64,000 nt of DNA from Aristaeella lactis (GTDB lineage: Bacteria; Bacillota; Clostridia; Christensenellales; Aristaeellaceae): the NCBI RefSeq assembly GCF_018118585.1, contig NZ_CP069421.1:3286001-3350000 (forward strand), given 5' to 3'. The notes beneath the pieces were generated by a model that was given only the letters and a program-made list of their open reading frames with translations, had not been told where the DNA came from and made no database searches. This document shows, piece by piece, positions 1-64,000 of the stretch. Position 1 is the stretch's first letter. Each line of letters starts with the position of its first letter. The translations under genes and the position numbers were made by a program.

Positions 1-2
1 TG

Positions 3-728
3 CTCGGTCCCAAAGCGGAGCCCTTTGTGAAACTGTGCGAAGCGGTGGATCATATCTCCGTGAAAATCATTTCCGCCGTGATGTATACCACGCCTGTCGG
101 CGTGTTCTGCTCCCTGGCCGGCACGGTGCATGTGAACGGGCTGCAGACCATTCTTTCGCTGGCTGCGGTGCTGGGCACACTGTATCTGGTGATGCTGCTG
201 AATATTGTGATTGTATACGGTCTTGTCCTGGTTAAGGGAATCGGGAAATTCAGCCTGAAGCGCTTCTTTGTGACATCTCTTCCGGCAGCACTGAACGCTT
301 TCGGCACGGCATCCTCCTCCGCGACGCTGCCGATCAGCAAACGCTGCACAGACGAGATGGAAGTGCCGAACGAAATATCCTCCCTGGCTTTGCCGCTGGG
401 GGCGACAATCAATATGGACGCTGTGTCCATCGTGATGTCCTTCATGATTGTATTCTTCGCCAACGCAACCGGAACGGATCTGCCGTACGGACTGCTGGCA
501 GTGGTGCTGCTGAGCAATACGCTGCTGAGCATCGGCGCGCCGGGAGTGCCGAACAGCGCCATCGCGTCCTTTGCGGCGCTGGCGGCGATTGCCGGACTGC
601 CGGTCGGGATTATGGGCATGTATGTGAGTGTGAATATCCTGGTGGATGCGGGCGCCACCTGCTGCAATGTGCTGGGGGATATCGCCAGCGCGGTGGCCAT
701 GAAAAGAACATGCAGACTGCATCAGTGA
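3..728 (+). CDS. Dicarboxylate/amino acid:cation symporter (DAACS family), C-terminal part
   Basis: The reading frame is open from the left edge, so the start lies outside the window. The visible part is the C-terminal half of a sodium- or proton-coupled dicarboxylate/glutamate symporter (GltP/GltT/SstT type), an integral membrane protein. The serine-rich reentrant stretch SSSATLP (near base 310) and GATINMDAVSI (near base 405) are the family's substrate- and cation-binding motifs. Hydrophobic helices follow to the end. The valine codon at 27 sits inside the protein and is not a start. An intrinsic terminator follows at 748-779. Family assignment is firm; substrate (glutamate, aspartate, succinate, serine) cannot be told. 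Confidence 0.9.
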   Translation, partial: LGPKAEPFVKLCEAVDHISVKIISAVMYTTPVGVFCSLAGTVHVNGLQTILSLAAVLGTLYLVMLLNIVIVYGLVLVKGIGKFSLKRFFVTSLPAALNAFGTASSSATLPISKRCTDEMEVPNEISSLALPLGATINMDAVSIVMSFMIVFFANATGTDLPYGLLAVVLLSNTLLSIGAPGVPNSAIASFAALAAIAGLPVGIMGMYVSVNILVDAGATCCNVLGDIASAVAMKRTCRLHQ

Positions 729-747
729 GAAGAATTTGACGGATCAA

Positions 748-779
748 AAAACGGCGGCGCAGGAATGTGCTGCCGTTTT
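748..779 (+). terminator. Intrinsic terminator of the symporter gene
   Basis: Bases 748-758 pair with 769-779 (AAAACGGC arm against GCCGTTTT, extended by one wobble and two G-C pairs). The loop is 10 bases and the T-run is in the 3' arm. It lies 20 bases after the stop codon. Confidence 0.75.
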
Positions 780-924
780 AAACGTCGATCGGTTATTCAT
801 GCGTTTATGCATATGAATGCTCCCCTCCGTGTGACAGTTTTTTTGTTTCAGTGTTTCTCATGGAGCGGGCCTGTCATGAACCGCGTCCTGTGCGTTGTAA
901 ACAAAATGTAAAATATTCTGTAAT

Positions 925-955
925 TTGACGGCTTGTCGTTTTTTTATGGTAAAGT
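925..955 (+). promoter_or_regulatory. Possible weak promoter for the orphan gene at 999
   Basis: TTGACG at 925-930 is followed by TAAAGT at 950-955, a 19-base spacer. An alternative -10, TATGGT at 945-950, would leave only 14 bases. Neither fits well, so this is tentative. Confidence 0.35.
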
Positions 956-998
956 AATACAGAAAAGTATCAGGAAAACCAAAGAGGCGGTGACCAAT

Positions 999-1775
999 AT
1001 GAATGGTTCAATGTATCAGATGATGAAAATAGTGTCCTATGTGAAGAAAAGAATCAGAGAAGGCACAGAATCATCTTTAATAATGCCGGATAGTAATCGA
1101 AGCATATTCTTTGAATTTCTGGAAGAAGGGTTTCTTTTTGCAAAAAAAAATAAAACGGCAGCCAATGTACAGGACTGGTATAGGATCTTACAGCAGAAAA
1201 ACATAAAAACTGTAAAGATGCATATTTCCGTCGCTAATAATGATCCCCGAATGGCAGGCTTTGCCAATGGAGAGGCGGAGGGCCTTGTGACAGCCTATGG
1301 GAAAGGAGCAGTTACCTACTGGAAACCGTCCTGGTCATATAACCAGGAAGCGCATGCGTGGGATATATGCTATAAGGAAATCCTTTGGGAAAACATGCGC
1401 ATAGAGTACCTTGAACAGGAAGATGATCCGACAGATGATTTTAAAGAAGCACTGAAGAAAATTGAAACATTTGCCGATGAGATTGGGTTTGACCATTATG
1501 CCCGCGATTTCCGTGAAGCATATGAAATCCTGTGCGGAATAAAACCAGCTGATTATCCGAAATGGATGGAAAGAGACCGGCACTTATTCAATCCGGAAAC
1601 TGCCCGGTTAGTATTAGCTGTTGAGAAAGCGGACGTATTCGGCGGAATGGGTTCCTGGAATGATTCACCTCCTTATTATGCGCATGATCGGGGAAGAGAC
1701 GAGGAATATGATCAGGTAACATATGAACTGTATGTTCAGAGCCGGCGAGCGGCAATGTATGCGGTGAATCACTGA
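999..1775 (+). CDS. Unrecognised protein, 258 residues, A/T-rich gene
   Basis: I do not recognise a family. An upstream in-frame TTG at 933 exists, but ATG 999 is preceded by AAAGAGG at good spacing and is preferred. The protein is soluble, charged and aromatic-rich, with no signal peptide or membrane segment. A conserved-looking stretch, FGGMGSWNDSPP, lies about 40 residues from the end, before a tyrosine-rich tail. The gene is clearly richer in A/T (long A-runs, many AAA/GAA codons) than its neighbours, which suggests recent acquisition. It stands alone between two terminators. It could be a toxin-immunity or stand-alone cargo gene, but nothing proves that. Confidence 0.7.
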   Translation: MNGSMYQMMKIVSYVKKRIREGTESSLIMPDSNRSIFFEFLEEGFLFAKKNKTAANVQDWYRILQQKNIKTVKMHISVANNDPRMAGFANGEAEGLVTAYGKGAVTYWKPSWSYNQEAHAWDICYKEILWENMRIEYLEQEDDPTDDFKEALKKIETFADEIGFDHYARDFREAYEILCGIKPADYPKWMERDRHLFNPETARLVLAVEKADVFGGMGSWNDSPPYYAHDRGRDEEYDQVTYELYVQSRRAAMYAVNH

Positions 1776-1785
1776 AAAAGAGAAG

Positions 1786-1814
1786 AAAACGGCCTGCGTT
1801 ATGCAGGCCGTTTT
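1786..1814. terminator. Bidirectional terminator between the orphan gene and nifU
   Basis: A perfect 12-bp stem (1786-1797 with 1803-1814, AAAACGGCCTGC arm) with a 5-base loop. The A-run on one side and T-run on the other serve both converging genes. Confidence 0.85.
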
Positions 1815-1831
1815 GAGGTGAAAGTGAAAAG

Positions 1832-2221
1832 TCAAGCGTTGGCTTTCGAAGCTTTCCGGGCTTCGTAATCCTCCAGGGCGGACTTGATCGCTTCCTCCGC
1901 CAGAACGGAACAGTGGATCTTATGGGCGGGAAGACCGTCCAGGGCTTTGGTGACCGCCTGGTTGGTCAGCTTACCGACTTCAGAGAGGGGTTTGCCCTTG
2001 ATCATTTCCGTGGCCATGGAGCTGGAAGCGATGGCGCTGCCGCAGCCAAAGGTTTCGAACTTGACGTCTTCCACAACATCGTCTTTGATCTTCAGGTACA
2101 TCTTCATGATGTCTCCGCACTTGGCGTTGCCGACTTCGCCAACGGCATCAGCGTCCTCGATGACGCCGACATTACGGGGATGAAGGAAATGATCCATTAC
2201 TTTTTCACTGTACAGTGCCAT
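1832..2221 (-). CDS. nifU: Iron-sulfur cluster assembly scaffold NifU/IscU
   Basis: A 129-residue IscU-type scaffold on which Fe-S clusters are built from sulfide delivered by the cysteine desulfurase. The three ligand cysteines are present: Cys35 (NAKCGD), Cys60 (FGCGSA) and Cys104 (KIHCSVLAEEA). The length matches the stand-alone scaffold domain, without the extra NifU C-terminal domains. It lies 18 bases downstream of nifS on the same strand and is surely co-transcribed. It ends at a bidirectional terminator. Whether it is called nifU or iscU is a naming choice; the function is firm. Confidence 0.95.
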   Translation of the reverse strand: MALYSEKVMDHFLHPRNVGVIEDADAVGEVGNAKCGDIMKMYLKIKDDVVEDVKFETFGCGSAIASSSMATEMIKGKPLSEVGKLTNQAVTKALDGLPAHKIHCSVLAEEAIKSALEDYEARKASKANA

Positions 2222-2239
2222 ATGCTTTATCCTCCCGAA

Positions 2240-3427
2240 TTACAGAATATAAGGTCTTTTGCCGTTTTGCAGATCCCGCCATACCGGTGAGAATCCGCGC
2301 AGGTAGGCGACAACATCTTTGACTGCGGAGATGATGTATTCCACATCCTCCGGGGTGTTCTCCCGGCCGAGCGTCAGCCGCAGGGAACCGTGGGCCACAT
2401 CGTGGATCCGGCCGATGGCCAGCAGCACGTGGCTGGGATCCAGGGAACCGGAGGTGCAGGCACTTCCGGAGGAGGCACTGATGCCCTTTTCATCCAGCAG
2501 AAGGAGAAGGGATTCACCTTCAATGCCCTCAAAGCAGAAGTTGACATTGCCGGGCAGGCGTTTTTCAGCGTCTCCGTTCAGGGCGGAATGGGGGATCTCA
2601 TTCAGCCCGGTGATCAGACGGTCCCGGAGGACGGTGAGACGGGCGGCCTCAGCTTCCCGTTCCGCAACGGTTTCCTTCAGGGCGGTTGTCATACCGACAA
2701 TGCCGGGCAGGTTTTCCGTGCCTGCACGGCGGCCACGCTCCTGGGCACCGCCATCGATCAGCGACGTGAGCGGCACGCCCTTGCGGGCATACAGGAAGCC
2801 AACGCCCTTGGGACCATGGAATTTATGGGAGGAGGCGGAAAGATAATCAATGTTTTCCGCCTTTACATCAATGGCGAGCGGACCGACGGCCTGGACCGCG
2901 TCCGTATGGAAGAGCACCTGATGAGCATGGCAGACTGTACCGATCTCCCGGATGGGCTGGATTGTGCCGATTTCATTGTTGGCATACATGATCGTAACCA
3001 GGCAGGTATCCGGACGGATAGCTGCTTCGACTTCTTCCGGGCGGACGATGCCGTTCTCATGAACGGGAAGGAGGGTCACGTCAAAACCTTCCAGCTTCAG
3101 CGTGTTCAACGTGTGCAGCACGGCATGATGCTCAAAGGCGGAGGAAATGATGTGGGTCTTTCCTTTTTTCTTTCCGGCCAGGGCGGCGGAACGGATGGCC
3201 TGGTTGTCAGCCTCGGAACCGCCGGAGGTGAAATAGATCTCGCGAGGTTCCGCATTGATCACGGAGGCGACTTCCTCACGGGCCTTCTCCAGGGTTTCCT
3301 TAGCCAGCTGGCCGATCCGGTACAGGCTGGAGGGGTTGCCGTATTCTTCCTTCATACAGCGGGTCATGGCGTTGATGGCCGCCTCACTCATGGCTGTGGT
3401 CGCGGCATGGTCCGCGTAAATACTCAT
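2240..3427 (-). CDS. nifS: Cysteine desulfurase NifS/IscS
   Basis: A PLP-dependent cysteine desulfurase (395 residues) that takes sulfur from cysteine for Fe-S cluster assembly. The frame is open further upstream, but the family begins with MSIYADHAATT, and the consensus promoter lies between that ATG and the upstream methionines, so 3427 is the start. Lys202 in SSHKFHGPK is the PLP lysine. Cys324 in GSACTSG is the persulfide cysteine. It is the first gene of the nifS-nifU operon, divergent from an Rrf2 regulator 152 bases away that very likely controls it. Confidence 0.96.
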   Translation of the reverse strand: MSIYADHAATTAMSEAAINAMTRCMKEEYGNPSSLYRIGQLAKETLEKAREEVASVINAEPREIYFTSGGSEADNQAIRSAALAGKKKGKTHIISSAFEHHAVLHTLNTLKLEGFDVTLLPVHENGIVRPEEVEAAIRPDTCLVTIMYANNEIGTIQPIREIGTVCHAHQVLFHTDAVQAVGPLAIDVKAENIDYLSASSHKFHGPKGVGFLYARKGVPLTSLIDGGAQERGRRAGTENLPGIVGMTTALKETVAEREAEAARLTVLRDRLITGLNEIPHSALNGDAEKRLPGNVNFCFEGIEGESLLLLLDEKGISASSGSACTSGSLDPSHVLLAIGRIHDVAHGSLRLTLGRENTPEDVEYIISAVKDVVAYLRGFSPVWRDLQNGKRPYIL

Positions 3428-3469
3428 TTGGGCTGCTCCTTTGCTTGCTATTGCTTTAACAGCAGGAGA

Positions 3470-3498
3470 ATTATATTTCCTTTTACCCACTATGTCAA
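3470..3498 (-). promoter_or_regulatory. Consensus promoter of nifS-nifU
   Basis: On the minus strand TTGACA (3493-3498) and TATAAT (3470-3475) are separated by exactly 17 bases, a perfect sigma-A promoter. The -35 lies 22 bases from the -35 of the divergent iscR promoter, so one regulator could cover both. Confidence 0.9.
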
Positions 3499-3520
3499 TA
3501 GGCAAAAAAAACAGAAGTAC

Positions 3521-3549
3521 TTGACTGCCTACTAACCCTACGGTAAAAT
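3521..3549 (+). promoter_or_regulatory. Promoter of the Rrf2/IscR gene with overlapping partial palindrome
   Basis: TTGACT (3521-3526), a 17-base spacer and TAAAAT (3544-3549). A short inverted repeat, CCTA (3537-3540) and TAGG (3549-3552), overlaps the -10 and could be part of an autoregulatory Rrf2 operator. The promoter is clear; the operator is inferred. Confidence 0.8.
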
Positions 3550-3578
3550 AGGTAATAATTGTTTTGGAAGGTGAGTGT

Positions 3579-3983
3579 ATGATCTCCACGAAAGGACGTT
3601 ACGCCCTGCGGGTAATGATTGATCTGGCGGAAAATGAAAAGGGACAGCCGGTTCCGCTGAAGGATATCGCGGAGAGGCAGGGAATCTCCAAGAAATACCT
3701 GGAGATCATTGTGAAGGAACTGGTGGAAGGGAAACTGGTGAAGGGCTCCAGCGGCAAGGGCGGCGGTTATGTGTTGCTGCGGAAACCGGAAGAGTATTCC
3801 ATCGGGGAAATCGTGGAACGGATGGAGGGAACCCTGGCGCCGGTGGCCTGCCTGCAGAAGGACGCGGAAGAATGTCCGCGGTATGCCAGCTGCGTGACGC
3901 TGCCTTTGTGGCAGGAGCTGGATCAGCTGGTGCATGATTTCCTGTACCGGAAGAAACTGAGCGAGTTAGTGCCTAAAGCATAA
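3579..3983 (+). CDS. iscR: Rrf2-family transcriptional regulator, IscR-like
   Basis: A 134-residue winged-helix regulator of the Rrf2 family that senses Fe-S status. ATG 3579 follows GGAAGGTG and begins MISTKGRYALRVMIDLA, the standard family start; an upstream TTG (3564) is not needed. The helix-turn-helix is in residues 20-55, with the wing motif SGKGGGYVL near 70. Three cysteines, Cys91, Cys99 and Cys105 (spacing C-x7-C-x5-C), can hold a cluster, which favours an IscR role over the cysteine regulator CymR. It is divergent from nifS-nifU and probably represses it and itself. Confidence 0.88.
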   Translation: MISTKGRYALRVMIDLAENEKGQPVPLKDIAERQGISKKYLEIIVKELVEGKLVKGSSGKGGGYVLLRKPEEYSIGEIVERMEGTLAPVACLQKDAEECPRYASCVTLPLWQELDQLVHDFLYRKKLSELVPKA

Positions 3984-4053
3984 AGCTTCAGGCACAGTGA
4001 GATGCTGCTTTCCTGCTTTCCAAATGACATGCGGAGACAAGAAATCACAAGAA

Positions 4054-4090
4054 AACACCCTTTGCTGAATCAGCAAAGGGTGTTAGTTTT
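4054..4090. terminator. Bidirectional terminator between iscR and purC
   Basis: A perfect 15-bp inverted repeat (4054-4068 with 4070-4084) followed by TTTT on the plus strand and AAAA before it for the minus strand. It closes both converging genes. Confidence 0.88.
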
Positions 4091-4135
4091 ATCAGTGGTG
4101 AGATACCGGTGAAGCGTTATCAGTCAGCCAGCGGC

Positions 4136-4846
4136 TCAGGCCTCTGTAAGCCTCCGCATAATTTCCTGATAGGCTTCTTCCACACCGCCCATATCGCGGC
4201 GGAAGCGGTCCTTGTCCAGCTTTTCGTTGGTCTCGCTGTCCCACAGACGGCAGGTGTCGGGGCTGATCTCATCGGCCAGGACGATGGTGCCGTCGGACAG
4301 GCGGCCGAACTCCAGCTTGAAGTCCACGAGGGTCACACCAACGTGCTTCCAGATGGCTTTCAGCTCTTCATTGACCGCGAAGGCATACTTTTTGATGGTC
4401 TCGATCTCTTCCTTTGTGGCGAGTTTCAGGGCCAGCGCGTGATACTCGTTGATCAGGGGATCGCCCAGGTCATCGTTCTTATAGGAGAACTCGATGGTCG
4501 GAGCGTCGAAAACGATGCCTTCCTCTACACCGTAACGCTTGGAGAAAGAGCCGGCAGAGATGTTACGGATGATGACTTCCAGCGGGACGATGGAAACTTT
4601 CTTAACGAGGGTTTCCCGCTCACTGAGTTCCTTTACGAAATGGGTGGGAATGCCTTTCTTCTCGAGCCGCTGCATCAGCAGGTTGCTCATGTGGTTATTG
4701 ATAACACCCTTGCCCTGAATGGTACCTTTTTTCAGGCCGTTGAAAGCGGTAGCGTCGTCCTTGTAATCGACGATCAGCAGTTCGGGATCATCCGTGCTGA
4801 AAACCTTCTTGGCCTTTCCTTCATAAAGCTGTTCACCCTTGATCAT
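4136..4846 (-). CDS. purC: Phosphoribosylaminoimidazole-succinocarboxamide synthase
   Basis: SAICAR synthase, the ATP-dependent step that joins CAIR and aspartate in purine synthesis. At 236 residues it is the normal bacterial length. The start [16 protein letters not shown] and the motif FKLEFGR, followed by [13 protein letters not shown], are family signatures. AGGAGGG lies just before the ATG. It is monocistronic here, away from other pur genes, with its own promoter at 4881-4908 and terminator at 4054-4090. Confidence 0.96.
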
Positions 4847-4880
4847 GCCTGCGCCCTCCTGCGTGATTTTTTACGGGAGA

Positions 4881-4908
4881 ATTATACTGCACAGGGGAAG
4901 AATGTCAA
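4881..4908 (-). promoter_or_regulatory. Promoter of purC
   Basis: Minus-strand TTGACA (4903-4908), a 16-base spacer and TATAAT (4881-4886). No purine riboswitch or PurBox could be recognised in the short leader. Confidence 0.82.
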
Positions 4909-4928
4909 GGGTTCTGACGGTTCCTTCT

Positions 4929-4957
4929 TTGTATCATAGAGCACATTGGGGTATACT
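4929..4957 (+). promoter_or_regulatory. Promoter of the GH20 gene
   Basis: TTGTAT (4929-4934), a 17-base spacer and TATACT (4952-4957). Its position rules out an in-frame start at 4946, which lies inside the promoter, and supports ATG 4988. Confidence 0.78.
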
Positions 4958-4987
4958 CAAACAATGTTAGAATCCGAAGGGAGAAAA

Positions 4988-6997
4988 ATGACCGGAATGA
5001 ACAAAAATGATCATGAACACAGGGGATTTATGCTGGATGTATGCCGGCATTTTATGCCCCTGGATGAAATTAAGAAACTGCTGCAGGCAGCGGCGGTGCT
5101 GAAGCTGAACAGGATGCACTGGCATCTGACGGATGACCAGGGCTGGCGGATCGAGATCAGGAAATATCCGCTGCTGACGGAAAAGGGCGCCGTGCGGGGA
5201 GACTCTTTTTTCGGTGGTACACCCGAAGCAGAACGGAACAGCGGATACTATACACAGGAGGAGATCCGGGACCTGGTGGCATATGCCAAAAGCCTTGGCA
5301 TTGAGATCATCCCGGAGATTGAGATCCCGGGCCACGCGGCTGCCATGCTGGCGGCTTATCCGCAGTTTGGCTGCAGGCGCGGGAAGACGGGAAAGTGGGA
5401 AGAAAAAGTGGAGATCTCCGGCGGTATTTTTCCGGCGCTGGTCTGTGCGGGAAAAGAAGAGACGCTGGGCTTCCTGGAGGATATCCTGGATGAAGTAACG
5501 GAACTGTTTCCTTTTCCGGCGGTGCATATCGGCGGGGATGAGGCGCTGAAGTTCCGCTGGAGGCGGTGCCCGGACTGCCAGCGGCGAATCCGGGAAAAGG
5601 GACTGCAGTCCGAGGATGACCTGCAGCGGGATCTTCTGATGGAGGTCGGTGAATACCTGGCCGGAAAAGGACGGAAGACCATCGTATGGAACGACGTGCT
5701 GGCCGGCGGGCCGCTGCCGGCACACTTCATCGTGCAGCAGTGGATGGGCGGCCGGCAGGAGACTCTTGCCTTTATGCAAAGCGGCGGAACGGTGATCCGC
5801 TCGGATACAGACAGTTTCTACCTGGATTACTGCTATGGCAGGATCGACGTCAGGCGCATCCATGAAACACCCCGGATACCGGAATATGCCGTGGGACTGG
5901 AGAACAGGATCCTGGGAGTGGAATGCCCGCTCTGGACTGAACGGATAGCCAGCCTGGAACGGGCGGCATGGCAGCTGTTCCCGCGGCTGACGGCGGTGAG
6001 CGTGAAGATGTCAGGAGAGGAACTGCCATGGGAAACCTTCCGGGAAAAGGTGAAAGCACTGGAGGAGGAACGGGAAGCGATAACAGGATTGAAAGGCGCA
6101 CCGGAGGAGCTTTGGGATATGGATCCGGATGCCGCGAAAGCAGACCGGCAGGCAGAGATTCAGACCATCTTTTCCGGAAAGGCGGAAGCGTATGAGCGGA
6201 AGGAACGGGAGATCGTTTCGCTGGATGCCGCGGAAAGGCTGGCGGAAAGCCTTGGGATTGACAGGGACTTTGTGCAGAAGGGCGGAGACAGCGTATGGGC
6301 GGAAATCCACGGGCAGGAAGAACCGGAGGATGACAACGGCGCCGGTATCCTGATCCGCCAGCTGATGATCGCGGCTGACAGCCGGCAATACGGCGCATGG
6401 AAAGATATTCCGGAAGAGATCTGGATGGATACAATGAAGTGTTTTTCAAGGTTCATTTCGGAACACAGGCGGTCCTACGGACGGGATGGATTTGACCGGT
6501 ACGGATGGACCACACGGCAGATCGGAGCAAAGCTGTTCCGGATCGGTGAACTGGAATATGAGCTGACTGAAGATAAGGAAGGCCGGAAGGAGATCGGCCT
6601 GCATATACCATCGGACGCAAAGCTGGAGGCGGAAAGGATGAACGCTTCGCTGGAAAATGCGGACGCGTTTATCCGGGAACGGTTCCCGGAGTGGGCCGGC
6701 GCGCCGAAGACCTGTGAAAGCTGGCTGCTGTCGCCGGCGCTGAAGGACCTGCTGCCGGAGGGATCGAGGATCCTGCGGTTCCAGGAAGCTTTTGAACTGG
6801 AGGAAATTTATCCGGAAGATGACGCAGCGCTGGAATGGGTGTTTTACGTGGCCGAAGGACAACGAAAAGAACTGGATATCAGCAGACTGCCGGAGGACAC
6901 CTCACTGCAGCGGAAAATGAAAGCGATGATCATGAAGGGCGGAAAACCGGGAGCGGGGAAAGGCATATTGCTTCAAAAAGCAAACAATACTTTTTGA
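4988..6997 (+). CDS. Glycoside hydrolase family 20 (beta-N-acetylhexosaminidase-like)
   Basis: A 669-residue GH20 enzyme that releases terminal N-acetylglucosamine or N-acetylgalactosamine by substrate-assisted catalysis. Residues 10 to about 340 form the barrel: MHWHLTDDQGWRIEI, EIEIPGHAAAML and HIGGDEALK, in which Asp184-Glu185 are the catalytic pair. The following 330 residues are helical, charged and not assignable. No signal peptide, so it acts in the cytoplasm on imported amino sugars. AGGGAG precedes the ATG. It stands before glmS, so released amino sugars could feed hexosamine metabolism, though this link is inferred. The stop codon lies inside the first hairpin of array 1. Confidence 0.88.
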   Translation: MTGMNKNDHEHRGFMLDVCRHFMPLDEIKKLLQAAAVLKLNRMHWHLTDDQGWRIEIRKYPLLTEKGAVRGDSFFGGTPEAERNSGYYTQEEIRDLVAYAKSLGIEIIPEIEIPGHAAAMLAAYPQFGCRRGKTGKWEEKVEISGGIFPALVCAGKEETLGFLEDILDEVTELFPFPAVHIGGDEALKFRWRRCPDCQRRIREKGLQSEDDLQRDLLMEVGEYLAGKGRKTIVWNDVLAGGPLPAHFIVQQWMGGRQETLAFMQSGGTVIRSDTDSFYLDYCYGRIDVRRIHETPRIPEYAVGLENRILGVECPLWTERIASLERAAWQLFPRLTAVSVKMSGEELPWETFREKVKALEEEREAITGLKGAPEELWDMDPDAAKADRQAEIQTIFSGKAEAYERKEREIVSLDAAERLAESLGIDRDFVQKGGDSVWAEIHGQEEPEDDNGAGILIRQLMIAADSRQYGAWKDIPEEIWMDTMKCFSRFISEHRRSYGRDGFDRYGWTTRQIGAKLFRIGELEYELTEDKEGRKEIGLHIPSDAKLEAERMNASLENADAFIRERFPEWAGAPKTCESWLLSPALKDLLPEGSRILRFQEAFELEEIYPEDDAALEWVFYVAEGQRKELDISRLPEDTSLQRKMKAMIMKGGKPGAGKGILLQKANNTF

Positions 6998-7099
6998 AGC
7001 AGTGAAATGTTGACTTCGTCAACGTGAAATATTGTGCTTAGCACAATGTGAAATATCTGCTTCGCAGATGTGAAGTATTCGACTTCCGTCGAATGTGAC
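6970..7099 (+). repeat. Mini-hairpin array 1 (leading hairpin plus four GTGAAAT-linked hairpins)
   Basis: An 11-bp stem (6970-6980 with 6990-7000) contains the GH20 stop codon. Four small perfect hairpins follow: 7009-7023 (GTTGAC arm), 7031-7047 (ATTGTGC arm), 7055-7069 (ATCTGC arm) and 7077-7094 (ATTCGAC arm), with loops of 3-4 bases. Each is introduced by the constant linker GTGAAAT (GTGAAGT once), and the array ends in GTGAC. The same design occurs at 15051-15151. It has no T-run and so is not an ordinary terminator. This array fills the first third of the 344-base gap before glmS. Confidence 0.85.
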
Positions 7100-7125
7100 G
7101 GTTACTTACCCGCAAAGGATTCGGC

Positions 7126-7155
7126 TTGACAGAAGGGTCACTGAAGTGGTAGCAT
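7126..7155 (+). promoter_or_regulatory. Promoter upstream of glmS
   Basis: TTGACA (7126-7131), an 18-base spacer and TAGCAT (7150-7155). The predicted start point (about 7162) is at the foot of the terminator hairpin 7163-7198. Confidence 0.6.
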
Positions 7156-7162
7156 ACGGGCA

Positions 7163-7209
7163 GCAGGGCAAAGGCGTCAGGCAGACGTTATGCCCTGCAC
7201 TCTTTTTTT
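7163..7209 (+). terminator. Intrinsic terminator in the glmS leader (attenuator or short RNA end)
   Basis: GCAGGGCA (7163-7170) pairs with TGCCCTGC (7191-7198), with an inner CGTC/GACG pair of arms, followed by TCTTTTTTT. It lies between the promoter at 7126-7155 and glmS, so transcripts from that promoter should mostly stop here. No gene precedes it except GH20, more than 160 bases back. Confidence 0.75.
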
Positions 7210-7245
7210 GGTTTTTCTGAGAGTTCAGGGACAGTCATAAAGAGT

Positions 7246-7287
7246 GCAGAAAGACCAGTGAAGCATGCAGAGATACCAGTGAAGAGT
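7246..7287 (+). repeat. Two 21-base tandem direct repeats in the glmS leader
   Basis: Copy 1 (7246-7266) and copy 2 (7267-7287) share GCAGA and ACCAGTGAAG at the same offsets. They lie between the leader terminator and the glmS ribosome site. The role is unknown. Confidence 0.6.
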
Positions 7288-7341
7288 GAAGAGTTGTCAC
7301 TCCTGTGTTTGTGATTGTGAAAAAAAGGAGCGAATCGTGAC

Positions 7342-9210
7342 ATGTGCGGAATAGTTGGATACACAGGGCATGTGCAGGCGGCGCCGATCCTGCTGGACGG
7401 TCTGGCGAGGCTGGAATACCGCGGATATGATTCAGCCGGTCTGGCGGTACGGGACGGCAAGGCGCCGGCAGAAGTGGTGAAAGCGACCGGTAAACTATAT
7501 CACCTGGCGGATAAAACAGACCAGGGACGCGCTCTGCCCGGCTGCTGCGGTATCGGCCATACACGCTGGGCTACCCACGGCGATCCCAGCATGGTGAACG
7601 CGCATCCGCATGTGAGCGGCAACTGCTCCGGCTCCGGCTGCGGCCCGGTGGAGAGCGACGTGGTGGGTGTGCACAACGGCATCATCGAAAACTTTACGGA
7701 ACTGAAGGAAAAGCTGCTGCGCCACGATTATGCCTTTTACAGCGAAACCGACACGGAGGTGGCGGTGAAGCTGGTGGATTACTACTATAAAAAATATAAG
7801 ATCGGTCCTGTGGATGCCATTACCCGGGCCATGGTCCGGATCCGGGGCAGCTATGCCCTGGCCCTGATGTTCAAGGATTATCCGGATGAGATCTTTGTGG
7901 CCCGGAAGGATTCCCCGCTGGTGATCGGGACGGCGGACGGCGCTTCCTATCTTGCATCGGATGTTCCGGCTATCCTGAAATATACGCGTAATGTTTACTA
8001 CATCGATAACCTGCAGGTCGGCCGGATCAGCGCCGGCGAGGTGAAGTTCTACGACCTGAACGGGGATGAGGTTCAGCTGCCGCTGACCGAGATCACCTGG
8101 GACGCCGCGGCAGCGGAAAAAGACGGATATGAGCATTTCATGCTCAAGGAGATCCACGAGCAGCCCAAGGCAGTCCGGGATACGCTGAACAGCCTGGTCA
8201 AGGACGGAAAGATCACTCTCGAGGAAACCGGACTGACCGATGAGATGCTGAGGCAGGTAAACCGCATCGATATTGTGGCCTGCGGTTCCGCCTGGCATGT
8301 AGGTATGGCATCCCAGTATGTGATCGAAGACCTGGTGAGGATTCCGGTCCGGGTGGAACTGGCGAGCGAATACCGGTACCGCAGCATTCCGGTGGCTCCG
8401 GATACGCTGGTGATCATTATTTCCCAAAGCGGTGAGACAGCGGACAGCCTGGCTGCCCTGAGGGTGGCGAAAGAACGCGGCGCCATGACGCTGGCAGTGG
8501 TCAATGTGATCGGATCCACGATCGCGCGGGAAGCGGATCATACGCTGTATACGCTGGCGGGACCGGAGATCGCTGTGGCAACCACAAAGGCTTACAGCGC
8601 CCAGCTGATCGCCATGGACGTGCTGGCCGTGAAGATGGCAGCGGTCAGGAAGCAGATCACGGAAGAACAGGAAACCGGTTTCCTGGAGGCACTGAACGCG
8701 ATCCCGGACCAGATCGGCCGGGTGCTGGAAGAAAAGCAGCGGCTGCAGTGGTTCTCCTCCAAGATCGCGAACACGCATGATATCTTCTTCATCGGCCGGG
8801 GGCTTGACTACGCGATCAGCCTGGAAGGCAGCCTGAAGATGAAGGAGATCAGCTACATTCATTCCGAGGCTTACGCGGCAGGCGAACTGAAGCACGGAAC
8901 CATCAGCCTGATCGAGCAGAACACCCTGGTGATCGGCGTGCTGACACAGGGCAGCCTGTTTGAAAAGACCCTGAGCAATATGCTTGAGTGCAAGAGCCGG
9001 GGCGCTTACCTGATGGGTGTGACCACAAACGGTAATTTCTCCGTGGAGGATTCCGTGAACTTCACGGTGTATGTGCCGAAAACGGATGAGCACTTTATCG
9101 CTTCGCTGGCCATTGTTCCCCTGCAGCTGCTGGGTTACTACACCAGCGTGAACAGGGGCCTGGATGTGGATAAGCCGAGGAACCTGGCAAAGAGTGTGAC
9201 GGTCGAATGA
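7342..9210 (+). CDS. glmS: Glutamine--fructose-6-phosphate aminotransferase (isomerizing)
   Basis: GlmS (622 residues) makes glucosamine-6-phosphate from fructose-6-phosphate and glutamine, the entry to cell-wall amino sugars. The N-terminal class II glutaminase begins MCGIVGYTGH with Cys2 as the nucleophile. Two SIS sugar-isomerase domains follow; ISQSGETADS is the sugar-phosphate loop, and the C-terminus ends DKPRNLAKSVTVE as in the family. AAAGGAG lies 12 bases before the ATG. The 344-base upstream region carries a promoter, a terminator and direct repeats but no recognisable glmS ribozyme. The stop codon is inside a 12-bp palindrome. Confidence 0.97.
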   Translation: MCGIVGYTGHVQAAPILLDGLARLEYRGYDSAGLAVRDGKAPAEVVKATGKLYHLADKTDQGRALPGCCGIGHTRWATHGDPSMVNAHPHVSGNCSGSGCGPVESDVVGVHNGIIENFTELKEKLLRHDYAFYSETDTEVAVKLVDYYYKKYKIGPVDAITRAMVRIRGSYALALMFKDYPDEIFVARKDSPLVIGTADGASYLASDVPAILKYTRNVYYIDNLQVGRISAGEVKFYDLNGDEVQLPLTEITWDAAAAEKDGYEHFMLKEIHEQPKAVRDTLNSLVKDGKITLEETGLTDEMLRQVNRIDIVACGSAWHVGMASQYVIEDLVRIPVRVELASEYRYRSIPVAPDTLVIIISQSGETADSLAALRVAKERGAMTLAVVNVIGSTIAREADHTLYTLAGPEIAVATTKAYSAQLIAMDVLAVKMAAVRKQITEEQETGFLEALNAIPDQIGRVLEEKQRLQWFSSKIANTHDIFFIGRGLDYAISLEGSLKMKEISYIHSEAYAAGELKHGTISLIEQNTLVIGVLTQGSLFEKTLSNMLECKSRGAYLMGVTTNGNFSVEDSVNFTVYVPKTDEHFIASLAIVPLQLLGYYTSVNRGLDVDKPRNLAKSVTVE

Positions 9211-9255
9211 CATGGAACATGTCATTCGACAATGCAGAATGCAGAATTCAGAATG
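9203..9255 (+). repeat. Palindrome spanning the glmS stop codon plus A-rich direct repeat
   Basis: TCGAATGACATG (9203-9214) pairs with 9218-9229 across a 3-base loop and contains the glmS stop. It is followed by tandem copies of the unit (A)ATGCAGA(AT) at 9231-9255, the same unit that recurs at 19621-19920. No T-run follows. Confidence 0.6.
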
Positions 9256-9306
9256 CTGCGATCGCCGTTACCAAAGCCGCTTCACGCCTTTGACGGCTGT
9301 AGCATG

Positions 9307-9342
9307 GGAGTTGTTACCCAAATCATAGATTTGGACAACTCC
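9307..9342 (+). promoter_or_regulatory. Extended hairpin in the pyrG leader
   Basis: GGAGTTGT (9307-9314) pairs with ACAACTCC (9335-9342), enclosing CCAAAT/ATTTGG (9318-9323 with 9329-9334) over a 5-base loop, with a 3-base bulge. There is no T-run. It lies 30 bases before pyrG and may be a leader control element; no function is proven. Confidence 0.5.
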
Positions 9343-9372
9343 TCAACAATAAATACTGAAGAGGACAGGAGT

Positions 9373-10977
9373 ATGACGAAGTACATTTTTGTTACCGGCG
9401 GTGTGGTTTCAGGACTTGGAAAGGGTATTACGGCTGCGTCCCTGGGAAGGCTTCTGAAGGCCCGCGGCATTAAGGTGGCGGCGCAGAAACTGGATCCCTA
9501 TATCAATGCGGATCCCGGTACCATGAGCCCTTATCAGCACGGCGAAGTATACGTGACGGAGGATGGCGCGGAAACGGATCTGGATCTGGGACACTATGAA
9601 CGGTTCATCGATGAGGATCTGAACAAGTATTCCAACCTGACCACCGGCAAGGTCTTCGCGAATGTTCTCCGGAAGGAACGGGAAGGCGGATATCTGGGCT
9701 CCACGGTGCAGATCATTCCGCATATCACAGATGAGATCAAGCGGTTCATTTACCGGGTCGGTGAGAAGTCTGACGCGGATGTGGTGATTACCGAGATCGG
9801 CGGTACGATCGGTGATATTGAGAGCCAGCCCTTCGTTGAGGCGATCCGCGAGGTGGGACTGGAAGTAGGCCGGGAGAACGCGCTGTATATCCATGTGACG
9901 CTGGTTCCCTACCTGAAGGCAAGCGGGGAACACAAATCCAAACCTACGCAGCACAGCGTGAAGGAAATGCAGGGCATGGGCATCAACCCGAACATCATCG
10001 TGCTGCGGACAGATGAAAAGATCACCGATGAAACGATCTTCTCCAAGATTGCGCATTTCTGCAACGTGAAGGATGACTGCGTGATCGAGAATACTACGCT
10101 GCCTACACTGTATGCGGCTCCGCTGATGCTGGAAAAGGCCGGTCTGGCCGCGGTGGTCTGCCGGGAACTGGGCCTGAAATCCCCGGCACCGGACCTGAAG
10201 GACTGGGAGGATCTGGTGGAACGGATCCGGCACCAGACCCGGAAAGTGAAGATCGGCCTGGTCGGCAAATATGTGCAGCTGCATGACGCTTATCTTTCTG
10301 TGGCGGAAGCCCTGCGGCATGCGGGATACGCGCAGGACGTGATGGTGGAGATCGAATGGATCGACTCCGAACGCCTGAATGAGAAGACCGTTGAGGAGAT
10401 CCTGAGCCCCCTGCAGGCGATCATTGTGCCCGGAGGCTTTGGCGGCCGCGGTATCGAAGGCATGATCCTGGCGGCTAAATGGGCGAGGGAACATCATGTG
10501 CCGTATTTCGGCATCTGTCTGGGCATGCAGATCGCGGTGATCGAGTTTGCCCGGAACGTGGCTGGACTGAAAGGTGCCAATTCCAGGGAATTTGACGAGA
10601 AAGCGCCGTACCGGGTGATCGACTTCATGCCGGGTCAGAACGATGAGATCGACAAGGGCGGTACCCTGCGGCTGGGCCGGTATCCCTGCATCCTGAAAGA
10701 GGATACCGTGATCGCGAAATGCTATGGGGAAACACGGATCGGCGAGCGTCACCGCCACCGCTACGAGTTTGCCAATGAATACCGCGAGACGCTGGAGAAA
10801 GCGGGACTTGTCCTGTCCGGACTGTCTCCGGATGAACGGCTGGTGGAGACCGTGGAGATCCCGGGAGAAGCGTTCTTCGTGGGTGTGCAGTTCCATCCGG
10901 AATTCAAGAGCAGGCCGAATAAACCGCATCCGCTGTTTTATGGCTTTATCGCTGCGGCCATTAAAGGTATAAAGTGA
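9373..10977 (+). CDS. pyrG: CTP synthase
   Basis: CTP synthase (534 residues) aminates UTP to CTP using glutamine. The frame is open further upstream, but ATG 9373 follows GAGGACAGGAG, and the protein begins [19 protein letters not shown] exactly as the family does. The synthase domain fills residues 1-265, with the P-loop-like SGLGKG. The class I glutaminase domain follows, with Cys382 in FGICLGMQ and the distal motif GVQFHPEF. It follows glmS by 162 bases; a leader hairpin sits at 9307-9342. A terminator follows at 11000-11028. Confidence 0.97.
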
Positions 10978-10999
10978 AACGAATGAATGAAATATCATG

Positions 11000-11028
11000 A
11001 AGGACGGAGCCAGACGGCTCCGTCCTTT
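11000..11028 (+). terminator. Intrinsic terminator of pyrG
   Basis: A 12-bp stem (11000-11011 with 11016-11027, AAGGACGGAGCC arm), a 4-base loop and a short T-tail. Confidence 0.75.
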
Positions 11029-11166
11029 CTATCCGCAGGACGATGGAAGTTGTAGCACAAAAAGAAAAGATAATTGCATTTGCATACAAATTTGCATTAT
11101 ACAGTTGCACAAAATGAAAAAATGGTGCATAATCGTCAAAAAGGAAGAAAAATAAGGCGGATATAT

Positions 11167-12243
11167 ATGGAGTTTTTTCTGAATTTCCTGCATCAGAAGG
11201 TGCCTAAAGCGGGCAGAGAGATACCCGCGTATTACCAGCGGGCTCTGATGTCCAGTGAGGTTTTGCTGGTTATCTATTTTGTTATCTGCTTTTTTCTCTT
11301 TCCTCTGATCAACAGCGGGAAGTGGGAATGGAGCCCGCTGCTTTTTGCGCTTCTGTCCGGATGCTGCCTGTGGATGCTGAAACGCGGCGGAGTGAAGATA
11401 AACCAGATCAAATACGCAGTGGTATGTATCGGCTGGGTTTGCTGGAACGTGCGGTATTTCGGCTGGAACAGCGGTGTGCAGCACATGATGACCCTGATCC
11501 TGATGTTTGCCTTTTTCAATGTATATGACAAGCCGGTCAGTAAGTTGTTGTGGTTCCTGTCGATCCTGGCAATCCGTGTATTCCTGTTCTACCTGTCTCA
11601 GATGTTTTCACCCCTGTACAGGATGAGCACACGAGCCAATACGATCTACCAGACCCTGAATACGATTACTTTCTTCCTGATGCTGGCTTGCGCCTGTATT
11701 GTGTTCAGCTCAAGCGTCCAGGAAACTGAACGCCAGCTGCGCCTGAGAAACCAGGTTCTGTATAAGGAGGCAGGTACCGACTCGCTGACCGGACTGCCGA
11801 ACCGGCGGGCGATGATCGAGCAGATCGAACAGTACTGCAGGAGTAAGAACAAGATATTCTGCGTGGCGATCGCTGACCTGGACTTTTTCAAACAAGTAAA
11901 TGATACCTATGGCCATAAGTGCGGAGACTATACGCTGACCAGGCTGACAACGCTGTTCAAGGAACACGCGCTGGAACGCTACAGCGTATGCCGGTGGGGC
12001 GGAGAGGAATTCTGCTTTTTTATGCCTGAAATGAATCTGGACCAGGCAGGCATCGTCATGAACGACCTGTGTTCCGAAGTGAGGAAAATGAATCTTCTGT
12101 ATGAAGGAAATGAGTTTTCCATTACGCTTTCCATCGGTGTGGAAGAATACGATTTTGCCTCTTCCCTGGATGAGCTCCTGGACGCGGCGGATGATAAGCT
12201 GTACAAAGCGAAAAATGCCGGACGAAACAGGGTCGTAGTATGA
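11167..12243 (+). CDS. Membrane diguanylate cyclase (GGDEF domain)
   Basis: A 358-residue protein with about six hydrophobic helices in residues 35-185 and a C-terminal GGDEF domain (about 200-355) that makes cyclic di-GMP from two GTP. DSLTGLPNRR opens the domain and RWGGEEF is the active-site loop. The RxxD inhibitory site normally found just before that loop is absent (leucine and tyrosine stand there), so product inhibition by that route is unlikely. ATG 11167 is preceded by AAGGCGG; an in-frame start at 11074 would add 31 residues without a good ribosome site. The membrane part resembles no named sensor I can identify. Confidence 0.9.
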   Translation: MEFFLNFLHQKVPKAGREIPAYYQRALMSSEVLLVIYFVICFFLFPLINSGKWEWSPLLFALLSGCCLWMLKRGGVKINQIKYAVVCIGWVCWNVRYFGWNSGVQHMMTLILMFAFFNVYDKPVSKLLWFLSILAIRVFLFYLSQMFSPLYRMSTRANTIYQTLNTITFFLMLACACIVFSSSVQETERQLRLRNQVLYKEAGTDSLTGLPNRRAMIEQIEQYCRSKNKIFCVAIADLDFFKQVNDTYGHKCGDYTLTRLTTLFKEHALERYSVCRWGGEEFCFFMPEMNLDQAGIVMNDLCSEVRKMNLLYEGNEFSITLSIGVEEYDFASSLDELLDAADDKLYKAKNAGRNRVVV

Positions 12244-12253
12244 AATAATGAAA

Positions 12254-12320
12254 ACTTAAAACTAAAACTGAAAAATGAATAATGGTGGAGGAATCAGCAC
12301 CCTTTCGGTGCTGATTTTTT
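12254..12320 (+). repeat. A-rich repeat plus terminator module, copy near 12.3 kb
   Basis: A run built on AAAACT/AAAAATGAATAATGGTGGA (12250-12290) leads straight into a terminator: ATCAGCACC (12293-12301), a 5-base loop, GGTGCTGAT (12307-12315) and a T-run to 12320. The terminator ends the diguanylate cyclase gene. The preceding repeat recurs before other terminators at 20957-21004 and, in variant form, at 19621-19962. Confidence 0.8.
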
Positions 12321-12345
12321 GAACCTGTGATCGTGGTCCGAAGTA

Positions 12346-12374
12346 TTGAATTATAGGGGAAAAAGAGAGATAAT
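12346..12374 (+). promoter_or_regulatory. Promoter of the cation efflux gene
   Basis: TTGAAT (12346-12351), a 17-base spacer and GATAAT (12369-12374). The gene starts 22 bases later. Confidence 0.65.
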
Positions 12375-12396
12375 AGCAGCCGGAAGGTGACAACAG

Positions 12397-13284
12397 ATGA
12401 AACCGGAGGAATTTCAGACCGCGGCTACGCGGGTTTCACTGGTGAGCATGATCACAAATGTGATCCTGACCCTGCTGAAGCTAGCCGCCGGTCTGGTTGC
12501 ACATTCAGGAGCGATGATCAGTGACGCGGTACATTCTGCGTCTGATATTTTCAGCGGGCTGATCGTGCTGATCGGCGTGAAGATCTCATCCAAGGAACCG
12601 GATGAACAGCATCCTTACGGCCATGAAAGGTACGAGTGCGTGGCAGCCCTGCTGCTGAGCGGTATCCTGGCTGTTGTGGGCGGTATGATCGGCATAACGG
12701 CTGTGAAGGATATCATCAGCGGAGGTGCACAGAACGACATTCCCGGCGTACTTGCGCTGGCTGCGGCCGTGGTTTCCATTGTGACCAAGGAAAGCCTGTT
12801 CTGGTATACAAGGGGATACGCGAAGAAATACCGTTCCACGGCACTGCACGCGGAAGCCTGGCATCAGCGGAGCGACGCGCTGAGCTCCATCGGCGCCCTG
12901 ATCGGTATCGCGGGGGCACGGATGGGTATGCCGGTGATGGAACCCATTGCCAGCCTGATCATAGCTGTGTTCATCCTGCGGGTGGCTGTCCGGATCTTCA
13001 AGGAAGCCATTGACCAGATGGTGGATCACTCCTGCAACGAGGAGGCGGAAGAAGCCTTCCGGAACACGGCACTGGAACAGCCCGGAGTCCTGGGCGTGGA
13101 GCTGCTTCGGACCAGGATGTTCGGCAACCGGGTGTATGTGGATCTGGAGATCGCGGCGGATCCCAACCTGACGCTGGCGGCAGCCCATGAGATCGCGGAG
13201 GATGTACATGACGTGATCGAAAAAACTTTCCCGGAAGTCAAGCACATCATGGTGCACGTAAATCCGGCAAAAAAACATGACTGA
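12397..13284 (+). CDS. Cation diffusion facilitator (metal efflux)
   Basis: A 295-residue CDF-family antiporter that exports Zn, Mn, Fe or similar divalent metals in exchange for protons. Six membrane helices lie in residues 12-210. The metal-site motif ISDAVHSASDIFSG (HxxxD type) is near residue 45, and HPYGHERYE follows it, a family signature. The C-terminal cytoplasmic ferredoxin-like domain (about 215-295) ends in HIMVHVNP. AGGTG precedes the ATG. Which metal it moves cannot be told. It has its own promoter, and a weak terminator may follow at 13294-13328. Confidence 0.92.
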   Translation: MKPEEFQTAATRVSLVSMITNVILTLLKLAAGLVAHSGAMISDAVHSASDIFSGLIVLIGVKISSKEPDEQHPYGHERYECVAALLLSGILAVVGGMIGITAVKDIISGGAQNDIPGVLALAAAVVSIVTKESLFWYTRGYAKKYRSTALHAEAWHQRSDALSSIGALIGIAGARMGMPVMEPIASLIIAVFILRVAVRIFKEAIDQMVDHSCNEEAEEAFRNTALEQPGVLGVELLRTRMFGNRVYVDLEIAADPNLTLAAAHEIAEDVHDVIEKTFPEVKHIMVHVNPAKKHD

Positions 13285-13293
13285 AACTGATTT

Positions 13294-13328
13294 CCTGCGG
13301 TTCCTCCATTGAAAGGGCCGCGGGTTTT
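13294..13328 (+). terminator. Possible terminator of the cation efflux gene
   Basis: CCTGCGG (13294-13300) can pair with CCGCGGG (13318-13324, one wobble), followed by TTTT. The loop is long, and the element overlaps the next promoter, so it is tentative. Confidence 0.4.
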
Positions 13329-13337
13329 CTGTACAAT
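13309..13337 (+). promoter_or_regulatory. Promoter of the TauA/TauC-type operon
   Basis: TTGAAA (13309-13314), a 17-base spacer and TACAAT (13332-13337). Confidence 0.7.
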
Positions 13338-13381
13338 AACGCGGAAGAGGTTAGCACTGATTAAGAAAGGGTGATTCAGAT

Positions 13382-14308
13382 ATGAAAAAGATTCTTACAA
13401 TGATGATGGCGCTGGTATTGGCGCTGGGCCTGTGTGTGTTTGCAGCAGCTGAAGGCGCGGATATTTCCGGCCTGACGGTGACCACTCCGGGCGGTGCCCC
13501 GGCCCTGGCCCTGGCGGTGATGGCAGCGGAGAACCCCGGACAGTACACCACGATCGCAGCGGATACGATCGCCGCGGCTTTTGCCGGAAAAGAAGCGGAT
13601 TTCATCATCGCTCCGCTGAATGCCGGCGCGAAACTGTACAAGGCCGGAAAATCCAGCTATAAACTGGCAGCTGTGGTGAGCTGGGGCAACCTGTTCATCG
13701 CAGCACAGAAGGAAGACCTGAAGGCGGAAGATCTGAACGGCGCGAACCTGACGCTGTTCGGTGAAAACACGATTAACGCCTCCGTGGTTCTGTATGCCCT
13801 GAAGGAAAACGGCATTGAACCGGCGGAAGTGACATACCTGGCCGGCGCGTCCGATACCCAAAGCCTGCTGCTGAGCGACGCGGAAGCCATGGTGGTGACG
13901 GCAGAACCTGCCCTGACCGCGGCGAAGATGAAGAATGACAAGATCAGCGCTGTCAGCGTGAATGAGCTGCTGAAGCAGGCAAGCGGTATGGAGGGATATA
14001 CCCAGGCTGCGCTGTTTGTGAAGGCTGAAACTGCTGAAAGCAATCCTGACGCGGTGGCGGAATTCCTGAAACAGGCGGAGGAATCCTGCGGTAAGTGCAC
14101 AACGGATGTGGCGGCCGTGGCTGAAGCGGCTGCAGCTCTGGAAATCCTGCCGAACGCCAAGGTGGCAGCTGCCGCGATCCCCGGCTGCGCAATCCGGTTT
14201 GTGAGCGCGAAGGACGCCAAAGAACAGGTGGAGAAAACCGCACAGATCGACCTGAGCCAGTTCGGCGGGGAAGTGCCCGCGGACGACTTCTACTATGGAG
14301 CGGAATAA
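13382..14308 (+). CDS. ABC transporter substrate-binding protein, SsuA/TauA/ThiY-like
   Basis: A 308-residue secreted binding protein. It starts with a signal peptide (MKKILTMMMALVLALGLCVF, then AAAEGA) and has the two-lobed NMT1-like fold used for sulfonates, taurine or thiamine precursors. It is rich in alanine and glutamate. The lipobox is not convincing; Cys17 is inside the hydrophobic core and may or may not be lipidated. It overlaps the downstream permease by 14 bases, so the two work together. Its ligand cannot be read from the sequence; no TPP riboswitch or sulfur-gene neighbour helps. Confidence 0.8.
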   Translation: MKKILTMMMALVLALGLCVFAAAEGADISGLTVTTPGGAPALALAVMAAENPGQYTTIAADTIAAAFAGKEADFIIAPLNAGAKLYKAGKSSYKLAAVVSWGNLFIAAQKEDLKAEDLNGANLTLFGENTINASVVLYALKENGIEPAEVTYLAGASDTQSLLLSDAEAMVVTAEPALTAAKMKNDKISAVSVNELLKQASGMEGYTQAALFVKAETAESNPDAVAEFLKQAEESCGKCTTDVAAVAEAAAALEILPNAKVAAAAIPGCAIRFVSAKDAKEQVEKTAQIDLSQFGGEVPADDFYYGAE

Positions 14309-15053
14309 AAAAGGCCTCAATACCCTGGCATTCTGCCTGGGGATCCTGCTGGCCGGTGTGCTGATCCAGGCAGCCGGGTGGCTGAAAGGCGACCGGCTGG
14401 TCTTCCCGGACGTGGGGGGAATCCTGCGGACGTTTGTCCGCATGCTCGGAGAGGAACGTACCTGGCGGCAGATCGGAACGACGCTGGTACACCTGGTCGA
14501 GTCCCTGGCCGCGGCTGCTGTGATCGGAACGGCACTGGGTCTGGCCCAGGGCCGGAGCCCGTTTGTCCGCTCCCTGCTGAAGCCGCTGATGATCCTGCTG
14601 CGGTCCATTCCGATGATCGTGATGACGGTGATCATCATGGTGCTGACAAAATACGAGCAGGTACCCCTTGTCGCACCGGCACTGATGCTGATCCCGCTGA
14701 TCAGTGAAGCTACGGCGGAGGGACTGCGGCGGATCGAGCCGGAAATGATTGACGTCTACCGGATGAACAGCGGATTCAACGGCAGGGTGCTGTTTCAGGT
14801 GTATCTGCCGCTGATGGCCGGATACCTGCAGCAGGCCTATATCAATGCCGTGGGAATGGGCATCAAGCTGGCGGTGACCACCGAATACCTGGTACAGGCC
14901 AGAGATTCCCTGGGGAAAGCGGTGTACAGCAGCGCCTACTTTAATGAATACGCGGAGATCTACGCGTATGCGCTGATCATGGTGCTGGTGGCGGTTGTTG
15001 TAAGTGAAGCGCCGAGAACGCTGGCAAAAGGATTCATCCATGCCAGCGAATGA
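14295..15053 (+). CDS. ABC transporter permease, SsuC/TauC-like
   Basis: A 252-residue inner-membrane permease with about six helices and the EAA-type loop (EATAEGLRRIEPEMIDVY) near residues 136-153 that docks an ATPase. Its start overlaps the binding-protein gene by 14 bases. The operon ends here: no ATP-binding subunit follows or precedes, so the pair must borrow an ATPase from elsewhere or has lost it. The stop codon TGA (15051-15053) is the first TGA of mini-hairpin array 2. Confidence 0.85.
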   Translation: MERNKKGLNTLAFCLGILLAGVLIQAAGWLKGDRLVFPDVGGILRTFVRMLGEERTWRQIGTTLVHLVESLAAAAVIGTALGLAQGRSPFVRSLLKPLMILLRSIPMIVMTVIIMVLTKYEQVPLVAPALMLIPLISEATAEGLRRIEPEMIDVYRMNSGFNGRVLFQVYLPLMAGYLQQAYINAVGMGIKLAVTTEYLVQARDSLGKAVYSSAYFNEYAEIYAYALIMVLVAVVVSEAPRTLAKGFIHASE

Positions 15054-15151
15054 AATGTTGGCTTCGCCAACGTGAAATATCGGCCTTACAGCCGATGTGA
15101 AATATTTGGCTGGTGCCAAATGTGAAATATTCGCCTAAAGGCGAATGTGAC
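15051..15151 (+). repeat. Mini-hairpin array 2 (four GTGAAAT-linked hairpins)
   Basis: Four perfect small hairpins at 15057-15071 (GTTGGC arm), 15079-15096 (ATCGGC arm), 15104-15121 (ATTTGGC arm) and 15129-15146 (ATTCGCC arm). Each is introduced by (G)TGAAAT, and the array ends in GTGAC like array 1. Stem order matches array 1 (first GTTGRC, last ATTCGMC) while both arms change together. It begins in the permease stop codon. Confidence 0.88.
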
Positions 15152-15161
15152 AGTAACTCAA

Positions 15162-15190
15162 AAAGAGTCATCCATGCCGGATGACTCTTT
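15162..15190. terminator. Bidirectional terminator between permease and aminotransferase
   Basis: AAAGAGTCATCC (15162-15173), a 5-base loop and GGATGACTCTTT (15179-15190). The minus-strand copy is followed by a T-run and ends the aminotransferase gene. Confidence 0.82.
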
Positions 15191-15205
15191 ACTGTTATTA
15201 TGAGT

Positions 15206-16501
15206 TTATTTTGCTGCTTTTTCTGCCAGGATCTTCTTCGCGCTTGCGATGCGGACACAGAGGGTGAAGGTTTCCATGGCGGTTTTCAGCTCAGTGAGGG
15301 TCGGATAGGTAGGGGCAATACGAATATTGGAGTCGTTGGGGTCCTTTCCGTAGGGCCAGGTGGCACCGGCGGGGGTCATGATGACGCCCGCTTTTTTCAT
15401 GAGGGCAACGATCTCTTTTGCACAGCCGGGCAGGGAGTCAAAGAGGATAAAGTATCCGCCGCGGGGTGAGGTCCAGGTTCCAATGTCAAGGCCGTTCAGG
15501 TTCTTTGCCAGGGTTTCCTCAACCATTTCAAACTTGGGCCGGATGATGGCGGCGTGCTTGCGCATGTGTTCCACCATGCCGTGAATATCACCGAAGAAAC
15601 GAACATGACGCAGCTGGTTTACCTTGTCATGGCCGATGGTCTGGAACTTCAGCGTGTTCACAAAATCGACCATGTTGTTCGGGCTGGTGGCCACAGCAGC
15701 AATACCGCTGCCGGGGAAGGTGATCTTGGAGGTGGAGGCAAACTTGTAAACCAGATCCGGATTGCCGGCGCGCTTGCACTCCGCCAGGATCTCGATCAGG
15801 TAATCCTGATGATCGTCATAAAGATGATGCATGCCGTAGGCATTGTCCCAGAAGATCCGGAAGTCGGGCGCGGCAGGCTTCAGCCGGGCGAAACGGCGGA
15901 CTGTTTCGTCTGAATAGGAAATACCGGAAGGATTGGAGTATTTCGGTACGCACCAGATGCCCTTGATGGTATCGTCCTCGCTGACCAGCTTTTCCACGAT
16001 ATCCATATCCGGACCGGTGGGGGTCATGGGGACGGGGATCATTTTGATGCCGAAATACTGCGTGATCGCAAAGTGGCGGTCATAACCGGGCACGGGACAG
16101 AGAAACTTAACCTCCGGCAGCTTGCACCAGGGGGTGCTGCCCATGACACCATGGGTCCAGACACGGGAAATCGTATCGAACATAACGTTCAGGGAGGAGT
16201 TCCCGTAGATGATGATGTCCTTGGGGTTGTTCTCCATCATGTCACCCAGCAGCTCGCGGGCTTCCTGGATGCCGGTCAGCTGGCCGTAGTTGCGGCAGTC
16301 TGTACCGTCTTCACAGGTGAGATCGGATGAAGAATCCAGCACGTCCATCATGCCCATGGAAAGATCCAGCTGATCAATGCAGGGGATGCCCCGGCCCATA
16401 TTCAGCTGCATGTCCATGGCCTGAACCTTTTTATATTCCTTTTTCAGGTCGTCCAGTTCCTGGTTCAGTTCCTCTACAGTCATTTCCACATAAGGCTTCA
16501 T
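15206..16501 (-). CDS. Aminotransferase of the MocR-like/AspT family (PF12897 type)
   Basis: A 431-residue PLP-dependent fold-type I aminotransferase of the class usually annotated as aspartate aminotransferase with a MocR-type domain but no DNA-binding part. ASTSKITFPGSG holds the PLP lysine, PKYSNPSGISYS the substrate region, and IFWDNAYGMHHL the cofactor aspartate. The start is taken at MKPYVE: GGAAGG lies 9 bases upstream, whereas the other in-frame ATG touches the ribosome site. It probably interconverts aspartate/oxaloacetate or alanine/pyruvate; the exact substrate is open. Confidence 0.88.
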   Translation of the reverse strand: MKPYVEMTVEELNQELDDLKKEYKKVQAMDMQLNMGRGIPCIDQLDLSMGMMDVLDSSSDLTCEDGTDCRNYGQLTGIQEARELLGDMMENNPKDIIIYGNSSLNVMFDTISRVWTHGVMGSTPWCKLPEVKFLCPVPGYDRHFAITQYFGIKMIPVPMTPTGPDMDIVEKLVSEDDTIKGIWCVPKYSNPSGISYSDETVRRFARLKPAAPDFRIFWDNAYGMHHLYDDHQDYLIEILAECKRAGNPDLVYKFASTSKITFPGSGIAAVATSPNNMVDFVNTLKFQTIGHDKVNQLRHVRFFGDIHGMVEHMRKHAAIIRPKFEMVEETLAKNLNGLDIGTWTSPRGGYFILFDSLPGCAKEIVALMKKAGVIMTPAGATWPYGKDPNDSNIRIAPTYPTLTELKTAMETFTLCVRIASAKKILAEKAAK

Positions 16502-16538
16502 GATGAACATCCTTCCTTCGGAAAAAAGATCAAAAGAT

Positions 16539-16567
16539 ACGTTATCACAAACACCCGGCGTTTTCAA
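16539..16567 (-). promoter_or_regulatory. Possible promoter of the aminotransferase
   Basis: Minus-strand TTGAAA (16562-16567), a 17-base spacer and TAACGT (16539-16544). The -35 region overlaps the terminator of the upstream esterase gene. Confidence 0.45.
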
Positions 16568-16575
16568 GCGCCGGG
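16554..16575 (-). terminator. Terminator of the esterase gene
   Basis: CCCGGCG (16554-16560) pairs with CGCCGGG (16569-16575) across an 8-base loop, then TGTTTGTG on the minus strand. Confidence 0.65.
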
Positions 16576-16614
16576 ATGTTTTTCTGATGGCTTCTCTGCA
16601 GGGGCTTCAGGACG

Positions 16615-17595
<981 letters not shown>

Positions 17596-17632
17596 TAGAT
17601 AATATTTGCTGTGCGTTTGTCACCGATAATTA

Positions 17633-17652
17633 ACATTCGCGAGCGGGAATGT
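17633..17652. promoter_or_regulatory. Inverted repeat between divergent promoters
   Basis: ACATTC (17633-17638) and GAATGT (17647-17652) form a 6+6 inverted repeat spaced by 8, between the esterase and regulator promoters. It could be an operator for the XRE-type regulator encoded next door, but no second copy was found. Confidence 0.35.
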
Positions 17653-17665
17653 AAACGCCGGATGG

Positions 17666-17694
17666 TTGACCGGTAATATGTTCGGGCGTATCAT
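17666..17694 (+). promoter_or_regulatory. Promoter of the regulator-ABC operon
   Basis: TTGACC (17666-17671), a 17-base spacer and TATCAT (17689-17694). Confidence 0.75.
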
Positions 17695-17717
17695 TTTGTG
17701 CGAAAGGTGGGAAATGT

Positions 17718-18134
17718 ATGATCGGGAAGAATCTTCAGAAACTGCGGAAACAGAAGAACATGACCCAGGAAGCTCTGGCAGAGCAGGTAGGAGTCGCCCG
17801 GCAGACCATCGCGAAGTGGGAAACAGGGGAAAGCGTTCCGGACCTGGAAATGGCCGCAAAGCTGGCTTCTGTGATGGAGGTTTCCCTGGATGACCTGACC
17901 AACGCACCGGAGTATGAGCTGGATGGGCATCCGGGCATGAGAGGCAAGCATATGTTCGGTTTGGTGACCGTGGGCGACAAGGGACAGATTGTGATCCCGG
18001 TCCGGGCCAGGCGCGTGTTTCATATCAATCCCGGAGACCAGCTGATGGTGCTTGGGGATGAAAACAGCGGGATCGCACTGGTGAATGCCCAGTATTTTCT
18101 GGAAATCGCGGAGGGAATGCAGAATGGATTATGA
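17718..18134 (+). CDS. XRE-family regulator with C-terminal AbrB-like domain
   Basis: A 138-residue protein with two DNA-binding modules. Residues 1-62 are a Cro/C1-type helix-turn-helix (LRKQKNMTQEALAEQVGVAR). Residues 78-125 are a SpoVT/AbrB-like swapped-hairpin domain (VTVGDKGQIVIPVRARRVF). It overlaps the ABC ATPase gene by 11 bases and so probably controls its own operon, playing the role that GntR regulators play for YtrA-type transporters. The combination of the two folds in one short chain is not the most common form. Confidence 0.88.
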   Translation: MIGKNLQKLRKQKNMTQEALAEQVGVARQTIAKWETGESVPDLEMAAKLASVMEVSLDDLTNAPEYELDGHPGMRGKHMFGLVTVGDKGQIVIPVRARRVFHINPGDQLMVLGDENSGIALVNAQYFLEIAEGMQNGL

Positions 18135-18978
18135 AATGAAAAGTCCCCTGGAAGTCCGGGGACTGTGCAAGCATTATCCGGCCTTTAAACTGGAAGATGT
18201 ATCTTTCAGCCTGGTGCCGGGGACCATTACCGGCTTCATTGGCCGGAACGGCGCGGGTAAAACCACGACGATCAACAGTATGCTGTCGTTTGTACGGCCG
18301 GACGCCGGGAAGATCTCTTTCTTCGGGCTGGAATACCCGGAGCATGACCGCGAAATAAAGGAAAAGATCGGGTTTGTGTCCGCCGGGATGACCTACTATA
18401 CCCGGAAAAAGCTGAAGGCAATTACGGCTGTGACAAAGACATTCTATCCGGAATGGGATGACACAGCCTACAGGAAATGGCTGGAAGCCTTTGGCCTGGA
18501 TGAAGAAAAGACACCGGCGGAACTTTCCAACGGCATGAAGATCAAGTATGCGCTGGCACTGGCCCTGAGTCACGGCGCAGAGCTGCTGATTCTGGACGAG
18601 CCGACCAGCGGCCTGGATCCGGTGAGCCGGGAGGAACTGGTGGAAGTCTTCCTGAAGCTGAAGGATGAGGGGAAGACGGTTTTCTTTTCAACCCATATTA
18701 CTTCCGATCTGGAAAAATGCGCGGACCGGATCCTGTTCCTGCAGCAGGGGAGGCTGAAGGCGGATGATACGCTGGAAAACTTCCAGGCTGCCTGGCGGAT
18801 CGCGGAATGCAGCGGAAATATACCGGAGGAACTGAAAAAGGCCGCGCATGGCTGCTGCCGCATACGGGACGGATACACCGTGCTGGTGCGGAAAGAAGAA
18901 GCCGGCGTGTCTGAAACCCGGGAGGCAACGCTGGAGGAGATCATGATTCATCTGGAAAAGGAGGCGGAGGAAGCATGA
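18124..18978 (+). CDS. ABC transporter ATP-binding protein (YtrB/CcmA type)
   Basis: A 284-residue ATPase. Walker A is GRNGAGKTT near residue 38. The signature is degenerate (LSNGMKIKYALALA), as is common in the YtrB group. Walker B is LLILDEPTSGLDP, and a switch histidine follows in FFSTHITSDLE. ATG 18124 follows GGAGGG; an earlier in-frame ATG at 18085 lies deep in the regulator gene. With the next gene it forms a two-part transporter, likely for export or stress response. The last 60 residues after the ATPase core are family-specific. Confidence 0.9.
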   Translation: MDYEMKSPLEVRGLCKHYPAFKLEDVSFSLVPGTITGFIGRNGAGKTTTINSMLSFVRPDAGKISFFGLEYPEHDREIKEKIGFVSAGMTYYTRKKLKAITAVTKTFYPEWDDTAYRKWLEAFGLDEEKTPAELSNGMKIKYALALALSHGAELLILDEPTSGLDPVSREELVEVFLKLKDEGKTVFFSTHITSDLEKCADRILFLQQGRLKADDTLENFQAAWRIAECSGNIPEELKKAAHGCCRIRDGYTVLVRKEEAGVSETREATLEEIMIHLEKEAEEA

Positions 18979-19622
18979 AGATGCTGATGAAGGAATGGAA
19001 ACTGTGCATGCATCCCACGGGATATATCATGCTGCTGTGTTCCGCCCTGATCCTGGTGCCCGGTTATCCATACGCAGTGAGCTGCTTCTATATGGCGCTG
19101 GCGATCTACTTTATCTGCCTGACGGCACGGGAAAACCATGATGCCTCCTATACGCTGATGCTGCCGGTATCCCGCGGGGATGCTGTGAAAGCGAGGATCG
19201 TTTTCTGCACGGCACTGGAGGTCATTGACCTGCTGCTGATGGGTGTGTTTACCCTGCTGAAGAATGCCATCGGCAGCATACCGAACCCGGCCGGACTGGA
19301 CGCGGGACTGGCACTGATCGGTGAAGGAATGATCATCTTCGCGATCTTCAACATGATCTTCTTCCCGGTTTACTACAAGGATATCAATAAACCCGGAAAG
19401 GCATTCATGTTTAGTGCGATCGCGGTGTTCGTCTGGATCGTGCTGGAGATCATTGCCACTTACACGGTACCGTTCTTCCAGACGCTGGACACGCCGGATC
19501 CGCAGAATATGAGTGACAAGGCGCTGTTTACCCTGGCAGGACTGGCCCTGTTCCTGGGCGGTACGGCAAAGAGCGTGCAGATGAGCACGAAACGGTTTGA
19601 GGAAGAGGACCTGCAACTTTAA
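18975..19622 (+). CDS. ABC-2 type permease subunit (PF13346-like)
   Basis: A 215-residue membrane protein with six hydrophobic helices, no ATPase and no signal peptide. It overlaps the ATPase gene by four bases (ATGA), so translation is coupled. The layout and the motif TARENHDASYTLMLPVSRGD are typical of ABC-2 permeases paired with YtrB-like ATPases under a small regulator. The substrate is unknown. The stop codon abuts the tandem repeat block at 19621-19962. Confidence 0.85.
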   Translation: MKMLMKEWKLCMHPTGYIMLLCSALILVPGYPYAVSCFYMALAIYFICLTARENHDASYTLMLPVSRGDAVKARIVFCTALEVIDLLLMGVFTLLKNAIGSIPNPAGLDAGLALIGEGMIIFAIFNMIFFPVYYKDINKPGKAFMFSAIAVFVWIVLEIIATYTVPFFQTLDTPDPQNMSDKALFTLAGLALFLGGTAKSVQMSTKRFEEEDLQL

Positions 19623-19660
19623 TGCAGAATTCAGAATGCAGAATGCAGAATGGTGGAAAA

Positions 19661-19688
19661 AACGGCTTCCAGGGCGGAAGCCGTTTTC
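19661..19688 (+). terminator. Terminator hairpin, repeat copy 1
   Basis: AACGGCTTCC (19661-19670), a 5-base loop, GGAAGCCGTT (19676-19685) and TTTC. It ends the ABC operon. Confidence 0.8.
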
Positions 19689-19795
19689 TTTGATTTTATG
19701 AGTGGATCGGAGAGAATGTGCAGGCCGGCATGAAACAGGGTGGGGAAGAAGACCGGCGGTATAATGCAGAATTCAGAATGCAGAATGGCGGAAAA

Positions 19796-19823
19796 AACGG
19801 CTTCCGGAGCGGAAGCCGTTTTC
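19796..19823 (+). terminator. Terminator hairpin, repeat copy 2
   Basis: The same stem as copy 1 at 19796-19805 and 19811-19820, loop GGAGC. Redundant with copy 1. Confidence 0.7.
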
Positions 19824-19926
19824 TTTGATTTGGGGAATATGTGCAGGCCGGCATGAAACAGGGTGGGGGAAGAAGACCGGCGGTATAATGCAGAATTCAG
19901 AATTCAGAATGCAGAATGGTGGAAAA

Positions 19927-19955
19927 AACGGCTTCCGGAGCGGAAGCCGTTTTCT
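19927..19955 (+). terminator. Terminator hairpin, repeat copy 3
   Basis: The same stem at 19927-19936 and 19942-19951, loop GGAGC. Redundant with copies 1 and 2. Confidence 0.7.
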
Positions 19956-20007
19956 TTGATTTATGACGGAAAGTTGCTTTCTGATCCTTCTGATTTACGG
20001 TGAATAA

Positions 20008-20016
20008 TGGTATAAT
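20008..20016 (+). promoter_or_regulatory. Extended -10 promoter of the YitT gene
   Basis: TGGTATAAT is a perfect extended -10 (TGnTATAAT). The -35 at the right distance (TTCTGA, 19988-19993) is weak, which fits an extended -10 promoter. Confidence 0.7.
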
Positions 20017-20062
20017 GATTTATCATTGGAAACGGTTGTGTTTTGGAGGAAAGAGGAGTCGC

Positions 20063-20923
20063 ATGTCCAAAGAGCAGAAGGTCACCCTGAAGGAATGGCT
20101 GTATATCACAATCGGCATCCTGATCATGACGCTGGGAATCTATTTCTTTAAATTTCCCAATCATTTTTCCACCGGCGGCGTGACAGGTATCGCCATTGTT
20201 CTCGGCCATTATATTCCGTCCATTACACCCGGCACGCTGGTCACGATCATCAATATCGGGCTGCTGATCCTGGGCTTTGCGGTCTTTGGAAAATCCTTCG
20301 GGATCCGGACTGTTTATGCCTCCCTGCTGATGTCCGGCACGCTGCAGCTGCTGGAAGTTATCTATCCCATGAGCGGTCCGATGACTTCACAGCCGCTGGT
20401 GGAATTGTTTTTCGCGGTCGGGCTTCCGGCGGTCGGCTCTGCCATCCTGTTTAACCTGGACGCCTCCTCCGGCGGAACGGATATCATCGCGATGATCCTG
20501 AAAAAGCATACGGCACTGAACATCGGTGTCGCACTGCTGTGCAGCGATATTATCATCACGGTATCCGCCTGTTTTGCTTTCGGTATGGAAACGGGGCTTT
20601 TCTCCATCCTCGGACTGATCATCAAATCGCTGTTCATGGACCAGGTGATGGACAACCTGAAGACCAAGAAGTGCTTCCAGATCATCACCTCCAATCCTGA
20701 GCCCATCGAACAGTTTATTACCGCGGATCTTCATCGCGGCGCGACCCGGCTGCACGGGGAAGGATCCTATACCCATGAAGGGAAAACTGTGCTGCTGGCG
20801 GTGGTATCCCGGCATGAAGCGGTGCAACTGCGGAATTATATCCACAAGCAGGATCCGGCGGCTTTCATGATCATTACTTCCAGCACGGAAATTATCGGAA
20901 AAGGATTCAGGGGAGTAAATTAA
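20063..20923 (+). CDS. YitT family membrane protein
   Basis: A 286-residue protein of the YitT/DUF161 family with a C-terminal DUF2179 domain. Five to six membrane helices fill residues 12-205, including FPNHFSTGGVTGIAIVLG and LDASSGGTDIIAM, both family motifs. The C-terminal ferredoxin-like part (about 215-286, FQIITSNPEPIEQF) is cytoplasmic. The start is set at ATG 20063 after GGAGGAAAGAGGAG; an upstream frame start lies in the promoter. The molecular role is not established. Monocistronic, with a strong terminator. Confidence 0.9.
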   Translation: MSKEQKVTLKEWLYITIGILIMTLGIYFFKFPNHFSTGGVTGIAIVLGHYIPSITPGTLVTIINIGLLILGFAVFGKSFGIRTVYASLLMSGTLQLLEVIYPMSGPMTSQPLVELFFAVGLPAVGSAILFNLDASSGGTDIIAMILKKHTALNIGVALLCSDIIITVSACFAFGMETGLFSILGLIIKSLFMDQVMDNLKTKKCFQIITSNPEPIEQFITADLHRGATRLHGEGSYTHEGKTVLLAVVSRHEAVQLRNYIHKQDPAAFMIITSSTEIIGKGFRGVN

Positions 20924-20924
20924 T

Positions 20925-20955
20925 AAAATCGTCATCCGAAAGGATGACGATTTTT
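20925..20955 (+). terminator. Terminator of the YitT gene
   Basis: AAAATCGTCATCC (20925-20937), loop GAAA, GGATGACGATTTT (20942-20954): a 13-bp stem with the T-run in the arm. Confidence 0.88.
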
Positions 20956-20956
20956 A

Positions 20957-21029
20957 CTGAAAAATGAAAACTTAAAAATGAATAATGAATAATGGCGGAA
21001 GAAATGCACCCCGGAGGGTGCATTTCTTT
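20957..21029. repeat. A-rich repeat plus terminator module, copy near 21 kb
   Basis: Copies of AAAACTTAAAAATGAATAATG and AATGGCGGAAG (20957-21000) lead into GAAATGCACCC (21001-21011), loop CGGA, GGGTGCATTTC (21016-21026) and TTT. It matches the 12.3 kb module in the repeat part but has a different stem sequence. It also lies 16 bases past the end of the converging acetyltransferase gene. Confidence 0.78.
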
Positions 21030-21041
21030 GATTGTATCTAA

Positions 21042-22085
21042 TCAGATGTAGATTTCCATGTAGCGGCGGTAAGTGGTGAAACCGGCGGCTTCATAGAAAG
21101 CCAGGGCGTTTCGGTTGAACTCCCACATGTTCAGTTCCACGCGGCTGTAGTTCTTTTCTGCGGCATAATCCCGGATGAAGCGGATCATTTCGCTGGCTAT
21201 ACCCTGACGGTGATGGCTCTCATCCACGGCGAACTCATCGATATCCAGGAAATCCCGAACGTACATGAACGGGTTTTCCGGACGGAAGATGTGGTTCAGC
21301 ACGGCAAAGCCGACGATTTCGCCGTTCAGTTCCGCTACGACGATCTTCCGCTGGGGATCTTCCCAGATGGTGCGGATGAAGTTTTTCAGCTCATCACAGA
21401 AACCGGGCTTAAAGGTATCCGGCCTGCCGGCAACGTGCAGGTCGTTGACCTGGCGGCGCAGTACATTCACAGCGTTCAGTTCGTTTTCCTTCGCGAAACG
21501 GACGATGACCGGGACGGGCGGTTTCCGGACAGCCGGATTCCGGTCGCTCCGCAGCAAAGACCAGCAGCAGACGTCGCATATTCCCTGGTTGTTGATACCC
21601 GCGCCGCGCCGGACGCCTTCTTTCCGCATACCGGCCTTTTCCATGACGCGACCGGATTTGGGGTTGTTCACATCATGTCCTGCCATGATCCGGCTGACGC
21701 CTACCGTATCAAAGAGGAAATCCATGACAGCCCGAAGGGCTTCCGGCATGATGCCACGGCCCCAGTAAGCCCTGCCCAGGCAGTAACCGAGTTCAGCCTC
21801 TTCAATGGCTTCCTCAATCCGTACAACGGAGATGTTGCCGATCACCTTTCCGGTTTCTTTCCATTCGATGGCCCAGTTGAAGAAACTGCCATCCCCGTAC
21901 CGGGAGATCCAGTCCGTCAGCACCATGCGGGTGATATCCTCGCTGGTATGAGCCGGCCAGGTCAGGAAGCGGGTCACATCCGGGTCGGAGGCCCAGGCGG
22001 CAAACATATCTTCAGCGTCTTTGAGGCGAAACTGACGGAGGATGAGCCGGTGGGTTTCGATCGTCTGCGTACCGGTTTTATTCAT
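21042..22085 (-). CDS. Tandem GNAT acetyltransferase (two fused domains)
   Basis: A 347-residue protein with two acetyl-CoA-dependent GNAT domains. Residues 1-180 resemble RimJ/RimL N-acetyltransferases (QFRLKDAEDMFAAWASDPDV, then GYCLGRAYWGRGIMPEAL and NNPKSGRVMEKAGM). Residues 195-347 are a second, generic GNAT (AVDESHHRQGIASEMIRF, then NALAFYEAAGF). ATG 22085 follows AAAGGA at 9 bases; a TTG six bases upstream is less likely. It begins two bases after the upstream methyltransferase ends and is co-transcribed with it. Substrates unknown. Confidence 0.88.
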   Translation of the reverse strand: MNKTGTQTIETHRLILRQFRLKDAEDMFAAWASDPDVTRFLTWPAHTSEDITRMVLTDWISRYGDGSFFNWAIEWKETGKVIGNISVVRIEEAIEEAELGYCLGRAYWGRGIMPEALRAVMDFLFDTVGVSRIMAGHDVNNPKSGRVMEKAGMRKEGVRRGAGINNQGICDVCCWSLLRSDRNPAVRKPPVPVIVRFAKENELNAVNVLRRQVNDLHVAGRPDTFKPGFCDELKNFIRTIWEDPQRKIVVAELNGEIVGFAVLNHIFRPENPFMYVRDFLDIDEFAVDESHHRQGIASEMIRFIRDYAAEKNYSRVELNMWEFNRNALAFYEAAGFTTYRRYMEIYI

Positions 22086-22087
22086 GA

Positions 22088-22915
22088 TCAATCGTCCTTT
22101 CGTTTTAAGATCCAGATGAGGTTGCTGTTGAATTTCGCGGCGGAGGAGGGATCCTTCAGGTTTTCCTTATCGCCGTTGTAACCGCGGTAAATATCCAGGA
22201 CTTCGAAACCGCACAGCTTCGCGAGCAGGAACATTTCCCAGCGGTTTGTCTGCCGCATCAGCAGGGGACGAACCCTTTCACCGATTACTTCGCCTTTGTC
22301 ATTATATTCCTCGAACTTCCAGTTTCCGTACATTTGCTGTGTATAAGGGTTATAGCTGATCGCATTATAGATCTTTTCCCGGTTTCCGTCAGCGTTGACA
22401 TACTCCAGGCGGAAAGAATAATCCTCCGGGGATGTCTGCATCTGGGCTGCCTGCATGGGCGGCCAGGGATCGAATGTGTTGAGTGTCAGGATGCCGCCGG
22501 GAAACAGCTGGTCCCGCAGGTTCCTGAGCGCGGCGATCTGCAGCTCCTGGTTCGGCAGGTGCATGAAACCGCTGCGGGCAATGATCGCGAGGGAATACTT
22601 CCTGCCGGAGGAAAACTTCGTCATATCGGCCGGAATGATATTCAGCGGGAGACCGAGTTTTTCCGCTTTGGCTTTGGCAACTTTACACATCTCTTCGGAA
22701 AGATCCGTGCCGTCAACCTCAATGCCGCGTTCCGCCAGGTACAGGAGCACAGCGCCTGTGCCGCAGGCCACATCCACCACACCGCCGGATCCATACCGGC
22801 GTGCCAGGTCCAGGTAAAACTCCCGGAAATGCTCATGGTGATCATTATGCGCGTACATCACCTCGAGATACCGGTCATAGTTTTCAGCAACGTCCTTATA
22901 ATCGTGCAGGTCCAT
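22088..22915 (-). CDS. SAM-dependent methyltransferase (class I)
   Basis: A 275-residue class I methyltransferase. SAM motif I is VVDVACGTGAVLLYLAERG near residue 47, and the acidic loop is DGTDLSEEM. The C-terminal half (YSFRLEYVNADG, WKFEEYNDKGEVIGER) is a beta-rich substrate cap seen in small-molecule methyltransferases. The start MDLHDYKDVAENYDRY follows AAGGAG, favoured over an in-frame start 57 bases upstream. It is the first gene of a two-gene operon with the tandem acetyltransferase. Substrate unknown. Confidence 0.87.
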   Translation of the reverse strand: MDLHDYKDVAENYDRYLEVMYAHNDHHEHFREFYLDLARRYGSGGVVDVACGTGAVLLYLAERGIEVDGTDLSEEMCKVAKAKAEKLGLPLNIIPADMTKFSSGRKYSLAIIARSGFMHLPNQELQIAALRNLRDQLFPGGILTLNTFDPWPPMQAAQMQTSPEDYSFRLEYVNADGNREKIYNAISYNPYTQQMYGNWKFEEYNDKGEVIGERVRPLLMRQTNRWEMFLLAKLCGFEVLDIYRGYNGDKENLKDPSSAAKFNSNLIWILKRKDD

Positions 22916-22962
22916 GGGTTTCACTCCTTTTCTGTTTTTGATGGCAGCAGATTCCGGATAAC

Positions 22963-22995
22963 AAAAAATCACTTATCCGGCGAGGGATAAGTGAT
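22963..22995 (-). terminator. Terminator of the 34-residue peptide unit
   Basis: ATCACTTATCC (22968-22978), 6-base loop, GGATAAGTGAT (22985-22995), with a minus-strand T-run over 22963-22967. The core CTTATCC/GGATAAG also forms the terminator of the 31-residue peptide unit at 27052-27084. Confidence 0.88.
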
Positions 22996-23021
22996 CAGTT
23001 GATGCGGCCGCATTCCGGAAT

Positions 23022-23126
23022 CTACTTTTCCCTGCTCTTCGGACGATTGTACGCGAAATAATAACCGTAAGCAGTATAAGCTTCGGTCATCACGGTAGTC
23101 ATAGTGTAAACCGCGTACTTCGCCAT
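23022..23126 (-). CDS. Small protein, 34 residues, in a self-contained transcription unit
   Basis: The ATG at 23126 follows AAAGGAGCTCTTCTC and opens MAKYAVYTMTTVMTEAYTAY; the tail is YNRPKSREK. It is aromatic-rich with seven tyrosines and an amphipathic first two thirds and charged end. It has no signal peptide. Its promoter (23159-23187), leader and terminator stem match those of the 31-residue peptide at 26930. Placed with that peptide, V-x-T-x-x-Y-x-x-x-G-[FY] keeps the same spacing at the same offset. It is divergent from the ABC exporter. The function is unknown; an expressed small protein is more likely than chance because every expression signal is strong. Confidence 0.72.
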   Translation of the reverse strand: MAKYAVYTMTTVMTEAYTAYGYYFAYNRPKSREK

Positions 23127-23158
23127 GAGAAGAGCTCCTTTCCGGAAATATTGGGGTG

Positions 23159-23187
23159 AGTATACACCGGGGAAAGGCCGCCGTCAA
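23159..23187 (-). promoter_or_regulatory. Promoter of the 34-residue peptide unit
   Basis: Minus-strand TTGACG (23182-23187), a 17-base spacer and TATACT (23159-23164). It is 32 bases from the peptide ATG. Confidence 0.85.
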
Positions 23188-23231
23188 GCCGTTCCCGGAA
23201 AAAAAGATGCTGAACCTGCGCTGAAAACGGA

Positions 23232-23260
23232 TTGACGGCACGGCGGATTGTCTTTATGAT
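23232..23260 (+). promoter_or_regulatory. Promoter of the ABC exporter operon
   Basis: TTGACG (23232-23237), a 17-base spacer and TATGAT (23255-23260). Divergent from the small-peptide promoter 45 bases away. Confidence 0.82.
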
Positions 23261-23323
23261 GGTCGGGAAAGAACAGTAAAGCAGGAGCAGAAAACTCCGC
23301 GTGAAGGAAAACCGGGGGAACAG

Positions 23324-25090
23324 ATGAAGTTTCTTTGGAAGTATCTGAAAAAGTATCGCTGGATGATCCTGTTCGGTATGGGACTGAAGCTGGCCGGCAC
23401 GCTGACAGAGCTTCTGATTCCTTATGTGATGGAGCATCTGCTGGATCATGTGGTGCCGCAAAAGGAAACGGCGCCTGTTTTGCTATGGGGCGGGGCTATG
23501 ATCCTGCTGGCCTGTGTGGTGCGGTTCCTGAATGTAACAGCGAACCGGAAGGCGGTGTGGATCGCCAAGGAGAGCATTTTTACCATCCGGCGGGACCTGT
23601 TTCATTCAGCACTGAATCTTTCCGGAGGGCAGACGGATGAAATCGGCCTGCCGTCCCTGATCTCCCGGATGACATCTGATACCTACAATGTGCAGAACTT
23701 CATCCGGGCTGCGCAGACCCTGGGAATCCGGGCGCCGATCATGCTGATCGGCGGTATCGCGATCACGCTGACCATGGATACGGGGCTGGCGCTGATCCTG
23801 TGCATCATGGCACCGATCATGATCGGCCTGGTGGTGTTCATCTCCTTCAAGGGAATCCCGCTGTATGACATGGTGCAGCGGGGCATGGACGATATTGTAC
23901 GCATTATGCGGGAAAACATCACCGGAATCCGGGTGGTGAAGGCCCTGTCCAAGGAGCCATATGAGATGCGGCGTTTCAGCGGGGCGAATGATACCACCTC
24001 CCGCCGGGATATCAAGGCAAGCATCATCATGGCGCTGCCGGGCCCTGTGGTTACATTGTTCCTGAATATCGGACTGACACTGATCGTTTTTATCGGCGCA
24101 AGACGGGTGAACACGGGTGTGACAGAACCCGGCGTGATCCTGGCCTTTCTGACCTATTTCAATATGATCCTGATGGGCGTAATGGGCCTGAACCGTGTAT
24201 TCCTTATGCTTTCAAAGGCAAACGCGTCCGCTGCCCGTATCGCGGAGGCAACGGAACAGCAGGAAGACCTGGCCGTTCTGCCGGCGGAAGAGGGTGCCCG
24301 GACAGACCGAAATGGTTACATTGTTTTTAATCACGTAACTTTCAGCTACGCCGGAGACGGGAAAAACGCTGCGCAGAACACAGCGGCCTTTGCGGGTTCT
24401 TCCAGGCAGCAGTGCCTGAAGGATGTGGACTTCACGATCCGGAAAGGCGGCTCCCTGGGTATTATCGGCGCCACGGGAAGCGGAAAAACCACGATCATCA
24501 ATCTGCTGATGCGCTTTTACGATCCGGACGAGGGACATGTGTTCATTGACGGACAGGATGTGCGGACGATGGACCGGGACGAGCTGCGCCGCCGGTTCGG
24601 TACAGTATTTCAGAATGATACGATCTTTGCCTCCAGTATCCGGGAAAACGTGGTGTTCGGCCGGAAGGTCGATGAGGAACGGCTTCAGGAAGCCCTGGAA
24701 GACGCCATGGCGGCGGACTTCGTAAACCAGTATACGGACGGGGCGGACCATATGGCAGCCATCCACGGCGGCAACTTCTCCGGAGGGCAGAAGCAGCGGC
24801 TGCTGATCGCCCGGGCCCTGGCAGCGAAACCGGATATCCTGGTCCTGGATGACTCCTCTTCGGCGCTGGACTACCGGACAGACGCGGAACTGCGCAAGGC
24901 GATCAGCAGCAAGTATGCTGATACGACGCTGATTGTGATCGCCCAGCGGATCTCCTCCATTATGAACCTGGATGAGATCATTGTTCTGGATGAAGGGGAA
25001 ATGATCGGCAAGGGTACGCATGAGGAACTGATGCGCAGCTGCCCGGTTTACCGGGAGATCCAGCAAACCCAGATGGGGGAGGTGGAATAA
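23324..25090 (+). CDS. Heterodimeric ABC exporter, subunit 1 (degenerate ATP site)
   Basis: A 588-residue half-transporter: six membrane helices (1-310) and an ATPase domain (about 335-575). Walker A GATGSGKT is at 382-389 and the signature is FSGGQ. Walker B reads VLDDSSSALD: Asp510 replaces the catalytic glutamate, the hallmark of the non-hydrolysing site in heterodimers such as TM287/288 and BmrC/BmrD. GGGGGA precedes the ATG. It overlaps subunit 2 by one base (TAATG). An insert of about 25 residues (GDGKNAAQNTAAFAGSSRQQ) precedes the ATPase core strand. The exported substrate is unknown; drugs, lipids or peptides are typical. Confidence 0.93.
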   Translation: MKFLWKYLKKYRWMILFGMGLKLAGTLTELLIPYVMEHLLDHVVPQKETAPVLLWGGAMILLACVVRFLNVTANRKAVWIAKESIFTIRRDLFHSALNLSGGQTDEIGLPSLISRMTSDTYNVQNFIRAAQTLGIRAPIMLIGGIAITLTMDTGLALILCIMAPIMIGLVVFISFKGIPLYDMVQRGMDDIVRIMRENITGIRVVKALSKEPYEMRRFSGANDTTSRRDIKASIIMALPGPVVTLFLNIGLTLIVFIGARRVNTGVTEPGVILAFLTYFNMILMGVMGLNRVFLMLSKANASAARIAEATEQQEDLAVLPAEEGARTDRNGYIVFNHVTFSYAGDGKNAAQNTAAFAGSSRQQCLKDVDFTIRKGGSLGIIGATGSGKTTIINLLMRFYDPDEGHVFIDGQDVRTMDRDELRRRFGTVFQNDTIFASSIRENVVFGRKVDEERLQEALEDAMAADFVNQYTDGADHMAAIHGGNFSGGQKQRLLIARALAAKPDILVLDDSSSALDYRTDAELRKAISSKYADTTLIVIAQRISSIMNLDEIIVLDEGEMIGKGTHEELMRSCPVYREIQQTQMGEVE

Positions 25091-26859
25091 TGGCCAAACG
25101 TGATTCCATTATGACCAAACCCAAAGACTCAAAGGGTGCTTTCATGCGCCTGCTGTCCTACCTGGGCGCGTTCAAGGCGCTGATCCTGCTGGTGGCTGTA
25201 CTGTGCCTGATCAGCAATGTGCTGAGCCTGTGGGGACCGACGCTGGCCGGTTCCGCGATCAATGAAGCGGCGGCGGGACAGGGTAAGGTGAACTTCGAAC
25301 GGGTAACCTACTTTGCCGTGCGGATGCTGGCCGTGTATGCGTGTTCTTCCCTGATCACGATCCTGATCCACATGATCATGGTCAATGTGTCCAAGCGCGT
25401 GGGCAGGAAGATGCGGCAGGATGTGTTTGACAAGCTGATGCGGCTGCCGGTGGGTTTCTTTGACCGGAACCAGGCAGGGGATATTATCAGCCGGGTCTCC
25501 TATGACGTGGATGTGATCAGCACCTGTATGGCTACGGACGTGGTGGCAATCCTGACCAGTATTGTGACGGTGATCGGCGCGCTGATCATGATGGTCCGGA
25601 TTTCTCCTGTGCTGAGCCTTGTAACGCTGGTGACGGTACCCGCTTCCATTCTGTTTACAGCCCATATGCGAAAAAGAACGCAGCCCCGGTTTGTGAAACG
25701 GTCCAGGTCCTACGGTGCGATGAACGGGTTTGTGGAGGAACAGCTGTCCGGGCAGAAGACCATCCAGGCTTATGCCTATGAGGACCAGATTGACGAAAAA
25801 TACGAGGATATCAACCATCAGGCCGCAGAGGCCTATTATGACGCGGACTCCCTGGCGGCAACCATCGGACCGACGATCGGCTTTATCAACAACATCGGCC
25901 TGAGCCTGATCAGCCTGCTGGGATCGGTGCTGTATATGAACGGGACTATCGGTCTGGGGAATATTTCCTCCTTTGTGCTGTATTCCCGGAAATTCTCCGG
26001 ACCGATCAACGAGGTCGCGAATATCATCAATGAGCTGTTTTCCGCCCTGGCGGCGGCGGAACGGGTATTTGGCCTGCTGGACCAGGCGGAGGAACTGCGG
26101 GACGCGGAAGGGGCACGGACGCTGTCTGACGCGGAAGGCAATGTGGCACTGAACCATGTTTTCTTCGGTTATGATCCGGACCGGACGATCATTCATGACC
26201 TTTCCATGCGGGCGGATGCCGGAAAACTGACCGCCATTGTCGGGCCCACCGGCGCGGGCAAAACCACGATCATCAACCTGCTGATGCGCTTTTACGACGT
26301 GGACAGCGGAAGCGTGACGGTGGACGGACAGGATGTAAGGGAACTGACCCGGAGAAGCCTGCGGTCCGCCTACGCCATGGTGTTGCAGGACACCTGGGTG
26401 TTCCGGGGAACCATCTTTGACAACATCGCCTACGGCAAGGAGAACGCCACAATGGATGAAGTGGTGGCAGCAGCGAAAGCAGCCCATATCCATCCGTTTA
26501 TCATGCGGCTGCCGGAAGGCTACCAGACCGTCATCAGCGAGGACGGCGGCAATATCTCCAAGGGGCAGAAGCAGCTGCTGACCATCGCCCGGGCAATGCT
26601 GTACACCTCCAGTATGCTGATCCTGGATGAGGCGACCTCCAACGTGGACACTTCCACGGAGCGGGAGATCCAGCGGGCTATGCGGGAACTGATGAAAGGG
26701 CGGACATGCTTTGTGATCGCCCACCGGCTTTCCACGATCCGGAACGCGGATAATATCCTGGTGGTGAACCAGGGAGATGTTGTGGAACAGGGGACGCATG
26801 AGGAACTGATGCAGGGGCGTGGGTTCTATTACCGCCTGTACCGGGCGCAGTTTGAATAA
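25090..26859 (+). CDS. Heterodimeric ABC exporter, subunit 2 (catalytic)
   Basis: A 589-residue partner of the preceding subunit with the same layout. Walker A is GPTGAGKTT and Walker B LILDEATSNVD, with the normal catalytic Glu514. Its signature is altered, ISKGQKQ instead of SGGQ, so it completes the degenerate site formed with subunit 1's Walker motifs, while subunit 1's intact signature completes the active site. This reciprocal pattern is what the heterodimeric exporter family shows. A consensus promoter for the 31-residue peptide begins 9 bases after the stop codon, with no terminator between. Confidence 0.94.
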   Translation: MAKRDSIMTKPKDSKGAFMRLLSYLGAFKALILLVAVLCLISNVLSLWGPTLAGSAINEAAAGQGKVNFERVTYFAVRMLAVYACSSLITILIHMIMVNVSKRVGRKMRQDVFDKLMRLPVGFFDRNQAGDIISRVSYDVDVISTCMATDVVAILTSIVTVIGALIMMVRISPVLSLVTLVTVPASILFTAHMRKRTQPRFVKRSRSYGAMNGFVEEQLSGQKTIQAYAYEDQIDEKYEDINHQAAEAYYDADSLAATIGPTIGFINNIGLSLISLLGSVLYMNGTIGLGNISSFVLYSRKFSGPINEVANIINELFSALAAAERVFGLLDQAEELRDAEGARTLSDAEGNVALNHVFFGYDPDRTIIHDLSMRADAGKLTAIVGPTGAGKTTIINLLMRFYDVDSGSVTVDGQDVRELTRRSLRSAYAMVLQDTWVFRGTIFDNIAYGKENATMDEVVAAAKAAHIHPFIMRLPEGYQTVISEDGGNISKGQKQLLTIARAMLYTSSMLILDEATSNVDTSTEREIQRAMRELMKGRTCFVIAHRLSTIRNADNILVVNQGDVVEQGTHEELMQGRGFYYRLYRAQFE

Positions 26860-26867
26860 AAAACCGC

Positions 26868-26896
26868 TTGACACCGCGCCGGATGCAAGGTATAGT
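26868..26896 (+). promoter_or_regulatory. Promoter of the 31-residue peptide unit
   Basis: TTGACA (26868-26873), a 17-base spacer and TATAGT (26891-26896), almost perfect. It is 33 bases from the peptide ATG, matching the 34-residue unit. Confidence 0.88.
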
Positions 26897-26929
26897 AAAC
26901 GCAATTAAGCAAGAAAGGGGGCTCTTCGC

Positions 26930-27025
26930 ATGAGGTTTGAGAATGTGCTTTCAGCGATCGTTAACACTGTAAAGTATATCCGCAGTGGCTTTGTGTCCGA
27001 TCATACGAAGGGCCGTCCGGAATAA
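26930..27025 (+). CDS. Small protein, 31 residues, in a self-contained transcription unit
   Basis: ATG 26930 follows AAAGGGGGCTCTTCGC. The peptide opens MRFENVLSAIVNTVKYIRSG, an amphipathic helix-like stretch, and ends in a charged tail, SDHTKGRPE. It has no signal peptide or double-glycine motif. It sits just downstream of the ABC exporter, between a near-perfect promoter and a strong terminator, and shares leader and spaced residues with the 34-residue peptide at 23022. Roles to consider: export substrate or signal, membrane-active or regulatory small protein, or an antisense-free leader product. None is shown. Confidence 0.72.
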   Translation: MRFENVLSAIVNTVKYIRSGFVSDHTKGRPE

Positions 27026-27051
27026 CTTCCGGCATCCGTTCGATATGACCG

Positions 27052-27084
27052 GCCGCTTATCCATGACGGATAAGCGGCTTTTTT
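27052..27084 (+). terminator. Terminator of the 31-residue peptide unit
   Basis: GCCGCTTATCC (27052-27062), a 5-base loop, GGATAAGCGGC (27068-27078) and TTTTTT. It shares the CTTATCC/GGATAAG core with the terminator at 22963-22995. Confidence 0.92.
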
Positions 27085-27118
27085 GCTGCGCAAAAACTGA
27101 ATACAGGAGGTGATCGGG

Positions 27119-28009
27119 ATGACTGTTTCAGCGTACGGAAATATCCCGGAAAACAAGCAAAATGAGAATGAACAGGCCGTAAAGGAACCTGTACAGGAGG
27201 AAAAGATGGGCATACTTGGATGGATGAACCCCGAAGACTATTCATTTGACTGCATGCTGCGGATGGAACGTTTCCAGATCCGGTACATACTGGGCAATCC
27301 GGATGAAGCCGGAAAGAAGGCGCTGGCCATGGCACTGAAGGCGAATCCGAAGGTGGCAGGACTTTTCATGAGCAAGTGTCCTGAAATGGCGGAGACGGTG
27401 AAAACACTTACCGCACAGATACCGGCGGAGCTGACGCCGGAGGAGATCCGGACAGCGGAGGTACAGGTGATCGGCGATTATGAGGATTTCGTTATTTATA
27501 CCACGCCGAACCTTATGCCTGAAAAATGCGACTTCATTTACGGGTGGCACAAGGAACGATTGTTTGAGATGTGCCCCCTGGAAGGAAAGACAGTGCTGGA
27601 CGTTGGCAGCGGAACAGGCCGGCTGGCCTTCGCGGCAGCGGAGAAAGCCGCCTTTGTTGCAGCCAGCGAACCTGTGGATTCCCTGCGGGAGTATATGCGG
27701 GATGAGATCGCACGGAAGGGCATTACCAACATGAGGGTGTGCGACGGCATGTGTGACAGCCTGCCGTTCCCGGACAACAGCTTTGACGTCGTGATGAGCG
27801 GACACGTGGTGGGCGACCGCTTCCGGGAGGAAGTGAACGAGCTGACCCGGATCACCAAACCCGGCGGATGGCTGCTGGACGTGCCGGGAGACCAGCAAAG
27901 GGAAACAGGCCGGAATGAGGCACTGATCGCTGACGGCTGGGAAGAAATGGCCTATGAAGGTACCTTTGGCAGGACAACCTACCGGTACCGTAAACAGGTA
28001 AACAAGTAA
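27119..28009 (+). CDS. SAM-dependent methyltransferase (class I) with N-terminal extension
   Basis: A 296-residue protein. The C-terminal two thirds is a class I methyltransferase: VLDVGSGTGRLAFAA (motif I, near residue 161), SEPVDSLREY and FPDNSFDVVMSGHVV, then TRITKPGGWLL. The first 140 residues are helical and hydrophilic with no known domain. ATG 27119 follows AGGAGG at 8 bases; a GTG nine bases upstream would overlap the ribosome site. It lies after the small-peptide terminator and before the rsgA group; no separate promoter was identified. Substrate unknown. Confidence 0.85.
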   Translation: MTVSAYGNIPENKQNENEQAVKEPVQEEKMGILGWMNPEDYSFDCMLRMERFQIRYILGNPDEAGKKALAMALKANPKVAGLFMSKCPEMAETVKTLTAQIPAELTPEEIRTAEVQVIGDYEDFVIYTTPNLMPEKCDFIYGWHKERLFEMCPLEGKTVLDVGSGTGRLAFAAAEKAAFVAASEPVDSLREYMRDEIARKGITNMRVCDGMCDSLPFPDNSFDVVMSGHVVGDRFREEVNELTRITKPGGWLLDVPGDQQRETGRNEALIADGWEEMAYEGTFGRTTYRYRKQVNK

Positions 28010-28031
28010 AACGAAGAAAGGAGAAAAAACA

Positions 28032-28319
28032 ATGGTTTTGCATATCAATAATCAATCAAACCTGTTCAGAATGAGCAGAAACAACCGGGTATCCGGAAGG
28101 ATGAACCGGTACACTGGCAAGGAAACGAAGATAACAAACGACACGTGCGGAGAAGAGAGGTATGTGAATACCCGAAGGGATCCGCGCCGCAAAAGGAAGG
28201 ATCAGTTATGGATAAGACTATACAGATATATGACACGCCGGCCGGCGGCATGTATGCCGGCTGGCAGCCCGGTATGGCGGACAATGCGATCCGCCGGAAC
28301 AATGAACCCTGTTATGTGA
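28032..28319 (+). CDS. Doubtful small basic protein
   Basis: An open frame of 95 codons with a good ribosome site (AAAGGAG) 22 bases after the methyltransferase. The product is very basic (MVLHINNQSNLFRMSRNNRV and so on) and matches nothing I know. It overlaps the better-supported frame at 28208 by over 100 bases, so either it is the real first gene with an overlap, or only its 5' part is a leader. No frameshift is proven. Confidence 0.3.
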   Translation: MVLHINNQSNLFRMSRNNRVSGRMNRYTGKETKITNDTCGEERYVNTRRDPRRKRKDQLWIRLYRYMTRRPAACMPAGSPVWRTMRSAGTMNPVM

Positions 28320-28453
28320 CGTTCGGCGGCGAAACATTCTACATCGGGAACGAAGGAAAGCCCATGAAGAAGAAGCGCCGGAACATTTTCTGCCGGATAT
28401 TCCGGCATATGACCCATAAGGAGGAAACCGCTTGGAAGAATGCTATCGCGTAA
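28208..28453 (+). CDS. Unrecognised small protein, 81 residues
   Basis: ATG 28208 follows AAAGGAAGGA. The product opens MDKTIQIYDTPAGGMYAGW, continues with a beta-like stretch CYVTFGGETFYIGN, and ends in a very basic patch KKKRRNIFCRIFRH. No known domain. It overlaps rsgA by 22 bases, and the rsgA ribosome site lies inside it, so the two are translationally linked. A nucleic-acid- or ribosome-binding role would fit the neighbour and the basic tail but is only a guess. Confidence 0.5.
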   Translation: MDKTIQIYDTPAGGMYAGWQPGMADNAIRRNNEPCYVTFGGETFYIGNEGKPMKKKRRNIFCRIFRHMTHKEETAWKNAIA

Positions 28454-29418
28454 CACAGGTCCACAGGGACCGGTACATGGTGAAAAACGGAACGGAAGAA
28501 CTGTACTGCGTACTGACAGGAAGCCTGCGTTACCGGGAGGAATACCCGGTGGTGGGCGACTATGTGGAGATTACAGTCAACCCTTACGGTGACAGCCTGA
28601 TCCGGTCCATTCTGCCCCGGCGGACGGCTTTTTACCGTCCGGACCGGGGCGGCCACGCGGACGGATTTGCCAAGAACCTGCAGGTTCAGCCGCTGGTGGC
28701 GAACATTGATTATGTATTTATCATTACCTCCCTGAATCACGATTTCAGCCTGAACCGGATCGCACGGTATGCCTCCATGGCCGCGGCCGGAGGCGCCGTG
28801 CCGGTGGCTGTGCTGACCAAGGCAGACCAGTGCCCGGATGTGGAAGAGATGGAAAAGAAGACGGCTGAACTGAGCAGCCAGCTGCGGGCGGCGGCAGTCA
28901 GTGCCTATACCGGATTCGGGCTGGAACGTCTGCAGGAATATTTCACACCCGGAACCACCATTGCACTGCTGGGGTCTTCCGGCGCGGGCAAATCCACCCT
29001 GATCAATACACTGGCAGGGCGGGAGATCATGCGTACCGGCGGGATCCGGGAGGACGACTCCAAGGGACGGCACACAACCACCCACCGGGAAATGATTGAG
29101 ATCAACGGCGTATTCTTTATCGATACGCCCGGGCTGCGGGAACTGGGTATGATCGCCGCGGAAGAGGGGATCAGCGGAACATTTTCCGATATCGCCGACC
29201 TGATCAGCCAGTGCGCCTTTTCCGACTGCACCCACGGCAACGAGCCGGGCTGCGCGGTCCGCAGGGCACTGGAGGACGGTTCCCTGACGTCTGAAAGATG
29301 GAAAATGTATCTCCGGCTGGAGCGGGAGAACAGATGGAACAAAATCACCAAAAACGAAATGATGATGAACATGGCCATGAACCGCCGCAAAATGAAAGAG
29401 CAGCGGAAGGGCCGGTGA
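28432..29418 (+). CDS. rsgA: Ribosome small subunit-dependent GTPase A
   Basis: RsgA (328 residues) is a circularly permuted GTPase that helps 30S subunit maturation. An OB-fold occupies residues 1-80. The permuted GTPase has VLTKADQC (G4) before the P-loop LLGSSGAGKST and DTPGLREL (G3). The C-terminal zinc knuckle is seen in CAFSDCTHGNEPGC. The start is TTG 28432, 8 bases after GGAGG, giving MEECYRVTQV. The closing tail is rich in methionine, arginine and lysine. The preceding small gene overlaps it. Confidence 0.93.
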   Translation: MEECYRVTQVHRDRYMVKNGTEELYCVLTGSLRYREEYPVVGDYVEITVNPYGDSLIRSILPRRTAFYRPDRGGHADGFAKNLQVQPLVANIDYVFIITSLNHDFSLNRIARYASMAAAGGAVPVAVLTKADQCPDVEEMEKKTAELSSQLRAAAVSAYTGFGLERLQEYFTPGTTIALLGSSGAGKSTLINTLAGREIMRTGGIREDDSKGRHTTTHREMIEINGVFFIDTPGLRELGMIAAEEGISGTFSDIADLISQCAFSDCTHGNEPGCAVRRALEDGSLTSERWKMYLRLERENRWNKITKNEMMMNMAMNRRKMKEQRKGR

Positions 29419-29426
29419 AACGAAAA

Positions 29427-29450
29427 GAGTACCCCGCGGGCGGGGTACTC
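29427..29450. terminator. Hairpin between rsgA and the racemase gene
   Basis: GAGTACCCCG (29427-29436), a 4-base loop and CGGGGTACTC (29441-29450). TTTT follows on the minus strand, so it mainly ends the minus-strand operon. Confidence 0.75.
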
Positions 29451-29466
29451 CTGTGAACGGTGAACA

Positions 29467-30159
29467 TTAATCCTGCAGGGCAAGCTCGGCGGCACGGACG
29501 GCGTGAATCTCGGTTGTGTCGAAAACCGGCAGGACGGAGTTTTCCTGCTGAACCAGGAGGCCGATCTCCGTGCAGCCGAGAATGACGGCTTCGGCTCCCT
29601 GCTCCTTCAGCCCGGTTATGATCTGACTGAAACGGACACGGGATTCTTCTTTGATGATGCCCAGGCACAGCTCTTTGTAGATAACGCTGTTGACGGTTTC
29701 CACGCCCGCCGCGTCCGGGATGAGGACTTCGAAACCGCGGTCGATGAGGCGGGATCTGTAGAAATCCTGGGTCATGGTGTACCTGGTCCCAAGCAGGGCA
29801 ACCTTCCGGATGCCGGCGGCTTCCAGCCGGTCGGCTGTGGCGTCCGCGATATGGACAATGGGGACGGAGATCCTTGCCTGGATCTGCGGGGCAACTTTGT
29901 GCATGGTGTTGGTGCAGATGACGATGAAATCCGCTCCGGCAGACTCCAGCTTTACAGCCGCGTCCCCGAGGATTTCAGCACTCCTGTCCCACTCACCGTT
30001 TGCCTGGCAGGCTTCGATCTCAGCAAACTCCACGCTGTAAAGGATGATCCGGGCGGAGTGAAGGCCGCCAAGGCTTTCCTTGATCTTTTCATTGATGATC
30101 CTGTAGTAGGGGATGGTGCTTTCCCAGCTCATTCCGCCAATCAGTCCGATTGTTTTCAT
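29467..30159 (-). CDS. Aspartate/glutamate racemase family protein
   Basis: A 230-residue PLP-independent amino acid racemase (RacX/YgeA group). The two catalytic cysteines are in ICTNTMH (near residue 83) and LGCTEIGLL (near 194). GLIGGMSWESTIPYY is the family's N-terminal signature. It may racemise aspartate, glutamate or other amino acids for cell-wall or signalling use. It is the last gene of a four-gene minus-strand operon with a methyltransferase, a GNAT-HD fusion and a GNAT. Confidence 0.92.
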   Translation of the reverse strand: MKTIGLIGGMSWESTIPYYRIINEKIKESLGGLHSARIILYSVEFAEIEACQANGEWDRSAEILGDAAVKLESAGADFIVICTNTMHKVAPQIQARISVPIVHIADATADRLEAAGIRKVALLGTRYTMTQDFYRSRLIDRGFEVLIPDAAGVETVNSVIYKELCLGIIKEESRVRFSQIITGLKEQGAEAVILGCTEIGLLVQQENSVLPVFDTTEIHAVRAAELALQD

Positions 30160-30171
30160 ATCAGTTTCCTT

Positions 30172-30618
30172 TCAGGTTTCTGTGAGCGTGAATTCTATTT
30201 CATCCAGGCCGTCTGTGACGGCATGGACCATGCCGGTTTTCCTGAATCCTATCCTGCGGTACAGCCTTTCCGCACCTTTGTTATTCTCAAGAATCCAGAG
30301 GGTGGGTGTACCGGTACACTGACGGACGGCGTATTCCAGGAGAAGGGTTCCGTATCCTTTGTTCTGCCGGCAGGGAAGGACGTACAGGTCTTCGATCAGG
30401 CTGCCTGTGACGGAAACAACCGCGGCAGGTTCGCCGTCAACCAGCATAAAAACCCTGCTGCCCCGGCTGATCTTTTCCGACAGGTATTCCTGCTGATGCT
30501 CCGGTGTATGCAGGGCAATAAAGTCCGCGGAGCAGAAAGAACGGTGGGATTCCTGCCAGGAGACGGAATGAACTTCCGCTGCCTGGCAGATGTTTGACTG
30601 GTCAACAGGCACGATCAT
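30172..30618 (-). CDS. GNAT acetyltransferase
   Basis: A 148-residue single-domain GNAT protein. The acetyl-CoA loop is LPCRQNKGYGTLLLEYA, and the distal motif is NNKGAERLYRRIGF. GGGAGGAAC precedes the ATG. Third gene of the operon, with short gaps on both sides. Substrate unknown. Confidence 0.87.
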   Translation of the reverse strand: MIVPVDQSNICQAAEVHSVSWQESHRSFCSADFIALHTPEHQQEYLSEKISRGSRVFMLVDGEPAAVVSVTGSLIEDLYVLPCRQNKGYGTLLLEYAVRQCTGTPTLWILENNKGAERLYRRIGFRKTGMVHAVTDGLDEIEFTLTET

Positions 30619-30645
30619 GAGAGTTCCTCCCTGCTTTGTGTCCGG

Positions 30646-31746
30646 TCAGGCAGGACGGAAGCTGTCTTTTTCAACCGCTTCATACAGGTCGCGGCCCATC
30701 TTTTGCTCAAAGATGGATTTCAGCTCCAGGTTCCTGTCCCATTTTCCCTGGTCATACATTCCGTAACGGCGTTTGACATCCGACATCCGGTCCATAATAT
30801 CCAGGACGCCTTCCGCGCCGGAAATGGCATCGCAAAGCTGGATCAGGAGATCATAGTCATCCGGGATGATTTCACGCAGCCGGGTACGGATCATGTTTGT
30901 TTCTTCCTCGGATGTGTCAAACCGGCCGATATAACCCTCAATCTTCATTTCGTTGAAGGAATGGGTCAGGCAGATGCGGGCAGCATCCGGGTAATCAAGA
31001 CCCAGCATATAGGTGTATCCGTCGGATACATGCTTCAGGTGGCTGACGCCGAATTTCCGGCCGATATCATGCAGCAGACCGAGCACATAAGCCTTTTCCG
31101 GGCAGAGCCCTGCATAGAGGGCAATTCGTTCCGCACAGTGGGCGGCGGTCCGGCAGTGGTTACCCCAGGGGCCGGGATTGCACTGCTCCGCTTCAGCCAG
31201 GAGCTGTTCCGCTTCCTGAACGGAGGGATACCTTCCCTTGCCGGGATTGGCGATCCGGACAAAATAATGTTCTTCATCCTGACCGACCACGCGGCCGCCG
31301 TTTTTGATCATGATCCGCAGGGAAGCGGCGTTATCCCGGAGAACCCGCAGGTATATCTCCTCTTCGGGTACAATGCGGCGCGCTTCTTCCAGCGTCAGGC
31401 GCAGGCCTTCGGTTCCGTAGCCTTTGCCCCGGAAAGGCGCGGCGATGAACTGGCCGATATGCCCCGCACCGGTCCGCAGGGACTCACACAGGTGATGCCG
31501 GAGCCGGAACTGGCCGACAATGGTGTCATCATCCCAGAGGAAGAAAAAGGTTTCTGGCACATAACCTTCCGGAAGCCCTTTGCCCTCAGCAAAGAAGAGC
31601 ATCTGCGGCAGGGTTTTGGCTTCAAAAACCTCCCGGGAAACGCCATGCCATTCATTGGTCACGCCGTTTTCATCCTCCGGCATATCCCGGACAAAGAGCC
31701 ATTCTTTTTCAAGATCCTCAGGGCAGACTTTCTTCAGATAAATCAT
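30646..31746 (-). CDS. GNAT-HD fusion protein
   Basis: A 366-residue two-domain protein. Residues 1-170 are a GNAT acetyltransferase (IGQFIAAPFRGKGYGTEGL, then DNAASLRIMIKNGG). Residues 190-340 are a metal-dependent HD phosphohydrolase (NHCRTAAHCAERIA, then LGLLHDIGRKFG and later CDAISG), similar to YqeK-type HD proteins. GGAGG lies before the ATG. Fusion of an acetyltransferase with a nucleotide or phosphoester hydrolase suggests linked acetyl transfer and phosphate removal on one class of small molecule, but this is inference. Confidence 0.88.
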   Translation of the reverse strand: MIYLKKVCPEDLEKEWLFVRDMPEDENGVTNEWHGVSREVFEAKTLPQMLFFAEGKGLPEGYVPETFFFLWDDDTIVGQFRLRHHLCESLRTGAGHIGQFIAAPFRGKGYGTEGLRLTLEEARRIVPEEEIYLRVLRDNAASLRIMIKNGGRVVGQDEEHYFVRIANPGKGRYPSVQEAEQLLAEAEQCNPGPWGNHCRTAAHCAERIALYAGLCPEKAYVLGLLHDIGRKFGVSHLKHVSDGYTYMLGLDYPDAARICLTHSFNEMKIEGYIGRFDTSEEETNMIRTRLREIIPDDYDLLIQLCDAISGAEGVLDIMDRMSDVKRRYGMYDQGKWDRNLELKSIFEQKMGRDLYEAVEKDSFRPA

Positions 31747-31764
31747 GAGATGCCTCCATCCGGT

Positions 31765-32556
31765 TTATGCTTTGGGAGAACGGCAGACAAACATGCCGTA
31801 TTCCTTGGGAACGGTCAGGACGCCGTCCTTCATGTGGGATGCCAGGACGGAACGGACCGTGTCCCGCGGAAGGCTCCGCAGGTCTGTCATGCCGGAGAGG
31901 GAAAAGATATAGTCCACCAGGTCTTCCACTTCGGTAACTGCAAGGGAATCGTCATAGAGATCCTTTTCCACGTCCGTGAAGAAGGAGATGAGGGCTTCCT
32001 TTCCGTTCTGCAGGGTGAAATTGGTATTGATCGATGTTCTGATACCATAATCGGTAAAAAGGCTGCCGATGTACTCCATCATGCCGTTTTCCCCGTAGGT
32101 GGCGCAGTAAAAGGTACCGCTTTCCTTCAGGACGCGGCGGACCTCGCTGAGACCTTTGGCCAGATCCGGCACATGATAAAGCATCATGTTGGCAATGACA
32201 ACATCGAAGGTATGGTCAGGGAAGGGGATGGACTGGATATCAACAGTCAGGTATTCAATGCCGCTTTCGGCGGCAAGGGTTTCCTTTGTCTTGTTCACCA
32301 TGCCTTCCGAAAAGTCGGAAAGAACCAGGCGGGAACAGCGGGAAATGAGAGCATGCTTTCCTTTCCACATGTCGCCGGTTCCGCAGCCCAGCTCCAGGAC
32401 GGAAGCACCTTCCGGAATCCGGTAGTGTTCCGAGATCCAGTTACCGAAACCCTGTTTGTTGGTGGAATACTTATCATGGATGGAAATGCGGGTGTTCAGT
32501 TTATCTGAAGTGCCGTACTGGCTGGCCAGGACGTTTACGTTGGTCAGGCTGTTCAT
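31765..32556 (-). CDS. SAM-dependent methyltransferase (class I)
   Basis: A 263-residue class I methyltransferase resembling ubiquinone/menaquinone-type and small-molecule enzymes: VLELGCGTGDMWKGK (motif I), SDFSEGMVNKTKET, FPDHTFDVVIANMMLYHV (motif II). AGGAGG lies before the ATG. First gene of a four-gene operon, with its own promoter at 32589-32617. Substrate unknown. Confidence 0.9.
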   Translation of the reverse strand: MNSLTNVNVLASQYGTSDKLNTRISIHDKYSTNKQGFGNWISEHYRIPEGASVLELGCGTGDMWKGKHALISRCSRLVLSDFSEGMVNKTKETLAAESGIEYLTVDIQSIPFPDHTFDVVIANMMLYHVPDLAKGLSEVRRVLKESGTFYCATYGENGMMEYIGSLFTDYGIRTSINTNFTLQNGKEALISFFTDVEKDLYDDSLAVTEVEDLVDYIFSLSGMTDLRSLPRDTVRSVLASHMKDGVLTVPKEYGMFVCRSPKA

Positions 32557-32588
32557 AAGATTTCCTCCTGTAAGGGTTGTTAGAGGGT

Positions 32589-32617
32589 ATCATATCACAA
32601 CGGGCCGGCCAGGACAA
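32589..32617 (-). promoter_or_regulatory. Promoter of the minus-strand methyltransferase operon
   Basis: Minus-strand TTGTCC (32612-32617), a 17-base spacer and TATGAT (32589-32594). Confidence 0.78.
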
Positions 32618-32660
32618 ATCCGGGGCCAATCTGTTTCTTTTCAAACAGGTCCTTTCCCGG

Positions 32661-32666
32661 TATAAT
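32661..32666 (+). promoter_or_regulatory. Probable -10 of the AlkD-resistance-like operon
   Basis: TATAAT at 32661-32666, 63 bases before the AlkD-like gene. No good -35 at 17 bases, so tentative. It faces away from the divergent operon promoter. Confidence 0.5.
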
Positions 32667-32728
32667 GAAAAGACTCTGTGCGGTAACAATGAAAATGGAG
32701 ATCCGGCTGTGAACGGAAAGGCATCATT

Positions 32729-33421
32729 ATGATTATTGATGAGATCAGGACGGAACTGAAAAAGCTTCAGGATGTGAAATACCGGGAAATGCAGATCCGG
32801 ATCATTCCGACGGTGAAACCGGAAAGCATCATCGGTGTGCGGACGCCGGAACTGCGGCAGATGGCTAAACAGTACGCGCAGGCGGAAGACATTGGCGTGT
32901 TTCTGAAGGACCTGCCGCATCAGTATTTTGAGGAAAACCAGCTGCATGCTTTCATTCTTTCCGGAATGAAGGATTATGATGCATGCCTGGAAGCGCTGAA
33001 CCGGTTCCTGCCGTATGTGGACAACTGGGCCACCTGTGACCAGATGTCGCCGAAGGTGTTCAGGAAACACCGAGAGGAACTGCTGAACAGCATCCGGGAA
33101 TGGATCGGATCGAAGGAAACCTATACGATCCGGTTCGGTATCGGGATGCTGATGGAGCATTACCTGGACGGGGATTTTGATCCTGCATATCCAGAGATGG
33201 CGGCAGGGGTGCGGTCAGAGGAATACTATGTGAATATGATGACGGCCTGGTATTTTGCCACGGCGCTGGCGAAGCAGTATGACACGGTACTGCCGTATAT
33301 TGAGCAGCACCGGCTGGATGACTGGACCCATAACAAGGCAATCCAGAAAGCCATTGAGAGCTACCGGATCACACCGGAACAGAAAGACTACCTGAGAACC
33401 CTGAAAACAACGAGGAAATAA
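32729..33421 (+). CDS. DNA alkylation repair protein, AlkD-like
   Basis: A 230-residue all-helical HEAT-like repeat protein of the AlkC/AlkD DNA glycosylase family (PF08713), which removes positively charged alkylated bases. Family marks are YREMQIRIIPTVKPESIIGVRTPELR and VDNWATCDQMSP, where the tryptophan and aspartate lie in the DNA cleft. This is the short form found in many Firmicutes, whose activity is less well tested than Bacillus AlkD. It heads a tightly packed operon with two aminoglycoside-modifying enzyme homologues and a GNAT. Confidence 0.88.
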   Translation: MIIDEIRTELKKLQDVKYREMQIRIIPTVKPESIIGVRTPELRQMAKQYAQAEDIGVFLKDLPHQYFEENQLHAFILSGMKDYDACLEALNRFLPYVDNWATCDQMSPKVFRKHREELLNSIREWIGSKETYTIRFGIGMLMEHYLDGDFDPAYPEMAAGVRSEEYYVNMMTAWYFATALAKQYDTVLPYIEQHRLDDWTHNKAIQKAIESYRITPEQKDYLRTLKTTRK

Positions 33422-33423
33422 CC

Positions 33424-34248
33424 ATGAATACAGCGGAACAGATCAACGAAAAAAGCACAGGGAACACGGATGCCGGCATGAACGCCCTGACCGGCCTGTT
33501 TGTGAAGTGCTCCCGGGAAATCCTGAAGGAGAACCTGATGGGTGTCTATCTGCATGGCTCCGCTGTGATGGGATGCTACCAGCCGAAAAAGAGTGACCTG
33601 GACTTCATGGTGGTCGTGAAGGAAAACATGACGGACGCGGATAAGCGGGCTTTTATGGACAGCGTCATCAGGCTGGACGCGGCGGGGCCTGCCAAAGGCA
33701 TTGAAATGAGCATTGTGATCCGGAATGTATGCGATCCGTTCGTGTACCCGACGCCGTTTATCCTGCATTATTCGAGGATGCATACGGCATGGTACCGGCG
33801 GGATCCGGAAGATTATATCTGGAAGATGAACGGGACCGACAGTGACCTGGCGGCTCACTTTTCCGTGATCCGGGGCAGGGGTGTATGCCTGTACGGCCTG
33901 CCGATCGCGGAAGTGTTCGGAGAAGTGCCGGAAGAGGACTACCTGGACGCCATGTGGGATGACATCGGCGGGGCGGAGGAAGAGATCACGGAGAATCCGA
34001 TGTACCTGATCCTGAACCTGCCGCGGGTACTGGCCTGGCTGAAGGAGAAGAAGATCCTGTCCAAGAAGGAAGGCGGAGAATGGGGGCTCGGCAGCCTGCC
34101 GGAGGCCTACCATCCGCTGCTCCGGTCCGCTCTGAAGGAATACGCGGAAGGCATAAATGAACAGTATGACCCGGAAACGGCAAAGCGCTACGCGGCTTAC
34201 ATGCTGGAGCAGATCCGGGCCGAAAAAGAACAAAATAAAGGAGATTAA
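33424..34248 (+). CDS. Aminoglycoside adenylyltransferase-like nucleotidyltransferase (AadA/DUF4111 type)
   Basis: A 274-residue enzyme with an N-terminal nucleotidyltransferase fold (GSAVMGCYQPKKSDLDFMVV: the GS and D-x-D motif) and a C-terminal helical domain like AadA/ANT(3'') proteins. Such enzymes adenylylate streptomycin or spectinomycin; whether this one does is unknown, as many chromosomal homologues are not resistance genes. It starts two bases after the AlkD-like stop codon and ends two bases before the next gene. Confidence 0.85.
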   Translation: MNTAEQINEKSTGNTDAGMNALTGLFVKCSREILKENLMGVYLHGSAVMGCYQPKKSDLDFMVVVKENMTDADKRAFMDSVIRLDAAGPAKGIEMSIVIRNVCDPFVYPTPFILHYSRMHTAWYRRDPEDYIWKMNGTDSDLAAHFSVIRGRGVCLYGLPIAEVFGEVPEEDYLDAMWDDIGGAEEEITENPMYLILNLPRVLAWLKEKKILSKKEGGEWGLGSLPEAYHPLLRSALKEYAEGINEQYDPETAKRYAAYMLEQIRAEKEQNKGD

Positions 34249-34250
34249 TC

Positions 34251-34808
34251 GTGATCTATTATCAGGATGACGAGCTGGTGATCCGCGACATGGAAGAAGC
34301 GGACGGACAGGCTTTTGTGGATGAATTTACGGCCCAGGGATGGCATCCCAGCCTTGCCTATTACCAGATGAGGATGAAGGAACGGGCCGAGGGGAAATGC
34401 GCGGCCCTGACAGCGGTATACCAGGGAAAGCAGGCCGGATATGTATACCTGTTCCTGGAAGCGGAGGAAGGTCCGTTTGCGGGAAAAGGCTGGCCGATCA
34501 TTGTGGATTTCAATGTGCTGAAAAAGTACCAGCGGAAGGGAATCGGCGGCCGGCTGATGGACGCGGCGGAACAGATCGCGTCACAGTATTCTGATACGGT
34601 CTGCCTGGGGGTCGGCCTGTGTGATTCCTACGGCAGCGCCCAGAGGATGTATGTGAAGCGCGGATATATTCCGGACGGCTCCGGCATGTGGTATCAGGAC
34701 AGGCAATGCGTGCAGTATGAGACGGTCTGCACCGTGGATGACGATCTGGTTCTGTTTTTCGCCAAGAAGCTGCCTGAAGCGCATCCCGGAAAGAACGAAA
34801 AAAACTGA
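34251..34808 (+). CDS. GNAT acetyltransferase
   Basis: A 185-residue GNAT protein starting at GTG after AGGAG. The acetyl-CoA loop is KKYQRKGIGGRLMDAAE, and the distal strand is CLGVGLCDSYGSAQRMYVK. The closest general type is a small-molecule or aminoglycoside acetyltransferase. It lies between an ANT-like and an APH-like gene, which hints at a shared target class, but the substrate is not readable. Confidence 0.87.
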   Translation: MIYYQDDELVIRDMEEADGQAFVDEFTAQGWHPSLAYYQMRMKERAEGKCAALTAVYQGKQAGYVYLFLEAEEGPFAGKGWPIIVDFNVLKKYQRKGIGGRLMDAAEQIASQYSDTVCLGVGLCDSYGSAQRMYVKRGYIPDGSGMWYQDRQCVQYETVCTVDDDLVLFFAKKLPEAHPGKNEKN

Positions 34809-34822
34809 GGAGGCGAACCGGA

Positions 34823-35629
34823 TTGCCGCATTTGTCAGGAAACTTTGAACATATCCCGGATTCCATTGCCGCAATCCTCGGGAACCGGACCGGAATGATG
34901 GACGAATTGGGGAAATCCAGGGCACAGGTGGTGCTTTTTGAGGATTATGTGCTGAAGATCCGCCCGGAAAACGGCTGGGATACAGAAGATACAAAGATCC
35001 TCCGGTGGCTTGCCGGAAAAGTGCCTGTCCCGCAGGTGGCAGCCCATGCGGTACAGGACGGAATGGACTGGCTGCTGATGACCCGGATGAAAGGAAAAGT
35101 ACTGTGCGATCCTTCCGTGATGGAAAAACCGACGCTGCTGCTGGACTGCATGGCGGAAGCACTGCACGCGTTATGGGACATTCCTGTGGAAAACTGTCCG
35201 TTTGAGCGGACTGTGAAAGCAAATCTTGCCAATGCTGAAGCAACGATCCTGGCCGGACGGTTTGACGCTTCCGACAGTGAACCGGAGACCTTTGGACCGG
35301 GCGGATTTGAAAACCCGATGGCCCTGCTGGAATGGCTGAAAGCCAACCTGCCGCCGCAGGACCGGATGGTGACGCACGGCGACTTCTGCCTGCCGAACCT
35401 GTTCACAGACGGGAAACGGTTTACAGGCTTCATTGACGTTGGCAACGCGGGTGTCGGGGACCGATGGCAGGACCTGGCTCTGGGCTGGCGGAGCCTGAAA
35501 CACAACTGCGACGGACACTACGGGAAAGTCTATCCGGGGATTAATCCGGATGACCTGTTCCGGGCAGCCGGCGTAGAGAAAGATGAGGAAAAACTGCGGT
35601 ATTATATCCTGCTGGACGAACTGAACTGA
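34823..35629 (+). CDS. Aminoglycoside 3'-phosphotransferase family protein
   Basis: A 268-residue kinase-fold enzyme of the APH(3') group. The catalytic motif THGDFCLPNLF (Asp as base, Asn as metal ligand) and FIDVGNAGVGDRWQDLA (metal-binding Asp, as in APH(3')-IIIa) are both complete. It starts at TTG 34823 with AGGAGG upstream. Last gene of the operon, ended by the terminator at 35650. Resistance to kanamycin-type drugs is possible but not shown; it lacks mobile-element surroundings and fits local base composition. Confidence 0.87.
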   Translation: MPHLSGNFEHIPDSIAAILGNRTGMMDELGKSRAQVVLFEDYVLKIRPENGWDTEDTKILRWLAGKVPVPQVAAHAVQDGMDWLLMTRMKGKVLCDPSVMEKPTLLLDCMAEALHALWDIPVENCPFERTVKANLANAEATILAGRFDASDSEPETFGPGGFENPMALLEWLKANLPPQDRMVTHGDFCLPNLFTDGKRFTGFIDVGNAGVGDRWQDLALGWRSLKHNCDGHYGKVYPGINPDDLFRAAGVEKDEEKLRYYILLDELN

Positions 35630-35649
35630 CAGGAACCCGGAGACAAAAT

Positions 35650-35682
35650 AACAGCACCCCGCTTTTGACGGGGTGCTGTTTT
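35650..35682. terminator. Bidirectional terminator between two converging operons
   Basis: AACAGCACCCCG (35650-35661), a 7-base loop, CGGGGTGCTGTT (35669-35680) and TT. It lies 20 bases after the APH gene and 12 bases past the phosphoesterase gene. Confidence 0.88.
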
Positions 35683-35693
35683 CTGTCATTCGG

Positions 35694-36647
35694 TCAGGCT
35701 TTCTGAAGGAGATCCTGTTCCCATGCCTTATACGCGCTTTCCCAGGTTTCGACGGAATAGGGCCTGCGGGAATCGTTGATCTTCCGGGCGAACTGTTCCG
35801 CGTATTCCAGGAAGAAGGTCAGATGTTCCCGGGCGGTCATCAGTTCCCTGAGGATCACCCTGCTCCAGACATTCGCTTCCGTGAACTGCGTTGTGGTTTT
35901 CAGCTGATCCGCGTACTGCTGTTTGTCAAAGGGAATCCTGACATTTTCAATTTCCATCTCTCCGCTTTCCCGGATCGTCAGAACAGCGTAGGGAACTGAA
36001 TCAATGATTCCGTCCAGAGGGAGGCCGCAGGAACCGGGATTCACCAGATAAACGTTTCTGCCGGACACTTTATAACTCCACTGAACGTGGGTATGTCCGA
36101 AGAGATAGATCCCTTCCTCCAGCCCGGAAAGGGCGTCCTGAAAAGCCGGATCCCGTTCCAGGAGGCTGCGGATATGACCGGAGAGCGTATCAGGAAGAAG
36201 CTGTGTATCCGCAAACTGCTTTGCAATGACATCCGGACCGAAAAGCCTGAACTCACAGTCAGAGATCCAGTTTTCCAGGGAATGGGCAAGATGAATACGG
36301 GCACCGCCGATGCTGAAATCCAGGGTATGCGGAAGCCCGGTCAGATAACGCAGGTTTTCCGGCGCGATATTCCTGAAACACCAGTAGGATATCTGCATCT
36401 GGCCGTCGGTCCAGTTTCGCTGGTCTTTTCCGATCAGGTTTTCCAGATACCGTTCCTCGTTGCCCCGGATGATATGCTTATTCCTGACCTGCCGGACGGC
36501 CGAAATGCAGGCGTCCGGATACGGACCGCTGAGGCAGTAGTCTCCGGCAAAGATAAATTCCGCTATTCCGCGTTTTTCCGCGTCCCGGAGCACCGCTTCC
36601 AGGGCGGGAAGGTTCCCGTGGATATCCGATATGACAGCAATCTTCAT
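35694..36647 (-). CDS. Calcineurin-like metallophosphoesterase
   Basis: A 317-residue phosphoesterase. The dimetal motifs are in order: ISDIHGNLPALEA, FAGDYCLSGPYP, IIRGNEER and FGHTHVQW. The C-terminal 90 residues are helical and specific to this subgroup. ATG 36647 overlaps the upstream SnoaL-like stop codon as ATGA, so an in-frame start further upstream is unlikely. Likely substrates are nucleotides or phosphoproteins; not determined. Last gene of a five-gene operon. Confidence 0.9.
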   Translation of the reverse strand: MKIAVISDIHGNLPALEAVLRDAEKRGIAEFIFAGDYCLSGPYPDACISAVRQVRNKHIIRGNEERYLENLIGKDQRNWTDGQMQISYWCFRNIAPENLRYLTGLPHTLDFSIGGARIHLAHSLENWISDCEFRLFGPDVIAKQFADTQLLPDTLSGHIRSLLERDPAFQDALSGLEEGIYLFGHTHVQWSYKVSGRNVYLVNPGSCGLPLDGIIDSVPYAVLTIRESGEMEIENVRIPFDKQQYADQLKTTTQFTEANVWSRVILRELMTAREHLTFFLEYAEQFARKINDSRRPYSVETWESAYKAWEQDLLQKA

Positions 36648-37039
36648 GGTGCCTGTTCTCCCGAATTCTTTTCCCGGATCGGTCTTCCGATCTTCATTTG
36701 CCGCCGCCATTCCGGCGCCTCACCGTCATCCGCCCAGTATTCATCCATTTCCCGGATCTTTCCGCCGGTCAGCCTGATAAAGCTGACCACATGGAAGGAC
36801 GAGCTGCGGTCCACGGGAAAAACGCGGCCGGCCAGGATGACAGTATCCCCGTTTTCTTCAACGCGTTCGATCTCGCCGAGCCAGTCGCTCGGATAGTCAC
36901 AGTTCACCCGGACGTATTCCTTAACGGTAAACTGCTCATTGGAACAGTGCCAGCGGATGACTGCGTTTTCGTGGAAGTAGGCAGGGAGCTTTTCCCTGTT
37001 CTGGGAGATGATATCCTGCCAGAAAGCCTGAATATTCAT
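36644..37039 (-). CDS. SnoaL/NTF2-like small protein
   Basis: A 131-residue protein with an NTF2-like (SnoaL, DUF4440) cone fold: FWQDIISQNREKLPAYFHEN at the start and FIRLTGGKIREMDEYWADDG near the end are typical. These bind or convert small ligands. Coupled by ATGA to the phosphoesterase. Function unknown. Confidence 0.8.
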   Translation of the reverse strand: MNIQAFWQDIISQNREKLPAYFHENAVIRWHCSNEQFTVKEYVRVNCDYPSDWLGEIERVEENGDTVILAGRVFPVDRSSSFHVVSFIRLTGGKIREMDEYWADDGEAPEWRRQMKIGRPIREKNSGEQAP

Positions 37040-37070
37040 GGATTTCCTTTCTTGCTGACTGAACAGGGAA

Positions 37071-38138
37071 TTACAGTGACAGGATCCGTGTGGGGACGTC
37101 CATTTCCGCCAGGGTACGGTAGATCACACTGGCGGTATCGCTGAACGCGATATCCGGGGGAAGACGCTTCATGGCGGCGGTGATCTCTTCCTGCGTGGGA
37201 AGCCGGTCCACTGCATAGAACGCGCCGTAATCCCGGTTTGCGGAAGCATTTGAGATCACTTGCGCGGCATACCCGATATCGAGGTAACGCAGGTCTCCCA
37301 GGCAGGCAGTTTCCACGCCGCTGTTGCCCATGTAAAGACGGCAGTCCTGATGAACTGTCAGGTAGAGATCGTTCTGTTCCCGCACAAACAGCTCCTTCAC
37401 CGTGAGCCCCTGCTCAAAGCGCTTGGCGACTGCCGCAGGCGTATGGCGTTCCGCATTATTCAGCAACTCAGTTTTGTCCTGCTCCCATGACTCCAACCGG
37501 TCGGAGATGGCATAAAGATCCTGCAGGGAAGCACGGTAGGGTTCAAATTCGCGCATGTTGCGATGCGGGGTATAGCAGGGAACGGCGAAATAGATAAAAT
37601 CCGGTCCGACCTGCCTGATCACCTGATCGATTGCCGCGGCGTCCTCCGGGAAGAAACGGTTGAACATGAGGGAAATGCTGACTTTTGCACCAAGGGATTT
37701 CGCGTATTCGGCGGAGGCCACAGATGCCTGGAAAGCACCTTCCCTGCGGACAATCTCATCGTGATGCTCCGGACTACCGTGCAGCGTGATGCCGAAATCC
37801 ATGCAGCCGCAGTCCATGTAAGCTTTGACGACGGACTCCTTATCCTTCCGGCGCATCAGGGCGATGCCTGTTGTCATTCCGTGATGATAAAGCTGGATAT
37901 GCTTTGTGGACGTCGCGGCACGAATGATCTCCACGATATCCGGATGATTGAAGGGCTCATTATCCATTGTAAAACTGGGAACGGGGGAGGCGGGCAGCGC
38001 GGAAGCCAGCTCGTCGAGCCGGCTGATACACCGCAGGGCATCCTCCAGGGGAATGTATTTACCAGGTCCGCCGTTGACATAGCAGTGTTTGCACCGGGTG
38101 TTGCACCCGGAGATCAGAAGGTCAAAATTCATTTCCAT
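37071..38138 (-). CDS. Radical SAM protein
   Basis: A 355-residue radical SAM enzyme. Cys12, Cys16 and Cys19 (GCNTRCKHCYV) bind the 4Fe-4S cluster that cleaves SAM. The partial barrel continues with SFTMDNEPFNHPDI and a LHGSPEHHDEIVR stretch typical of SPASM-like or molybdopterin-type radical SAM proteins. Later cysteines (QDCRLYMG, ETACLGDL) could bind an auxiliary cluster. No short peptide substrate gene was seen next to it. The operon also encodes a methyltransferase, a DUF3795-GNAT fusion, a SnoaL-like protein and a phosphoesterase. Confidence 0.87.
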   Translation of the reverse strand: MEMNFDLLISGCNTRCKHCYVNGGPGKYIPLEDALRCISRLDELASALPASPVPSFTMDNEPFNHPDIVEIIRAATSTKHIQLYHHGMTTGIALMRRKDKESVVKAYMDCGCMDFGITLHGSPEHHDEIVRREGAFQASVASAEYAKSLGAKVSISLMFNRFFPEDAAAIDQVIRQVGPDFIYFAVPCYTPHRNMREFEPYRASLQDLYAISDRLESWEQDKTELLNNAERHTPAAVAKRFEQGLTVKELFVREQNDLYLTVHQDCRLYMGNSGVETACLGDLRYLDIGYAAQVISNASANRDYGAFYAVDRLPTQEEITAAMKRLPPDIAFSDTASVIYRTLAEMDVPTRILSL

Positions 38139-38169
38139 AAATAAACTCCTTGTATGCCGCGTAAACCGG

Positions 38170-38946
38170 TTATGACCGCACCAGGGTCATACGGATTTCC
38201 GAGGCTTTGACATTGTCGTTGTACATTTCATTTCCGTCCGGACAGAAACCGCATTTTTCGTAGAAGCGGATCGCCCTGTTGTTACCCTTCAGGACCCACA
38301 GGTTTACCTTCGGGTAGTCTTTCAGTTTTTCCAGGCCGGCTTCCATCAGCCGGAGGCCTACGCCTTTGCCGTAGTATTCTGACAGGATATAGATGGCGAA
38401 GATTTCCCCTTCTTCAGGCAGTTCCCTCCGGCAGCCGTAACCGACAAAGCCGATGACACGGCCCTTGTCGATGGCGACCAGGAGATTATCCGTCCAGGAG
38501 AAGGCCATCTTTTCGCTCTTTTCCAGGGTGAACCGGTCCAGGTAGTCCTGGCTGACCAGGCCGGGATAGGCTTCATGCCATGACTGCCAGTGAACAAAGG
38601 CCTTCCCTTTGATCTCTTCATCGGTTTCCATCTTTTTGACGATGATGTCCACAGCGGTTTTCTCCTGTTCTTTGAGGTATTCGTCCCGCAACGCTGACAG
38701 ATGGGAAATAATATTGGCGTTCCAGGATATCAGCGAAGGCAGGTTCTCACAGGGGAACGCTTCACACAGACCGCAGAACTGCACATGGTGGGCCCTGGCA
38801 CAGGCGTGTATCCGGCACTGGCCGGATCCGGCCCATTCCGGAACTCGTCCGTCCGCTTCTATACAGCCGGGGCACCTGCCGTCCGCCTTTTTCGGGCAGC
38901 CGTCGCAGCATTCTCCGCAGGCGGTGATCCGGGTGAAATCGGTCAT
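38170..38946 (-). CDS. DUF3795-GNAT fusion protein
   Basis: A 258-residue protein. The first 75 residues are cysteine-rich (ACGECCDGCPKKADGRCPGC, then FCGLCEAFPCENL), the DUF3795 pattern that probably binds zinc or a cluster. Residues 115-258 are a GNAT acetyltransferase (YILSEYYGKGVGLRLMEAG and NNRAIRFYEKCGF). The second of two close ATGs (38946) is chosen because the ribosome site AGGAG touches the first. Function unknown; the metal domain may hold or sense the substrate. Confidence 0.87.
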   Translation of the reverse strand: MTDFTRITACGECCDGCPKKADGRCPGCIEADGRVPEWAGSGQCRIHACARAHHVQFCGLCEAFPCENLPSLISWNANIISHLSALRDEYLKEQEKTAVDIIVKKMETDEEIKGKAFVHWQSWHEAYPGLVSQDYLDRFTLEKSEKMAFSWTDNLLVAIDKGRVIGFVGYGCRRELPEEGEIFAIYILSEYYGKGVGLRLMEAGLEKLKDYPKVNLWVLKGNNRAIRFYEKCGFCPDGNEMYNDNVKASEIRMTLVRS

Positions 38947-38992
38947 GGTGTTCATTCTCCTTTATGGATACTGCCGGATAGGTGGTCCGGGT

Positions 38993-39763
38993 TCAGGCGT
39001 GTTTACAGCAAAAGATCATGTTTTCGGAATCAACGGAGATTGGCGGCCTGTCCTCTTTCGTACACAGGGCGGAGCTTTCCCAGTCCACCCGCAGGCCGGC
39101 TTCCCTAACCAGGGAACGGATCTCCCGGGGATAATACCAGGTCAGCCGTTCCTCGGTGCAGGCTTCCCGGATGAGGACGCCGTCTTTCCACTCTTCCAGG
39201 CGGATCGTATCGTTTTCCACCTGGTTCAGAAAGTCGTAGCAGGGTTTGAAATAATCCCTGATCTCGCTGCCGTTTTCCGTGGCGAAGGTGAGGACTTCCT
39301 CTTCGCCGTTTGACCTGACCATGTAATCCGTATCCGGAACGGAGGAGTCAATGATGACGCAGCCGCCTGGCGCAAGATGATCCCTGCAGCAGGACAGGAT
39401 GGAGGCCACATCCGCCGCGTCCGCAAAATGGTTCAGGAAATTGCAGGAAAGCAGGATCACGTCAAACCGTTCATCCAGGGAGAAATGCCGCGCGTCGGTC
39501 TGGACGACATGGAGGCGGTCCCGGGGATAATCCTTTTTCTCCATCAGGGAGATCATATCCGATTCAAATTCGATACCGGTTACCTGGAAACCGGCTTTGG
39601 CAAGGGGGATTACGATCCTTCCGGTGCCGCTCCCCAGCTCCAGGATCTTTTTTCCGCAGGGGCCCAGCAGGGATACATATTGTTCCGCGTCTTCGCAGCC
39701 TTCATGCAGTATGTCGAAGAATTCAGCAAAAAAGCCCTGGAATTCATTTTCGTTATGTGTCAT
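38993..39763 (-). CDS. SAM-dependent methyltransferase (class I)
   Basis: A 256-residue class I methyltransferase: ILELGSGTGRIVIPLAK (motif I), IEFESDMISL and FDVILLSCNFLNHF, then LAPGGCVIIDSS. The start MTHNENEFQGFFAEFF follows AAAGGAAC; an upstream in-frame ATG has no ribosome site. First gene of a five-gene minus-strand operon. A TATACA box about 40 bases upstream may be its -10. Substrate unknown. Confidence 0.88.
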   Translation of the reverse strand: MTHNENEFQGFFAEFFDILHEGCEDAEQYVSLLGPCGKKILELGSGTGRIVIPLAKAGFQVTGIEFESDMISLMEKKDYPRDRLHVVQTDARHFSLDERFDVILLSCNFLNHFADAADVASILSCCRDHLAPGGCVIIDSSVPDTDYMVRSNGEEEVLTFATENGSEIRDYFKPCYDFLNQVENDTIRLEEWKDGVLIREACTEERLTWYYPREIRSLVREAGLRVDWESSALCTKEDRPPISVDSENMIFCCKHA

Positions 39764-39979
39764 TTGGGGGTTCCTTTCATTTTTCAGGTCGGTTTGGTTT
39801 CGGATTGTATAACAAAAGGATTCACCCGGCCAATCCGCAGGGCGCAGGGAATCCATGTGTGTTTTTTTCTGAAAGTAAGGTATCCTCCCAAAACATATGA
39901 TTTAGATTCAACTGAATCCTGAAACGCCGTTTCAATCTTTCGACAGGGAACGGTTTGTTTCCTTTTTTGACGCGGTGAA

Positions 39980-41176
39980 TTATTCCGCCGGTGTCCAGGT
40001 GCAGCCGTTGGCTTTGGCCAGGCGCTGCGCTGCCCTGTCCACCAGGTTGGAGAGCTTCTTTGTCCGGCGGACACCGGGCTCAAACCAGACGTTATTGACG
40101 GTGAGAACCTGGTTTTTCCGGTCCGCTTTCGGTTCCACCCTTCCGATAAAGCGGTCGCCGTACAGCATCGGAAGCACGTAATAGCCGTATTTCCGCTTGT
40201 CGGCGGGGGTGTAGATTTCCCAGGAATACTGATAGCCCCAGAGGGCCTCGATCAGCTTCCGGTCCCACATCATGGGATCCAGGGGTGCCAGGAATTCCAG
40301 CCGGGGACGGGTGTCCTCCTGACCGGCGATTACCGTTTCCATCAGGGGAAGGTCTTCACTCTGCAGATACAGGGGGAAACGGATCCCTTCCACCTGGACG
40401 GCAGTGATGCTTCCGCTCTTTTCCAGGGAGTCAAAGGCGGCATTCCGCTGTTCCGTGGTCATGCTGATGCCCAGCCACGCGGTGGAAGGGCGGTTCCAGA
40501 GGAGACCGATGGCACCGATCCTGCGCCGGACACGCCAGACGGTGAAGGCATCCTCATCTTTACAGGGATTCGGCGCGTTCAGCAGGTCAGCGGGCAGGTG
40601 CTTTTCCGCCAGGTCATAGTATTTCCGGGAACCGGTTTTGTGATGGATGAGCAGGGTTCCGTCTGTATAAAGCTGCTCCAGCACGGAGCGGGCGGCAGGG
40701 GATTCGCTGTGCCAGTGTCCGCTCCAGTGCATGGAGGAATGCCAGAAGATGGTCCCTTCTATGGGCAGCGAGTCGCTGCAGACAGGACCGTGCTTCCGGA
40801 TATAGTCTATTGCCTGTTCTTCAAGCTCGGGAATACCGGGGAACTGCCGGCCGTGGACAAGGCTCCTTTCCCGGTAACCGGAAAAGAAAGGCCAATCCTC
40901 ACTGGGCCAGATGGAGAGCTCCTTATCGGAATAATCCACCAGGAGACGATCCCGGTAAAGCAGGTCTTCCAGCATTTTCTTCCGGAAGCCTTTTACCCGG
41001 GACTGAAGGGTCAGCTCGGCATTCTTGCCGCAGACATCCACCGGGTCAAACTGAATACAGCCGGCCTGGCGGATGAACTGATAGGCTCCGTCCTTCCGGA
41101 TGAAGCGGTAATCTCCCAGCAGGCCCTGCTTCAGCAGGATGAACTGCCTGGCCTGGTTCAGTGTGACAGTCAGCAT
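39980..41176 (-). CDS. YcaQ/AlkX-like DNA glycosylase (HTH_42 family)
   Basis: A 398-residue winged-helix protein of the AlkZ/YcaQ superfamily, which unhooks alkylated or cross-linked DNA bases. In this family the catalytic motif is Q-x-D or Q-x-Q; here IQFDPVDV shows Q-F-D, the YcaQ (AlkX) form. The rest of the fold is conserved (FLAPLDPMMWDRKLIEALW, YTPADKRKYGYYVLPMLYGD). GGAGGAGG precedes the ATG. It is the second DNA-repair gene in the accessory stretch, after the AlkD-like protein. Stand-alone gene. Confidence 0.88.
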   Translation of the reverse strand: MLTVTLNQARQFILLKQGLLGDYRFIRKDGAYQFIRQAGCIQFDPVDVCGKNAELTLQSRVKGFRKKMLEDLLYRDRLLVDYSDKELSIWPSEDWPFFSGYRERSLVHGRQFPGIPELEEQAIDYIRKHGPVCSDSLPIEGTIFWHSSMHWSGHWHSESPAARSVLEQLYTDGTLLIHHKTGSRKYYDLAEKHLPADLLNAPNPCKDEDAFTVWRVRRRIGAIGLLWNRPSTAWLGISMTTEQRNAAFDSLEKSGSITAVQVEGIRFPLYLQSEDLPLMETVIAGQEDTRPRLEFLAPLDPMMWDRKLIEALWGYQYSWEIYTPADKRKYGYYVLPMLYGDRFIGRVEPKADRKNQVLTVNNVWFEPGVRRTKKLSNLVDRAAQRLAKANGCTWTPAE

Positions 41177-41199
41177 GTGATCCTCCTCCCGCGGAACGG

Positions 41200-41367
41200 T
41201 CAGCCGCAGTACGCGACAGCGTCAGCCTGGAAATGCAGGCCGTCAGGACCGCCTACGTGAGCGAAATTGGTCTGGATGGATTAGCGGGCGGCATATTCGC
41301 GAATGATGTCCATCCATATTTTACTATGAGGGGCTTCTGATTGAAAGGCGAACAAATTGATTTTTTG
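41200..41367 (-). pseudogene. Possible gene remnant upstream of ycaQ-like gene
   Basis: One minus-strand frame reads like protein through an internal stop: a piece ending KIWMDIIREYAAR, a TAA, then SIQTNFAHVGGPDGLHFQAD with a stop at 41200. The PDGLHF part resembles the Asp-x-x-His tail of SGNH hydrolases. There is no start or ribosome site, and the piece sits after the terminator of the preceding gene. It may be an eroded gene end or chance. Confidence 0.25.
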
Positions 41368-41380
41368 TCATTTTCTGACA

Positions 41381-41415
41381 AAAAAGAACCGGCTGATCCG
41401 GGAAGGATCAGCCGG
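41381..41415 (-). terminator. Terminator of the secreted protein gene at 41438
   Basis: CCGGCTGATCC (41389-41399), a 5-base loop and GGATCAGCCGG (41405-41415). The minus-strand tail is TTCTTTTTT. A second A/T hairpin with TTTTTTGTCA arms lies just beyond (41361-41385). Confidence 0.85.
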
Positions 41416-41437
41416 CCCTTGCGGAACATTGATATGA

Positions 41438-42568
41438 TCATACAGCGGCTTCAGAATCGGCGCAGAATACCAGTTTTCCGTCTTCCAGTTTTACGGTTCC
41501 GGTGGTTTCTGTCAGCGGATCACCGTAGCCGTAAGGCCCCTTTTCGGTGACAACCAGGCGTCCGTCGGTCACATCACTGATCGCGTAAGAATAATTGTAG
41601 CCGTCCAGGACATATTTCTCACGCTGAAGGGGATCATAAACGATCAGTATGACGCGCACCATTCCGCTGCCAGTCATCATGCAGGTGCACAGATCCGTAC
41701 AGCCGTCCCCTGTGACATCGGCCATGCGGAAGGCGGGATGGTTCCGGTCCAGTGAATACGGCAAAGCCATACTCACGAAATGACGTGTGCCGCGTAATCC
41801 TTCCACTGCTTCATCCAGGCTGAGCCCGAATTCTTCCAGATTTCCCTTGTCCGGAATATTGATCCAGGGATCAAGCCGGGTCCGGCAGGCCTGGATCGCT
41901 TTCTGCGGATCGAATGTTTCCGCGTCCAGGTCGATCCTGTCGACCGGCACCTGTGACAGTTCATTGCCCAGAACGCCCATATGGAGATGCTGATCCCTTT
42001 CCTCATACCGGAACCAGTAAAAATCATTCCAGTAGTCACCGAACTGCGCCTCCGCCACGAACCACCTGCCGCTGTCATTCCTGTGAAATACAAGATACAT
42101 AAAAGCAGGACTTTCGGTGTTCGTAAGCCATAAGGAAGGATTACCGTCCGCCAGGTGATCCTTCAGCTGGATCCGGTTGTTTTCCCGGGACGCCTGCTGC
42201 ACCGGCTCACGGGGCTGTAAAGTGCCGCTGGATACACTCGGTATGGAAACCGGACGCGCTATGATGCTGGAGGGTGTCTCATCCAGGATAATGGTGTTGC
42301 AGAATTCCACCTCAGGAGAAACCGAATCGGCATTGACGATCAGGACGGCGGGCTTTTCCGCAGAGGCTCCGGCAAGTACGATATACTCTGAACCTTCTTT
42401 TCCGACCGGCGCACAGTCATACACCGTGTAATCCGGATAAACGCCCTGAATAACAGCGGAGATCATGGCATCAGCAGGATCATCCTCTGCCATGGCACCC
42501 GGAATGAGCACCATGGACAGGAGTAAACAAAGAAGCAGCAAAAGCATATGCATGACATATCGTTTCAT
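41438..42568 (-). CDS. Secreted protein of unknown function, 376 residues
   Basis: Start ATG 42568 follows AGGAGG. The N-terminus is a clear signal peptide (KRYVMHMLLLLLCLLLSMVL, then IPGAMAEDDP). The mature protein is acidic, with beta-rich segments such as SEYIVLAGASAEKPAVLIVN and a calcium-loop-like DVTGDGCTDLCTC near residue 290, similar to FG-GAP/EF-hand-like repeats of surface proteins. No known domain assigned. It lies downstream of a GH43 gene on the same strand and may belong to the same sugar region. Confidence 0.78.
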   Translation of the reverse strand: MKRYVMHMLLLLLCLLLSMVLIPGAMAEDDPADAMISAVIQGVYPDYTVYDCAPVGKEGSEYIVLAGASAEKPAVLIVNADSVSPEVEFCNTIILDETPSSIIARPVSIPSVSSGTLQPREPVQQASRENNRIQLKDHLADGNPSLWLTNTESPAFMYLVFHRNDSGRWFVAEAQFGDYWNDFYWFRYEERDQHLHMGVLGNELSQVPVDRIDLDAETFDPQKAIQACRTRLDPWINIPDKGNLEEFGLSLDEAVEGLRGTRHFVSMALPYSLDRNHPAFRMADVTGDGCTDLCTCMMTGSGMVRVILIVYDPLQREKYVLDGYNYSYAISDVTDGRLVVTEKGPYGYGDPLTETTGTVKLEDGKLVFCADSEAAV

Positions 42569-42630
42569 GTGCAGATTCCTCCTGACAGTGCGGATTTCAA
42601 AAGCAGGATATGCTCCCGCGGGTGAGCGTG

Positions 42631-44118
42631 TCATTGATCAGCAGGCCGGTAGGTGAACCGGCTGAAGGCTGCCCGCCCGCCGGATATCCGGGTTGAGTAA
42701 AGGAAGAGGCCGAGGCGGCAGCCTGTGAAGTGATCCAGGGCGAAAGTCATCGTGTGTTCTGGCCCCAGGGGTTTCCACCCGGAGGCATCCAGGTATTCAA
42801 AACAAACCCTGCCTTCAAGTCCGGGAAAACGGACGGCAGCCCGCAGGCGGACTTCCGCCTGGTTCCAGGGAATCCGGGCGTATTCCTGTTCCTCCCGTTC
42901 ACGGGGTTTACGGGCTTTCATCACCAGTGCATAGCCTTCTTCATTCCGCTCAATGCCGATCAGTCCGTAGCTGCCGATGAGCAGGCAGAGACCGGCCACG
43001 TCACCGGCCTGAAGGCTTTCTGCGTTTACAGTTACCTCCGCCGTACAGCCGGGGAGCACGGTACGCTGCGTAAGCGTGTTCCGGGCAAACTCCACGGTCC
43101 GGCTGATTTTGTCCGTGCGGATCACATAGGCGCCGTTTCCGGTTTCCCAGCAGCCTTCCCTCGGCTCATGGTTGAACTGCCAGACGTTTTTCAGCACCGG
43201 GGAGGTGAAATCATCATCGGCGTACAGGGGCTGCGCGGCCCAGCCGGGACGGGTGCAGGTGTTGGAAATATCCTGCTCCGCCTCTCCGAAGACCGGATAA
43301 CCGAACCGGTTCCAGGTAACGGGAATCAGGACCGGAATCCGCCCGACGGCACCGCGGTCCTGGAAGACGACGGAAAACCACCTGCCGTCCGGGGTGTCCA
43401 CGATACCGCCCTGGGCAGGACCGCTGTGCAGGTTGTCCAGGTCCCCGTAATAGACTTCACCGCCGGCCCAGACGCCCTCCAGGTCATCCGCGACGAAGCA
43501 GGCCTGGGTCCGGTACCATTCCCGCTGGCGGGAGTGGATCAGGAAGAGGACATATTTTCCGTTGATCTTATACAGGTGGGATCCTTCATATCCCAGGAAA
43601 TCACCCGGGGCATCCCGGACAATGATCCGGTCCAGTCCGCCTTCCTTCGGTCCGCTCAGGTCTTCCTTCAGCTCCGTGAGGCGGATATCCCGGTTGCCGT
43701 AGACGATATAGACGCGGCCGTCATCATCGAACAGCAGGGAACAGTCGTGGTAGACGCCGTCAATATACTGCCTGGTCCAGGGACCCTCAATGTTTTCCGC
43801 GGTAAAGAGAAAGGTCCTCGGCCATTCATGCGCGATAAAGGCCGCGTAGAAACGGCCGGCGTGATAACGCAGGGAGGCGGCCCACATACCGTGGCCGTAA
43901 ACGGTCTCTTCACCTTCCAGAATCTCACCGGGCGTGTGCTCCAGGGTGTCGTAGATATAGGAGCAGATCTCCCAGTGGATCAGGTCGTGGGACCGGAGGA
44001 TCCCGGCGCCGGGAAAGAAGTGCATGGTGGTGCTGATCATGTAATAGGTGTCTCCGACGCGGATGACATCCGGATCAGGATAATCCATCCCGGTCAGGGG
44101 ATTGCGGCCTTCAGCCAT
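42631..44118 (-). CDS. Glycoside hydrolase family 43 (beta-xylosidase/arabinofuranosidase-like)
   Basis: A 495-residue GH43 enzyme of the intracellular beta-xylosidase type. Residues 1-300 are the five-bladed propeller: MDYPDPDVIR carries the base Asp15, the middle Asp is in YHDCSLLFDDDG, and the acid Glu is in LGYEGSHLYK. Residues 315-495 are the C-terminal beta-sandwich. No signal peptide, so it acts on imported oligosaccharides. It has its own promoter with ATAATG at 44161. Exact linkage is not readable. Confidence 0.9.
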   Translation of the reverse strand: MAEGRNPLTGMDYPDPDVIRVGDTYYMISTTMHFFPGAGILRSHDLIHWEICSYIYDTLEHTPGEILEGEETVYGHGMWAASLRYHAGRFYAAFIAHEWPRTFLFTAENIEGPWTRQYIDGVYHDCSLLFDDDGRVYIVYGNRDIRLTELKEDLSGPKEGGLDRIIVRDAPGDFLGYEGSHLYKINGKYVLFLIHSRQREWYRTQACFVADDLEGVWAGGEVYYGDLDNLHSGPAQGGIVDTPDGRWFSVVFQDRGAVGRIPVLIPVTWNRFGYPVFGEAEQDISNTCTRPGWAAQPLYADDDFTSPVLKNVWQFNHEPREGCWETGNGAYVIRTDKISRTVEFARNTLTQRTVLPGCTAEVTVNAESLQAGDVAGLCLLIGSYGLIGIERNEEGYALVMKARKPREREEQEYARIPWNQAEVRLRAAVRFPGLEGRVCFEYLDASGWKPLGPEHTMTFALDHFTGCRLGLFLYSTRISGGRAAFSRFTYRPADQ

Positions 44119-44160
44119 TGTGATCGCCTCCGTAAGGCATATTCAGAACTCCTGACCTTA

Positions 44161-44189
44161 ATAATGATGGCTTTTCCCTCTGTTGTCAA
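44161..44189 (-). promoter_or_regulatory. Promoter of the GH43 gene
   Basis: Minus-strand TTGACA (44184-44189), a 17-base spacer and CATTAT (44161-44166). Confidence 0.6.
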
Positions 44190-44203
44190 TGATTCGGGAT
44201 TGC

Positions 44204-44593
44204 TTACTGATAATTGTACATTCCGCAGCTGGTGACGATCATGCCGCGGTACATCTCAATGGACAGGAGATGGCTTCCGTCCGGCGCGTCAAAGGAATAG
44301 ACCCAGGTGCCGCCGGTCAGGCACAGGTCACTGGCTTTTCCGGTGATGATGCCGTTCATGGCCAGGCCGCGGATCCACTCGGCTTCTTCAGGGGTAATCT
44401 CCGCCGGGACAAGGCCGATCTCACAGTCGGTGGTGTATGCGGTGATCACAGCTGTATCAAGGCCTTTGCCCAGGCCATGGCAGAACTGCCAGACCGGGAC
44501 AGGAAAGTTATCCTCCTCGCAGGCGCAGGCGTTGACGCACAGGACGGAAAGCAGGACCAGCAGGACGGCGGTAAGGATCAGGACGCGTTTCAT
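44204..44593 (-). CDS. Small secreted protein of unknown function, 129 residues
   Basis: A signal peptide (KRVLILTAVLLVLLSVLCVNA) is followed by a cysteine-containing mature part (ACACEEDNFPVPVWQFCHGL, DLCLTGG, TSCGMYNYQ). Five mature cysteines could form disulfides, or the first could be a lipid anchor. AAGGAGG precedes the ATG. No family known. It stands between the GH43 and MFS genes. Confidence 0.7.
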   Translation of the reverse strand: MKRVLILTAVLLVLLSVLCVNACACEEDNFPVPVWQFCHGLGKGLDTAVITAYTTDCEIGLVPAEITPEEAEWIRGLAMNGIITGKASDLCLTGGTWVYSFDAPDGSHLLSIEMYRGMIVTSCGMYNYQ

Positions 44594-44704
44594 GAGTGAT
44601 TCCTCCTTATGGATCGGCGGGAGTGTTTCTCCTTTTTTTTGCCCCTTGGGGCCTTCACTCTGTAAGACGCAGGGAATCCGGAAAAGTTCCGAAAAAAGAA
44701 AAAT

Positions 44705-44728
44705 CGGAATTCCGCGGCGGGAATTCCG
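44705..44728 (-). terminator. Terminator of the MFS transporter gene
   Basis: CGGAATTCC (44705-44713), a 6-base loop and GGAATTCCG (44720-44728). The minus-strand tail is ATTTTTCTTTTTT. Confidence 0.82.
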
Positions 44729-44750
44729 GTGAAGAAGGGGGGCTGTAAAA

Positions 44751-46067
44751 TTATGCGTTCTGCCCTTTTGTCCGCAGCAGGCGGATGATCAGGGCGATGA
44801 CGACGACCGCCAGGACGATCAGGGCGGCCAGGAAGATATCCGCGCTGGGCAGGAAGGATACGGTGCCGTCGCTGTTGGCAACAGTCGGGGCATCCCGAAG
44901 CACCCAGGCGCCGATCTGCGGGCCGATGATCCCGGGGATCAGGACCTGGGAGAGGATCCGAAGCCCCTGAAAACGGCCGGCCATATGTTCCGGGGTATAG
45001 TTGCGCAGCTGTGTGCCGAAGGCAGCCATGCCGCTCAGGTAGCCGGACATCATCAGGAGGGAACCGATAAACACGGGGATCTTCATGGACAGGCCTTCCG
45101 CCGGGATCCTGGAGGGTACCAGGTAAAGCAGGATAAAGCCCAGCATCAGCAGGAACATGGCCGGCAGGACGGTCTTCCGGAATCCGAAACGATCCACCAG
45201 GCGGCCGTAGAAGAAGGTGACTACTGCTGCCAGGATAATGGCAGGCGCCATGATCAGCACATAATCCGCCATGCCCAGGGTCTGCTCATAGTAGATGATC
45301 AGGTAGGGCATGTAAACCTGGATGGCGGTATTGAACACGATGAAGGCGGCCATGGACAGGTAGAGGCTCACGTTTTTCCGGATCACATCCGGACGGAACC
45401 CGTACAGGATGGTGGGGAAATAGCCGAGGCTGTCGGGACTGGGAACAGCAGGCTCTTCCACGAGGAAGAATCCCAGGATGCCGATCAGCAGCACCAGCCC
45501 GCCGATGATGCAGTAGATGGTTGTCCAGCTGGAGGCACGGTCCAGGTCAAAGCCCATGAATCCGCCGAATACGACCAGGATCGAGATCAGGGGCATCATG
45601 GAATTGATTCCCTCGGCAGCACCGCGGTTGCCGGTGTCCGTGGAATCGGTCAGCCAGGCGTTGTATGCCGCGTCATTGGCGGTGGAGCCGAAGAAGGTCA
45701 TGACGCAGTCCATGATGATCACCAGGGTGATGCCGACGGAGGCGGCGCCGGTGACCGCCCCGAACAGGGAAGAGATCACATCCGCCCGGATGAGGGCGAA
45801 GGAGATAATGGAGATGCCCCAGGCAATATACCCGGCGCACATAAAGATCTTCCGCTTCCCGATTCTGTCGGACAGGGCACCCATCAGGATGGTGGTCAGG
45901 GTGGCGGCAACGGCGCTGGCGGTGACCATCAGGGCGATATCCGAGGCCGATGCCCGGAACATTTTGTAGATGAACACGTTAAAGTACATGTTCTCCACAA
46001 CCCAGGCGATCTGGCCGGTCAGGGAGAAAATGATCAGGGCTGCCCAGAATTTACGGTTCTTTCTCAT
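44751..46067 (-). CDS. MFS/GPH-type sugar transporter
   Basis: A 438-residue membrane protein with twelve helices of the major facilitator fold: LMVTASAVAATLTTILMGAL and the cytoplasmic loop SDRIGKRKIFM after helix 2. It resembles sugar:cation symporters and the MFS proteins paired with GH2 enzymes in Clostridia. ATG 46067 follows GAGGAAACAGT. It starts 23 bases downstream of the GH2 gene and is co-transcribed with it, so it probably imports the glycoside that GH2 cleaves. Confidence 0.88.
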   Translation of the reverse strand: MRKNRKFWAALIIFSLTGQIAWVVENMYFNVFIYKMFRASASDIALMVTASAVAATLTTILMGALSDRIGKRKIFMCAGYIAWGISIISFALIRADVISSLFGAVTGAASVGITLVIIMDCVMTFFGSTANDAAYNAWLTDSTDTGNRGAAEGINSMMPLISILVVFGGFMGFDLDRASSWTTIYCIIGGLVLLIGILGFFLVEEPAVPSPDSLGYFPTILYGFRPDVIRKNVSLYLSMAAFIVFNTAIQVYMPYLIIYYEQTLGMADYVLIMAPAIILAAVVTFFYGRLVDRFGFRKTVLPAMFLLMLGFILLYLVPSRIPAEGLSMKIPVFIGSLLMMSGYLSGMAAFGTQLRNYTPEHMAGRFQGLRILSQVLIPGIIGPQIGAWVLRDAPTVANSDGTVSFLPSADIFLAALIVLAVVVIALIIRLLRTKGQNA

Positions 46068-46090
46068 ACTGTTTCCTCGCATTCTCCGGA

Positions 46091-47776
46091 TCATCGGTCA
46101 GGTATTTCAGGCTGAAGCGCCCGGAACAGCTTTTCGGATACGCCGCGGAACTCTTCCGGGGTGACTTTGGCTGCCTTCCGGTCGAAGGTCAGGAGACCGT
46201 TGGTCTCATCCTCAACATCTGAAACCTGCGTATAAACGGCGGCGCACAGCCCCTGCGGGATCAGGGGAAGCACCTGCTCCAGGTACAGGGCCTTCAGGTC
46301 GCGGACAAAGGTTTCCCGGTCCGTGTATTTCTTGTATCCGTAGGTCTTATCCAGGTTATAGCTGTGCTCCGGGAACTTCAGGGACCAGCCGCCGAATTCC
46401 GACAGGAACTGAGGGCGGTCCCGCCTGCCGGTCTTCAGTTTCCGGAAATAGATATGCAGGCTTTCCACGTCACTCTCTTCCCGGGCAAACCAGCCGGAGG
46501 TACTGTCGATGAAACGGGTATCATCCAGCGCTTTCAGCCTGCGATACGCGTCATCCGCGCAGAACTGGCCCCAGCCCTCGTTGAAGATGGTCCACAGGCA
46601 GATGCAGGGATGGTTCCGAAGCAGCTTTACGGTGGCCTTCATCGCATCCAGGAAGTTTTTCCGGGCAGCCGGATCCCTGTTTAACCGGGAATCCTTCCTG
46701 GACTGGAATCCGGCTCCCGGCAGGATCGTGTCCCGGAGAAAGCGGTATTCCCCGCAGTTCACCATATCCTGGAACACGACCATGCCGAGCCTGTCACAGT
46801 CATAGTAGAACTGTTCCGGCTCAATCTTGATATGCTTCCGCAGCATATTGAAGCCGAGGGCTTTCATGGCCAGGATATCCGCCTCATAGCAGTCCGGTGA
46901 CGCAGGTGTGTACAGGCCGTCGCTCCAGTATCCCTGGTCCAGCAGGCCGTGGAAAAAGTACGGCTTTCCGTTGAGACACAGACGGGGTTTTCCGTCTGCC
47001 TGTTCAATGGAGAGGGTCCGCAGGGCAAAGTAGGATTCCACATGATCCTCTCCGGCGTTCAACGAGAACCGGTACAGGTGCGGGTTTTCCGGAGACCATA
47101 AGACCGGATCCTTTATTTCGATCCGGGCATATCCCCCGGCCAGGCGGTATTCAGCACCGTCCAGCACAATGGTTCCGTCGCCGGCGCCTTCCACGGTGAT
47201 GTCAGCGTAATCCGGGCCGGTATGAACTGCCAGGGACCGGATATACTCCCGGGGGACCGGCTCCAGCCAGACAGTCTGCCAGATTCCGGAAACAGGAGTG
47301 TACCACATGCCGCCGCGCTTTTCCTTCTGTTTGCCCCAGGGATGACGGCGGGATAGGTCATTGACAGCTGTAACGGAGATTTCGTTTTCTCCGGGATGAA
47401 CCAGATCCGTAATATCTGCGCAGAAGGGGAAATAGCTTTCTTCACTGGAAACTGCTTCCGTTCCATTGACACGGACAAGCGCTTTCCGGCTGACCGCGCC
47501 GAAGTGGAGAAGGATCCGCTTACCCTGCCATTCTTCCGGCAGGATGAAGCGCCGGGAATAAACCATTTCCCGGCCATATTCCATCTTCAGATCCAGGCCG
47601 GAAAGCAGGCTTTCCGGACAGAAGGGAACCCGGATCACTGCTTTGGCTCCGGCATAAGCAAAATCCCATTCCCCGTTCAGACACAGCCAATCCTTCCGGA
47701 CCATCTGCGGCCGCGGGTAGGCATTCCAGGGAACACCGCGCAGGGCTTCTCCGGCGGGTGTATACAGTTTCTGCAT
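46091..47776 (-). CDS. Glycoside hydrolase family 2 enzyme
   Basis: A 561-residue GH2 enzyme. A jelly-roll sugar-binding domain (1-180) and an immunoglobulin-like domain precede the barrel, with the acid/base Glu400 in TIFNEGWGQF and the nucleophile Glu460 in FLSEFGGWS. It is short for a beta-galactosidase and lacks the N-x-K motif of beta-glucuronidase, so its sugar (galactoside, mannoside, arabinoside) is open. No signal peptide. First gene of a two-gene operon with the MFS transporter. Confidence 0.88.
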   Translation of the reverse strand: MQKLYTPAGEALRGVPWNAYPRPQMVRKDWLCLNGEWDFAYAGAKAVIRVPFCPESLLSGLDLKMEYGREMVYSRRFILPEEWQGKRILLHFGAVSRKALVRVNGTEAVSSEESYFPFCADITDLVHPGENEISVTAVNDLSRRHPWGKQKEKRGGMWYTPVSGIWQTVWLEPVPREYIRSLAVHTGPDYADITVEGAGDGTIVLDGAEYRLAGGYARIEIKDPVLWSPENPHLYRFSLNAGEDHVESYFALRTLSIEQADGKPRLCLNGKPYFFHGLLDQGYWSDGLYTPASPDCYEADILAMKALGFNMLRKHIKIEPEQFYYDCDRLGMVVFQDMVNCGEYRFLRDTILPGAGFQSRKDSRLNRDPAARKNFLDAMKATVKLLRNHPCICLWTIFNEGWGQFCADDAYRRLKALDDTRFIDSTSGWFAREESDVESLHIYFRKLKTGRRDRPQFLSEFGGWSLKFPEHSYNLDKTYGYKKYTDRETFVRDLKALYLEQVLPLIPQGLCAAVYTQVSDVEDETNGLLTFDRKAAKVTPEEFRGVSEKLFRALQPEIPDR

Positions 47777-47918
47777 GAAAATCCTCCGTGCGGTATTTAT
47801 CTGTTTGTTTGCTGCTTTATCATTCTATCACGCGCGACTGAAGAAGAAAAGGAAAAACAGGCCGGACGGCGGCGGGAAAATACAGCGGGCATAGTTCATG
47901 GCAGCCGGGGTTTTGATG

Positions 47919-47924
47919 TATAAT
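47919..47924 (+). promoter_or_regulatory. Probable -10 of the ECF sigma gene
   Basis: A perfect TATAAT 84 bases before the gene. The nearest -35 candidate (TTCATG, 47895-47900) is weak. An autoregulated ECF promoter elsewhere in the leader is possible but not recognisable. Confidence 0.45.
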
Positions 47925-48007
47925 AGCATAAAAACTTGACGGCTGACCCAATGAAAAGGAAAAAACAGACACTTTACAGGTGAAAGGCTCGAAAGGAGGA
48001 GAACGGG

Positions 48008-49543
48008 ATGCAGGCGGAGATGCTGGAAAACTACCTGGAACGGATCTGCGCATGGGCCCGCGGCAGAACGTTCTTCGAAGAAGAAGCAGAGGAACTGGCG
48101 CAGGAGATCATTTACCAGGCAGTTGCCGGACTGGCCCGCCTTCGGGACGAAAGCCGGTTTGAACCCTGGCTGTGGGGCGTTGCCTCGAACTGCGCGAAAG
48201 CATTCCGGCGGCGTAAGGGGAAGGAGCGCGCCCTTTTCCTTTACGATGTGCCGGAAAACCTGCTTACGGAAGCTGAAATACCGGATGAGAATGAAGAACT
48301 GTACGGAAAGCTGCGGGAAAAGATCGCCATGCTTTCCTGCTCCTACCGGGATATTATCATGCTCCATTACTATGACGGCCTTTCAACAAAAGAAATCGCG
48401 GATAAGCTGAAGCTTCCGGAAGGAACCGTGACATGGCGGCTTTCGGAAGCAAGGAAACGGCTTGGAAAGGAGTGTCAGGACATGGAAGAAAGCGCACTGA
48501 AACCGGTTGAAATGCGCATAGATATTTATGGATCGGGAGAATACGGCGACCGGATACCGTTCCCTACGGAATTTATTGAGGATGCGCTTGCGCAGAATAT
48601 CCTGTGGCAGTGCTATGAAGCGGCGAAGGACACGGAGGAGCTGGCAAAAACATGCGGGGTTCCGGCCTACTATGTGGAAGACCGGGTGAAGGATCTGCTG
48701 AAGCGGGGTGCGCTGACGGAAACGCGGAAGGGAAGGTACCGGACGGACTTCGTGATCTGGACGGACATCCACGCGGAATACTGCCGGGAAAACGGAGAGG
48801 CAGCGCTGGAACCTGTCCGGGATGAGATGATGCGGGCGATGCAAGCCTTCTTTGAACGAATCCGGGAAATTCCCTTTGACCGGGCCGGCAGGACGGACGG
48901 GGAACTGCAGTATCTGTGCGGCGCAATGGCTTTCGATTATATCGAAAGGGAATACGGACAGATGGAATATCCGCCGATTCCGATGAACTACGACGGCTTC
49001 TGCTGGAGATACCTGGGGAGCCGGGAAACCACGGACGACAGGATTCACATGACCCGGCAGGTGTGCTGTCCCTTACGGGACGGCGTTCCCTATGAGCACC
49101 GGGTGTACTGGATGAAGAGCCTTGGCTTCAGGGAAATGATGAAACAGGATGAGATCAGGGCCTGCTGGTCGCTGCTGGATCCGCAGGCTTCCTGCGAGAA
49201 GGAATGGATGACGCAGGCGGTCCGGAAGGAGTTTGTAAAGCGCAATGAGGATGGAAGCTTCAGCCTTGCGGTTCCGGTTTTCAGCCGGCAGCAGAAGGCG
49301 GCGCTGGACGCGGCGGCGAAGGAATGCTTCGATCCTGTGGCCGGGCGGTATGCCGAATGCGTGAGGCAGTTTGTGAAGGGATACCGGAAACTGTTTCCTG
49401 AGCACCTGCAGGACGATATGAAACGGGTGTGCCGGAGCCTCATCTTTTCCTTCTATGAGGTGGCGGCAAAGCTGGCTGTGAAGGAAGGAATCATGGCAGA
49501 ACCGAATCCGGAATGGATCTGTGACGTACTGATCGAAGGGTAA
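48008..49543 (+). CDS. Long ECF-type sigma factor with C-terminal extension
   Basis: A 511-residue protein. Residues 1-165 are a complete ECF sigma factor: region 2 (EEELAQEIIYQAVAGLARLR, EPWLWGVASNCAKAFRR) and region 4 (YDGLSTKEIADKLKLPEGTV). The next 345 residues have no obvious membrane part. They begin with a winged-helix-like stretch (DTEELAKTCGVPAYYVEDRV) and continue helical and charged, with paired cysteines (RQVCCPL). Such an extension may act as a built-in sensor or anti-sigma, since no separate anti-sigma gene follows. GGAGGAG precedes the ATG. Confidence 0.82.
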   Translation: MQAEMLENYLERICAWARGRTFFEEEAEELAQEIIYQAVAGLARLRDESRFEPWLWGVASNCAKAFRRRKGKERALFLYDVPENLLTEAEIPDENEELYGKLREKIAMLSCSYRDIIMLHYYDGLSTKEIADKLKLPEGTVTWRLSEARKRLGKECQDMEESALKPVEMRIDIYGSGEYGDRIPFPTEFIEDALAQNILWQCYEAAKDTEELAKTCGVPAYYVEDRVKDLLKRGALTETRKGRYRTDFVIWTDIHAEYCRENGEAALEPVRDEMMRAMQAFFERIREIPFDRAGRTDGELQYLCGAMAFDYIEREYGQMEYPPIPMNYDGFCWRYLGSRETTDDRIHMTRQVCCPLRDGVPYEHRVYWMKSLGFREMMKQDEIRACWSLLDPQASCEKEWMTQAVRKEFVKRNEDGSFSLAVPVFSRQQKAALDAAAKECFDPVAGRYAECVRQFVKGYRKLFPEHLQDDMKRVCRSLIFSFYEVAAKLAVKEGIMAEPNPEWICDVLIEG

Positions 49544-49550
49544 AAAACGT

Positions 49551-49572
49551 CCCCGGGCAGGTATGCCCGGGG
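49551..49572. terminator. Hairpin after the ECF sigma gene
   Basis: CCCCGGGCA (49551-49559), a 4-base loop and TGCCCGGGG (49564-49572). The T-tail is poor on both strands, but the position between converging genes fits a terminator. Confidence 0.6.
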
Positions 49573-49641
49573 ATGAAATTTCAGGTCAATGCAGGACGAA
49601 TTCATATTCTGAAATGAAGAGCATATGCTTCCGGTTTTTGC

Positions 49642-50352
49642 TTACACGTTCCGGGTCCTGACAGTCCTGATGTTCGGATGCTCGGAAAGAATGGTAATCA
49701 GATCCTGGTATTCAGTCTTGCCGGGCATGGACAGCGTGTAGACGTTCGTATAGATGTTCTGTCCGTCCTGTGTGTTGTCCGCATGGAAATCCTGGTCAAG
49801 AATCTTGACTTCCATCCGTTCAAACGTATCCCGGATGTATTTCAGCGTCTCGTTCCGGTGGATAAACTGGATTTCAAGCCGCTTGTAGGTATTCACGTGC
49901 ACGATCTGCTGCATCATCTTCAGCACGCCCATGACCAACAGGCAGGCCACCAGCGCCATGGTGGTGAATCCGGAGCCAACAGCCAGACCCAGGCAGGCAG
50001 CGCACCACAGGGATGCCGCGGTGGTCAGGCCGGAGATCCGGCGGTCGGCGATGATGATCGTTCCGGCGCCCAGGAAACCGACGCCCGATACAATCTGCGC
50101 TGTCAGACGGCCTACGCTGACACTGATATGAGATGAGCCAAGCGCCACCACATGGGCGATGGTCTGCTGTTCCACCAGACCGATGAGGGCAGCGCCCAGG
50201 CAGACCAGCACATGGGTCCGCATGCCTGCCGGCCTGTTTTTCATTTCCCGCTCAACGCCGATAATGGCTCCGAAGATGACCGCGGCCACGATTCTGAGAA
50301 CCATTTGCCAGAAAGTGAGCGGCTCTCCAAAAGTTACCCAGTCAAGAACCAT
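49642..50352 (-). CDS. MgtC/SapB family membrane protein
   Basis: A 236-residue protein. Four to five membrane helices fill residues 1-140, with AAVIFGAIIGVEREMKNRPAGMRTHVLVC and VGFLGAGTIIIADR as family motifs. The cytoplasmic C-terminal domain (145-236) is ACT-like and soluble. MgtC proteins are linked to magnesium stress and ATP-synthase control. AGGT precedes the ATG. Its leader holds no recognisable magnesium riboswitch. Monocistronic. Confidence 0.9.
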   Translation of the reverse strand: MVLDWVTFGEPLTFWQMVLRIVAAVIFGAIIGVEREMKNRPAGMRTHVLVCLGAALIGLVEQQTIAHVVALGSSHISVSVGRLTAQIVSGVGFLGAGTIIIADRRISGLTTAASLWCAACLGLAVGSGFTTMALVACLLVMGVLKMMQQIVHVNTYKRLEIQFIHRNETLKYIRDTFERMEVKILDQDFHADNTQDGQNIYTNVYTLSMPGKTEYQDLITILSEHPNIRTVRTRNV

Positions 50353-50450
50353 AACATACCTCCGGTTGCTTCAAAACAAGATATACAGACGGATTGAATT
50401 GTCTGTTTATGATATAACATATTACCACACCAGGCGGCTTCCGGGCAATA

Positions 50451-50475
50451 AAAACCGGCTGTTTTTGCAGCCGGA
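50451..50475 (-). terminator. Terminator after the discoidin-domain gene
   Basis: CCGGCTG (50456-50462), a 6-base loop and CAGCCGG (50469-50475). The minus-strand T-run covers 50451-50455. It closes the lacI-discoidin unit. Confidence 0.78.
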
Positions 50476-50548
50476 TTTCCTGTTTTTGGCAAATTTGCGA
50501 TTGCCCGAACCCGGTGGCGGCAATGAGCTTACAGGCGGAACGAAGGGC

Positions 50549-51334
50549 TTATGGTTCGTGCGCCTCTGAACCGTAAAGCTCAAGCTGTGTCAGGGCAGGG
50601 AAGGCGGAAGGATCGTCGCTCTTGATCAGCCGTTCCAGACGAAGCCAGCGGACGGTTCGCTTTCCCAGGTCAACCCACTGGCGGTCGCCGGTTTTCTGCA
50701 GGGTAAAGGACAGATCGCTTCCGTCTGACAGAACCACATGGCCTGCGGTCCAGTAAGCGTCATGCGGAAAATCCGCCCGAAGGGTCAGCGCCATTTTTTC
50801 CGCGATGACCGGGCGGCCGAGATCCAGCAGGCACCAGGCGTCCTCCCGGGCGCCGATCCCCCAGCTCTGGAACGGCCATTCTCCATGGAACGTATTCAGA
50901 CGGAGTCCGTCAATGACGTTACGGGCGCAGAAACAGGCTTCATTCCGGGTTTCCACATTGGCGGTGCAATGAGGGTAGAAATCAGTATCGCCCCGCAGAT
51001 CGGCAGGATTGCAGGCAACATTCCGAACCAGCCGGAGCGTATCATCCGGGACTGAGGATGCGGTAATGATATGCCGGGGTGCTTCGAAGAGCCCCGGGGC
51101 GTATGCCAGACGGTGCTCTCCGGAGGGAACGGGCCAGGTCATCTTTCCATCAGGAAGCCAGACTTCCCCGGAAGGAAGCGCCTGATCCATCTGTACCCTC
51201 AGATGCCTGCCGCCGGCGATGCGGATGATATCGCCGGGCTGATAAACACGGTCCACGGAGAGGAAGGCTTCCTCCGGATGCTCAGAGGAAGCGAGGATTG
51301 TGCCGTCAGCAGCCTGAACGAGAATCGTAATCAT
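50549..51334 (-). CDS. Discoidin (F5/8 type C)-like carbohydrate-binding protein
   Basis: A 261-residue protein with no signal peptide. Residues 95-261 look like a discoidin/F5-8C sugar-binding module: ACFCARNVIDGLRLNTFHGEWPFQSW, then AWCLLDLGRPVIAEKMALTL and WLRLERLIKSDDPSAFPALTQLELYG. The first 90 residues form an all-beta part of unknown type. It starts 18 bases after lacI ends and is probably co-transcribed. A cytoplasmic binding module next to a LacI regulator is odd; it may bind imported oligosaccharides. Confidence 0.75.
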   Translation of the reverse strand: MITILVQAADGTILASSEHPEEAFLSVDRVYQPGDIIRIAGGRHLRVQMDQALPSGEVWLPDGKMTWPVPSGEHRLAYAPGLFEAPRHIITASSVPDDTLRLVRNVACNPADLRGDTDFYPHCTANVETRNEACFCARNVIDGLRLNTFHGEWPFQSWGIGAREDAWCLLDLGRPVIAEKMALTLRADFPHDAYWTAGHVVLSDGSDLSFTLQKTGDRQWVDLGKRTVRWLRLERLIKSDDPSAFPALTQLELYGSEAHEP

Positions 51335-51352
51335 TTCTTTTTTCCTCCGGAA

Positions 51353-52399
51353 TTACAGTTTGCGGAACCCCAGCTGCGCGCCGCAGCTTTCACGGACAAC
51401 GAGCGTGGCTTCCCGAACCATGGCAAAGGAACTGGAAGTGGATTCACGGGCGAGCAGCAGTTCCCGTACAGCGCTCCGGGCCATTTCCTCCGGGTGAAGA
51501 TCCACCGAGGTCAGGGAAGGATCCGTATAGGCACAGAAGAACTGATTGTCACAGCCGATGATCGCCATATCATCGGGAAGCTTCAGCCCCATTTTTTTCA
51601 GCTGTTTCATAACGCCGAGAGCCACCAGGTCGTTGAAGGTTACGATGGCGCTTGGCCAGCGGCTGCGATCGAGACCGGAGAGCATCCGTAGGACAGCGCG
51701 TTCGCCGCTTTCCATATCATAACCGGCGTCCACATGATAGGCGGGATCGTCCGGAAGATCCATCAGACGAAGCTGCTCCAGGAAGCCCACACCCCGGCGG
51801 GAGGTGTCCCGGCTGTGCATGGAACCGCCCAGAAAGGCAATGCGCCGGTGGCCCAGCGTGTGAAGATGACGGATGGGAAGCCGGGAACAGTTGACCAGAT
51901 CGCTCTGGATGCAGATGCATTCCAATGAAACATCATCAGGGCAGATGGTCGCAACCGGCATATAGCGGCCGAGCTTCTGCAGGGCGCTGTTCAGGTCATC
52001 CCGGTCCGCGGACCAGATGCTTCCCGCAAAGAGAACGCCGTCCATGCGGCAGCGGAGCAGTTCACTGACAATTTCAGGAGAAATAGCCTGGTTTTCCATG
52101 GTCTGGAAGAGACGGACACTGCATCCGTTTTTTTCGGCCTCCCAGTAAGCCGCATCAAAGATCCGGTTGAAATACAGGTTGGACACCACGGGAAGCACCA
52201 CGGCCAGGGTACGGCTGCCGCCGCCCTCCAGGTTCTGGGCGGAGACGCTGGGTGTATAAGCATGGGCGTCGATGATCTGCTGCACCTTCAGACGGGTTGC
52301 TTCCTTTACATGGGGATCCCGGCGGACAACGCGGGTAACAGTGGCAGTGGAAACACCGGCTTCCCGGGCAATATCATAGATCGTGGCTTTTCGGTTCAT
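51353..52399 (-). CDS. LacI-family transcriptional regulator
   Basis: A 348-residue sugar-responsive regulator. The N-terminal helix-turn-helix (ATIYDIAREAGVSTATVTRV) is followed by a hinge and a periplasmic-binding-protein-like effector domain (60-340). The frame is open far upstream, but ATG 52399 follows AGGAGAG and matches the family start. It is divergent from the ABC importer of the uronate locus and is its likely regulator: two TGTTA/TAACA operators lie in the 274-base gap. The effector is probably an imported sugar or uronate. Confidence 0.93.
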   Translation of the reverse strand: MNRKATIYDIAREAGVSTATVTRVVRRDPHVKEATRLKVQQIIDAHAYTPSVSAQNLEGGGSRTLAVVLPVVSNLYFNRIFDAAYWEAEKNGCSVRLFQTMENQAISPEIVSELLRCRMDGVLFAGSIWSADRDDLNSALQKLGRYMPVATICPDDVSLECICIQSDLVNCSRLPIRHLHTLGHRRIAFLGGSMHSRDTSRRGVGFLEQLRLMDLPDDPAYHVDAGYDMESGERAVLRMLSGLDRSRWPSAIVTFNDLVALGVMKQLKKMGLKLPDDMAIIGCDNQFFCAYTDPSLTSVDLHPEEMARSAVRELLLARESTSSSFAMVREATLVVRESCGAQLGFRKL

Positions 52400-52435
52400 G
52401 GCAGTATCTCTCCTGACGTGCCTTTTTCTGCGGAT

Positions 52436-52464
52436 ACTATAGCACGGCGGAATGAAAAAAACAA
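52436..52464 (-). promoter_or_regulatory. Promoter of the LacI regulator gene
   Basis: Minus-strand TTGTTT (52459-52464), a 17-base spacer and TATAGT (52436-52441). Operator 1 begins 7 bases upstream of its -35. Confidence 0.75.
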
Positions 52465-52470
52465 GAGAAA

Positions 52471-52486
52471 ATGTTACCGATAACAT
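52471..52486. promoter_or_regulatory. LacI-family operator 1
   Basis: ATGTTACCGATAACAT, a near-perfect 16-base palindrome with the central CG of LacI-family sites. It lies between the divergent promoters. Confidence 0.78.
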
Positions 52487-52528
52487 TATTTTTGTCAGCG
52501 TTTCGAAGAAAAACTTTTGGAGAAATGC

Positions 52529-52557
52529 TTGACAAAAAGGGCGGCAAACAATAGAAT
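52529..52557 (+). promoter_or_regulatory. Promoter of the uronate-locus importer operon
   Basis: TTGACA (52529-52534), a 17-base spacer and TAGAAT (52552-52557). The predicted start is near 52564. Confidence 0.85.
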
Positions 52558-52624
52558 AAAGACAAATACAGGGAAAGATGCGGCAATACGGCACAGGAAC
52601 ATGCTATTTATGAACCTTCCGTCG

Positions 52625-52638
52625 TGTAACCGGTAACA
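52625..52638. promoter_or_regulatory. LacI-family operator 2
   Basis: TGTAACCGGTAACA, the same half-sites as operator 1, placed about 60 bases after the predicted start point. It could block elongation or pair with operator 1 (centres about 153 bases apart) in a DNA loop. Confidence 0.75.
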
Positions 52639-52673
52639 TTTCCCGGACAAATGCTATAGAGGAGGAACCATAC

Positions 52674-53909
52674 ATGAAGAAGATCCTGTCTGTGCTGCTG
52701 GCTGCGATGATGATGCTTTCACTGCTGGCGGTGCCCGCCCTGGCCGAAGACCAGGTGCTGACCGTGGTGACCTGGGATGCCACCACTACCCCCTATCTGG
52801 ATGCCCAAAAGACAGCTTTTGAAGAATCCCATCCCGGCGTTACCATTGAGTATGTGGATGTCGCTTCCCAGGACTACGCTGTGAAGACCACCACCATGCT
52901 GGAAGGCGGAGACACGAGCGATGTGTTCATGATCAAGGAGATTGACAACCTGATCAACTGGCAGGCCCAGGGCTTCGCGGCCCCGCTGGACACCACCGGC
53001 TATGACATGTCCGGATTCGTGGGAACCGAAAAGAACTATGCCGTGGACGGCGTGCAGTATGCCATCCCGTTCCGCAGCGACTTCTGGGTGCTGTTCTACA
53101 ACAAGGATCTGTTTGAGGCTGCCGGTGTAGAGCTGCCCACCAATGATATGACCTGGGATCAGTATGCTGAGCTGGCCAAGAAGATGACCGACAAGGACAA
53201 GGGCATCTACGGAACCCATTATCACACCTGGCTGTCCGCCGTGGCGAACTGGGCGGTGTGCGACGGCGTGAATACGCTTGCCGACAAGAATTATGATGAC
53301 CTGCTTTACTTCTACAAGCTGTACCAGGATCTGGAAGACTACGGCGCCTGCATGAGCTTTGCTGACCTGAAGGCTTCCGGCCTGCACTACTCCGCTGCTT
53401 TCGCCAACGGAAATATTGCCATGATGCCCATGGGCTACTGGTATGTTTCCACGCTGATCGGCTACAACAATGACGGTACCTGCAACTTCAACTGGGGCAT
53501 CACCGCTGTTCCGCACGCGGAAGGCGTGGCCGCGGGTTCTTCCTTCGGCAACCTGACCGGCGCGATGATCAACGCGAAGTCCGAGAAGAAGGATCTGGCC
53601 TGGGAGTACATCTCCTGGCTGGGCGGCGAGGAAGGCGCCAAGGCTACAGCTTCTGTCGGCGCACGTCCCGCCTGGGTTTCCGAAGAAGTGGCTGCCAGCA
53701 TGTCTTCCGTCGCGGGATTCCCGGCTGACGAAACCAGCAAGGCTGCGCTGCTGCCCGCTGCCGTGGCTATGGAATGGCCGGTGGCTGAGAAAGTCGCTGA
53801 TATCAAGACGATCGTGAATGAAGAACACAGCATGATCATGGCCCGTGAAATCACCCCCGAAGAGGGCGTTGAAGAGATGAATGAGCGCGTGGCTGAACTG
53901 TTCGAATAA
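52674..53909 (+). CDS. Sugar ABC transporter substrate-binding protein (family 1)
   Basis: A 411-residue extracellular binding protein of the MalE/UgpB class. The signal peptide is KKILSVLLAAMMMLSLLAVP followed by ALAEDQ; no lipobox cysteine, so it may be released or held otherwise. The fold is clear from VVTWDATTTPYLDAQKTAFE, VDVASQDYAVKTTTMLEGG and AYMP-like hinge segments. It leads the uronate locus operon behind its own promoter and operators. A strong terminator right after it (53934) should make it more abundant than the permeases. The ligand is probably an acidic oligosaccharide, inferred from the downstream enzymes. Confidence 0.92.
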   Translation: MKKILSVLLAAMMMLSLLAVPALAEDQVLTVVTWDATTTPYLDAQKTAFEESHPGVTIEYVDVASQDYAVKTTTMLEGGDTSDVFMIKEIDNLINWQAQGFAAPLDTTGYDMSGFVGTEKNYAVDGVQYAIPFRSDFWVLFYNKDLFEAAGVELPTNDMTWDQYAELAKKMTDKDKGIYGTHYHTWLSAVANWAVCDGVNTLADKNYDDLLYFYKLYQDLEDYGACMSFADLKASGLHYSAAFANGNIAMMPMGYWYVSTLIGYNNDGTCNFNWGITAVPHAEGVAAGSSFGNLTGAMINAKSEKKDLAWEYISWLGGEEGAKATASVGARPAWVSEEVAASMSSVAGFPADETSKAALLPAAVAMEWPVAEKVADIKTIVNEEHSMIMAREITPEEGVEEMNERVAELFE

Positions 53910-53933
53910 TCCCTGATCAGATATAACCCCCAG

Positions 53934-53966
53934 GCAGGGAAGGCTGCTTGCCTTCCCTGCTTTTTT
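53934..53966 (+). terminator. Intra-operon terminator after the binding-protein gene
   Basis: GCAGGGAAGGC (53934-53944), a 5-base loop, GCCTTCCCTGC (53950-53960) and TTTTTT. It lies between the binding protein and its permeases, where partial read-through would set a higher ratio of binding protein. Confidence 0.9.
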
Positions 53967-53994
53967 CAGAACACGGGAAAGGAAAAGATGATAC

Positions 53995-54951
53995 ATGAGC
54001 CAGTCGGAAGTGAGAAAAGCCCGGTACAGGATGGGCAGGATGGAAAGGAAGAATACGCTGGTGGCATATTCTTTCCTGGCGCCCAACTTTATCGGTTTTG
54101 CAGTCTTTACGCTGGTGCCGGTGATCTGCGCCATAGCCCTGTCACTGTTTGAGTGGAACGGCGGAGATATCTCCAAACTGAAGTTTGTCGGATTGGACAA
54201 TTATGCCACGATCTTCGCCGCGAAAAAGGTCGCGGAGAAGGGAATCAGCTACTTCTTCAACCGCGCAGACCTGGGCATCGCACTGAAAAACACGGTGTAT
54301 TACACCGTGGTCACCGTGCCGCTGACGATTGTCTGCGCACTGGCACTGGCCCTGTTGCTGAATAAGATCAGGGGTGCGGTATTCTTCCGGACGGTTTTCT
54401 TCTTTCCCTATGTTTCATCGATGGTGGCAATCTGCGTCTGCTGGTCCTTCATGCTGATGAAGGACGGCCCTGTGAACCAGATCATCATGGCAATGGGGAT
54501 CAACTTCAACAAAGGATGGACTGCAGACAGCACGATGGCCATCTGGTCCATCATCCTGGTGAGCGTCTGGCGGAACATGGGCTACTATATGGTTCTTTAC
54601 CTGGCCGCCCTGCAGGGGATTCCGCGGGAGCTGATGGAAGCAGCCACGGTGGACGGCGCAAACAAGTGGCAGCAGTTCTGGCATGTGACGCTGCCGCAGC
54701 TGAAGCCCACCACTTTCTTTGTTTCCGTGATGATGGTGATCTCCTGCTTCAAGATTTATGATGTGGTAGCTATCATGACAGACGGCGGACCCGGGAGAGC
54801 CACCAAGATGCTGGTCACCTATATCTACGATGAGGCGTTCATCAAAGTCCGTTATGGACAGGCCAGCGCGATCTCCATGGTGCTGCTGGTGATCGTGCTG
54901 CTGGTGACGATTATCCAGTTCGGTTCAGAGAAGAAATTCTCAAACGACTGA
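53995..54951 (+). CDS. Sugar ABC transporter permease 1 (MalF/UgpA type)
   Basis: A 318-residue permease with six membrane helices. The EAA loop is ELMEAATVDGANKWQQFWHV near residue 212. LVAYSFLAPNFIGFAVFTLV is the usual first helix. It follows the binding protein after a terminator and precedes the second permease by 18 bases. Confidence 0.93.
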   Translation: MSQSEVRKARYRMGRMERKNTLVAYSFLAPNFIGFAVFTLVPVICAIALSLFEWNGGDISKLKFVGLDNYATIFAAKKVAEKGISYFFNRADLGIALKNTVYYTVVTVPLTIVCALALALLLNKIRGAVFFRTVFFFPYVSSMVAICVCWSFMLMKDGPVNQIIMAMGINFNKGWTADSTMAIWSIILVSVWRNMGYYMVLYLAALQGIPRELMEAATVDGANKWQQFWHVTLPQLKPTTFFVSVMMVISCFKIYDVVAIMTDGGPGRATKMLVTYIYDEAFIKVRYGQASAISMVLLVIVLLVTIIQFGSEKKFSND

Positions 54952-54969
54952 GAAAGGAGGAGATAAATC

Positions 54970-55836
54970 ATGGAAACGGCTGTTCACAGCAGGGGAATCC
55001 GGAAGGAAAACCCGGCCCTGCACAGAATCCTGAGAAGCATTCTCTGGATCCTGCTGATTCTGCTGACTGTATTTACACTGATTCCCTTTGTGTGGATGAT
55101 CTCCTCCTCGCTGAAGCTTGACCGGGAAGTGTTTGCTTTCCCGATGCGCTGGATTCCTGAGAACTTCCACTGGGAAAACTACTCCCTGATCTGGCAGAAG
55201 GTGCCGCTGGTGACCTATTTCAAAAACACGGCGTTTATCGCCATTGTGGTTACCCTTCTCCAGACGCTGACATCCTCCTTCGCGGCTTACGCGTTCGCGA
55301 AGCTGAATTTCCGCGGGAGGGATGTACTGTTTCTCTGCTATATCGGCACGATCGCGGTACCGTGGCAGGCCTATATGCTGCCCCAGTTTATTATGATGCG
55401 GTCCATAGGATTGTATGATACACTGTGGGCTATGGTTGTGCTGCAGGCATTCTCCGCGTTCGGCGTATTCCTGATGCGGCAGTTCTACCGCTCCATCCCC
55501 ACTGAACTGTGCGAGGCGGCACGGCTGGACGGACTGAGCGAATACGGTATCTGGGCGCGGATTATGCTGCCGCTTTCCAAGGCGGCTATCGCGACGCTGG
55601 TTATTTTCACGTTTGTGAATACCTGGAACGACTACATGGGGCCGATGATTTACCTGACCCGGGACATCAACAAAACCGTGCAGGTGGGTCTGCGGCGCTT
55701 TATCCAGGAAAACTCCAGTGATTATCACCTGATCATGGCGGCTTCACTGTGCTCGCTGCTGCCGGTATCGGTGGTTTTCCTGTGCCTGCAGCGGTATTTC
55801 ATTGAAGGGATCGCCACATCAGGACTGAAGGGCTGA
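54970..55836 (+). CDS. Sugar ABC transporter permease 2 (MalG/UgpE type)
   Basis: A 288-residue permease with six helices and the EAA loop ELCEAARLDGLSEYGIWARI near residue 178. SSFAAYAFAKLNFRGRD is typical. AAAGGAGG lies before the ATG. No ATPase gene follows, so the transporter must share a general sugar ATPase (MsmX/MalK type) coded elsewhere. The lyase gene begins 14 bases later. Confidence 0.93.
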   Translation: METAVHSRGIRKENPALHRILRSILWILLILLTVFTLIPFVWMISSSLKLDREVFAFPMRWIPENFHWENYSLIWQKVPLVTYFKNTAFIAIVVTLLQTLTSSFAAYAFAKLNFRGRDVLFLCYIGTIAVPWQAYMLPQFIMMRSIGLYDTLWAMVVLQAFSAFGVFLMRQFYRSIPTELCEAARLDGLSEYGIWARIMLPLSKAAIATLVIFTFVNTWNDYMGPMIYLTRDINKTVQVGLRRFIQENSSDYHLIMAASLCSLLPVSVVFLCLQRYFIEGIATSGLKG

Positions 55837-55850
55837 CCCGGGAGGAGAAA

Positions 55851-57674
55851 ATGCTGACAGCTTTCTTGCGGGAGCATCCGATGCGCGAACTGCTGAAGGG
55901 CGGAACGCGCAAGCTGTATCCGCCGGCTGAAAACCGGCAGGCATGGGAGAAAATCCCGGAAGTATACAGGCAGGAGATCCGGAAAATGGCGGAGGAATAC
56001 GCGGCGGCACCTTATCCGCTGCGTACCGCGACAGGATTCCTGGCCTTTGTCCGGAACGGTGACCGGCAGGCGGATGAAAAGGGCTACTTCACCCGCCGGC
56101 GGAAGCTGTGTGCCTCGATACTGAACTGCTGCGTGTTTCCGGATGCGGAAACGGATGACGTTGTGGACGGAATCTGGCTCCTGTGTGAAGAAAGCAGCTG
56201 GGTGATCAGCGCGCATAACGTGAATCCGATTCCGGGAGCGCCGAAGGCTGCGGAGTATCCGCTGCCGGACGTCAGAAAGCCTTATATTGATCTGTTCAGT
56301 GCCCAGACCGGGATGATCCTGGCTTTGACAGCTTCTCTGCTGGGGCAGCGGCTGGACGCGGTTTCCCCAATGATCCGGAAACGGATCACAGAAGAGATCA
56401 GAAGGCGGATCCTGCGCCCGTTTATGAAGACGGATGATTTCTGGTGGATGGGGATCCGACGGAAAGACCTGAACAACTGGACACCATGGATCCTGTCCAA
56501 CATTATGGTGTGCGCGGCGCTGGACCCGATGCCTGCAGGGGAGCTTGCGGTTTTGCTGACCCGCGCATGTGAAATGCTGGACCGGTATATCGCGATCCTG
56601 CCGGATGACGGCGGATGCGACGAGGGCGCGGGCTACTGGAATATGGCAGGCGGCGCGCTGCTGGACTGCCTGATACTGCTGGAAACTGTTACGGGAGGCC
56701 GGATGACCTTCCGGGATAATGAAAAGATCCGGAATATCCTGCGATTCCCGCTGACGGTGGAGATGGGAAACGGATGGTTTGCCAACTTCGCAGACTGCGA
56801 CGCACGCCCGTTCATCAGCGGAGAACGGATGGAAACAGCAGGACGGATGCTGAATGATCCAGCCCTGACCGCGCTGGGGACGCGGATGCGGGGAACCGTT
56901 GCGGATCAGCTGAATGATGTACCGCACCTGACACGGGCCCTTGATCTGATTTTTCACGCGCCGGCAGGGGAACCGAAACCGGAATTCCTGAATGCCGGGG
57001 ATCTGTATTTGCCGGATCTGCAGCTGCGGATGATCCGCCGCGGCGGCTGGACGCTCGCCTGTAAGGGCGGACACAACGGTGAAAGCCACAACCATAATGA
57101 TACCGGCTCATTTATCCTGTTCCTGGAAGGGGAACCGGCGGTTGTGGATGCGGGCAATATGGTCTATACCGCCAAAACCTTCTCGGCGGAGCGATATACA
57201 CTGTGGAACGTCAGGGCAGAATGGCACAACCTGCCGATCATCGGCGGGCATGAACAACGGGAAGGCTCAGAGCATGCGGCACAGAAGGTGCACATGACAC
57301 CGGACGGGCTGGAAATGAACCTGGAAGCTGCTTATGACGAGACAGCCGGGATCCGGGAACTGAAACGCAGCTTTTCACTGGCGGAGAAGGGATTGCGGCT
57401 GACGGATGAAGGGACCCTTCAGAACGGGCAGGAGATCACATGGATATTCCTGCTGCGCCGGAAGCCTGTGTGGGAAAACGGGCGGATCAGGGCCGGAAAC
57501 CTGATGATCCGCTGCCCGGAGGAACTGGCATTTACCGCGGAGGAGAAACCGGTGGAAGATCCGCGTATGGCCCGCAGCTGGCAGGGAAGCCTGTGGCGGG
57601 TCAGGCTGAAAAGCGGTAAACTGGATCGCTTCCGAATGATATTTGAGTTTGTGAAAGCAGATCGGGAGGCATAA
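55851..57674 (+). CDS. Heparinase II/III-like polysaccharide lyase
   Basis: A 607-residue protein with an N-terminal alpha/alpha toroid (1-370) and a C-terminal beta-sandwich bearing the heparinase II/III motif GGHNGESHNHNDTGSF near residues 405-420, then GEPAVVDAGNMVY and WHNLPIIGG. Such lyases cut uronic-acid glycans by beta-elimination, leaving an unsaturated uronate end that GH88 then removes. No signal peptide: an intracellular, probably oligosaccharide-directed enzyme. The exact PL family and glycan (heparan, alginate, plant or bacterial uronan) are not readable. Confidence 0.88.
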   Translation: MLTAFLREHPMRELLKGGTRKLYPPAENRQAWEKIPEVYRQEIRKMAEEYAAAPYPLRTATGFLAFVRNGDRQADEKGYFTRRRKLCASILNCCVFPDAETDDVVDGIWLLCEESSWVISAHNVNPIPGAPKAAEYPLPDVRKPYIDLFSAQTGMILALTASLLGQRLDAVSPMIRKRITEEIRRRILRPFMKTDDFWWMGIRRKDLNNWTPWILSNIMVCAALDPMPAGELAVLLTRACEMLDRYIAILPDDGGCDEGAGYWNMAGGALLDCLILLETVTGGRMTFRDNEKIRNILRFPLTVEMGNGWFANFADCDARPFISGERMETAGRMLNDPALTALGTRMRGTVADQLNDVPHLTRALDLIFHAPAGEPKPEFLNAGDLYLPDLQLRMIRRGGWTLACKGGHNGESHNHNDTGSFILFLEGEPAVVDAGNMVYTAKTFSAERYTLWNVRAEWHNLPIIGGHEQREGSEHAAQKVHMTPDGLEMNLEAAYDETAGIRELKRSFSLAEKGLRLTDEGTLQNGQEITWIFLLRRKPVWENGRIRAGNLMIRCPEELAFTAEEKPVEDPRMARSWQGSLWRVRLKSGKLDRFRMIFEFVKADREA

Positions 57675-57677
57675 AGA

Positions 57678-59480
57678 ATGAGCGGTATGACCGGATCCCT
57701 GCGTACGCGGCAGGACCTCGTGAGGGCGGCAGCGGCAATCCTGCAGCCCCTGACATCCTGCATGACGCCGGGGAAAGCCCGCATCTATGTCGGAAACGGA
57801 TCCGCCCATTACGCTGAAGACGTATCCGGTATGGAATGCTGGAGCCGGGCACTGTGGGCACTGGTTCCGATGCTGATGGGCAGGTGCCCGGAAGCCGAAG
57901 CCCTCTGGCCGCTGTGGCAGGAAGGAATGATCCATGGAACGGATCCGGAACATGAGGAGTATTGGGGAGACATCCGTGACTATGATCAGCGAATGGTGGA
58001 AATGGCGGTCATCGGATGCGGCTTGTGCTTTGTGCCCGAATCCTTCTGGCACCCGCTGAACGAAAGACAGCGGCAGCATCTGTATGACTGGCTGAATCAG
58101 ATCAACCTGTATGACATGCCGAAAAACAACTGGCGGTTTTTCCGGATCCTGGTGAACATCGGCTTCCTGAAAAACGGACTGCCGGTGGATGAAGTCCGGA
58201 TGCAGGAAGACATGGACATGATGGAAAGCCATTATACAGCGGACGGCTGGTATTTTGACTATCCGACCAAACGGGACTATTACACGCTGTGGGGTTTCCA
58301 TTTTTACAGCCTGCTGTATGCCGCGGTTATGGAAGGAAACGAACCCGAAAGATGCCGGAGGATCCGGGAAAGGGCTGCACTGATCGCACCGCGCTTTGCC
58401 TGCTGGTTTGACAAGGAGGGAAGGGGCCTGCCTTACGGGCGCAGCCTGACCTACCGTTTCTGCCAGAGTTCTTTCTGGGCGGCGGCAACGTTTGCCGGCG
58501 TGGAATGCAATGCGCCGGACATCGGACAGATGAAACACCTGCTGCTGAACAACCTGCGGTTCTGGCTGAACCGGCCGATCTTTGACCGGGGCGGCGCACT
58601 GACCGTGGGATACGGATATCCGAACCTGTGCGCTGCGGAAGGCTACAACGCGCAGGGATCCCCCTACTGGGGACTGAAAACCTTCTGGATCCTGGCAATG
58701 CCGGAGGATCATCCCTTCTGGCAGGCGGAAGAAAAAGAGTACATGCCGCCGGAAAGCTTCCTGGACGAACAGGTCCGGCTGCTGCTGACCCGCGATCCGG
58801 AGAACCGGCAGGTAGTGGCTTATACGGCGGGCAACCATGCCTGGGAACACATGCACGAGGATGAGAAATACGAAAAGTTCGCTTATTCAACTCAGTTCGC
58901 ATTCTCTGTGGCCAAGGAGGATTCCGCACTGAACCGGGGCGCGTATGACAGCATGCTGGCGGTGCGGGCTGTAGGCCGGGATCTGTGGCATGTACGCAGC
59001 GGCTGTACTCAGTACCGGCTGGCGGAAGACCGGGTATCCTTCACCTGGAGCCCGATGAACGGGGTAACGATTGATACGGTGATTGCCCCGAAGGGGATGT
59101 GGCACGTCAGGAAGCACGTGATCCGGACAACCGTGCCTCTGGAGGCGGCGGAAGGCGCGTTTTCCATTCCGAGGGATTGGGCGGGAGCAAGACCCTGTGA
59201 CCGGGTCTGCACGCAAACTGAAGCGAATGAATGCCGCGCGGCTGCTGCCGGCGAACGGGGAACGAGCGTGATCTGTGCCCTGAAAGGCTATACCAGCGGG
59301 GAGGTTATCGCGACCGAACCCAATACAAACCTGATGGAACCGAGGTGTGTGCTGCCGACACTGCACAGCCGGCTGGAGCCGGGAGAGCATATACTTCTGT
59401 GCGCGGTGTACGCAGATTCCGGGAACAATCTGCCGGACAGAATACCCGAGGAGGTAAAGAAACTTGCAGGATCGTTATGA
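57678..59480 (+). CDS. DUF2264 protein (putative glycoside hydrolase, GH154 type)
   Basis: A 600-residue protein matching the DUF2264 pattern: toroid repeats in residues 20-370 (EDVSGMECWSRALWALVPML, GCGLCFVPESFWHPLNERQR, YHTADGWYFDYP-like, GSPYWGLKTFWILAMP), then a beta domain with GNHAWEHMHEDEKYEKFAYS. To my knowledge the family has been linked to beta-glucuronidase activity (GH154), but this is recalled, not tested here. It starts 3 bases after the lyase stop codon and overlaps GH88 by 17 bases, so it is part of the same pathway. No signal peptide. Confidence 0.85.
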   Translation: MSGMTGSLRTRQDLVRAAAAILQPLTSCMTPGKARIYVGNGSAHYAEDVSGMECWSRALWALVPMLMGRCPEAEALWPLWQEGMIHGTDPEHEEYWGDIRDYDQRMVEMAVIGCGLCFVPESFWHPLNERQRQHLYDWLNQINLYDMPKNNWRFFRILVNIGFLKNGLPVDEVRMQEDMDMMESHYTADGWYFDYPTKRDYYTLWGFHFYSLLYAAVMEGNEPERCRRIRERAALIAPRFACWFDKEGRGLPYGRSLTYRFCQSSFWAAATFAGVECNAPDIGQMKHLLLNNLRFWLNRPIFDRGGALTVGYGYPNLCAAEGYNAQGSPYWGLKTFWILAMPEDHPFWQAEEKEYMPPESFLDEQVRLLLTRDPENRQVVAYTAGNHAWEHMHEDEKYEKFAYSTQFAFSVAKEDSALNRGAYDSMLAVRAVGRDLWHVRSGCTQYRLAEDRVSFTWSPMNGVTIDTVIAPKGMWHVRKHVIRTTVPLEAAEGAFSIPRDWAGARPCDRVCTQTEANECRAAAAGERGTSVICALKGYTSGEVIATEPNTNLMEPRCVLPTLHSRLEPGEHILLCAVYADSGNNLPDRIPEEVKKLAGSL

Positions 59481-60573
59481 AGAAGCACTGAGCCGGATCG
59501 CCGGAAAATACAGGAGAACCGCGGAAACAGCTGCTGAAGCAGGGATCATTCCCTACCAGAGTGCAGACGGGAAATGGATCACCAGTCCCTATGACGGAAA
59601 CAGCTGGTGGACGGGCGGATTCTGGCCGGGGCTGATGTGGCAGCTGTGGGTGCTGACGGGAGACGGTTTCTTCCGGCAGGAAGCGCGCCGGGCTGAAAAG
59701 CTGCTGACGGAGGAGTTCCGCTCCTTCCGGCTGCTGAATCATGACGTGGGATTCATGTACCTGCTGTCCTGCGGAGCAGACGCCAAACTGACGGGAGACC
59801 CGCAGGCGGAAACGGATACGCTTCATGCGGCTTCCCTGCTGATGGGCCGCTTTAACCCGGCGGGATTCATCCGGGCGTGGAATGAGCCCGACCGCAAAGG
59901 ATATGCCATCATTGACTGCATGATGAACCTGAACCTGTTATACCGCGCCAGCCGGGACACGGATGATCCGCGGTTCAGGCAGACAGCCGGGATCCATGCA
60001 GATACAACCCTGCGGGAATTCCTGCGGGAAGACGGATCGGTAAGCCATATCATCGAATTTGACCCGGAAAGCGGAAAAAGAATCCGGGAACACGCCGGGC
60101 AGGGTTATGCCCTGGGCAGCCAGTGGAGCAGAGGACAGGCATGGGGCCTGTATGGATTTGCCCTGGCCGGGCGGCACCTGAGGGAAGAAAAGTATACGGA
60201 AGCGGCGAAGAGAATCGCCGGGAATTTCACGGCGCATATCCGGGAGGACGGCCTTACGGACTGTGACTTCTGCCAGCCTCCGGAAGATGAACGGATTGAC
60301 AACATTGCCGGTGCGATCGCAGCCTGCGGATTGCAGGAGCTGGCAGCACAGACCGGCGAAGATACCTGGCGGCACCAGGCGGAACGGCTGGTTGACGGGA
60401 TGCTGGAGCACTGCGCGGACTGGGGAAAGGGACGCTGCGGCATCCTCACACGCTGCACGGCAAGCTACCATGATGACGGTGCCGGACGGAATACAAACAT
60501 TGTGTACGGCGACTATTTCCTGGTGGAGGCACTGATGAAGCTCTGCGGTAAAGACCCGGAGCTGTGGAGCTGA
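59464..60573 (+). CDS. GH88 unsaturated glucuronyl hydrolase
   Basis: A 369-residue alpha/alpha barrel enzyme that removes the unsaturated uronate left by lyases, releasing a sugar that rearranges to 5-keto-4-deoxyuronate, the KduI substrate. The two key aspartates are in LLNHDVGFMYLLS (about 93) and IIDCMMNLNLLY (about 150). RGQAWGLYGFAL is also typical. The start is TTG 59464 behind GAGGAGG at 9 bases, inside the end of the DUF2264 gene. No signal peptide. Confidence 0.93.
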   Translation: MQDRYEEALSRIAGKYRRTAETAAEAGIIPYQSADGKWITSPYDGNSWWTGGFWPGLMWQLWVLTGDGFFRQEARRAEKLLTEEFRSFRLLNHDVGFMYLLSCGADAKLTGDPQAETDTLHAASLLMGRFNPAGFIRAWNEPDRKGYAIIDCMMNLNLLYRASRDTDDPRFRQTAGIHADTTLREFLREDGSVSHIIEFDPESGKRIREHAGQGYALGSQWSRGQAWGLYGFALAGRHLREEKYTEAAKRIAGNFTAHIREDGLTDCDFCQPPEDERIDNIAGAIAACGLQELAAQTGEDTWRHQAERLVDGMLEHCADWGKGRCGILTRCTASYHDDGAGRNTNIVYGDYFLVEALMKLCGKDPELWS

Positions 60574-60594
60574 AACCGAAAGGACGGAGAAAAA

Positions 60595-62334
60595 ATGAGC
60601 ACTCTGTATCCGCAGAATAACGCGTCACGGATGATGACAGATCTGGGCGGCATATGGGATTTCCGCTTTCAGGAAGACGAGAGCTGGCAGCCGATAGCGG
60701 TGCCTGCCTCCTATAATGACCAGAATCCGGATCCCAGATTCCGAAACTATGCCGGAATAACGGAATACCGCCGGAAGATCACTGTTCCCGCAGCCTGGAA
60801 GGGATTCCGTTTCTGCCTTCGCTTTGACGCTGTGGCGCACAGTGCACGGATTATGCTGAACGGGCGGGAGATTGCGGCACACCGGGGAGGATTCCTGCCG
60901 TTTGAGGTGGAACTGAACGGCCTGATGGAAGCAGGTGAAACCGCCGAACTGACAGTGGAAACGGACAACAGGATCAACCATAACACCCTGCCAATCGGCA
61001 CAGAGGGTGAGACAGCTTTTTTCGGATCCGACAACCCGGGCATACCGGCTGTGGAAGCTGGTAAAAAACTGCAGGAGGAGCGGGGAGTCAATCGTCCGGC
61101 TTTTGACTTTTTCAATTACACCGGCATCCAGCGGCCGGTAAGGCTTATCGCGACACCACGGTCATTCATCCGGGACATTACGCTGGTGCCCTCCCTGAAT
61201 GGCGATGTGCGGTACAGTGTGGAAACTGCCGGACCGGAAGATACGATCCGCGTAGAAATCCTGGATGCGGAGGAACGATGTGCTGCGCAGGGAGAGGGCC
61301 GGGAAGGAACTCTGCATATTTCACAGCCCTGCCTGTGGGAACCCTGGCCGGGGATACCATACCTGTATACTGCCAGGATCACCTATGGTGAGGACCTGTA
61401 TGAGCAGGCCTTTGGCATCCGGGAGGTACGGGTGGAAGGAACCCGCTTCCTGATCAACGGGAAACCCTTCCGCTTCCATGGCCCGTGCAAGCATGAGGAC
61501 AGCCCTTTTCACGGACGGGGAACAGATCCCTGCCTGAATGTAACGGACATCAACCTCTATCACTGGCTGAATGCCAACTGTTTCCGGACCAGTCATTATC
61601 CCTATGCGGAAGAAATGTACCAGCTGTGTGACCGGGAAGGCATCGTGATCGTGGATGAAACTCCCGCGGTGGGCATGTGGGCGAGCGAACAGTACGGCTG
61701 GAACCTGGCGGATTATCATCTGCAGGTACTGGCGGACATGATTGCCCGGGACAGAAATCATCCCTGCGTAGTGATGTGGAGCCTGGGAAACGAACCGGAT
61801 ACGGATACACTGCCCGATAAGGCGTATGAATACTGGCATTCCCTGTATGAAGCCGCCCACAGGCTGGACCCGCAGGACAGGCCGGTTACGGTTGTGGGCT
61901 GCCAGAACCGGTATGAGCGGGAAAAAGTTATCAAATCCATGGATGTGGTGCTGATTAACCGGTACTACGGGTGGTATAATCTGTCGGGAGACCTGGAAGC
62001 GGCGAAATACGCGTTCCGGATTGAACTGGACTGGTGGGCAAAACAGCAAAAACCGCTTATTCTCTCCGAATACGGCGCGGATACGATCGCCGGACTTCAC
62101 GGCGCTGTGGCGGAAATGTTTACGGAAGAATACCAGGTGGCGTATTATGAAGCTATGAGCGAATGCCTGGATGAACGGGATTTCGTGATCGGGGAGATGC
62201 CCTGGAACTTCGCGGACTTTGCCACATGCCAGGGGCCCATGCGCGTGGGCGGAAACAGGAAGGGCCTGTTTACCCGGGACCGGAGGCCGAAAATGGCTGC
62301 GCACTGGTTCAGGGAAAGATGGAAAACATTCTGA
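60595..62334 (+). CDS. uidA: Beta-glucuronidase (GH2)
   Basis: A 579-residue GH2 enzyme that removes terminal beta-glucuronic acid. The acid/base is Glu400 (SLGNEPD) and the nucleophile Glu492 (LSEYGADT). Asn554 and Lys556 in GNRKGLFTRDRRPK form the N-x-K motif that binds the carboxylate and separates beta-glucuronidases from other GH2 enzymes. No signal peptide. Gene order behind GH88 and before kduI places it in uronate release. It could also act on drug or hormone glucuronides. Confidence 0.93.
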   Translation: MSTLYPQNNASRMMTDLGGIWDFRFQEDESWQPIAVPASYNDQNPDPRFRNYAGITEYRRKITVPAAWKGFRFCLRFDAVAHSARIMLNGREIAAHRGGFLPFEVELNGLMEAGETAELTVETDNRINHNTLPIGTEGETAFFGSDNPGIPAVEAGKKLQEERGVNRPAFDFFNYTGIQRPVRLIATPRSFIRDITLVPSLNGDVRYSVETAGPEDTIRVEILDAEERCAAQGEGREGTLHISQPCLWEPWPGIPYLYTARITYGEDLYEQAFGIREVRVEGTRFLINGKPFRFHGPCKHEDSPFHGRGTDPCLNVTDINLYHWLNANCFRTSHYPYAEEMYQLCDREGIVIVDETPAVGMWASEQYGWNLADYHLQVLADMIARDRNHPCVVMWSLGNEPDTDTLPDKAYEYWHSLYEAAHRLDPQDRPVTVVGCQNRYEREKVIKSMDVVLINRYYGWYNLSGDLEAAKYAFRIELDWWAKQQKPLILSEYGADTIAGLHGAVAEMFTEEYQVAYYEAMSECLDERDFVIGEMPWNFADFATCQGPMRVGGNRKGLFTRDRRPKMAAHWFRERWKTF

Positions 62335-62380
62335 CGGATAGGAACCGAAAACCAATAAACAGAAAACGGAGGAATAGGAC

Positions 62381-63223
62381 ATGGATATCCGGTACAGCTG
62401 CAATCAAAAGGATTTTAAACGTTACACCACTGATGAGATCCGGAAGGAGTTCCTGATCGAAAAACTGTTTGAGGCGGATCAGGTGACAGCGGTTTACAGT
62501 CATGTGGACCGGATGGTGACACTGGGTGTGATGCCGGTGAAAGAGAAGGTTTCCATCGACAAGGGAATAGACGTCTGGCACAACTTCGGTACGGAATACT
62601 TCCTGGAACGCAGGGAATGCGGCATGTTTAATGTGGGCGGTTCCGGAAGGGTGATCGCGGACGGAACGGTATATGAGATGGGCTACAAGGACTGCCTGTA
62701 TCTGACCCGGGGCGCGAAGGAAGTGTATTTCGAGAGCGCGGACACTGCGGAACCTGCAAAGTTTTATATCGTGTCTGCTCCGGCACACTGCAGTTATGAG
62801 AACCGGCTGATCAGGATCGCTGATGCGGCCAAGAAACCCTGCGGCGACGCGGCGACCAGCAACAAACGGGTAATCAATCAGTTTATCCATCCTTCGGTGC
62901 TGAAAACCTGTCAGCTGAGCATGGGTATGACGGTGCTGGAAACCGGCAGTGTATGGAACACAATGCCTGCCCACACCCATGAACGCCGGATGGAAGTGTA
63001 TTTCTACTTTGAGGTGCCGAAGGACAATGTGGTATTCCACATGATGGGTGAAGGACAGGAAACCCGGCACATCGTGATGCAGAATGAGCAGGCGGTCATC
63101 TCGCCCTCCTGGTCCATACACGCAGGCGCCGGTACCAGCAACTATACATTTATCTGGGCGATGGGCGGAGAGAACCAGGCTTTTGATGATATGGATAACA
63201 TTCCTACCACTGAACTGAGATAA
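62381..63223 (+). CDS. kduI: 5-dehydro-4-deoxy-D-glucuronate isomerase
   Basis: KduI (280 residues) isomerises 5-keto-4-deoxyuronate to 2,5-diketo-3-deoxygluconate. The cupin zinc ligands are His198 and His200 (PAHTHERR), Glu205 and His247, each two residues beyond the E. coli positions. MDIRYSCNQKDFKRYTTDEI is the family start, and GGENQAFDDMD the family end. GGAGG lies before the ATG. It acts directly on the GH88 product and before KduD. Confidence 0.96.
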   Translation: MDIRYSCNQKDFKRYTTDEIRKEFLIEKLFEADQVTAVYSHVDRMVTLGVMPVKEKVSIDKGIDVWHNFGTEYFLERRECGMFNVGGSGRVIADGTVYEMGYKDCLYLTRGAKEVYFESADTAEPAKFYIVSAPAHCSYENRLIRIADAAKKPCGDAATSNKRVINQFIHPSVLKTCQLSMGMTVLETGSVWNTMPAHTHERRMEVYFYFEVPKDNVVFHMMGEGQETRHIVMQNEQAVISPSWSIHAGAGTSNYTFIWAMGGENQAFDDMDNIPTTELR

Positions 63224-63239
63224 GGGAGGAAACAGGCGT

Positions 63240-64000
63240 ATGGATATGAACAGCTTCAGCCTGAAGGGGAAAATCGCCTGGATTACAGGCGCCAGCTACG
63301 GAATCGGGTTTGCCATTGCGGAGGCATATGCCGCGGCAGGTGCTTCCATTGTATTCAACGACATCAGCCAGGAACTGGTGGACCGGGGACTGAAGGCCTA
63401 TGCGGAAAAGGGAATTGACGCAAAAGGATATGTGTGCGACGTCACCTGCGAAGAAGCGGTCCAGGCACTGGTGAAGCAGATTGAAGCGGAGATCGGTGTG
63501 ATCGATATCCTGGTGAACAACGCCGGCATCATCCGCCGGATTCCCATGATTGAGATGAGCGCGGAGGAATTCCGGAAGGTGGTTGATGTGGACCTGAACG
63601 CACCGTTTATCTGCGCCAAGGCTGTGATTCCGTCCATGATCCGCAAAGGGCACGGAAAAATCATCAATATCTGCAGCATGATGAGCGAACTGGGCCGGGA
63701 AACCGTATCTGCCTATGCGGCAGCAAAGGGCGGACTGAAAATGCTGACCCGGAATATCTGTTCCGAGTACGGGGAACATAATATCCAGTGCAACGGAATC
63801 GGACCCGGCTATATTGCGACACCCCAGACTGCTCCTCTGCGTGAAAAACAGCCGGACGGCAGCCGTCATCCCTTTGATCAGTTTATCATTGCCAAGACAC
63901 CTGCAGCCCGCTGGGGAACGCCGGAGGACCTGCAGGGCCCGGCGGTATTCCTGGCTTCTGATGCCAGTAATTTTGTGAACGGTCATATCCTTTATGTGGA
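63240..64000 (+). CDS. kduD: 2-dehydro-3-deoxy-D-gluconate 5-dehydrogenase, 3' end cut
   Basis: A short-chain dehydrogenase (254 residues visible, nearly complete) starting at ATG 63240 after AAGGGAGG. The NAD-binding motif ITGASYGIGFAIAEAY and the catalytic YAAAKGG (Tyr-x-x-x-Lys) with the preceding SMMSE serine are present. INICSMMSELGRETVSAYAA and GPGYIATPQTAPLR are KduD-like. It reduces 2,5-diketo-3-deoxygluconate to KDG. The reading frame runs off the window end within a few residues of the usual end (HILYVD); KDG kinase and aldolase would be expected beyond. Confidence 0.92.
   Translation, partial: MDMNSFSLKGKIAWITGASYGIGFAIAEAYAAAGASIVFNDISQELVDRGLKAYAEKGIDAKGYVCDVTCEEAVQALVKQIEAEIGVIDILVNNAGIIRRIPMIEMSAEEFRKVVDVDLNAPFICAKAVIPSMIRKGHGKIINICSMMSELGRETVSAYAAAKGGLKMLTRNICSEYGEHNIQCNGIGPGYIATPQTAPLREKQPDGSRHPFDQFIIAKTPAARWGTPEDLQGPAVFLASDASNFVNGHILYV

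Follow-up and report, generated by a model that had tools for sequence, protein, structure and literature searches.

We consider it likely that the two short transcription units on either side of an ABC exporter in the window (the whole 64,000-nucleotide stretch of DNA that was analysed) are ribosome-mediated transcription attenuators, each of which precedes an enzyme operon and is switched ON when translation of its uORF stalls. The computed basis for this reading is the anatomy of the units, a conserved open frame, a place before genes and, for most of the family within the genus, the two competing pairings. We infer from these that ribosomes translate the uORF, as well as the succession of states, the nature of the trigger and what the enzymes do.

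Two leaders in front of two operons

The left unit lies on the minus strand. It consists of a promoter found by motif scan (TTGACG-17-TATACT, 23159..23187), a leader region 1 comprising the spacer and the uORF start codon (GCTCTTCTCATG, 23124..23135), a uORF of 34 codons recognised by its open frame and its relatives (MAKYAVYTMTTVMTEAYTAYGYYFAYNRPKSREK, 23022..23126), a region 2 formed by the end of the uORF (GAAGAGC...GGGAAAAGTAGATTC, 23018..23040), which can partner region 1 or the 5' arm of the terminator, and an intrinsic terminator (regions 3 and 4) with its T-run (22963..22996; the scan places the hairpin at 22996-22967). The right unit, on the plus strand, has the same order: a promoter from the motif scan (TTGACA-17-TATAGT, 26868..26896), region 1 (GCTCTTCGCATG, 26921..26932), a uORF of 31 codons, again recognised by open frame and relatives (MRFENVLSAIVNTVKYIRSGFVSDHTKGRPE, 26930..27025), region 2 (ATCATACGAAGGGCCG, 27000..27015), with 27002-27014 being a near reverse complement of the leader, and an intrinsic terminator (regions 3 and 4) with a T-run (27051..27083; hairpin placed by the scan at 27051-27079).

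These features bear out the initial annotation, which had described two units of promoter, short frame and terminator: both promoters and both terminators were recovered by the scan, and the frames encode 34 and 31 amino acids, respectively. Taken as a whole, the scan yielded 7 promoter-like sites versus 3.6 in shuffles and 5 terminator-like sites versus 3.8. The shared leader is real as well, although the exact pattern claimed for it is not, as the right unit reads AAAGGGGGCTCTTCGCATG, with one G more than claimed. The exact string GCTCTTCNCATG occurs three times in the 3.45-Mb genome (a reversed control pattern, not once); two of these copies are the window units, and the third opens a 358-aa frame and looks unrelated. 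If two mismatches are allowed, the window contains 7 copies of the leader string where 4.0 are expected, so that it does not stand out. The two units had also been thought to be related to each other, and they do belong to one family with conserved open frames; such related units in other genomes are the strongest evidence against an accidental likeness of the two.

The left terminator is followed, after 47 nt, by MTase1, a class I SAM methyltransferase (22088..22915, minus strand; Pfam Methyltransf_25, 5.6e-17), and by the second gene of the left operon, a tandem GNAT acetyltransferase (21042..22085, minus strand), relatives of which stand directly behind a leader elsewhere (L083, L091-L093, L099). 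The right terminator is followed, after 26 nt, by MTase2, also a class I SAM methyltransferase (27110..28009, plus strand; Methyltransf_25, 2.9e-14); further along the right operon are a 95-aa ORF without a Pfam match (28032..28319, plus strand) and an RsgA-type GTPase (28432..29418, plus strand; RsgA_GTPase, 1.3e-43). No promoter-like site was found by the scan of the window between either terminator and its gene. As the T-runs stand just before co-directional genes with no promoter-like site between, each unit is the leader of an operon, and the two operons lie on either side of the exporter. Two GNATs were tested, and their scores were far under the cut-offs of named resistance models; a search for MTase1 in a plasmid collection gave no tblastn match at 1e-30.

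A leader family before many enzyme genes

Six-frame searches of 61 genomes with both peptides gave relatives nearly all from the same genus, and in some genomes the left and right types are far apart (at 3.28 Mb and 0.03 Mb, respectively, in G035). A covariance model, R1, was built on 26 units; it uses no codon information, and both window units were in the training set. In the source genome it finds six full-length leaders (E 4e-40 to 7e-6), and with a cut-off of E 0.01 it has matches in 26 of 45 same-genus genomes. At the same threshold, the other 75 genomes gave two marginal matches, one of which (L203) looks like chance while the other is terminator-only. Within the order but outside the genus, none of 292 genomes was matched at E 5e-4 (297 were searched, 5 of these being of the same genus). 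At class level, 4 of 390 other genomes were matched: those in G593 and G676 (three loci) look like real leaders, and those in G382 and G719 look like chance. Of the extra matches in six genomes, two resemble leaders, L174 standing before a GNAT and L176 before a kinase-like gene; L177-L180 lack this resemblance. In all, 91 R1 loci were analysed, L108 being omitted from one comparison as the same place as L073. Eight further matches, spanning model positions 1-183, were taken separately and include three intact leaders (L196, L200, L201), two shortened ones (L197, L198) and three that look like chance (L199, L202, L203).

In 68 of 90 units, an ORF of at least 100 aa, preceded by an SD sequence, starts no more than 60 nt from the T-run (median 29 nt), leaving 22 without a near gene by the rule used. 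A promoter-like match precedes 87 of the 90, under a permissive pattern with no shuffle control. Of the four leaders of the source genome besides the window units, three precede a GNAT (C1:1766505), a nitroreductase (C1:1942621) and a phosphodiesterase/PglZ-like gene (C1:2570342), respectively, and the fourth lies 358 nt before a 106-aa protein without a Pfam match (C1:2414490). Elsewhere in the genus, the genes behind leaders include several kinds of GNATs, further methyltransferases, GNAT-nitroreductase fusions, and HAD, 2'-5' RNA ligase-like, nucleoside phosphorylase and alpha/beta hydrolase proteins. RsgA and an APH-like kinase occur behind MTase2 remnants at some leaders, and an S66 peptidase behind one shortened leader. 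These names denote families with predicted functions, from a Pfam scan of 27 downstream proteins, three of which had no match.

Such placement does not agree with the earlier view of the units as small proteins tied to the exporter, since the terminators end 26-47 nt before co-directional operons and units across the genus precede many other enzyme genes. Nor does the exporter always accompany the units, a co-occurrence that the initial annotation had proposed as a check: of 30 units with 1 kb or more of upstream sequence, a sample weighted towards relatives of the window units, only 8 had strong exporter matches. An exporter-like end also precedes L115, for which 250 nt of upstream sequence are available. 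As the exporter adjoins only a few units, an exporter link was rejected as a general rule.

Conserved frame and competing pairings

The first ATG opens a frame of 26-40 codons in 82 of the 91 R1 loci, versus 14.4 expected from shuffles (the count includes L044 and L134, for which a GTG start upstream was assigned, and the shortened unit L109). Seven more frames are obtained through a later ATG or GTG (L113, L118, L119; L114, L126-L128), so that after inspection 89 of 91 loci keep an open frame, the exceptions being L105, whose stop has been lost, and L074, which is shortened. Of the 82, for which an open frame 0 was the selection criterion, 2 are open in frame +1 and 21 in frame +2. Eight groupings with at least three members each, including two that overlap, have dN/dS values of 0.33-0.87, and a ninth, of three, has 1.28; values from pairs tell little. 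Frame retention together with these values indicates that the open frame persists although its peptide, being only weakly constrained, drifts; values below 1 in most groups might also reflect a role of the peptide itself. The leader peptides fall into 36 clusters at 60% identity, whose representatives have no one dominant residue (H, M, V, Y, S and T being the most enriched).

The leader sequence GCUCUUC..AUG and the uORF end are complementary to each other. For 26 units, RNAalifold predicts only this helix and the terminator, in which 3 of 10 and 6 of 12 pairs, respectively, show changes on both sides (9 of 22). Examples of the paired arms are GCUCUUC/GAAGAGC (L004), GUUCUUC/GAAGAAC (L019) and GUUUUUC/GAAAGAC (L016). 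GAAGAG is the strongest element shared near the 3' end of the uORF, and it lies in frame 2, 0 or 1 depending on the member; its presence in all three frames indicates that the element is kept as RNA. The initial annotation had offered peptide and RNA as exclusive alternatives, a choice that dissolves here, as the open frame is conserved and yet this element in it ignores the reading frame.

The end of the uORF can also pair with the 5' arm of the terminator plus its loop (UUCAGGGAAGAGUAGUUGGUA with CAACCAGCCGCUUAUCUCUGAC, −22.7 kcal/mol in L079), and region 1 is similar to region 3. In a comparison with dinucleotide shuffles of region 2, the 1:2 pairing reached p<0.05 in 54 and the 2:3 pairing in 53 of 86 units tested; five of the 91 were left out (L062, at a contig start, and L074, L105, L109 and L117, which are shortened, altered in frame or cut). 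By cluster, 1:2 reached this level in 22 of 36, 2:3 in 24, both in 13 and either in 33. In 33 of the 36 clusters, no part of the leader is a better partner for the terminator arm than the uORF end, where a third would be expected from its share of the leader. As a control, 125 other terminators from the window and the loci were treated in the same way: 12 passed the 2:3 test (9.6%, above the nominal 5%), and 39 (31%) passed the best-partner test. The 33 distinct motif-anchored pairs comprise 396 cells, of which 326 pair versus 316.5 on permutation (P 0.006), and only the permutation counts in this comparison because the anchoring itself favours pairing. Subgroups without a convincing 2:3 pairing are L042, L104, L120, L124 and L129; L060, L061, L063, L064 and L068; and L083 and L091.

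In the window itself, 2:3 is significant in the left unit (−20.0 kcal/mol, p 0.027 in the shuffle test) and 1:2 is not above shuffles (−13.4 kcal/mol, p 0.34). For the right unit, 1:2 is significant (−23.2 kcal/mol, p 0.010) and 2:3 is not (−18.9 kcal/mol, p 0.22). As each window unit passes one pairing test only, the case for each rests partly on its family.

These pairings suggest the following sequence of events. Transcription from the promoter would produce a leader RNA with a uORF of about 32 codons, and region 2, the end of the uORF, could pair either with region 1, the initiation site of the uORF, or with region 3, the 5' arm of the terminator plus its loop. In a leader without a ribosome, the 1:2 pairing would form, region 3 would be free and the terminator (3:4) would form, giving the OFF state. 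A ribosome reaching the stop codon would cover region 2, and the terminator would again form (OFF). If a ribosome were held in the body of the uORF, it or the queue behind it would occupy region 1, and region 2, being free, would pair with region 3, whereupon the terminator would fail and transcription would run on into the operon (ON). A ribosome stalled midway through the uORF would by itself leave region 1 exposed; the assumption is that another ribosome, queued or initiating, covers that region. Most likely, the trigger would be an inhibitor that slows translation by acting on the ribosome or on tRNA charging, and the enzymes of the operon would act against it. The downstream methyltransferases and acetyltransferases resemble drug-modifying enzymes, and the leader probably senses slowed protein synthesis.

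Threonine-rich leaders, alternative readings and known systems

Relatives of MTase1 with 74-92% identity were found at 31 loci among 84,980 species genomes, including Treponema bryantii B25 and Lachnospiraceae bacterium YSD2013 (names are those given in the deposited records, many of which are MAGs). At 16 of the 31, an R1 match lies just upstream (weakest E 1.7e-4) together with a terminator-like hairpin; of the other 15, 2 carry such a hairpin at a distance of more than 300 nt, and 13 lack one within 420 nt. By a rule-based criterion, 11 of the 16 leader-bearing loci have an ATG frame preceded by an SD sequence. The five Treponema-type leaders have ATG frames without an SD match by the rule used, which makes translation there less sure. 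The arms differ between Treponema (AGAAAAGAAUAAG opposite CUUAUCUUUUC) and the window (GGGAAAAGUAG opposite CACUUAUCCC) in a way that looks compensatory, but the 2:3 shuffle p values in those four Treponema loci are only 0.056-0.126. Among leaders outside the genus or the model, 15 of 16 listed could be scored (the motif was not found in L147): 2:3 was significant in none of the 15, the lowest p being 0.056 (L143, L151), and 1:2 had p<0.05 in three (L141, L159, L191).

Chloramphenicol stalling after Ala, Ser or Thr codons is cited in PMC12121999. Such stalling would suit a Thr-rich sensor, as would inhibitors of ThrRS. Threonine makes up 23.0% of the MTase1 leader peptides (20 peptides, 631 residues; four are from the genus) versus 7.2% in 81 other leaders, and T-T or T-x-T occurs in 20 of 20. 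The window's own MTase1 leader peptide has 15% Thr, two Lachnospiraceae-type peptides are low (6% and 8%), and the visible part of the L196 peptide, read by eye, is also Thr-rich. The same attenuator might thus respond to a shortage of charged tRNA, as in classical amino-acid attenuation, for example of threonyl-tRNA at the MTase1 leaders. The outline of these leaders is like that of the E. coli thr operon leader, which is Thr-rich. However, no annotated downstream gene is for amino-acid biosynthesis or a tRNA synthetase, and no one residue is dominant among the 36 cluster representatives, so we regard tRNA shortage as an unlikely signal. The class of amino-acid leader peptides was rejected for the family, as there is no common residue, and Thr richness is confined to MTase1, a methyltransferase gene.

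That the units are instead stand-alone small proteins, each with a terminator of its own, whether or not they act with the exporter, would agree with the retention of the frame in nearly all members, with dN/dS below 1 in eight groupings and with recurrent peptide motifs, such as A-N-x4-V-R. This is nevertheless improbable given that the terminator is close to the next gene, the exporter is not generally adjacent, the 3' motif falls in all three frames and the peptides are as diverse as 36 clusters. We give equally little credence to a translation-independent attenuator (a riboswitch or protein-binding leader) with an incidental open frame. The leader position, the terminator and the long-range closing helix would all fit it, but the excess of open frames over shuffles, the diversity of the genes served and an alignment with no conserved core between the arms of that helix speak against it. 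So does Rfam: no family reaches its gathering score within the window, which agrees with the earlier statement that no named family like this was known, and at E up to 5 across six loci the only matches were trpB (4.6) and isrK (3.9), both at chance level. Independent small RNAs with an incidental open frame are very improbable, since frame retention and the fixed place before genes oppose them, even though promoter and terminator do bracket a structured RNA of about 190 nt.

A single homologous leader design stands before several enzyme operons per genome, mostly small-molecule-modifying or ribosome-serving, in little-studied gut bacteria. Should the leaders respond to translation inhibitors, they would mark candidate resistance genes that are unnamed by sequence similarity alone, and their peptides would indicate the intended sites of ribosome stalling. 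A bolder idea, which we advance only tentatively, is a genus-wide stress regulon without a protein regulator, in which six to eight homologous attenuator leaders in the fuller genomes would each precede a different drug- or stress-modifying operon, with peptides tuned to the threat. If that were true, the Thr-rich MTase1 leader, which occurs in rumen Clostridia, Lachnospiraceae and Treponema, would sense one gut inhibitor and would point to the drug that MTase1 handles.

No description of this leader family was found among the matches listed from the open-access literature, and, to our knowledge, attenuators of this kind have mostly been described one locus or one gene at a time. As described in PMC4191407, the bmrB leader of the BmrC/BmrD exporter of Bacillus subtilis gives drug-induced read-through that depends on leader translation, with lincomycin, erythromycin and chloramphenicol as inducers. 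The bmrB leader is a single locus with 53-54 codons and with structures inside the frame, and it drives the exporter. In contrast, the present leaders are several homologous ones per genome and stand before enzymes, the nearby exporter not being the gene driven. The toiL uORF of E. coli topAI likewise senses several classes of ribosome-targeting antibiotics; it differs in acting on translation and Rho termination rather than through an intrinsic terminator, and at a single locus (PMC12121999). Leaders with a uORF also include uORFC-6-1 before hflX and the cysS and ilvB leaders, ilvB with a terminator and an antiterminator (PMC8632094 and PMC11109978); hflX is ribosome-related, as is RsgA behind the right leader. 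The trp (PMC4191407) and his (PMC2965389) leader peptides share the order of uORF, alternative helices and terminator. Amino-acid leaders differ in that here the downstream genes do not belong to amino-acid metabolism and the family as a whole has no residue in common. The uORF motifs from comparative searches, as set out in PMC8632094 and PMC11109978, precede one kind of gene each, whereas the present leader family precedes many. The kind of switch is therefore known; what appears to be new is a single homologous leader family across several enzyme operons per genome, with an MTase1 branch that extends over two phyla.

MTase1 and its leaders

The MTase1 methyltransferases of the window (22088-22915, minus strand) and of loci L138-L168 share 74-92% identity, and because this range spans records labelled Clostridia, Lachnospiraceae and Treponema, their sequences suggest recent horizontal transfer. 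Divergence of the MTase1 leaders far exceeds that of the protein. Within the terminator 5' arm, CACTTATC or CCACTTATC is kept across genes and phyla (L141, L143, L151, L159, L174, L176; window 22963-22996, minus strand), a conservation greater than base pairing alone would demand.

MTase2 and other downstream genes

In the window, MTase2 is followed by an RsgA-type GTPase gene (28432-29418, plus strand). MTase2 appears decayed or shortened in some relatives that retain the leader (among L050, L054, L061, L068 and L071), with RsgA-like or other genes downstream.

Leaders also precede a kinase-like protein (MKLVFIFGSGAVGKMTVGQEL...) in the window's genus and Lachnospiraceae YSD2013 (L080, L094, L176, L200), their peptides being apparently Met-rich; the L080 protein had no Pfam match. 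The leader peptide MKYGYIALALLLANTLKLVRAILL..., unusually rich in Leu and Ala, precedes another methyltransferase gene (L110, L112, L123).

A leader subfamily

One leader subfamily (L042, L104, L120, L124, L125, L129, L130) lies 140-370 nt upstream of a conserved protein of ~106 aa (MNRWEYIGPVW...), which matched nothing in Pfam or NCBIfam. In these leaders, pairing of the uORF initiation region with the uORF end (1:2) is strong, and that of the uORF end with the terminator 5' arm plus loop (2:3) is weak.
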